Assembly: GCA_020831635.1 (NCBI GenBank)
Contig: JAFIGC010000049.1
Span: 1-33,534 of the forward strand
DNA length: 33,534 bases
Direction of reading: 5' to 3'
Origin: Verrucomicrobiota bacterium
GTDB lineage: Bacteria; Verrucomicrobiota; Kiritimatiellia; SS1-B-03-39; UBA6053
A model generated the notes under the pieces. That model saw nothing but the letters and a program-made list of their open reading frames with translations. It made no database searches and was not told where the DNA came from. Every line of letters starts with the position of its first letter. The stretch's first letter is position 1. Made by a program: the position numbers and the translations under genes. This document shows positions 1-33,534 of the stretch, one piece after another.

Positions 1-397
1 TAAGTGAGTTTTGTTGACTATCAATGACTTATGTCGAATTTAAAAGGAAGTTAGGCTAAAAACGATTTTAAGATACCTGGAAGGCGCTCCGACAGAACGA
101 CTCATGCCCGGATAACCCCCAAATTTAAAACATGCCAGAGATGCCTTGAAATCATTCTGTGGGTGCCGGTCATTTTCAGCCCGTTCGAACGAGACGGCCA
201 GCGAAGGAGGTGTTCAGCCGGTCGTGTTTCCTGCTGGTCACGGACAGCCGGGGATGCAGACACTGGGAAGAGAAGCCGAGTTACCCAAATCCTTTCGAGG
301 GACAGCCGACACGAGCAACCGACATGAACAACAGGACGTCCGGCCTCAGCCGGTCTTTCTTCTCTTCTAATCGCCGCCGAAGGCAAGGCGATTTAAG

Positions 398-422
398 AGT
401 AATATACCGTAGGTATATTACT
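398..422. repeat. Perfect 11-bp inverted repeat with 3-nt loop
   Basis: AGTAATATACC (398-408) and its exact complement GGTATATTACT (412-422) flank the loop GTA. There is no T-run behind it on either strand, so it is not a standard terminator. It lies four bases before the first 22-bp palindrome, which suggests that both belong to one cis-acting site such as an origin hairpin or protein-binding site. Confidence 0.75.
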
Positions 423-425
423 AAG

Positions 426-447
426 GACTAACAGGATCCTGTTAGTC
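426..447. repeat. 22-bp palindrome, copy 1 (perfect)
   Basis: The halves GACTAACAGGA and TCCTGTTAGTC are exact complements, giving 11 bp per arm with no loop. The outer arms GACTAAC/GTTAGTC are shared with the other three copies. It has the size of a dimeric protein-binding site. Confidence 0.75.
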
Positions 448-470
448 GACTTAAAAAGTTACGACAAATG

Positions 471-492
471 GACTAACGGAATGGAATTAGTC
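471..492. repeat. 22-bp palindrome, copy 2
   Basis: It begins GACTAACGGAA and ends ATTAGTC, so one outer position is mismatched compared with copies 3 and 4. Length and arm spacing are the same as in the other copies. Confidence 0.65.
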
Positions 493-596
493 GGATCGCT
501 GTTTTCTCTAGGGAATTCCACGGATCGGCTGTTTGGGGTCCTGCAGCGGCTGTTACGTAAGTGGCCCTGATGTACATTCGAGACATCTCAAAAATC

Positions 597-618
597 GACT
601 AACGGAATTGAGTTAGTC
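597..618. repeat. 22-bp palindrome, copy 3
   Basis: Arms GACTAAC and GTTAGTC are separated by GGAATTGA. It is identical to copy 4 over all 22 bases and lies in the first unit of the 113-bp duplication. Confidence 0.75.
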
Positions 619-709
619 TTGGGCTATAAGGCGTTGGGTATCATCTGTTTACTACTCGAAATTCTGTATAGTTTTCATAAGTACTTGGTATCACGCATTA
701 TTCAAAATC

Positions 710-731
710 GACTAACGGAATTGAGTTAGTC
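710..731. repeat. 22-bp palindrome, copy 4
   Basis: It is identical to copy 3, exactly 113 bases downstream, although the sequence around it has diverged to roughly 80% identity. That contrast suggests the palindrome itself is under selection. Confidence 0.75.
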
Positions 732-1004
732 TTCGGATGTAAGCCGTTGGGCGTCATGCGTTTACTACTCAAAAATACGTATAGTTTTTATAAGTATTTG
801 ATAACACGGACACTTACGCTGGAATTTGTCGGTATTTTCGTGATATCTAAATAAAAAGTGTATAGGTGTATGTATAAAAACCCCACAAGGAACGAGGACT
901 CAGGCCCGCAACTATGGCCGGTCTCTGGCTCGCATTCAAGCGGTGCGGTTTGGGTAGGGCTGGCGCGTGTGCCAATGGGGCCTCGATCAACGAAAGGAGA
1001 GGAA

Positions 1005-1294
1005 GTGAAGACACCGCTGAAGAGCATATGGGCGTTCGCGCCCTGTTACTCGGAACACACGATCCGCCGCTATCTCCTGTGGTGCGCCGAACTCGTGGAG
1101 GACACGCTGGAGGCTCCACAAACCATTGCGGCACTGAACATGGCCAAAAGGTACAGCGACGGCAAGGAAACCGGCCAAGCCGACGAAGGGGAGGCCCTGC
1201 CTGTTACGCGGCGGCCAGCCGGCTGTTCCCGGTCCTTGCAGCCGCGCATCCCGCCACGATGGTGGGCCTGCGCGTAATGCACGGCCCCGTGTGA
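1005..1294 (+). pseudogene. Frameshifted paralogue of the gene at 1840 (phage-type protein)
   Basis: A GTG start at 1005 follows an AAGGAG ribosome binding site. The product begins MKTPLKSIWAFAPCYS and continues with RRYLLWCAELVEDTLE and an ALNMAKRYSDG stretch, closely matching the N-terminus and the KRYLLWCAD region of the gene at 1840 but lacking about 43 residues between them. The starting frame ends at 1277. From about 1190 the plausible coding sequence (CYAAASRLFPVLAAAHPATM) lies in another frame and ends in a TGA at 1292-1294 that overlaps the next start. A one-base indel near the GGGG at about 1188 explains this. Similar LWCA-type domains occur in many phage and prophage proteins of unknown function, as I recall them. 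No function is assigned. Confidence 0.5.
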
Positions 1295-1634
1295 TCGTTG
1301 TCGCGGACACCAAGCTGTTCAACGTCCCTTATATGACGGACACGAGCTTGTGGTCTTCGCACACGGGTACGCGGAGTGGGCGGATTTAGCCGCCCGGTAT
1401 CGGGAGGCGTACAACGCGGATCAGGAGACCGGCATTCCCTACCGACAGGAGTCCATGCGCTCCTTGCTGGCGGGCGACGCGCTGCGCGACAGATGCACGG
1501 GCACCGAGCTTATGCTGCTGGCGGGTCCCACGTTCGTGGTCGAACTGTGTTACCATGAGAAGTCGGGGATGACACCCTGCCCGGGTGACCCGAACAAGGT
1601 GCTGGCGCTGATGAAAATGGGTGCCGAGGGCTGA
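1291..1634 (+). pseudogene. Small unknown element gene, probably frameshifted
   Basis: A GTG at 1291 overlaps the TGA of the preceding gene and opens with VIVVADTKLFNVPYMTD, but this frame closes near 1388. A second frame, readable from a GTG at 1350 to 1634, gives a protein-like sequence containing VVFAHGYAEWADLAARYREA and ending LALMKMGAEG. Joining the two near 1332 gives about 113 residues. Without the repair, the intact product would be the 94-residue piece from 1350. I do not recognise the family. The overlap with the previous stop matches the translational coupling used throughout this cassette. Confidence 0.45.
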
Positions 1635-1654
1635 TTACAGATATGGTTGACCTG

Positions 1655-1736
1655 GGGGGTCCGCTGCACATTTCAATTTCAAAAAACACTGTAAAACTTG
1701 GGTTTTGTGCGAGTTGTTTTGCGCGGACCCCCTTTT
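1655..1736 (+). ncRNA. Possible structured RNA or terminator: 10-bp perfect inverted repeat closing a 58-nt loop, then TTTT
   Basis: GGGGGTCCGC (1655-1664) is exactly complementary to GCGGACCCCC (1723-1732), which is followed by TTTTCTC. The enclosed stretch is AT-rich and contains a smaller inverted repeat, AAAAC/GTTTT. It lies in the 205-base gap between two plus-strand genes (1634 and 1840). It may be a long-loop terminator, a small RNA or a protein-binding site. Confidence 0.4.
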
Positions 1737-1839
1737 CTCGCTGTAATTGGGGCTCGCTGTATCTGTGTCGGGTCCCGCGAGAATCACTATACAAAAACCG
1801 AAAACAACCACATGAAGCGGTCGTGATGGTGGTGCGACC

Positions 1840-2367
1840 ATGAAAACGACGCTGAATGAGATACGACGGCACAGCCCCTGCTACTCGAGCTGGGTCAATC
1901 TGTTGAAACATCTGGGCAAAACGAAACCTGATGGCACGCCGCTGTCGTTACTGACCATACTGGAGAGCAACGGGTTCCAGGACACGCTCTGGTGCCTCAG
2001 AGCCGTGAAAGGGCACGACCGGACGATAAAGCGCTACCTGCTATGGTGCGCTGACAGACTCAGGGACCTAGCGGATACAGAGACCATTGAAATACTCGAC
2101 CGCACGATCGATTTCGTGGACGGACGGGCTTCGCCGCCCGATCTGGACTCGAATTACCGGGTGCGGGCCGACCGAGCGATATACAACGCCTGCTTGGCCT
2201 GCGTCTACGACTGGAGCGATGTGCGCGCCCCTTACGTCGTATCGGTTTGTGCCAACGCAGCTCAAGGGCCGACCGCGTCCGAGCTGACGGCCCAGGCCGA
2301 AGAACTCCGGCGCGTGATTCAGGCGACTGACAACAACCAAGACCCTTACCCGAAGGACCCAACATGA
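1840..2367 (+). CDS. Phage-type protein with an LWCA motif, unknown function
   Basis: The 175-residue product starts at an ATG with only a weak upstream ribosome binding site. It has an N-terminal block beginning SPCYSSWVNLLKHLGKT, then LSLLTILESNGFQDTLWCLRA, then RTIKRYLLWCADRLRDLAD, followed by an alanine-, cysteine- and tyrosine-containing part and a charged helix at the C-terminus (ELTAQAEELRRVIQ). From memory, this order matches a domain common in phage and prophage proteins, where the middle block is often followed by Ala-rich helical repeats. No enzymatic motif is seen. Its stop overlaps the next ATG (ATGA), so the two are translationally coupled. The broken gene at 1005 is a shortened paralogue. 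Confidence 0.75.
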   Translation: MKTTLNEIRRHSPCYSSWVNLLKHLGKTKPDGTPLSLLTILESNGFQDTLWCLRAVKGHDRTIKRYLLWCADRLRDLADTETIEILDRTIDFVDGRASPPDLDSNYRVRADRAIYNACLACVYDWSDVRAPYVVSVCANAAQGPTASELTAQAEELRRVIQATDNNQDPYPKDPT

Positions 2368-2978
2368 TTGCCATAAAAGAGCTGGCCGAATTAGTGCCCG
2401 AAAACTGCGTGCTCGGCGACATCCGAGGAGACAAAGACGAGCTATGGCTCACGCTGTGGCCCGACTGGACCTCGACGGTGACCTCACACAAGATGAAGCT
2501 GCGGCTCGTCTACGACACCGAGGGTCACGTACGCGAGGACCAAGAGCCCTATAGCTCCACGCTGCTGCCCTCGGATCACGAGGAGCGGAGGGCCCGCATA
2601 CGGCGTGTAAACGAGCAACTGGGACAAGCGGAAGCGGATGAACGTACGCTGAATCTCCAAGCGCTGGAACAGTCTCGAAGCGTCCTGCGCAAATGGACGG
2701 GCTCGCATGATCCTGCCGACCACCTGGAGCTCCTGCTGGAGATAGGACGCAGGCTCGGCAATGCTCCCGAAGATACCAAGGAACTGAAGGACCGCGCACA
2801 CGAGCTGGGAACAAGGCTTGCACGCATGCCCGACAACCAGGGCTGGTATCTGCTGTACCAGCCGCTCCAGGAGCTCGACGGCCTGACCCTGAAGCAATGG
2901 CTCGACACTGGTCACCCCATTGATCGCGCGGAACAAGTGGTGGCTCAAGCCGAGAGCCGTATCGGGGGCACGGTATGA
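2364..2978 (+). CDS. Unknown soluble, charged element protein
   Basis: The 204-residue product is not recognised. An AAGGA motif at a good distance supports the ATG at 2364, which overlaps the previous stop. The N-terminal 60 residues (AIKELAELVPENCVLGDI, LWLTLWPDWTSTV) look like a small folded domain. The middle (about 70-150) is highly charged and helical, with RRVNEQLGQAEADERTLNL and many Glu, Arg and Leu, possibly coiled coil. There are no membrane segments, signal peptide or zinc motifs. The stop overlaps the next ATG (ATGA). Conservation in other elements would be needed to guess a role. Confidence 0.75.
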   Translation: MIAIKELAELVPENCVLGDIRGDKDELWLTLWPDWTSTVTSHKMKLRLVYDTEGHVREDQEPYSSTLLPSDHEERRARIRRVNEQLGQAEADERTLNLQALEQSRSVLRKWTGSHDPADHLELLLEIGRRLGNAPEDTKELKDRAHELGTRLARMPDNQGWYLLYQPLQELDGLTLKQWLDTGHPIDRAEQVVAQAESRIGGTV

Positions 2979-3433
2979 GCACGGACGATCTGGAGCTGGA
3001 GGCCATGCTGAACCACACCCATAAGTCCGGGATCGCGGAAGGACTCAGAAGGGCGGGTAACCACGTGATGGAGGCGGCCAAGGACTCCTTTGAACGCTTC
3101 GGCGCTGAAGAGCGGCAGACCCCGCGTCTGCGTCACCTCGCGAACTAGCTGTATGTCAAGGCACACGACGCGGATCCCGGGCCACCCGAACCCGATAACG
3201 AGGCGTTCGATGGCCACATCGACACGCCGGACCACACTCCAGTGCCGCCGCCGACGCTATTGCGTCCCGAGCACGGCAACGAAGCTGGCGAGCCGTGCGC
3301 CGGGTGCATGCACCTGAACAACTCCCCCACGGCCTGGTGGTGTGGCAAGGCCGGGTGCACGTGTGATCGCACGGCGCACGCGAACCAAGCGGACTGCCGT
3401 GAGGTCGATGCCGCGGACGAGGACTCGGTATGA
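2975..3433 (+). pseudogene. Cys-rich element gene interrupted by an in-frame TAG at 3146
   Basis: Starting at the ATG that overlaps the previous stop, the frame reads 57 residues ending RLRHLAN, meets TAG at 3146-3148, and continues open in the same frame for 94 more codons to a TGA at 3431-3433 that overlaps the next gene's ATG. The downstream part contains a cysteine cluster, CAGCMHLNNSPTAWWC followed by CTCDRTAHANQADC, of a type that often binds zinc. The conserved coupling at both ends indicates that the original gene ran from 2975 to 3433 (152 codons with the TAG counted). A GAG or CAG to TAG change would explain the break. Stop readthrough or reinitiation are alternatives. Confidence 0.65.
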
Positions 3434-4104
3434 AAAAAGAAAAAGCCACGGGAAACTTACAGTGGGAAGGCGATCAGCTGATGCAAGAGTGGCGTGTGAA
3501 GGAAGAGGTTCCAGCCACCGACGCAAGAGGCATCCGGTTTACAAGGTACTCCGAGTACAAAGAGTGGAGAGCTGTGCCCCGAGTCAACGCCGCCGCTCAA
3601 CGAGACTTCGGTGAAGCATATGGTCCGGGAGATAAAAAAATGAAGTGCCCGTGGTGTTCAGAGCGGATCAGCACATTGAACAGCGACTTTGGCCGCTGTC
3701 CACATTGTGACAGTTGCATCGTCAGAGTAGGCGGACACCTTGAACGTGACGGGGTGTTCCACGCTTCGAACGCAGAGGCCGCTGAGTCGGAGGGCTGTGC
3801 TCCCGATCCACTATCTAAGCTAATCACCCGAACATGGATTAAAGATCCAGAAACAGAGTTCGCCATCGAGGTTGAGTACTGGAGTAACGGAAAGAGAGTC
3901 GTAGTGAACGAGTTCGTCCCCGGTAAGGGTTTCGCTGTACCCAACAACTCATGCCCCGACTCGTCGGAGGGGCGCACGGGTGACAGATGCCCCGCCTGTC
4001 GCGGGATCGGCGGCGTAGGCCCTCATGTGTGCGGCATGTGCGAAGGATCCGGAGTCAAAGGCAAGCGTCCCGGGACCGCTGACAAGGAGGTGTCCGATGA
4101 GTAG
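3430..4104 (+). CDS. Double zinc-ribbon protein of the element
   Basis: The 224-residue product has two cysteine clusters. The first is CPWC followed by CPHC with about 17 residues between (near residues 74-97), a typical zinc ribbon. The second, near the C-terminus, is CPACRGIGG then CGMCEGSG, two CxxCxGxG units as in the zinc domain of DnaJ. The N-terminal 65 residues are charged, and the centre (KDPETEFAIEVEYWSNGKR) looks like a small beta domain. Such proteins are common in phage and satellite genomes, with proposed roles in nucleic-acid binding or folding; none is established here. The start is supported by GAGGA and by overlap with the previous stop, and the end overlaps the next ATG by eight bases. 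Confidence 0.75.
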   Translation: MKKEKATGNLQWEGDQLMQEWRVKEEVPATDARGIRFTRYSEYKEWRAVPRVNAAAQRDFGEAYGPGDKKMKCPWCSERISTLNSDFGRCPHCDSCIVRVGGHLERDGVFHASNAEAAESEGCAPDPLSKLITRTWIKDPETEFAIEVEYWSNGKRVVVNEFVPGKGFAVPNNSCPDSSEGRTGDRCPACRGIGGVGPHVCGMCEGSGVKGKRPGTADKEVSDE

Positions 4105-5005
4105 GGAATCAGACCTGGAGCTCATGTGCTCCTACCGTAGGATGGAGCTGATCCTTGAGCGCTATCACGTGGCGCTGACGTGGCTGTACGCTCCTTACCC
4201 TCGGGAGAGGAACTATACAGACACGATGCTGGAGTGGTGCGGGCCCGCTGTGGAGATGGACGACCCGCCGTTCCTGAAGCTGGAGTGCCTGCGCATGCAC
4301 GGGTGGTGGCAGCAGCCCGACTCGCTGTTCCGTCCCATGTCCGGGGGCGGGCCTGAAGATTGTGGAAACCAGGCAGGAAGAAGCCCTGATACTGGCGGTG
4401 CCCGGCGGCTTTACGGGATGTGTGAAATGGGGGGGCAGGCCACTGAAGTGGCCATTGCCCCCCCTGTGGGTTGTCACCGGAGATCCACCGACCTCGCCTT
4501 TGCGATCAGGGTCGGCAAACTCTTTCCTTGGTGCTGTGACGCCATTTTCTTGGCGCATTTCAGAAGGGCCCGGCTACGTCGCTTGCTCAGGGTCATTCTC
4601 GTCCACCAGTGCTCTGGTTTTTCGACTTTGTCACTGTCGATATACTGGTGGTCGTGGATCATTTTCGCGAAAAGCCCGGTCTTGTCAGCCGGAAAGTCCA
4701 TGATCTCGCGAGGGTCCATGACCTCCATGTTTTGCAGGAACTTTTCGAACAGCTCCCTCATTTTCTTGACCGTGACGAATCTGAGGGTGTCACCGCCAAA
4801 GCTCTTGTTGAGCTTTCGTTTCGAAACCTCGAACTCGATCCGGGTCCACTTGCCGGGCAGGACATGCCCGGGCATGTCTTTGTGCCTGTCCAGTAGCTCA
4901 AGGCCCTTGTCGTATATCCGCACACGAAATTCGGAACCTTTTAACGTCCCGTATTTAATGCACGACCCGTCCGTCCGGAAAGGGGCGCTTCTCAGTCTCG
5001 GGTAA
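4097..5005 (+). CDS. Small element gene; only the first ~85 codons look coding
   Basis: The ATG at 4097 has a near-perfect AAGGAGG seven bases upstream and overlaps the previous stop. The first 85 or so residues (MSRESDLELMCSYRRMELIL, HVALTWLYAPYPRERNYTDT, LRMHGWWQQPDSLFRPMS) read like a real small protein. After the GGGGG at 4343-4347 the frame becomes Gly/Pro/Cys-rich and runs antisense through the replication gene to 5005, which is not credible as protein. A one-base change in that G-run would end the protein at the TGA at 4354. The true gene is therefore probably 4097-4356, with a frameshift. The function is unknown. Confidence 0.4.
   Translation: MSRESDLELMCSYRRMELILERYHVALTWLYAPYPRERNYTDTMLEWCGPAVEMDDPPFLKLECLRMHGWWQQPDSLFRPMSGGGPEDCGNQAGRSPDTGGARRLYGMCEMGGQATEVAIAPPVGCHRRSTDLAFAIRVGKLFPWCCDAIFLAHFRRARLRRLLRVILVHQCSGFSTLSLSIYWWSWIIFAKSPVLSAGKSMISRGSMTSMFCRNFSNSSLIFLTVTNLRVSPPKLLLSFRFETSNSIRVHLPGRTCPGMSLCLSSSSRPLSYIRTRNSEPFNVPYLMHDPSVRKGALLSLG
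4429..4464. terminator. Strong hairpin between converging operons
   Basis: Seven G (4429-4435) plus CA pair with TG plus seven C (4456-4464). Inside is GGCCAC/GTGGCC (4438-4443, 4448-4453) closed by a TGAA tetraloop, with two unpaired bases (AT) on one side. The stem has about 15 base pairs. There is no T-run, but the position between the plus-strand cassette and the stop of the minus-strand replication gene (4474) suits a two-way transcription barrier. Confidence 0.55.
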
Positions 5006-5484
5006 TTGAGACCGTCCAGCGCAGACTCAAACGCCGGGAATGGCACGTTGATGCAGGTGCCAAACTCGACTTTTTTGAACTTCAGCCTCATATCATCCGG
5101 AGTTTCACGGTACGGATCGATGATCTCGAACAGCTTTTGCACCGCCGCGAACATTGCGTTCTCGCTTTTCACGATCACGCCGTTGTGGGACAGCCCCGAG
5201 TGAAGTCGCGACAAGTTCGCCTTGACCCAGATGATATCGATGTCGTTTTTCACCATCATCTGCACGCGTGTCCGTTTATGGGTCCAGAGCACGCGCTCGT
5301 TGCCCGGATCTCCTCGTCTCTCGTTTCTGAACCACTCGCAATTTCCGGGGTCAGCGTCATGCGCGATCCAAAGGTCGCTGGGGCCGTCCTCCGGGCTGCG
5401 GGTGGACGTGCGCCGTATCTGGCATGACACCAGGCTTAGCTCCACGGTGTCGGGTCCAACGTGTATCAACTCATTCAGAGGCAT
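4474..5484 (-). CDS. Phage/plasmid-type replication initiation protein (putative)
   Basis: The chosen ATG (5484) overlaps the upstream excisionase stop by 14 bases and has GGAG at a suitable distance, giving 336 residues; an in-frame start at 5547 is possible. The C-terminal half contains SEFRVRIYDKGLELLDRHK (about 184-202) followed by KWTRIEFEVSKRKL (about 212-225). This Tyr-x-Lys-Gly then Arg-x-Glu pattern is typical, from family knowledge, of replication initiators of the phage/plasmid II/X and related rolling-circle groups. I see no clear HUH motif, so the catalytic assignment is open. The protein presumably starts replication of the element, perhaps at the palindromes near its left end. 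It forms a minus-strand operon with the excisionase gene. Confidence 0.7.
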   Translation of the reverse strand: MPLNELIHVGPDTVELSLVSCQIRRTSTRSPEDGPSDLWIAHDADPGNCEWFRNERRGDPGNERVLWTHKRTRVQMMVKNDIDIIWVKANLSRLHSGLSHNGVIVKSENAMFAAVQKLFEIIDPYRETPDDMRLKFKKVEFGTCINVPFPAFESALDGLNYPRLRSAPFRTDGSCIKYGTLKGSEFRVRIYDKGLELLDRHKDMPGHVLPGKWTRIEFEVSKRKLNKSFGGDTLRFVTVKKMRELFEKFLQNMEVMDPREIMDFPADKTGLFAKMIHDHQYIDSDKVEKPEHWWTRMTLSKRRSRALLKCAKKMASQHQGKSLPTLIAKARSVDLR

Positions 5485-5803
5485 CGGCGTGCTCCGGCTG
5501 CGGGTGTTTCGGTGTCGCAACGCTTGCGATCCAGGCTTCGATGTCACTTTCCAGGATCCGGCGGGTGTTGCCCCGAATGGTCACGGCCGGAAGTTGGCCG
5601 TCGTTGACCATGCGGTGTACGGTCGAGCGCGAAAGATTTAGCCGATGCGCTGCCGCTGAAAACGTCAGCAACTTCAAGCTCCGCCTTTCGTCAGTTGCCG
5701 GGGCCCGGCCCGTAAGCATTCTGTCAATTCTCTCCAGTGTCTCGGGGTTCGCCTCCAAGATGCGCGCTAGCCTCGATTCGAAATTCAGTAAGTTTTGTGT
5801 CAT
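5471..5803 (-). CDS. Excisionase-type helix-turn-helix protein
   Basis: The ATG at 5803 is preceded by GGAGG at seven bases, a much better start than the longer frame to 6001. The 110-residue product has an N-terminal helical part (residues 1-40) and a MerR/excisionase-type winged HTH (about 46-92): LTFSAAAHRLNLSRSTVHRM, VNDGQLPAVTIRGNTRR, ILESDIEAWI. Proteins of this kind bind attachment-site or operator DNA and steer integrases towards excision, or act as small regulators of phage and plasmid genes. It lies between the integrase and the replication gene, overlapping the latter, so it may link excision with replication. Confidence 0.8.
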   Translation of the reverse strand: MTQNLLNFESRLARILEANPETLERIDRMLTGRAPATDERRSLKLLTFSAAAHRLNLSRSTVHRMVNDGQLPAVTIRGNTRRILESDIEAWIASVATPKHPQPEHADASE

Positions 5804-6215
5804 GGGAAATCCTCCTTCGGGATTTAGGGGTAGCGGCTTAACCTCTCGGCGCCGCTTGATTAGCAGCGAGACCGCCCATGGTCTCTCGTTTACGCGTCCC
5901 CTACGCTCGTACCGGAGAAAGACATTCTCCGCCCTAATCCCACCGTCACACGTCCTCGTGTGAGGGAGGTCACCATCAACGCAACCGTGTGGACATGCCA
6001 CCCCCGGTTCTCAGCTCCCCGTAGCTCGAGTCCTGTAACTGACTCTACCATGCACCTATTCGTACAATGGTTCCGCTATTACACATTCCGCCTGTTTGTT
6101 GCAACAACGAAAAAGCATGATTTTCGCTCCCCGGCTCTTTAGGAGGGTGACACGGTCTGGAAGAGGGTGAGGGGTGTTGTGGTTTGTGTGGTACGTTTGT
6201 GTGCGTTAATCCCAC
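5804..6215 (-). other. Leader region upstream of the excisionase-replication operon, with three hairpins
   Basis: The 412 bases between the integrase stop and the excisionase start hold no credible gene. Three short perfect inverted repeats follow each other: GAGACC/GGTCTC (5868-5873, 5880-5885), GGAGAA/TTCTCC (5914-5919, 5925-5930) and TCACACG/CGTGTGA (5946-5952, 5957-5963). On the minus strand they would lie in the 5' leader of the excisionase transcript and could act as operators or RNA structure. The part 6130-6205 is rich in G and T and unremarkable. Confidence 0.45.
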
Positions 6216-7823
6216 CTATTTACAACGACTCTTCATTTCCTTTGCTTGTTCGATAAGGCGGTCTAGGTCCTCGCTCATATACTGCCCCGAGGCGATTTTT
6301 GTGGCTGAGGCCAGCAGTTCCCGTTCTGGTTTCCGCTGTTCCGATATGCCGGTCAACACGAAAGGCATTTTATCAACCATCACCGCTTTGAAATGCTCAC
6401 GGTCGGGCCGGAAATAGTGCTTGAGCACGATGTCGACCGTCCTGTGGCCGGTAATGCGGCGCACCAGTTCCATGGGAACGCCCGCCGACAGGGCAATCGT
6501 TACAAAGGTAACCCGGAGGGCGTGCCAATCCCTGACGGAGGCGGCGTTTTTTCGGCCTTCTCCCTGCACATTGGTTACCTGACGAACCCGGTCGCGGATG
6601 CCCTGCCAGTTGGTTCGCCGGATTCGTTGATCCAATTGGTCTTCGATAACGCCCAAGTCGCCGCTGATCTGCCCCTTGCTGTATCCGAACCGTGCTCCGA
6701 TTTCCCGGTAACTGGCTCCACCCGTATAGGCACGCAAGACATTGACCATTCGTTCATGGCGCGGGCTGCCATCCCGGGTTATTTTGGATATGGCATCCAA
6801 TCCCAGTTCCTGGGCCGCCTCTGGTGTCAGCTCCGGCTCTTCCGGCAGCACCTCGTCACCGGCAAGGGCGGTGGCGACCAGTAATTTGAAACGTCGGGTC
6901 AGTTTCTGGCCTCCGGATTTCGTTTCAACCATTTTCGCCGCTTCGGGAAAGACATCGTTCGAAGTTTTTGGCTGTTGATCCAGGACTTCCAACAGGGGAC
7001 CGAAAATTGGAATTTCCAGCTTTTCGCGTGTTTTGCCTGTTTTGCAGTTGATCACACCCGCCTGCAAATCAACATCGGCCCAGCGCAGGCGGCAAACGTC
7101 GCCTTTCCGCATGCCCGTGCAGGCGGCGCAGACCACCAAAGGGTACAGTAGCTTGTCCTTGCGAGCCACTTCGAGTAGTTTTGTCAGCTCTTGCGTGGTA
7201 AAGGGTTTGCGGTGAATGGTCCCCGAGGTTTCGTCCCCCCGAAGACGGAGGTTTTGAAAGGGGTTGATTACACCTACGGGCAGAAACCTCGCAAATGCGC
7301 CACGGAGCAGGTTGATCGACTGGCGCACGGTTTCATCCGAGTAAGTCTCCTGCAAAGTCCGCAGGTGCTCGGCCACATCGAATTCCGTGACATCATGCAG
7401 ATAGATGGCGTTCCGGGGCGGCGTGTTCATAAAAGACTCAAAGCGGACGAATTTGCTGTCACAAGCATCGAGATGCGAGTCAGAGACCGGCCGGCTTCTG
7501 GGCATGCTTCGCCAGAGGCTCGGTAACTGCGACAGCTTCGCGTAGACAAGCTTGCGCCCGGTCTTGGATTCGATCAGTTTTTCCGTGAGATGTTCCGCGC
7601 GGCCCTTGCGTTGGGCCTCATCTTGGATTTCCGCCAATTTCCGCTGCGCCTGCTCCCGCGAACGTTCAAATGTCGGGCATCCCTGTTCTCGTAAATCCTC
7701 CGGTGGCGTTCCCTTCCATTTGATTCCCAGATTGACATCTTTCAGTTTTCCGTCCACGCTGTAACGCCCATAAAAATGGGGTCTCAAAGCACCGCTGGGA
7801 TTTCGTTTCAATCGTAAACTCAT
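6216..7823 (-). CDS. Tyrosine recombinase/integrase with an HTH-containing insertion
   Basis: The 535-residue protein has an SAM-like core-binding domain (about 95-200) and a tyrosine recombinase catalytic domain. Catalytic residues visible are Arg239 (CTGMRKGD), a Lys in the CKTGKTRE hairpin (261 or 264), His434 and Arg437 (DWHALR), His460 (ITGH) and the nucleophile Tyr470 (LKHYF). The distance from Arg239 to His434 is about 195 residues, roughly 100 more than usual. The extra part (about 315-425) contains an HTH-like stretch, YREIGARFGYSKGQISGDL. GGAGAC upstream supports the ATG. The gene points away from the tRNA-Pro fragment at 7973-8017, consistent with site-specific integration into tRNA-Pro. 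All catalytic residues are present, so the enzyme may be active. Confidence 0.92.
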   Translation of the reverse strand: MSLRLKRNPSGALRPHFYGRYSVDGKLKDVNLGIKWKGTPPEDLREQGCPTFERSREQAQRKLAEIQDEAQRKGRAEHLTEKLIESKTGRKLVYAKLSQLPSLWRSMPRSRPVSDSHLDACDSKFVRFESFMNTPPRNAIYLHDVTEFDVAEHLRTLQETYSDETVRQSINLLRGAFARFLPVGVINPFQNLRLRGDETSGTIHRKPFTTQELTKLLEVARKDKLLYPLVVCAACTGMRKGDVCRLRWADVDLQAGVINCKTGKTREKLEIPIFGPLLEVLDQQPKTSNDVFPEAAKMVETKSGGQKLTRRFKLLVATALAGDEVLPEEPELTPEAAQELGLDAISKITRDGSPRHERMVNVLRAYTGGASYREIGARFGYSKGQISGDLGVIEDQLDQRIRRTNWQGIRDRVRQVTNVQGEGRKNAASVRDWHALRVTFVTIALSAGVPMELVRRITGHRTVDIVLKHYFRPDREHFKAVMVDKMPFVLTGISEQRKPERELLASATKIASGQYMSEDLDRLIEQAKEMKSRCK

Positions 7824-7972
7824 GGTCGATACCGTCTCCTAACTCACTAAGACACACTATGCGACAGCCAGGCAAAAACCGCAAGCCAAAAGGGGACAAA
7901 ATAGGGGACACCTTGGCCTTTTTGGCATAAAATACCCTTATTTGTTAGTGTTTAATGCGGTTTCAACCTCGA

Positions 7973-8017
7973 TTCGGGTGCAAGAAGTCGCAGGTTCTAA
8001 TCCTGGCGCCCCGACCA
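7973..8017 (+). tRNA. 3' fragment of tRNA-Pro(CGG), probable attachment site
   Basis: The segment begins with the anticodon loop TTCGGGT (anticodon CGG), continues through the variable region and T-arm (GCAGG, TTCTAAT, CCTGG) and ends with the acceptor strand CGCCCCG, discriminator A and CCA. C1-G72 with A73, implied by the CGACCA end, is typical of bacterial tRNA-Pro. No 5' half is present: the bases before it do not pair with the anticodon stem or acceptor. A 3' tRNA fragment beside an integrase gene is the classic footprint of integration into a tRNA gene. The intact gene should lie at the other end, outside the window. Confidence 0.7.
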
Positions 8018-8063
8018 TCTATCTTCCACCCCACTCTGCGGCCGGCCGACAGGGTTCGAACCT

Positions 8064-8262
8064 GCGAAGCGGGTTTGAAACGGAAGCCGCGCAGCGGCTG
8101 GAGTAGGGCCGCACGAAGCTGCGGCAATGGAGCGAAGCGGAATGGCAAACGGAGCGAAGCGGAGTAGGCCCGCGCGAAGTCGCGGGAGGGCGAAGCCCGT
8201 CAAACGGAGCGAAGCGGAGTAGGGCCGCACGAAGCTGCGGCAATGGAGCGAAGCGGAATGGC
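8064..8262. repeat. Array of GAA-loop mini-hairpins with a duplicated 49-bp unit
   Basis: The heptamer GCGAAGC occurs six times (8064, 8090s within 8190-8196, 8132, 8154, 8209 and 8248; the copy at 8190 lies inside GGGCGAAGCCC). Longer hairpins are AGCCGC/GCGGCT (8085-8099), CCGCA/TGCGG (8109-8124 and again 8225-8240), CCCGCG/CGCGGG (8169-8186) and GGGC/GCCC (8188-8198). A 49-base unit at 8100-8148 is repeated exactly at 8216-8264. The array is bordered by tRNA-Pro T-arm-like sequence on both sides. Confidence 0.75.
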
Positions 8263-8281
8263 AATCCTGTCGCCCCGACCA
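8263..8281 (+). tRNA. Second, shorter 3' end of tRNA-Pro
   Basis: AATCCTGTCGCCCCGACCA matches the end of a tRNA-Pro T-arm and acceptor strand including CCA, and differs from the fragment at 7973-8017 at one position in the shared part. Nothing upstream continues the tRNA; the hairpin array abuts directly. It may be a remnant of an earlier insertion or the original host tRNA end displaced by the array. Confidence 0.55.
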
Positions 8282-8322
8282 TTTTTATTTCATAACCATT
8301 GGAAGGCTTTTCGAACGAGTTC

Positions 8323-8820
8323 TTACTCACTTAGGCGGGGCATGAGCGCGGGATTGGGACTTCGGTAGCTGACGATGCGGATGTCGAGGCCGAGGTGGAT
8401 GGTACGGCCCACGGCGTGCTGGATGGCATCGGCAATCCACTCCATGCGGTTGCCGAAGACCCCGCCGCCGAGAAGGGTAAGATAAACGCCCATTTCCGGG
8501 GTTTCGTTCGGTCCACACATCTCCAGCAAGTTGAATTGGGAGGCCACTTGGAAGAGGGCCCCGGCATTGGCCGGATCCGCGTGCAGGGATTGGGCGTCGG
8601 CCACGATCTCCCGACAGGTGGAGGGCAGGGGGTCGGGATTCAAGGCCTTTACCCTGGAGCGAAGTTCGACCAGCGACGGAATCTCCAATCGGCCAAAGGC
8701 GTGGGCCGCGCCATTGACCCGGGAGACCAGCCTCTCGTCCTCCACCTGCAAACCCTGCCGAACTTCGTCGGGGGATCGTTCGGGGAAACCAAAGAGTTGT
8801 TTGAAAAGGTCCGGGGTCAT
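8323..8820 (-). CDS. Uncharacterised protein, apparently internally deleted
   Basis: The ATG at 8820 gives 165 residues. The first part (MTPDLFKQLFGFPERSPDEV, LVSRVNGAAHAFGRLEIPSL, HADPANAGALFQVASQFNLLEM) and the last part (VYLTLLGGGVFGN, LDIRIVSYRSPNPAL) both resemble, from memory, conserved blocks of a larger uncharacterised family of about 350 residues with a macro-domain-like feel. In those proteins a long stretch lies between the two blocks; here they are joined directly at TPEMGVYL. The gene therefore looks shortened by an in-frame internal deletion and may be non-functional. It is the first chromosomal gene beside the element and ends about 40 bases from the tRNA remnant. Confidence 0.65.
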   Translation of the reverse strand: MTPDLFKQLFGFPERSPDEVRQGLQVEDERLVSRVNGAAHAFGRLEIPSLVELRSRVKALNPDPLPSTCREIVADAQSLHADPANAGALFQVASQFNLLEMCGPNETPEMGVYLTLLGGGVFGNRMEWIADAIQHAVGRTIHLGLDIRIVSYRSPNPALMPRLSE

Positions 8821-8947
8821 CCGGCACAGGGTAATTTTCAGCGGTTGAATCGACAAGCGTATTCTTTTCTAAAACTTCCTCATATCAGGGTCGGTTGACG
8901 GTAGAGCCCTCGCCGGGATTAGCGGGGATGTGTCAAGTTGTGTTGGT

Positions 8948-9610
8948 TTACACGGGCGGGCTGCCGTCGAGGGGGAGTTCGTCGAGGCGGGTGACGAGGC
9001 GGTCGGCGCCGGCGAGTTTGCCGCCGGGATGGGTGGTGAGGACGCCGACGGCTTTCATGCCCGCGGATTTGGCGGCTTGGATGCCGTGGTGGGCGTCTTC
9101 GAAGACGACGCAGTTTTCGGGGTCTGTCCCCGCTTTTCGGGCGGCGAGCAGGAAGACTTCGGGGTCGGGTTTGCCGCGGCGGACGTCTTCGGAACTGACG
9201 ATGTCTTGAAAATAGCGGTGGAATTGGAGGACATCGAGGATGGTTTCGACGTTGGCGAGATGGGGGGAGGTGCCGACCACGCAGGGGATGCCGGCCAGGT
9301 GCAGGCTTTGCAGGTAGGGCTCGACCCCGGGGAGGGGGGTGACGCCTTCGTCGCGGATGACTTCTCGGTAGAGGGATTCTTTGCGGAGGGAGAGGGCGCG
9401 GATACGGTAGGGGTCGGTGGTCCACCGGAGTATTTCGGGGATAATGACCTCGTTTCTCATGCCGAATCCGAGCAGAAAATGGTCCTCGGGAAGCGGGAAA
9501 CGGTTTTCCTCGGCGAGACGCTCCCAGGAGCGTTCGTGCGCGGCGGCGGAGTCGATAATGACCCCGTCCCAGTCAAACAGTGCGGCCCAAGGTTTCCTGC
9601 TGGCGGACAT
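8948..9610 (-). CDS. HAD-family phosphatase (beta-phosphoglucomutase-like)
   Basis: The 220-residue protein has the HAD motif I as FDWDGVIID (Asp13 and Asp15), motif II near VVGTSPH, motif III Lys in RRGKPDPEVFLLAA and motif IV in CVVFEDAHHGIQAAKSAG. An alpha-helical cap follows motif I, as in subfamily IA with a C1 cap. Such enzymes remove phosphate from sugar phosphates or nucleotides, or move it between positions; the substrate cannot be read from sequence. Its ATG lies three bases after the pyrG stop, so the two genes are co-transcribed. A link to nucleotide metabolism is possible but only inferred from this pairing. Confidence 0.88.
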   Translation of the reverse strand: MSASRKPWAALFDWDGVIIDSAAAHERSWERLAEENRFPLPEDHFLLGFGMRNEVIIPEILRWTTDPYRIRALSLRKESLYREVIRDEGVTPLPGVEPYLQSLHLAGIPCVVGTSPHLANVETILDVLQFHRYFQDIVSSEDVRRGKPDPEVFLLAARKAGTDPENCVVFEDAHHGIQAAKSAGMKAVGVLTTHPGGKLAGADRLVTRLDELPLDGSPPV

Positions 9611-9613
9611 GAA

Positions 9614-11327
<1,714 letters not shown>

Positions 11328-11428
11328 TACCACGCCCGTTGAGGGTTTCGACTGGTGATTCTCAGGTTACGGTGGGTTTGTAGGCGCCCGTTGGATTTCG
11401 TGCAAAGCGCATGACCCCGCGGCAAAAA

Positions 11429-13171
11429 TCACTGCCCGTCCTCGTCATCCACGTTCACTTCATCGAGGCCGACTTGTCGGTCGCGTTTCTTTTCTCCGCT
11501 TTTCGGTTCTTCGCGCCCCAGCTTCTTGGGTTTGATGCCGAAGTAGGGCTGCTGCATTTCCCGGGAAATGACTTTGCAGTGGCGGACCATGCGAATGAGG
11601 GCCAACAGGGTCTCGGTGTAATACAGACCAGCCAGGGGCTCTTCCAGATGATCGGCCACGCGCTGGTTGAAGCGTTTCATGGCCGTTTCGGCGTCCGCCA
11701 TAAAGACGTTCCGCATCGCCATCACTTTTTTGGCGCTGTTGTCATAATTTTTCCAACCCGGCTGCATGGCTTCGATCAGGGCGGTGAGGACTTCGTCGGC
11801 TTGTCCGATCAAGGTCCGCAGCGAGGCCACGGCTTCGTCGTCGAGTTTAACATGATCCTTGTTCAACCGTTTGCGCGTGAGGGTGGCCATGGATTCGATG
11901 TGGTCGCCGATCCGCTCGATGTTGGTGTTGATACGGACCAAATACTGGATCATCAGCGCCTGACGGCGGGACAAATATCTTCGGGTCAGGTCCGCGAGGT
12001 AGTCCCGGGTCGCCCCTTTGATTTCGTTGAGCACTTCCTCCTGCAGGAAAATGCGCCTGAACGCCTTGGGATCGTCTTCGATCTGCAATCTGCGGATCGT
12101 TTGCAAGCTGTTCTGACAAATCTCCAGGCAGCGGTTGAGTTCGGAGACCCCGGCATTCAAGGCCGACTCCGGCTGCGTGAGCAGGGCGGGTTCCAGAAAG
12201 CTGGACGTGGGCATGGCCTCGCGCGAAGGCGTGGCCCATCGCACCAAGCGTTCGTGGTAGGCGATGAACGGAAGCAGGGCCAAGCCCGCGACACCCATGA
12301 CCAACGTGTGGGCGTTGGCGGCCTGATGCACCAAATCCGAACTGGTCATTTCCACGGCCCGAAGAAACAGCGGTGCCAACAGCACCCCCAGCAACACATT
12401 GAAAAGATTGAAAAACAAATTGCCGATGGCGGTGCGCTTGGCTTCGATTCCGGTGCCAATACAGCCCAGCAACGCGGTGGCGCTGGTTCCGATGTGGGCG
12501 CCGAGAATGATGGGGTAGGCCTGTTGCAACGAGGTCATCATGCCCGATTCCAACATAACGAAGGCCATGCCGATCACGGCGCCACTGCTCTGCAGGATGC
12601 CGGTCACCAAGGTGGCGATGAGGATACCGACCAGCATTCCCCGGAAGGTGCCGCCATCAATGGCGAGCAAGTGTGGGGCAAGCTCTTCGCGGAACGCCCC
12701 CAGCACACTGCCCATGATGGACATGCCCAAAAACAACATGCCAAAGCCCATCAACGCCTTGCCCGCCTGATGCACCACGCCCCGGCTCACCACCAACTGC
12801 ACCGCGAAGCCCAAAAACAGAAACGCATACGCCAAATCGGTGAACCGAAAGGAGACGAGCTGCATGGCCAGGGTGGTGCCCAAGTTGAGGCCATAAAGAA
12901 TTGGCAGGGCTCCCGCGAAGGTCAAAATGCCGGCATTGACAAATCCAACCGTCATCACGCTGGAGGCGCTGCTGTGCATCCCCAGCCCCAAACCCGCGCC
13001 CAGCCCGTATCCAGTGAGCCGATTGTGGGTGGCTTTGGACAGGATTTTGCGGATGCGCGTCCCGGCGGCGTCCCGAAGGCCCGCGGTCATCATCCGCATC
13101 CCCTGAAGAAACAAAGCCAATCCGCCCAAAACCATAAAGGTAGCGGCGGGAATGCTAGGGTCTGTTGTCAT
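11429..13171 (-). CDS. Na/Pi-cotransporter family protein with PhoU-like domain
   Basis: The 580-residue membrane protein has two PNaS repeats, with HSSASS (66-71) in the first and QSSGAVIG (194-201) in the second, each in a membrane-embedded segment as expected for phosphate cotransporters (the first usually reads QSSSA, so Q is replaced by H here). About eight hydrophobic segments fill residues 1-320. A cytoplasmic helical PhoU-like part follows (about 345-555), with YLVRINTNIERIGDHIESMA as its clearest stretch, and a charged tail ends the protein. Proteins of this build import phosphate with sodium or influence phosphate homeostasis. The gene lies between the ectoine operon and pyrG with separate spacing on both sides. 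Confidence 0.9.
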   Translation of the reverse strand: MTTDPSIPAATFMVLGGLALFLQGMRMMTAGLRDAAGTRIRKILSKATHNRLTGYGLGAGLGLGMHSSASSVMTVGFVNAGILTFAGALPILYGLNLGTTLAMQLVSFRFTDLAYAFLFLGFAVQLVVSRGVVHQAGKALMGFGMLFLGMSIMGSVLGAFREELAPHLLAIDGGTFRGMLVGILIATLVTGILQSSGAVIGMAFVMLESGMMTSLQQAYPIILGAHIGTSATALLGCIGTGIEAKRTAIGNLFFNLFNVLLGVLLAPLFLRAVEMTSSDLVHQAANAHTLVMGVAGLALLPFIAYHERLVRWATPSREAMPTSSFLEPALLTQPESALNAGVSELNRCLEICQNSLQTIRRLQIEDDPKAFRRIFLQEEVLNEIKGATRDYLADLTRRYLSRRQALMIQYLVRINTNIERIGDHIESMATLTRKRLNKDHVKLDDEAVASLRTLIGQADEVLTALIEAMQPGWKNYDNSAKKVMAMRNVFMADAETAMKRFNQRVADHLEEPLAGLYYTETLLALIRMVRHCKVISREMQQPYFGIKPKKLGREEPKSGEKKRDRQVGLDEVNVDDEDGQ

Positions 13172-13261
13172 TTCTATTTCATTAGGCTTGTGTTAGGATT
13201 CTGTCAAGATTGCCGGCCCATGTCCTTTCGAAAAGCTATGTTGTGAAGGTAAGCTTGGTTG

Positions 13262-13345
13262 AAAAGAATAAGAAAGTGTGGGCGGGGGCAAAGGGGGACA
13301 GGAGCGCCGATTTCCGCATCGGCTGGGGCGAAGGGGGATGAAAGG
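13262..13345 (-). repeat. Intergenic repeat copy, inverted
   Basis: The minus strand carries CCCCTTCGCCCCAGCCGATG followed by CGGAAATCGGCGCTCCTGTC, matching 20814-20865 on the plus strand. It lies in the gap between the cotransporter and the aldehyde dehydrogenase genes. Confidence 0.65.
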
Positions 13346-13353
13346 CCTCTGGC

Positions 13354-14715
13354 TTACCCCACCCACACTTGTTGGGCGTTGACGAACTCTCGGATGCCGT
13401 GCGGACCCAATTCGCGCCCAAGCCCGGACCGTTTGATGCCGCCGCTGGGCAAACGGGGGTCGGTTTTGACGATTCCGTTGATGGCGACCTGCCCGGCTTC
13501 CAAATCCCGGGCCATGCGCTCGGCTTTTTCGGCGTCCGCCGTCCAAACCGACGCCGCGAGGCCGTAGGGGGTGTTGTTGGCAATTTCCAGGGCCTCCTTC
13601 TCCGAGGTGGCTTTCATCACCACGCCAATGGGCCCGAAGGTTTCTTCGCAGGCGGCGGTCATGTCTTGGGTGACATCCACGAGCAGGGTCACCGGATAGA
13701 AAAAGCCTTTGCCCTCGGGCAAGGTGCCGCCCAAGAGGCATCGTCCCCCTTGTCGAATGGTTTCGGTCAACTGCCGATGCAGGCTTTTCCGAAGGTCCTC
13801 GCGGGCAATGGGCCCCACTTGGGTGTCTTCTTCGGCGGGGTCGCCCATCTTGAGTGCGGCCAAACGCGCTTTGAATTTCTCCACGAAGGCATCGTAAACG
13901 GACGCTTCGACAATGATGCGCTTGGCGGCGATGCAGGATTGTCCGGCGTTGATGATGCGGGAGAGGGTCAGCACTTCGGCGGCTTTGTCCAAGTCCGCAT
14001 CCGCCAAAACCAGGCTGGGATCGGAGCCGCCCAGTTCGAAGACCCCCGGCTTCATGGCCTTGCCCGCGAGGGACGCCACCTGACTGCCGGCGGCGCTGGA
14101 ACCGGTCAGGGACACACCCCGGACCCGGTCATCGGAAAGCAATTCCGCGACTTGATCTTTGTCGATCCGCAGGTTTTGCATCAGCCCCGCCGGCGCGCCC
14201 GCACGCACAAAGCAATCCACAATCGCCTCCGCGCTGGCGGGAACGTGGGGATCGTGTTTCATCAAGCAGGCATTGCCCGCCATCAACGCCGGAGCGCAAA
14301 AGCGAAAGGCCAGCCAAAAGGGGGCATTCCACGGCAAAATCCCGAGAATGGGCCCCAGTGGAAGGTTTTGCACGTAACTCCGGGTCGCGTCCGAGGCGAT
14401 TGGGACGGGTGCCAAATACGCTTCCGCGTTTTCGGCGTAATGGCGGGCGCACCCCACCGATTTTTTCACTTCGCCGCGGCCTTCCCGGATGGGTTTGCCC
14501 ATTTCCAGGGTCATGACCTTGGCCAGCGCCTCTTCGTTCGCCTCCATGACATCGGCCACTTTGCTCAAAAGCGCGGCGCGTTCGGCGAAGGTGGTTTTCC
14601 GCCATTGGCCATAGGCTTCGAATGACGAGGCCAAGGCCCGGGACAGTTCGCCCGCCTCCATGAGCGGATATGGTTGCAGGGATTCTCCGGTGGTGGGATT
14701 GGTGGCTTGAAACAT
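13354..14715 (-). CDS. doeC: Aldehyde dehydrogenase, probable aspartate-semialdehyde dehydrogenase of ectoine degradation (DoeC-like)
   Basis: The 453-residue NAD(P)-dependent aldehyde dehydrogenase starts MFQATNPTTGESL, eight bases after the ectoine hydrolase stop. Catalytic residues are Cys261 (NAGQSCIAAKR), Glu227 (FELGGSDP) and Asn130 (PWN). The sequence resembles the succinate-semialdehyde dehydrogenase branch (GQSCIAAKR signature). DoeC of Halomonas belongs to the same superfamily and oxidises aspartate semialdehyde to aspartate, the last step of ectoine use, and the operon position supports this role. Substrate choice cannot be proved from motifs: succinate semialdehyde is the main alternative. 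The frame stays open upstream into the hydrolase gene, but conservation fixes this start. Confidence 0.88.
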   Translation of the reverse strand: MFQATNPTTGESLQPYPLMEAGELSRALASSFEAYGQWRKTTFAERAALLSKVADVMEANEEALAKVMTLEMGKPIREGRGEVKKSVGCARHYAENAEAYLAPVPIASDATRSYVQNLPLGPILGILPWNAPFWLAFRFCAPALMAGNACLMKHDPHVPASAEAIVDCFVRAGAPAGLMQNLRIDKDQVAELLSDDRVRGVSLTGSSAAGSQVASLAGKAMKPGVFELGGSDPSLVLADADLDKAAEVLTLSRIINAGQSCIAAKRIIVEASVYDAFVEKFKARLAALKMGDPAEEDTQVGPIAREDLRKSLHRQLTETIRQGGRCLLGGTLPEGKGFFYPVTLLVDVTQDMTAACEETFGPIGVVMKATSEKEALEIANNTPYGLAASVWTADAEKAERMARDLEAGQVAINGIVKTDPRLPSGGIKRSGLGRELGPHGIREFVNAQQVWVG

Positions 14716-14723
14716 GTGCGCTC

Positions 14724-16007
14724 CTACTTTTTCTTTTTGGGTTCGACTTCGGTGTCTTTGCCCACGGCGACCTTGGGTGGCTCGGGGCTTTTTTCGTCTT
14801 CCTTTTCCTTGGGCGCTTTCGCCGAGGATTTGGATCCTTTCACGGGTTTGATCGTGAAATCCTGGGGCACATCCGCGAAAAAGGAGCCGCACCCTTTGTC
14901 GGTAATAAAAAAGGTATCGGAAATGCCACAGGTTTTGTCGCCGTCCACGCCCCACAGCCAGGGAATCACATGCAGGGTCATGCCGGGCTTCAACACGGAA
15001 CCGTCGCCCTGAAAAAGACTGAGAATGTAGCCCTCGTCCCAACTGGGCGGGAAGGCGATCCCGATGGAATAGCCGGATCGGGTAATCAGCCGGGCGCCCA
15101 CTTGGTTGTCGGAAATGATGTTGCGGATCATGTTGTCCACGTCGGAAACGGTAATGCCGGGACGCAATTCTTTTCGCGTTTCCGCCAAAGCCAGTTTCAT
15201 GATTTCCTGGGCTTTGTACATGCTGTCGGTCATGTCTCCGCAAATCACGGTCCGCATCATCGCGGTGTGGTAGCGGCGAAAGCAACCGCCGACTTCCAGG
15301 AATACGTGTTCGCCCGGTTGCACTTCCCGCCCTTCCCAGGAGGCGTGGCCGATCATGGTGCGCGGACCCGAGGTGACGTAGGGCATCACCGAGGGAATTT
15401 CGCCGCCGGCGGCAAACATGCCTTGGCTGATGGCGCCCCCGATTTCGTTTTCGGTGACCCCGGCATCGCACATCTCAATGCCGGCTTTCATGCCGGCAAT
15501 GGTGGCGTCGGCCGCTTTTTGCATGACTTCCAACTCGTACTTGGATTTGCAGACGCGCCCTTCTTCCACGATTCCGAAACAGTCCATCAGCCGACTCCGG
15601 TAAAAGGTGGTGTGAAAGGTGTCGCGGTGATAGGCGGGGAAAAAATAAGAGTTCCGCTCATAGCCAATGGATTTGCCTGCGAGTCCAAATTCCACCAGCG
15701 CGGAAATCAACATTTGAATCGCATCCCCGGTGTCGGGATACGGGCGGGTGATTTCCACCCAGGTACGGGCGATCACGTTGGATTCCTCCAATTTCCGGGT
15801 AACCATGAACGGTTCGCTTTCCAACGGCACCACCAAAGCTTGGAAAAAGGAGTAGCCCGTGGTCTGATAATCGGTGAGATACATCAGATTTTCGGGGTCC
15901 GAAATGATGACCGCGTCCATCAGACGTTCGTCCATGCGTTTCCGGAGTTCGTCAATGCGCCGCACGTATTCGGCGTGCGGAAAGGTCATGTCTTCGCGTT
16001 CCAACAT
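14724..16007 (-). CDS. doeA: Ectoine hydrolase (DoeA/EutD-like, M24 fold)
   Basis: The 427-residue protein has a creatinase-type N-terminal domain (about 10-150) and a pita-bread M24 domain (155-385). Metal ligands of true M24 peptidases are replaced: FLEVGG and YHTAMMRT stand where two aspartates are expected, and GYSIGIAFPPSWDEG where the active-site His-Gly motif lies. Loss of metal ligands with retention of GYSIG is a mark of ectoine hydrolases, which open the ectoine ring to N-acetyl-2,4-diaminobutyrate. The last 40 or so residues are a Lys/Glu/Pro-rich tail ending EPKKKK, unusual for the family. The start overlaps the transaminase stop (TAATG). Confidence 0.85.
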   Translation of the reverse strand: MLEREDMTFPHAEYVRRIDELRKRMDERLMDAVIISDPENLMYLTDYQTTGYSFFQALVVPLESEPFMVTRKLEESNVIARTWVEITRPYPDTGDAIQMLISALVEFGLAGKSIGYERNSYFFPAYHRDTFHTTFYRSRLMDCFGIVEEGRVCKSKYELEVMQKAADATIAGMKAGIEMCDAGVTENEIGGAISQGMFAAGGEIPSVMPYVTSGPRTMIGHASWEGREVQPGEHVFLEVGGCFRRYHTAMMRTVICGDMTDSMYKAQEIMKLALAETRKELRPGITVSDVDNMIRNIISDNQVGARLITRSGYSIGIAFPPSWDEGYILSLFQGDGSVLKPGMTLHVIPWLWGVDGDKTCGISDTFFITDKGCGSFFADVPQDFTIKPVKGSKSSAKAPKEKEDEKSPEPPKVAVGKDTEVEPKKKK

Positions 16008-17263
16008 TAGTTTGCCTCCGTTTGACGGTGAACGGCGTCGGAGAAAATCTCCAGGCCGGCGAGGAGTTCGTCCTCGGGAATGGTGAGGGGGGGAATCAGT
16101 TTCAACACCTGTCCGCCTACCCCGCAGGGTCCGAACAACAGGCCGTGTTCAAAACAGTCGTGGGCGATGGCCTTGGCCAGAGCGCCGTCTTTCACATCCA
16201 GGGCTTGCATCATCCCCTTGCCGCGTACGGCGTAACCTTTGTCCGCATGGGCCTCGGCCAACTTTTGCAAATGTTCGCGCATGATTTCGCCTTTGGCCCG
16301 GGTTTCGGAGAGCAACTTGTCATCCTCGAAAAACCGCAACGCTTCCCGTCCGGCCACAAAGGAGAGGTTCTGTCCCCGGAAAGTGCCGGTATGCTGCCCC
16401 GGTTTCCAGTGGCGGTCGTGCTCGGGTTTCACCAGGTTCATGGCCATGGGGGTGCCGGCGCCGCCAATCCCTTTGGCCAAGGTGATGATGTCGGGTTCCA
16501 GTCCCATGCCTTCAAAACTGAAATACCGCCCGGTGCGTCCGCAGCCGGCCTGGATGTCGTCCACGATCAGAAGCGCCCCCACATCATGGGCCAACTTTTG
16601 CAGGGCCAAAAGCCATTCCTGGCTGGCCACGTTTACCCCGCCTTCGGCTTGAATGGCCTCGACCAAGAACGCGGCCGGTTTTTCCAGCCCCCCGGAAGTG
16701 TTTTCCAAAAGGGCGCGCAAAGTGTCCAGACTCTCCAAACCGCCCCCGGTATGGTTGTCAAAAGGCCAATGCGAAACATCGTCCAAGGTCACCCCGGCGG
16801 CGTTGCGGAACACTTCGTTCGCGGTGCAGGCCAGGGAACCCAAGGTCATGCCGTGAAAACCTTGGCTGAACGCGATGATGTGACTCCGTCCGGTCACCAG
16901 ACGAGCCAGCTTCAAGGAAGCCTCGACGGCATTGGTACCCGTGGGGCCCATGAACTGCAGCTTGTAGTCCATGTTGCGAGGCCGCAGGATGGTTTCCACG
17001 AAGGCCTGAATGAAATCCCGCTTGGCAACGGTCATCATATCCAGACTGTGCAACACCCCGTTTTTCTCCAGATACGCGATCATGGCCGCTTTCATGGACG
17101 GAGGATTGTGACCCAGGTTCAATACGCCGGCTCCGGCATAAAAATCCAAATAGGTCTTTCCGTTTTCGTCCGTCTGTTTTGCATTTTCCGCGGTTTCGAA
17201 CACCACGGGATAGACCCGTGAGTAGGCGCGAATTTCGGACTCGTATTCTTCAAACCAATCCAT
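16007..17263 (-). CDS. doeD: Diaminobutyrate transaminase (EctB-type, class III) in a catabolic operon
   Basis: The 418-residue PLP enzyme follows EctB closely along its length: RAYSRVYPVVFETA, DFYAGAGVLNLGHN, QFMGPTGTNAVEASLKLAR (phosphate-binding GPTGT at 106-110), IVDDIQAGCGRTG (Asp235/236) and the PLP-binding Lys264 in TLAKGIGGAGTPMAM. EctB normally makes 2,4-diaminobutyrate from aspartate semialdehyde for ectoine synthesis. Here it stands between deacetylase and hydrolase genes with no ectA or ectC, so the reverse direction (diaminobutyrate to aspartate semialdehyde) is more likely. AAAGGAA six bases before the ATG supports the start. The gene overlaps the next by one base. Confidence 0.88.
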   Translation of the reverse strand: MDWFEEYESEIRAYSRVYPVVFETAENAKQTDENGKTYLDFYAGAGVLNLGHNPPSMKAAMIAYLEKNGVLHSLDMMTVAKRDFIQAFVETILRPRNMDYKLQFMGPTGTNAVEASLKLARLVTGRSHIIAFSQGFHGMTLGSLACTANEVFRNAAGVTLDDVSHWPFDNHTGGGLESLDTLRALLENTSGGLEKPAAFLVEAIQAEGGVNVASQEWLLALQKLAHDVGALLIVDDIQAGCGRTGRYFSFEGMGLEPDIITLAKGIGGAGTPMAMNLVKPEHDRHWKPGQHTGTFRGQNLSFVAGREALRFFEDDKLLSETRAKGEIMREHLQKLAEAHADKGYAVRGKGMMQALDVKDGALAKAIAHDCFEHGLLFGPCGVGGQVLKLIPPLTIPEDELLAGLEIFSDAVHRQTEAN

Positions 17264-17307
17264 TTTGTTTCCTTTCGTTCTCGTGTATCGTCGTCTGTGT
17301 GAAAAAT

Positions 17308-18501
17308 TCAGGCATCGTCTTCTCCCGGCGGGGGAACGCCCGCGAGGCGGGAGAACACCCGCACCACCGGCGCGATGACCGCGTCATTGAAGCCATAATA
17401 CGGGCTGTGGCAGGATTCCCCATAGAGGGTCCCGAACTCCGGATCGTCTTGCGAAATGCCCACCAGAGCAAAGGCGCCGGGAATCCTTTTCAGATATTCT
17501 CCGAAATCCTCCGAGGCCATGATCGGCAACATCAAATCGGTCTCATCCACCCGCGGACCGAAATCCTCTTTCAGGGCCGACCTGTATTGTAACGCGGGTT
17601 CTGGATGATTGATCGTCGGGTCGTATCGCGGCGCCGGGAAAATTTCCGCCTCCACCCCGTAACTCGCCGCCGTGTTCCGGCTGATTTCCTCAATGAGTTG
17701 GAAAACGGGTTCGCGCCAGCGGGGCAGGGAAAAACGAATGCTTCCTTCCAGCACCGCCCTTTCCGGGGTCACCGTCAGCCCGCTGCGCGCATCCACCGAA
17801 GTCACGCTCACCACCACATCCGCCTGCGGCGGCAAGCGACGACTGACGATTTGTTGTAGGTTCAGAATGACCGCCGCCGCGGCCAGCACCGGATCGCGGG
17901 TCTCCTCGGGCTGGGAGGCATGTCCTCCCCTGCCCTTCAGTTCAATCCTGAACGTGCCATTGCCCGACATAACCGTCCCCGCCGGACAAAGCGCCCGCCC
18001 CAAAGGCAGCGACGGCCAGTTGTGCCAGCCATAAATACAATCAACGCCCTCCAACGCACTCGCTTCGATCATTTTGGCGGCCCCGTGCCCCCCCTCCTCC
18101 GCCGGCTGAAACACCAAGGACACCGGCCCCGGCAAAAGCTCCGCATGCAGTTGAAACCAAGCCCCCGCCGCCAACAATGTGGCCATGTGACCGTCGTGAC
18201 CGCAGGCATGCATCACGCCCGGTACCCGCGAAGCATAAGGAACCCCCGAAGCTTCTTCAATGGGCAAGGCGTCCATATCCGCGCGAAACGCAAGATGAGG
18301 GCCGACGCGATCCGGAGCAATGGTGCCCACCGTTCCCGTGTCCGCACATGCGCGCCAGGGAATGTTCAATTCCGTCAGTGCCTCCCGAATCGTATTCGCG
18401 GTTTCCCGTTCCTCCCATCTCAACTCTGGACATTGGTGCAGAAAACGACGGCGATCAATCGCCGTTTGCAGGATCCGTTGCCAAGGCGTCGCATCAACCA
18501 T
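17308..18501 (-). CDS. doeB2: M20 amidohydrolase, probable N-acetyl-diaminobutyrate deacetylase (DoeB2-like)
   Basis: The 397-residue metallohydrolase shows M20D motifs: FRADMDALP (72-80), HACGHDGH (98-105), FQPAEEGG (131-138), GWHNWP (158-163) and GESCHSPYYGFND near the end, providing the Cys/His/Glu metal ligands and the general base. The dimerisation domain lies in the middle (GRGGHASQPEETRDP). M20D enzymes remove acyl groups from amino acids. In operons with an ectoine hydrolase, members named DoeB2 deacetylate N2-acetyl-2,4-diaminobutyrate. The next gene starts 45 bases downstream. No ribosome binding site is visible before the ATG. IAA-amino acid or hippurate hydrolase would be the alternative without the context. 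Confidence 0.85.
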   Translation of the reverse strand: MVDATPWQRILQTAIDRRRFLHQCPELRWEERETANTIREALTELNIPWRACADTGTVGTIAPDRVGPHLAFRADMDALPIEEASGVPYASRVPGVMHACGHDGHMATLLAAGAWFQLHAELLPGPVSLVFQPAEEGGHGAAKMIEASALEGVDCIYGWHNWPSLPLGRALCPAGTVMSGNGTFRIELKGRGGHASQPEETRDPVLAAAAVILNLQQIVSRRLPPQADVVVSVTSVDARSGLTVTPERAVLEGSIRFSLPRWREPVFQLIEEISRNTAASYGVEAEIFPAPRYDPTINHPEPALQYRSALKEDFGPRVDETDLMLPIMASEDFGEYLKRIPGAFALVGISQDDPEFGTLYGESCHSPYYGFNDAVIAPVVRVFSRLAGVPPPGEDDA

Positions 18502-18631
18502 CGTTCAAAAAACACACGCGACCCAAAATCGCGGCTTTCCCAAGTGCATCCAGCAAGAGATGATAAATTGAACAGACGAAAAACATATCTTCAATTTAGA
18601 CCTGAAGCCCAGTTCCACAAGGGAAAAAGAC

Positions 18632-18651
18632 AAAAAGGGTCTACACCCCCG
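18632..18651 (-). terminator. Weak terminator after the histidine kinase gene
   Basis: On the minus strand GGGT, loop GTAG and ACCC form a small stem followed by TTTTTGTCTTTTT. It lies between the kinase stop and the start of the ectoine operon, so it could end the kinase transcript. Confidence 0.35.
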
Positions 18652-18737
18652 GAATCTGACAAAAATGGGACGCCATGGAACAGACATGAAAAAAGGGCAC
18701 AAAGTCAGTTCTTTGACGCTCGGAAACCCGGGTTCCG

Positions 18738-20411
18738 CTACTCCCGAAGCGCCTTGGCAAGAATCGTTAGTATCGCCTCAACTGTAAAAGGTTTCGCAAT
18801 AAAATGTTTGAATCCGGCTCCGGTGGCCTGCGGACTTTCCCCGTTCACGGTCAATCCGCTGCAGGCGATGGCCTTGATGTCGGGATTCATGACTCTGAGG
18901 GCGACAAGGGTGTCGGCGCCGTCCAGGACCGGCATGGACATGTCGGTCACCACGATGGCGATTTTCTCCCGATGCGCCGCATAAGTGGCGACGGCCTCGG
19001 CGCCGTTGGACGCCAACAGGACATGATAGCCAAAACGCTCCAAGGTTTTTTGGGCGATGATCCGGATATATTCCTCGTCATCCACGAGCAGCACCCACTC
19101 TCCATTGCCTCGGGGAAGGTGAACTTGTTTTTGAATGGTCATGTCGTCTGCCTTCGTGGTGGTATTGGCGGGCAAGTACACCTTGAAGGTGCTTCCCTGG
19201 CCCATTTCGCTGGAAACGGTGATGAATCCGCCGTGGCTCTTGACAATGGCCATGGTGGTGGAGAGGCCCATGCCAGAGCCCATCCCGATTTCCTTGGTGG
19301 TGAAGAACGGCTCGAAAATCCGATCCATGACCTTCGGAAACATCCCGACCCCATTGTCCGTCAATTTCACCATGACATACGCGCCCAGCCGGACATCCGG
19401 ATTCATTCCTGAGTCGGTTTCGTTGATTTGGGTATTTTCCATGCTGACGCTCAGGTCGCCCCCCTCGGGCATGGCATCCCGCGCGTTCACGCAAAGATTT
19501 GTAAATACTTGTTGCAACTGGGTGGAATCCCCCGTGACCATCCACAGGTCGCAACTGGGCGCAAACGTGAAATGAATATTCTTGGGAAACGTGTCCCGGA
19601 CGATTTTCTGGAGTTTATGCAAAATGTCGATGGGATTGACCCGAATGCGTTGCCCTTCAATCCCGCACGCAAAACCCAGCACCTGCCGGATCAACTCCGC
19701 CCCGTGCTTCGCACTGGACTCCAATGTGGCCAGCATCTCACGATCCTCGGCATCGCTCATTTTGCCCCCGAGGATTTCGACGGCCATCAGGATGGGGGTG
19801 AGCACATTGTTCAAGTCGTGCGCGATCCCGCTGGCCAGCGTGCCAATGCTCTCCATACGCTGCACCCGCAAAATCTGCGCCTCAAGATTTCTGCGCTCGC
19901 TAATGTCACGGATGTTGCATTGAATCACCTTGTTGTCTTTTTCCAGATAGACGTTGCTGACGAATTCCACCGCGATTTGCCGTCCGTCCACCGTTTCCAG
20001 CGGCAGGTCGTCATAGCGCACGTATTTTTGCGCCTGCAATTCCACGAATTTGGCCTTGTTGGCGACGATATGCTTGAACAGGCCCAGTTCCCACACCTCT
20101 TTTCCAAGAAAATCCGCGTGCGAGAGCCCCAACAGATTGATCAAAAACGGATTCACATCCACGATCATCCCCGTCTCCGCATCGAGGATCAGAATGCCAT
20201 CCTTGGCCGACTCGAAAAGGCGGCGATACCGGAGTTCCGAAGCGCGCAGCGTCTCCGCCATTTCCGCCCGGATATTGGCTTCACCGGTTCTTGTATTTGC
20301 CTGATCCGTGCGGATGTTGGCCTCATCCGTTCTCGCATTGGCTTGGTCGGTCCGGGCATCCGCCTCTTCGATGGGCGTGCGGGTCTCTGGAGCATTTAGT
20401 TCTGTTTTCAT
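18738..20411 (-). CDS. Hybrid histidine kinase (heptad repeats, PAS, HisKA, HATPase, receiver)
   Basis: The 557-residue protein has no membrane segment. Residues 19-54 are five 7-residue repeats of the type ARTDQAN, predicted to form a coiled coil. A PAS domain follows (about 57-175, RYRRLFESAKDGILILDAET, RQIAVEFVSNVYL), then HisKA with phospho-acceptor His198 (ASGIAHDLNN), a HATPase domain with N box (NLCVNARDAM), G1 (DNGVGM) and G2 (GMGSGMGLS), and a receiver domain (438-557) with acidic pair VDDEE and phospho-acceptor Asp490 (VTDMSMP). It is a cytoplasmic hybrid sensor kinase. Similar repeat-headed kinases are known to me mainly from Verrucomicrobiota. Its partner and signal are unknown. 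It lies upstream of the ectoine operon on the same strand. Confidence 0.93.
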   Translation of the reverse strand: MKTELNAPETRTPIEEADARTDQANARTDEANIRTDQANTRTGEANIRAEMAETLRASELRYRRLFESAKDGILILDAETGMIVDVNPFLINLLGLSHADFLGKEVWELGLFKHIVANKAKFVELQAQKYVRYDDLPLETVDGRQIAVEFVSNVYLEKDNKVIQCNIRDISERRNLEAQILRVQRMESIGTLASGIAHDLNNVLTPILMAVEILGGKMSDAEDREMLATLESSAKHGAELIRQVLGFACGIEGQRIRVNPIDILHKLQKIVRDTFPKNIHFTFAPSCDLWMVTGDSTQLQQVFTNLCVNARDAMPEGGDLSVSMENTQINETDSGMNPDVRLGAYVMVKLTDNGVGMFPKVMDRIFEPFFTTKEIGMGSGMGLSTTMAIVKSHGGFITVSSEMGQGSTFKVYLPANTTTKADDMTIQKQVHLPRGNGEWVLLVDDEEYIRIIAQKTLERFGYHVLLASNGAEAVATYAAHREKIAIVVTDMSMPVLDGADTLVALRVMNPDIKAIACSGLTVNGESPQATGAGFKHFIAKPFTVEAILTILAKALRE

Positions 20412-20510
20412 ATGGCGCTATCAACGTGGCGCAGGGTTTTGTGGAACACGTCGCCTCACATTCATCACCTGCTGATGTAAAGAGTATCCCAAATCATTCT
20501 CTTTTTTTCC

Positions 20511-20528
20511 ATGGGGTGATCACCCCAT
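20511..20528. promoter_or_regulatory. 18-bp perfect palindrome, possible operator
   Basis: ATGGGGTGA and TCACCCCAT are exact complements. The site lies 100 bases upstream of the histidine kinase start, in the divergent control region. On the minus strand a GATACT box follows about 20 bases further, which could be a -10 element, so the palindrome would cover the -35 area. Confidence 0.4.
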
Positions 20529-20598
20529 ACGCCCCGTTGAAGGTTGAGGGTGGCTGGTTGCCCGTTATGGGTTGCGGGTTGTCGGTTGCTTGTTCACC

Positions 20599-20891
20599 GT
20601 TCGAAGTTGGAAGTTCGATGTTCAAAGTTCTCTTTTCCCGTCGAAAGCCCCCACCTCCGACGGGTCCCACGAGTCCGACGGGTCCGACCCGCATCGCTTG
20701 CACCTCCGGGGCGCTCGAAATATTTGCCCCGCCAACCCGGGGCAGCGGTCGTTCCTCCCTGACCCCGGGCTAACCGCTGTTGCCTCCGGGGCAGGATGTT
20801 CGGCGTTCTCTTTTGCCCCCTTCGCCCCAGCCGATGCGGAGATCGGCGCTCCCGTCCCCCTTCGCCCCCCAAAATCAATCCTCACGATGCT
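20599..20891 (+). repeat. Intergenic repeat copy, long version
   Basis: Recognisable blocks in order are GTTCGAAGTTGGAAGTTCG, ACCTCCGACGGGTCCCACGA, GGTCCGACCCGCATCGCTTG, TGTTCGGCGTTCTC, CCCCTTCGCCCCAGCCGATG and TCAATCCTCACGATGCTTGA. Several recur at 32092-32241 in plus orientation, and one recurs inverted at 13262-13345. The short words inside (TTCGAAGTT, TTCGATGTT, GTCCGACGG) are themselves near-repeats. Confidence 0.7.
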
Positions 20892-21041
20892 TGAAGGTCG
20901 AAAGTCTTTAGCGGTTTCGTTACGCCGCCTCCGTGCTTGCCACGGTGGGGCGACGACTCTGTGCCCGAATCATTCCCACCCATGCCTATCCACGGGAAAG
21001 AAACGCTTGCATGAATCCGCTTTTTAATTATGTGAGACTTT

Positions 21042-22195
21042 ATGAACAATTCTGCATCGACATCCGGGAAGCCTATTCGAACGATTGCGCTGGTCCTCTG
21101 CGTCTTGGCGGCCGGCATGGGGGCATGGTTGGGACTGTCCGCCTTGGGAACCGGGTCTTTGCCGCCCGGCTGCGGGGAAGGCGCGGGTTGCGGGGAAGTG
21201 CTCACCTCCCCCTGGTCGCGCTGGTACGGGCTGCCGGTGGCCTGGGGCGCCGTGGGCGCGTATGTGGCCCTCGCCATTTCACTGGTCGCCCGAAAACCCA
21301 AGGCCACCGCGTTTTTCGCCACCACGGTACTGGGAGGAGTGGTCTGGTTTGTGTTCTTGCAGGCGGCGGTGATGCGGGTCTTTTGCCTGTATTGCATGAT
21401 TGACCATGGGATCGGGTCCCTGGCGGCCATCCTCGCCCTTCGCCTGGCCCGTCCCTCCAAGGCACCCATCCTCCTGGGTCTGGCGGCGACACTGCTGTTC
21501 GCGGGCTTGCACGCCCTTCAACCCCGGCGCATTCACACCCTGCGCGCCCCCGTCGAGGGAGACGCCGATTTCCGGAGTCCGGACGGGCGACGCGGTCTGG
21601 CATTGCTGGAGGGCGCCCTGGTGCTGGACGTGGCCGCCTCCCCCCTGATCGGCTCCCCCGACGCCACCCAAATCCTCGTGACCCTGGTGGATTACGCCTG
21701 CCCCCACTGCCGGGCCCTTCACCACGAATTGGTTCGCCATCAGCAACAACACCCTGAAGATCTCGCCTTCCTGGTCCTGCCCACCCCCATCCATCCGGAT
21801 TGCAATCCCCTGATGCAACAGGTTCCGGAACGATTTAACGACAGTTGCGACATTGCCCTTCTGTCGCTGGGGCTTTTTCACACTCACCCCGAGCTTTGGC
21901 CGGACTTTGATTTGTGGTTGTTTGAGCCTACGACACCCCGGACCCTGTGGGATGTCCGCCAGCACTTGGAATACACGCTGGGGGCGGATCCCGACGCCCT
22001 GAAAGCCCACCCGTCCGCCCGGGCCGATCTCACTCGCAACGTCGGGGCTTTCGCGGACTTGCCCGTGGACGACCCCGGCGAACGCCGCCTGCCCGTCCTC
22101 CTCGCCGCCGGACATCCCCCCGTGATCGGCCCCGCCGGACGCCTCGACCGACTTCCCCATCTCGTCCCCGTCCAACCCCACCCGGAGTCCCCCGA

Positions 22196-22199
<4 letters not shown>
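21042..22199 (+). CDS. VKOR-thioredoxin (DsbA-like) fusion, disulfide-forming membrane enzyme
   Basis: The 385-residue protein fuses a vitamin K epoxide reductase domain to a thioredoxin-fold domain. In the membrane part (about 10-160) the loop cysteines are Cys44 and Cys50, followed by SRWYGLPVAWGA and the quinone-side pair Cys115-x-x-Cys118 (FCLYC), with hydrophobic segments at about 12-32, 66-83, 92-112 and 122-156. The C-terminal part has the CPHC active site at 220-223 (VDYACPHCRALHH), as in DsbA. Such fusions oxidise cysteines of exported proteins and pass electrons to quinones. The stop overlaps the ATG of the moxR gene, so the two are translationally coupled, which suggests its clients are made by this cluster. 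Confidence 0.92.
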
Positions 22200-23214
<1,015 letters not shown>

Positions 23215-23215
<1 letters not shown>

Positions 23216-24201
23216 TGAATTCCCGGGTCACCCCTCCTCCCCTGCCATCGGCCAAACCGGTGGTGCACCGCTACCTGAGCCCCACCGATATCCGGGCGCT
23301 TCGCGACCTCGAGTTCCATCCGCGCCGCATGACCCACGGCATGTTCAGCGGACGCCACGCCTCCCCCCAACGCGGCCAAAGCTCCGAATTCAGCGACTAC
23401 CGGGAGTACACCCCCGGCGACGAAATGAAAAATCTCGACTGGAAGGTGCTCGGTCGCAGCGACCGCCTCTACATCAAAACCTTCGAACATCAGGCGCAGA
23501 TGGATGTGTATCTGCTGGTGGACGCCTCGGCCAGCATGGAGTATGGCCGCAAGGGCGCCGTCTCCGCGGGCCGCCTGCTCCGCAAGCACCCGGAAGCCCC
23601 CGACCATGGCAAAATCGATTACGCCTGCCGCCTCGCCGCCGCCATCGCTTGGCTGGTCACCCGTCAACAGGACCGCGCCGGCCTCGGAATCGCCCAACGC
23701 GGTCTGCTCGATTTTCTGCCCGCGCGCGGAACCACCCCCCACGTCTTCGAACTGGTGGACCGGCTCGATCAACTCCATCCCATGCACGGATCCGGCCTCG
23801 CCCTCGCCCTGCGGGACCTGGCCCTTCGCCTGCGCCGCCGCGCCGTGATCCTGATCTTTTCCGATTTGATGGACGACGGGGAGGACGAGATCCTCCTGGA
23901 ACTCCGCAAGGCCCGCCATCGGGGACATACGCTCGGACTCTTCCACGTGCTCCATCCCCATGAACTCGACCTGCCGGATTTCGGAGAGGTTCTGCTCACC
24001 GACAGCGAAAAGACCTCCCGCGAAATTCGTTTTCACGCCCCCGACATCCGCGAGGCCTACGCCGAACGCATTGCCGCATACCTGCACCGCTGGCACGAAG
24101 GGGCGCTCTCCCTCGGGGTGGATCACCTGCTCGCCCCCACCCATCGTCCCGCCCCGGATCTGCTCCGCGAATTTCTCACCTCCCACGGGCGGAGATCCTG
24201 A
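23215..24201 (+). CDS. DUF58 protein with VWA-like fold
   Basis: The 328-residue protein shows the DUF58 signature FSDYREYTPGDEMKNLDW (59-76) with RLYIKTFE behind it, and a metal-ion-dependent adhesion site DASAS (103-107) in a VWA-like domain (LVDASASMEYG, AVILIFSDLMDDGED). There is no membrane segment. DUF58 proteins regularly accompany MoxR ATPases and are thought to be their substrate or adaptor, linking to membrane VWA proteins. A hydrophobic-poor insertion (RKGAVSAGRLLRKHPEAPD) after the first motif is longer than usual. The start codon overlaps the moxR stop. Confidence 0.92.
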
Positions 24202-24203
24202 CC

Positions 24204-26264
24204 GTGTTCATCCTCGCCTCCTTTGGATTCGCCGCCCCGGCCCTCCTCGCCGGCGCCCTCATGGTGGGGCTGCCCCTCCTGGCGCACTTCATGAACCGCA
24301 AGGTGCGCACCCGCCTGGTCTTTCCCTCCCTGCGCCTCCTGAGCGATGTGCTCGTGAGCCGCGAGCGCGTCGGCGCCTGGCGTAAATGGCTGTTGTTTTT
24401 GATGCGGGCGCTGGCCGTGGTGTTGCTCGCCGCCGCCTTCGCCCTGCCCTTCTGGTCCCGCGCCCCCCGCATCGAAGCCTCCGAAACCGACGAAACGACC
24501 GGCGCCACCCTGGTGGTGATCGACGCCAGCCTGTCCATGGAACGCGACCTCGGCGGCGCCAACGCCTGGGAGCAGGCCCTGCGAAGCGCCGATGACCTGT
24601 TGGCGCGTGCAGGCGGTCAGGGGCGACGGGTACAGGTCCTGCTCGCCCACGGCCAGCCCGAATCCCTCTTCCCCCGCTTTACCGCCAACCATCCCGCCTT
24701 GCGGGCGGAACTCCAAAACGCCCGCCCCACCGCCTCCCGCGCCGACCTGCCCGCCGCCTTGTCGCAGGCGGCCCGCCTCCTGAACGAACAGCCTGCCCCA
24801 CGCGCCTTGGTGCTGATCACCGATGCGCAGGAAAGCAACTGGCGCGAGGTGCTCGACGCCCCGATGCCCCCCGCGTTGGCTGGCGTGGAAATCACCGTGA
24901 TTCGCACCCCGGACCGCCCCGTCACCAACCTTTCCGTCCACACCCCCCGCCTGGAACCCCGCACCCCCGTACCCGGACAGCCCGCCCGCGTCCGCGCCCA
25001 ACTCCAAAATCATGGCGATGCCCCTGGTCAAACCCCCGTCACCCTTCGCCTGAACGGCATTCCCGTCCACACCGACACCGTCACATTGTCCCCTCGCGAG
25101 ACCCGCGAATGGGAAACGACCCTCCACATCGACGACGAGGGACTCCACGCCCTGGAAATCGAAATCGGCCCCGACGAATTCGCGCCCGACAATATCACCC
25201 GTCTGGTGGCCCGCGTGCGCAGTCATCCCGGCGTAATTCTCGTGACCCGCGAGCCGCCCGACCGTCCCGGCACCGCCACCTACCATTTGATTCGCGCCCT
25301 CGCTCCCCACGGAGACGAACGCGACCGCTGGATGCCCCGCGTCCTTCAGCCCGGCGAACTCTCCACCGCCTCGCTCGCCGACGCCCCGGTCCTCTGGACC
25401 GTGGGGGATCTCGACCTGGCGCCACGAGAGCGGGAACTCTTGGCCCAACGGGCGGAAACCCTGGGATGGATTCAATGGATGGACGGACAAACCGAGCCCG
25501 CCCCCGCCACGACGCCCTTCCGCCTGCGCGAGGACCGCGATGCCGCCGAATTGCTGCCCGGTTTCGATCCCGCCGCACGCGACACCCTTTCCCGCGTGCC
25601 CCTCACAAGGCGCGCCATCATGGAGGCCGAAGAAGGAGAACGCGTGGCCCTCCGCTTTCGTGACGGCGTTCCCGCCCTCGCCTGGCGCGAAACCGCCGGG
25701 GGCGGGCGCGTGGTTCGCGCCGCCTTCAGTCCCGCCCGCGCCGATGGCGGGCTGGGGTCCGCCGCCGTGTGGGTCGCCCTCGTGCATGCGCTCATGGAAG
25801 CCATGCCCGATCCGCAAGACGGCGGCGGGTTCCCGGTTGCCGGAGAAAGCGTGGCTCTTCACGCCCACGATTTCCGTCCCGGCGGCGGGGAACCCGTTCT
25901 CCGGGGACCCGACGGACGCCGCCTGTTGGATACGGTCTTTCTCCTCGAGGGACGCACCCTCGGCGGCACCGCCCCCGTCGCCCGCCAGACCGGCGTCTAC
26001 ACCCTGCATCAGGGCGAACGGCTGCTGGACAAGGTGGCGGTCAATCCCGATCCCCGCGAAAGCGACTTCCGCCCCGTCGCCGCCGAAGTGCTCGCCAACC
26101 ATCTGCAAAGCGAAGACGGCCCCGCCACCCGAACCGCCTCCACCGGCGACCCCGCCGACGATCTTTTTCCCGACGATGGCCTTCCCCTCTGGGGATGGGC
26201 CTTCCTCCTCGCGATTCTGCTGCTCTCGCTGGAATCCACCCTGCTGGCCAGGTGGCGGACATGA
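24204..26264 (+). CDS. BatA-like membrane protein with VWA domain
   Basis: A GTG two bases after the DUF58 stop starts a 686-residue protein. Residues 1-90 form an aerotolerance-type N-terminal domain: a hydrophobic segment (about 8-30), a basic linker (RKVRTRLVFPSLRLLSD) and a second segment (about 62-84). A VWA domain follows with DASLS (107-111) and LVLITDAQE. A CARDB-like beta domain (about 230-330, TPVPGQPARVRAQLQNHGD) and a mixed region follow, and a last membrane segment is at about 663-682. The bulk after residue 90 is predicted to face the periplasm. BatA-type proteins work with MoxR and DUF58; their biochemical job is poorly known. The stop overlaps the next ATG. Confidence 0.9.
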   Translation: MFILASFGFAAPALLAGALMVGLPLLAHFMNRKVRTRLVFPSLRLLSDVLVSRERVGAWRKWLLFLMRALAVVLLAAAFALPFWSRAPRIEASETDETTGATLVVIDASLSMERDLGGANAWEQALRSADDLLARAGGQGRRVQVLLAHGQPESLFPRFTANHPALRAELQNARPTASRADLPAALSQAARLLNEQPAPRALVLITDAQESNWREVLDAPMPPALAGVEITVIRTPDRPVTNLSVHTPRLEPRTPVPGQPARVRAQLQNHGDAPGQTPVTLRLNGIPVHTDTVTLSPRETREWETTLHIDDEGLHALEIEIGPDEFAPDNITRLVARVRSHPGVILVTREPPDRPGTATYHLIRALAPHGDERDRWMPRVLQPGELSTASLADAPVLWTVGDLDLAPRERELLAQRAETLGWIQWMDGQTEPAPATTPFRLREDRDAAELLPGFDPAARDTLSRVPLTRRAIMEAEEGERVALRFRDGVPALAWRETAGGGRVVRAAFSPARADGGLGSAAVWVALVHALMEAMPDPQDGGGFPVAGESVALHAHDFRPGGGEPVLRGPDGRRLLDTVFLLEGRTLGGTAPVARQTGVYTLHQGERLLDKVAVNPDPRESDFRPVAAEVLANHLQSEDGPATRTASTGDPADDLFPDDGLPLWGWAFLLAILLLSLESTLLARWRT

Positions 26265-28457
26265 ATACCCTGTGGTTGCCCTTTTTCCCGCCGCCGCTGG
26301 TGTTTGCCCTCCTCGCGCTGGGTCTCCTTTCCGCCGGCGCCGCCTACCTGCGCACCCGCAATCGCGGGCGGGGATTCGCCCTCTTTTTCATGCTCCTCCG
26401 CACCTCCGCCCTCGGGCTGGTGGCCCTTTGCCTCCTCGGACCCGCCCGGGAACCCGTCCCCCAAAGCGCCGGAGAAGCGCCCCGCATCGACTTTTGGGTG
26501 GACACCTCCGCCTCCATGGACGTGGAGGACATGGATGGCCTCAGCCGTCTCGACTTTGTCAAAAACACTTGGCTGGCACCGCAATTCCTCTCCGCCCTGG
26601 AGCGCAGGGGGATTGCCCTGCGCGGCTTCGCCTTTGACGTGAATTCCCGCGAATTTCCGCTCTCCCCCGAGAAAATCGCCGAACTCGAGGCCGTGGGAGA
26701 AGCCACCCACATCACCCGAAACCTTGTCCAAGGCCTCTCCTCCGGCAACCCGGCTCCCGGGGCGCTGGTTTTGTTCAGCGACGGCATCGACTCCACCCCA
26801 TCCCCCCCCCCCCCCCGCCATCGCCCTCGCCCGCGAACGCGGCATTCCCATCCACACCGTCACCCTCGGCGGCGCCCGGCTGGAACCCGATCTGGCCGTA
26901 TCCGCGCTCCCCCTGCAACCCACCCTGGTGGTGGGCGAAACCGGGGGCATTCATGTGCAGATTTTCCAGGCCAACGTCGGCAACCAGCGCATCACCGTGG
27001 AAATCGACGACGGGGAAACCGTCCGCGAGGAGGAATTGTGGTTTCAGGGGGAGCCGGTCCTCGGATTCGAGGTGCCCGTTCAGCACGACGAACCCGGCAC
27101 CTACGCCTACTCCTTTCGTGTCCAACCCCTGCCTCGGGAGGTGGAACTCCGCAACAACCACCAGACCGTGTACATCAACGTCACCCCCCATCGCTTCCGG
27201 GTGCTGCTGATGGAAGGCGAGCCGGGCTGGGACTCGAAATTTCTCGCCCACGCCCTTCGCAACGACCCGCGCATGGAACTGCTGCAAGTCTCGCAACTCT
27301 CCCCCACCCGCCGCGAGATCCTCTCCACCCGCATCCCCGACGGCGAGGCCAAATTCCCCGCCACCCGGGAGGAACTGGCCGCATTTGACGCCGTGATCCT
27401 CGGACGCTCTCCGCATCGGGTGACCGGCGAGGCCTGGTTCGATCTGCTCGACGGCTTCGTCCGCGACCAGGGCGGGGGCCTGCTCTGGGCCCGGGGTCCG
27501 CCTCAAGCCATTGGCCTGCCCGCGCCCGTGGCCGCCCGCCTCGCCTCGCTTTCGCCCCTGAGTGCCGTGCAGGGATTTGTCCCCGAACCCCGCCTCACCC
27601 TCGCACCGGAAGGACGGGGTCACCCCGCCTTCGAGTGGGGCGGCGTCGGCGTCCCCGACCAAGTCATGCCCAAACTGCCCCCCCTCATGCGCGCCGTTCG
27701 CGGCACCGCCCGCGCCGGCGCCCGGATCCTGCTCAACCTGGATACCGAAGGCGCCCCGCCCGCCCTCCTGTCCATGCCGTCGGGCAACGGACGCGTAATG
27801 CTGTTCGCGGGCGAAGGCTTTTGGCAATGGCGCCTCCTGTCCCCCGAACTGGATCAATACAGCCCGGTCTACGACCTCATCTGGTCCGCCCTGCTGCGCC
27901 AATTGGTCACCGGGGAATTCGCCCCCGGCCAGGAAATCGACCTGCGCCTCTCGGAAGTGAATCTCGAAGCGGGTTCCCCGCTGCTCATCGCGGTCTCCCG
28001 TCGCCTGCCCGCCCAAACGGACGAGATGTCCTTGCAACTCGTGCAGCCGGATGGACAACGGGTGACCCTTTCCGCTGCGGATGTCTCCGGACGGGGCACC
28101 CGTTTTGAGCTGGAACTGAAGCCCGAACTCCCCGGGGAATACCGCGTGGAACTGGACACCCCCGACACTGAACCCACTCGCCTGGAGCGCAGCTTCAACG
28201 TCTTCGACCTCGACACCGAACGCATCATCACCTCCGCCCGTCCCGAGTGGATGCGGCTCCTCGCGCGGGAAACCGGCGGTGTCGTCCTCGATCCCCGCGA
28301 ACCCGACAGCCTGCCCGATCTTCTGAATCGAGGTCTGCTTTCGCTTGAAATTCCTGGAAAACCGGAGTTAATTTGGGATCGACCCTCCCTGATGCTCCTC
28401 ATCCTCGCCCTCCTCGGCTTCGAATGGATCCTCCGCAAAACCAAAGGATGGTTATGA
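26261..28457 (+). CDS. VWA membrane protein with glutamine-amidotransferase-like domain, frame broken at a 15-C run
   Basis: The frame from the ATG at 26261 gives two membrane segments (about 10-30 and 40-60), a VWA domain with DTSAS (81-85) and LVLFSDGID, then becomes nonsense after 15 consecutive C (26802-26816). Another frame continues sensibly with AIALARERGIPIHTVTLG to the TGA at 28455-28457. Removing one C (or adding two) joins them to a 731-residue protein. The second part holds a CARDB-like domain, a class I glutamine-amidotransferase-like fold (FRVLLMEGEPGWDSKFLAHA, GGGLLWARG) without an evident catalytic Cys, and a C-terminal membrane helix (SLMLLILALLGFEWIL). Sequencing error, phase variation or a real null mutation are all possible. 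Confidence 0.85.
26802..26816 (+). repeat. Homopolymer of 15 C within the VWA gene
   Basis: Fifteen consecutive C interrupt the second VWA gene and carry the frameshift. On either side the sequence reads well in different frames. Confidence 0.9.
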
Positions 28458-31327
28458 GCCACGACCCCGCCCCCAACCAAATCCCCGCCGACCCCACGCT
28501 GATTGACCTCCTTCGGGGCGCCCACCGCGAACGCGCCCGCTTGCGGGCCGGCGTGCGCGCCGCCCTCGGATTGGCACTCTGGGGAACGGTCCTCGTCCCG
28601 CTCTTCGCCGCCGACGCCCTCTGGATTTTGCCGCCGACCCTCCGGTTTGCCCTCCTCTGCCTCTGGCTCGCCTTCCCCTTCGCCATCCTATTCGTGGCCC
28701 TGCGGACGCGGCGGCATCCGTTTTCCGAAACCAACGCCGCCCTGGCGGAAGAAAAACGGGGCGGCCTGCAAAACGACGAGGTGGCCTCCGCCGTGGACCT
28801 GCTCCATGGCGCCCGCCCCGGCATCAGCGAATCCCTGCGAAAAGAAAGCGTGGCCAGGGGCGTGCGGGCCTTGCAACAGGTTCAGGCCGAATATCCGCTG
28901 GATCGCCGCCCGCTCCGACGCGCCCGACTGGCCCGTGTGGCTGTTGTTTGCGGCGTGGTCCTCCTCGGAGCCCTTTTCCCGGGCGTCGTCCGCCAAGTGA
29001 CCCCACGCTTCCTGCAACCCTGGGGCGATCATCCCCCTTACACCCGCCTCCGCTTTCGGGTGGAGCAGACCCCCGACCCCGTTCCCCTGCGGCACGACGC
29101 CCGCCTGCGTGTTCACGTGGAGGGTCCCGGTTTGCCCGACCGCGCCGAACTGCTCTTTCACGACGAAGGGGACGCCCCCGTGCGCGTCCGCATGCAGATG
29201 GCCAATGTGGGCGACGAAGAAAACGGCGTGAGCTTTGCCAGCCGTCTCGACAACATCTCCGGTCCGCGGGTATTTTCCATCGACACCCCTCGCGGGCGAA
29301 GCCGCCGATTTGAACTTGCGGTCAGCACCCGACCCCGCTTGGAGGGCGCTTGGTTGCGGGTCGAACCGCCCGCCTACACCGGATGGCCCGCCCGCGAGGA
29401 ACGAATCACCGCCCCGCAACTCGAAGCCCTGCGCGGCAGCCGCGTCACCCTGATGCTCGATGCCAACCTGCCCCTGGGCGATTCGCGGCTCGAATGGGAT
29501 CACCCGGATCGTCACGAACAAAACACCCACGTCCCCATGCCGCCCCTCCCGAAACCGGACACCCGCGCCGCCGGACACTGGACCGCCGCCGTGGACGACC
29601 ATTTCCGGGCCTGGCTCTTCGGAGCCAACGGCGAAAAGGCCGATGTTCCTTTTTCCGGCAGCTTCACCGTCCGGCCCGACCGGCCCCCGCGCGTCGCCGT
29701 CACCGATCCCGAAAAAGTCGTCTACGCGCCCGAGGACTGGACCGTGAACCTCTCCCTCACCGCCGTCGACGACGTGCGGGTGGAACGCATGGACGTCTCC
29801 GTCCTGCGCGGGGATTCCGTGAGCGTACATCCCATTGAATTGGATGCCAACCGCAGCGACCCCACCCGCGCCCAGGCCGTGCATGCCCTGGACCTCGCCG
29901 CCATCGGCGCCAGGGCCGGGGACCGCATCCGCTATTTCGCCACCGCCGTCGACAACCACCCCGAGCCCCCCCAATCCGCCGACTCCGAAATCGGCGTCAT
30001 TCAAGTCCTCTCCCGCGAGGCCTACGATGCGATGATGCGCGAACACTACCGCATCGAGGATTGGCTCGAGGAGGTCGCCGACCATCTCGCCACCCTCAAC
30101 CGGCTGCGCGATGAAAAAGCCGCCCTCCTCGATCAACTGGAGGAACTCCACGACCGCGCCGCCGCCAATCCCGACGAAGATCTTTCCCGGGAAATCGCCG
30201 CCGCCCGCAGCCGTTTGGAACGCCTCCGAGAAGATTTCGACGCCTTCGCGGGCGCGCTCACCGAACGGGCCGAACTCGACCAACTCCACGATTGGGAGAC
30301 CCCCTACAAAGAATGGCTGAAGGAAACCGCCGCCCAAATGCAGGAACAGCAAAATGCCGCCGGCGAGGTCGCCCGGGCCCTTGCCGCCCCCGCCGCTTCC
30401 GCCCTGTCCGAGGCCATGACCCGCTGGGCCGAGATGACCGAACCCTTCGGGGACCTTCCCTCCGATCCCATGGACCTTGAGCAGGAATGGGACGAAATGG
30501 TGGACGCCATGCGCATGGTGGACCAGACCATGCGCCTGCGGCAACTCATCGAAGACCAGCAGGATATCGCCGACCGGCTTGCCTCCGCGCGTGACCGACC
30601 CGACAGCCCCGAAACCCGCGAAATTCTCCGTCGTCTCTCGGGGGCCCAAGAACTGCTTCGCCAGGAACTACAGGAAGTTCAACAGGGCTTGCGCGAGGCC
30701 GCCGATGCCCTGGAAGAAAGCCAACCCGATCTCGCCCGGGAGGGCCGCGCCTTGGCCGATGCCCTCGACCGCATGAATGTGGCAGGCGACCAGGCGGATG
30801 CCGCCGGCCATGCCGAAGCCTCCCGCGCCGAACCCGCTTCGCAGTCCGCCCAACGCGCCGCCGACAGCCTCGCCTCCCTCGCCGGGGACTGCGAGGCCCA
30901 GTGTGAAGCCGCCGGACAATGCCTCTCCAGCCTGCTCGGCCTGACCCCGCCCGGACTGCACCCCTCCATGGAAGCCGCCATGCAAGCCGCCCTCACCGCC
31001 CGCCCCGGCTTCAGCCCCGGCCGCACCGGCACGCAAGGCCCGGGCAGCGGCGGTCTCATTTCCACCGTCGGCATGGTCGGCCCCCAATATCCTTCGCGCG
31101 GACAAAGCGTCGCCCTTCGCTCCGCCTCGCGCCGCAGGGGGGACGGCCTCGCCGGCGGACAAGGACACGGCGCGTCCCCCGCGCCCGCCGAAGCCCTGCA
31201 TCCCGACGCCCTGCCCGAATCCTTCCACACCGCCCCCGGCCTCGGCACCATCCCCCTCAGATACCGCCGCCAAGCCGCCGCCTATTTCGACCGCCTGATC
31301 CAAGACGATTCCAACTCGGAGCCATGA
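28454..31327 (+). CDS. Large DUF4175-like membrane protein with coiled coil
   Basis: The 957-residue product begins at an ATG overlapping the previous stop. Membrane segments are at about 35-52, 62-84 and 158-178. A large predicted periplasmic part follows with Ig/beta-like stretches (LRFRVEQTPDPVPL, AWLRVEPPAYTGWPAREE, AVDDVRVERMDVSVLRGD, RIRYFATAVDNHPEPP) and then a long Glu/Arg/Leu/Ala-rich coiled coil (about 535-800, with LRDEKAALLDQLEELHDRAA). The tail (about 840-957) is Gly/Ser/Pro-rich and probably disordered. The build matches DUF4175-type proteins next to MoxR/VWA genes in Verrucomicrobiota and Planctomycetota. No enzymatic motif is seen; a scaffold role is inferred. Confidence 0.85.
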   Translation: MSHDPAPNQIPADPTLIDLLRGAHRERARLRAGVRAALGLALWGTVLVPLFAADALWILPPTLRFALLCLWLAFPFAILFVALRTRRHPFSETNAALAEEKRGGLQNDEVASAVDLLHGARPGISESLRKESVARGVRALQQVQAEYPLDRRPLRRARLARVAVVCGVVLLGALFPGVVRQVTPRFLQPWGDHPPYTRLRFRVEQTPDPVPLRHDARLRVHVEGPGLPDRAELLFHDEGDAPVRVRMQMANVGDEENGVSFASRLDNISGPRVFSIDTPRGRSRRFELAVSTRPRLEGAWLRVEPPAYTGWPAREERITAPQLEALRGSRVTLMLDANLPLGDSRLEWDHPDRHEQNTHVPMPPLPKPDTRAAGHWTAAVDDHFRAWLFGANGEKADVPFSGSFTVRPDRPPRVAVTDPEKVVYAPEDWTVNLSLTAVDDVRVERMDVSVLRGDSVSVHPIELDANRSDPTRAQAVHALDLAAIGARAGDRIRYFATAVDNHPEPPQSADSEIGVIQVLSREAYDAMMREHYRIEDWLEEVADHLATLNRLRDEKAALLDQLEELHDRAAANPDEDLSREIAAARSRLERLREDFDAFAGALTERAELDQLHDWETPYKEWLKETAAQMQEQQNAAGEVARALAAPAASALSEAMTRWAEMTEPFGDLPSDPMDLEQEWDEMVDAMRMVDQTMRLRQLIEDQQDIADRLASARDRPDSPETREILRRLSGAQELLRQELQEVQQGLREAADALEESQPDLAREGRALADALDRMNVAGDQADAAGHAEASRAEPASQSAQRAADSLASLAGDCEAQCEAAGQCLSSLLGLTPPGLHPSMEAAMQAALTARPGFSPGRTGTQGPGSGGLISTVGMVGPQYPSRGQSVALRSASRRRGDGLAGGQGHGASPAPAEALHPDALPESFHTAPGLGTIPLRYRRQAAAYFDRLIQDDSNSEP

Positions 31328-31351
31328 CGGCAATGGAAAATCAGCCAAGTC

Positions 31352-31380
31352 TTGACAAAACCCGCTCCGTCCTCCAGAAT
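31352..31380 (+). promoter_or_regulatory. Sigma-70-type promoter for the DUF4159 gene
   Basis: A perfect -35 box TTGACA (31352-31357) and a -10-like CAGAAT (31375-31380) are separated by 17 bases, 27 bases before the ATG. An AAAGGAA ribosome binding site (31394-31400) follows. It offers the last gene of the cluster independent transcription. Confidence 0.55.
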
Positions 31381-31406
31381 GTAAGAAAATTGCAAAGGAA
31401 ATTGCC

Positions 31407-32081
31407 ATGAAACGCTACTTACTCCTCTTCCTGTCGCTGGGATGCTTACACTTCCTGGGAATGGCCGAATCTTTGGACACCCCGCTGGCGGTGAGCTGTG
31501 CGAACCTCATTTATGGCAGCGATGGCAAAACCTTCCGCTGTTTTCACAACGGGTTTTTGAAGGAAATTGAAAAACACGCCAACATCGTCGTGGAAAAAGA
31601 ATTCGTGATGGTGCCAAGTGAAACCCCCGAACTTTTTCGCCATCCTTTTGCCATCATGAGCGGCGAAGGAAGCTTCACCCTGACCGACCCCCAACGCACC
31701 AACCTCCGCCGATATTTGGAGGGCGGCGGCTTTCTCGTCGCCTCGGCGGGGTGCAGTTCCCGCAGTTGGGGACAAAGTTTTCTTCGGGAATTCAAAGAAC
31801 TCTTTCCCGAACGCGAACTTGTGAAACTGGAGCCGGAGCACCCCATTTTCCACACCGTTCACGACGTGGGCGTCAGCGCCTACCGCAGCGGAGGTTCCCG
31901 CTTCCCGGAACTCTACGGATTGGAAATCGACGGGCGCATTGTCTTGGTCTACTCTCCTGAAGGCCTCAATGACACCGCCAACATGAACAAAGATGCGGGC
32001 TGTTGCTGCTGCGGCGGAAATGAGATCCGCACCGCCAATTCCATCAACATGAACCTGCTCGCTTTCGCGCTGACCCACTAA
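31407..32081 (+). CDS. Exported DUF4159 protein
   Basis: The 224-residue protein starts with a signal peptide (about 1-20, MKRYLLLFLSLGCLHFLGMA) and continues as a DUF4159 domain: SCANLIYGSDGKTFRC, ETPELFRHPFAIMSGEGSFT, NLRRYLEGGGFLVAS, FKELFPERELVKLEPEHPIF and NMNLLAFALTH at the end. The fold is thought to be related to class I glutamine amidotransferases without the catalytic residues. Two single cysteines in the first 40 mature residues, CSS near 116 and a CCCC run near the C-terminus are unusual and fit a link to the VKOR-DsbA enzyme upstream. It regularly closes MoxR/DUF58/VWA clusters. The start has its own promoter and ribosome binding site. Confidence 0.9.
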   Translation: MKRYLLLFLSLGCLHFLGMAESLDTPLAVSCANLIYGSDGKTFRCFHNGFLKEIEKHANIVVEKEFVMVPSETPELFRHPFAIMSGEGSFTLTDPQRTNLRRYLEGGGFLVASAGCSSRSWGQSFLREFKELFPERELVKLEPEHPIFHTVHDVGVSAYRSGGSRFPELYGLEIDGRIVLVYSPEGLNDTANMNKDAGCCCCGGNEIRTANSINMNLLAFALTH

Positions 32082-32091
32082 TCGGGAAATC

Positions 32092-32241
32092 TCCACCTCC
32101 GACGGCTCACACGGGTCCGACGTGTCGGACCCGCATCGCTTGCACCCATCTTTGTTCAACGTTCGAAGTTGGACGTTCGATGTTCGGCGTTCTCGTTTGC
32201 CCCCTTCGCCCCCCAAAAATCAATCCCTCACGATGCTTGAT
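32092..32241 (+). repeat. Intergenic repeat copy, short version
   Basis: It starts with CTCCACCTCCGACGGCTCAC and contains GGACCCGCATCGCTTGCACC, GTTCGAAGTTGGACGTTCGA, TGTTCGGCGTTCTC, CCCCCTTCGCCCCCC and CAATCCCTCACGATGCTTGA. The same blocks occur in the same order at 20599-20891, where about 110 bases more lie between them. It fills most of the gap between the DUF4159 and hydrolase genes. Confidence 0.7.
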
Positions 32242-32310
32242 GAACGGCATCCCCTCGGATAGCCTCTTATCCATGTACCCAATGAATTTCCAACCAAAGG
32301 CCGTTCGCCC

Positions 32311-33303
32311 ATGAAATCCCTCAATCGACGCGGGTTTGGGAGGGGACGGCGCCCCTGGAAAAGGTGGGCGGCGATTATACTAATCGTTGGCTTTATTTCG
32401 GTCAATTTCCTGGCGAGACAACACGCCCGGTCCATGCTGAATTTTACGGACGCCGGAGATCGCACCTCGCCCCCGGAGACCCTCTCCTTCCTGGAAAAAT
32501 CCAAGGTCCTGCTGACCGGTGTGAATGTTCCACGTCCCCAGGCCACTCGCCCGGCGTCCGATCTGGCCACGGACGTCGAAACCCTCACCTTCACATCCGA
32601 GGATGAAATCTCACTGGAAGCGTGGTACGTCAACCGGGGCGATGAAAGGCCCCTGGTGATTCTCTTTCACGGATATGCGGCGGAGAAATCGTCGCTGATT
32701 CCCGCGGCGCAAGCTTTTCTCTCTCTGGGAACTTCGGTGATGTTGGTCGATTTCCGGGGATCCGGCGGGTCATCCGCGTCCTACACGACCCTGGGGGTAC
32801 ACGAAGCCCTAGACGTGGCCGCCGCCGTGCGCTTTGCCCGGGAATCCTTGGGACACTCCCGGGTGGTGGTGTTTGGTCAGAGCATGGGCTCGGCGGCCAT
32901 TCTCCGTGCCATCGCCCACCACGGGGTCGAACCCGGGGGCATCATCCTGGAATCGGTGTTTGACTCCATGCGGCACACCGTACGCAACCGCTTTCACGCC
33001 ATGGGACTTCCCGCCGCGGGGGGCGCCGAACTCCTGGTGTTCTGGGGCGGACGGCAGTGGAACTTCAACGGCTTTTCACACAAGCCCATGGACGATGCCA
33101 AATCCGTAAACTGTCCCGCCCTTTTCCTGCACGGCGCCCTCGATCCGCGCGCCACCCTGGCCGAAGCACGCCGGGTGTACGACGCCGTTTCCAGCCCGAA
33201 AGTTTTTTCCTCCTTCGACGACGCGGGGCATGTGCCCCTCGTGCAACACGCCCCCGAACGCTGGAGGAAAAAAGTTTCGGATTTATTGGCAGAAGTAGAA
33301 TAA
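32311..33303 (+). CDS. Membrane-anchored alpha/beta hydrolase
   Basis: The 330-residue protein begins with a basic stretch and one hydrophobic segment (about 19-35, an uncleaved anchor), followed by an alpha/beta hydrolase domain. The oxyanion region is LFHGYAAEKS (118-127), the nucleophile Ser191 lies in GQSMGS, the acid is Asp278 (HGALDPRA) and the base His307 (DDAGHVPL). The order and spacing are those of the BAAT/prolyl-oligopeptidase-like extracytoplasmic esterases of the YfhR/Bem46 kind. The substrate is unknown. It is separated from the cluster upstream by repeats and has no proven tie to it. Confidence 0.9.
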   Translation: MKSLNRRGFGRGRRPWKRWAAIILIVGFISVNFLARQHARSMLNFTDAGDRTSPPETLSFLEKSKVLLTGVNVPRPQATRPASDLATDVETLTFTSEDEISLEAWYVNRGDERPLVILFHGYAAEKSSLIPAAQAFLSLGTSVMLVDFRGSGGSSASYTTLGVHEALDVAAAVRFARESLGHSRVVVFGQSMGSAAILRAIAHHGVEPGGIILESVFDSMRHTVRNRFHAMGLPAAGGAELLVFWGGRQWNFNGFSHKPMDDAKSVNCPALFLHGALDPRATLAEARRVYDAVSSPKVFSSFDDAGHVPLVQHAPERWRKKVSDLLAEVE

Positions 33304-33311
33304 GGGGCAAA

Positions 33312-33416
33312 CTACTCGGCAACGCGAATCGCAGGGTGCTCTGCGGCCGGAACGTATTTCCGGGTTGCCGGATCGAGCAGCCAAAAGAGCATGTGGAAGA
33401 TACGGGACGTTTTCAT
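33312..33416 (-). CDS. Possible 34-residue small protein
   Basis: An ATG at 33416 follows AAGGTG about eight bases upstream and an in-frame stop twelve bases upstream. The peptide reads MKTSRIFHMLFWLLDPATRK then YVPAAEHPAIRVAE and ends in TAG. The hydrophobic-amphipathic start and a good ribosome binding site are the only support. It could be chance. No homologue comes to mind. Confidence 0.25.
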   Translation of the reverse strand: MKTSRIFHMLFWLLDPATRKYVPAAEHPAIRVAE

Positions 33417-33534
33417 TTCCACACCTTATACCTGAATCCGTGAGATCTTTGCTGTGAATCCGCACAATCTCATGGGCTACAAGGAATTGTCGGGAATACT
33501 CGACAGACCGCATGGGTATGCCTCGATTCCCGAC

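Follow-up and report, generated by a model that had tools for sequence, protein, structure and literature searches.

A One-Base Frame Break at a Run of 15 Cytosines in a VWA Gene of a Bat/MoxR-Type Cluster of a Verrucomicrobiota Bacterium

Gene Organization of the Locus

The stretch of DNA analyzed here (the window, 33,534 nucleotides) carries on its plus strand a cluster of six genes in the order MoxR ATPase, DUF58, BatA/VWA, second VWA, a large gene without a Pfam family, and DUF4159. The MoxR-type AAA ATPase gene (positions 21947–23215, PF07726) and the DUF58 gene (22993–24201, PF01882) both have their true start internal to the open reading frame. They are followed by the intact BatA/VWA gene (24204–26264, PF07584 and PF13519), the second VWA gene (26261–28457), the large gene (28454–31327), and the DUF4159 gene (31407–32081, PF13709). 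ATGA overlaps lie at both ends of the second VWA gene: its start overlaps the stop of the BatA/VWA gene at 26261–26264, and its stop overlaps the start of the large gene at 28454–28457, the latter in agreement with the initial annotation of this DNA. The same annotation had called the large gene "DUF4175-like"; this name was not confirmed, since searches of Pfam and NCBIfam gave no family match, just a weak match to a coiled-coil SMC protein, though a syntenic homologue with 30% identity exists in G004, a genome of the same family.

The Pfam matches and the synteny with G004, in which the cluster order is identical, identify the locus as a MoxR–DUF58–BatA/VWA tandem. It resembles the known Bat or MoxR–DUF58–VWA clusters, represented by BatB (PDB 3ibs) and Borrelia BB0170–0176 (PMC5700661), in having the MoxR ATPase, DUF58, BatA, and VWA membrane proteins in tandem, and differs from them in that the second VWA protein, of about 730 residues, has an extended C-terminal part and its gene is followed by the large gene without a family and by DUF4159. 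Further MoxR–DUF58–VWA clusters with unbroken homologues are present in the genome on contigs C180 and C160. Elsewhere in the window, a tyrosine recombinase of the phage integrase type (PF00589) is encoded on the minus strand at 6216–7823.

The second VWA protein gave no Pfam VWA match when searched alone. The VWA assignment made in the initial annotation nevertheless stands: VWA_2 is matched by 11 of its 16 homologues, and the homologue profile matches BatB (3ibs), other VWA structures, and an aerotolerance-related membrane protein. The DxSxS and SDG motifs of a VWA domain with a MIDAS are conserved in the homologues and present in the window protein; D83, S87, and D175 are invariant and S85 is kept in at least 90% of the 16 homologues. 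Judging from its family, the protein is probably a membrane-anchored VWA partner of the MoxR ATPase, of the Bat type (PMC5700661).

Tract and Reading Frame

Direct counting confirms exactly 15 consecutive C on the plus strand at positions 26802–26816, flanked by T and G. The second-longest C/G run in the window has 7 bases, and a run of 15 C appeared in none of 100 dinucleotide-preserving shuffles of the window. A search of the window against Rfam gave no matches.

According to a codon-usage score trained on the neighboring genes, the reading frame of the second VWA gene shifts once, at the tract, as the initial annotation had proposed. In terms of codon log-odds, the frame that begins at 26261 is favored up to 26801 and is negative thereafter, and the frame displaced by +1 base is favored from 26817 to the stop at 28457. 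Both favored frames score positively and are stop-free within the gene, and no other break was found when the same score was used to look for one elsewhere in the gene. The 5′ part (26261–26801) encodes the N-terminal membrane segment and then the first half of the VWA domain, which includes the DTSAS and SDG motifs. The tract, one base out of register, encodes a proline-rich portion of the loop that follows the SDG (MIDAS) strand. In the other frame, the 3′ part (26817–28457) completes the VWA domain and adds the C-terminal region. Translation in a single register gives a protein of 731 residues, the length that the initial annotation had expected after a change of one base. If the tract is taken as written, 180 native residues are followed by about 195 out-of-frame Arg/Pro-rich residues (26817–27388) with a negative coding score, and translation ends at the stop at 27388 after 375 residues. 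The exact coincidence of the frame change with the tract, together with the strong coding signal on both sides, indicates that the gene is constrained rather than decayed.

Comparison with Homologues at the Tract Site

All homologues listed when 346 genomes of the class were searched have unbroken frames. The two nearest orthologues (40–41% identity) are among them, and one of these, the 41% identical gene of G004, lies in a fully syntenic cluster. A scan of named genomes for relatives gave just two distant matches. The site is readable in 20 homologues of the same class, and the longest C/G run at it is 6 bases; thus, no tract is found at the same site in these relatives, and no slippery site, as expected for a programmed +1 frameshift, is kept in the homologues. 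As the nearest orthologues are only about 40% identical, the missing tract makes a conserved switch less likely in this sequence comparison but does not count against a switch of recent origin.

The loop after the SDG strand is variable in sequence and nearly fixed in length across the homologues: measured from SDG to LGG or the corresponding residues, it has 32 residues in 11 of 17 homologues and 33 in the other 6. In the correct register, the loop of the window protein has 32 residues. In the neighboring genes, CCC makes up 62% of the proline codons and TCC 44% of the serine codons, so that with these local preferences a long C run arises easily from a few proline codons.

C/G Runs Across the Genome

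Run statistics for the 6-Mb draft genome were obtained by pattern searches and from inspected stretches. There are 289 C/G runs of at least 8 bases and 81 of at least 10 bases. These raw counts suggested a genome rich in coding C-tracts, an idea that was dropped because most of the long runs lie at contig ends: those of at least 12 bases are mostly within about 100 bases of an end. Among the contig ends with runs of at least 10 bases, G runs outward in 30 and C in 7 (hand count, p = 0.0002), an outward-G bias of the kind that an assembly acquires from poly-G read tails. The pattern at contig ends is a sign of poly-G trouble in the data set and does not prove the tract of the second VWA gene wrong. 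Contig ends of G000 (C6, C12, C51, C61, C108, C135, C161, C285, and others) have poly-C starts and poly-G ends of up to 50 bases; mostly oriented with G outward, they are likely poly-G read artefacts of the deposited assembly.

Only four internal runs reach 12 bases or more, on contigs C21 (14 bases), C23 (13), and C230 (13) and in the window. The runs of C21 and C23 have no clear coding signal, and that of C230 lies in a low-complexity GC-rich stretch; the tract of the second VWA gene is the longest internal run and the sole one in an otherwise clean gene. Where runs of 10–11 bases have a clear coding signal on both sides, the frame is kept, which suggests that only the longest run causes trouble. 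There is thus no sign here of a set of contingency genes, for which several comparable intragenic tracts would be expected in one genome. Both mutS and mutL are present in the genome.

Interpretation of the Frame Break

We consider it most probable (about 0.5) that the C-rich codon run itself is genuine and that a technical error has given it a length in the assembly that differs by one base from the true one. A real C-rich proline run, TCC followed by CCC codons and then GCC, would occupy a loop that is free in sequence and constrained in length; in a draft short-read metagenome assembly, the length of this homopolymer would have been misjudged in the reads or in the consensus, leaving one base too many, and the gene would be intact in most cells and would not switch. 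The technical origin of the extra base is what we infer, and the fragmentation of the assembly and its poly-G ends point to two-colour short reads. A length error is favored by the register giving 731 residues, which reproduces the loop length of 32 typical of the family, by the unbroken frames of the homologues listed, by the strong coding signal on both sides of the tract, by the local ease with which C runs arise, by the outward-G contig ends, and by the in-frame runs of 10–11 bases. Against it, slippage in short-read sequencing or PCR shortens runs more often than it lengthens them, and the majority consensus often survives; a tract of this length is itself hypermutable, so that a real one-base change is nearly as likely. 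On short-read platforms, miscalls of homopolymer length become more frequent as runs grow longer, and 8-mers are already significantly affected (PMC11140927). The initial annotation had named sequencing error as the main alternative to a phase-variation switch, and we judge it the better reading of the two. More generally, where the frame of a gene in a draft metagenome genome breaks by a single base at a long C/G run, the reads are needed before the break is given a biological meaning.

Next in probability comes, tentatively, a real slippage mutation, by which the population or a large part of it would be out of frame, the change being neutral or mildly harmful and drifting to and fro without evolved regulation. 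A run of 15 bases is inherently unstable, and the unbroken homologues in the clusters of C180 and C160 may cover the loss. Frame-changing, slowly drifting G/C tracts are an already known kind: in Propionibacterium acnes, reading frames are affected by G/C tracts of differing length, which change slowly with descent and are not actively switched (PMC4746626). Like the tract described here, some of them are intragenic and frameshifting, have sequencing error as the main concern, and show length differences without proof of switching; unlike it, they include real length variants established by 90 genomes and Sanger checks, whereas the present tract is known from one draft assembly. The codon signal of the 3′ part is, however, as strong as that of the 5′ part, so that the loss, if real, would be very recent, and the presence of mutS and mutL also speaks against such a mutation.

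The initial annotation had favored a phase-variation switch, in which reversible slippage would toggle the second VWA protein and, through lost translational coupling, the next genes. In line with this, the tract is long enough for instability and positioned so that slippage would alter the frame, the stop of the second VWA gene shares bases with the start of the downstream gene, and in Neisseria, homopolymers of at least 8 bases are mostly variable, with G/C tracts dominating the strong candidates (PMC5084427). The phase-variable tracts of Neisseria meningitidis share with it a long intragenic G/C run that alters the frame, but they vary between strains, recur across orthologues, and lie mainly in genes for surface structures (PMC5084427), none of which was seen here. 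The absence of the tract from all readable homologues, where C/G runs do not exceed 6 bases, the lack of a set of comparable intragenic tracts in the genome, a conserved cluster of the Bat/MoxR type in place of a typical surface contingency locus, a loop length held at 32–33 residues across the family, and the mismatch-repair genes make a switch unlikely. Less likely still is its narrower form, in which slippage switching would have arisen recently, in this lineage only, within a membrane complex of the Bat/MoxR type of an uncultured bacterium, and would toggle the second VWA protein together with the downstream genes coupled to it. A switch of either kind, if real, would extend phase variation beyond the usual surface genes to a chaperone-like membrane complex. 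Least probable of all, and improbable in itself, is recoding, by which a +1 shift of the ribosome on CCC codons or slippage of RNA polymerase would yield some full-length protein. The shift needed is indeed +1, and CCC with a further base is a classic +1-prone site, normally checked by tRNA modification (PMC3617221, PMC5372744); however, a programmed site would be conserved and this one is conserved in no homologue, so that from the sequence at most a passive rescue can be predicted.

Long Runs in Other Genomes

Long C/G runs in G008, a single-contig relative, and in G003, a genus-mate, were considered as parallels to the tract of the second VWA gene and set aside, being mostly intergenic, low-complexity, or at contig ends. 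In G008, four runs of 13–17 bases (L111–L114) are apparently intergenic or non-coding; because this genome is one contig, they are more credible as real tracts. In G003, a run of 28 C (L120, contig 15, positions 1481–1508) is internal to a 203-kb contig and has opposite-strand coding signal on either side; it may belong to a promoter region or result from a false join.
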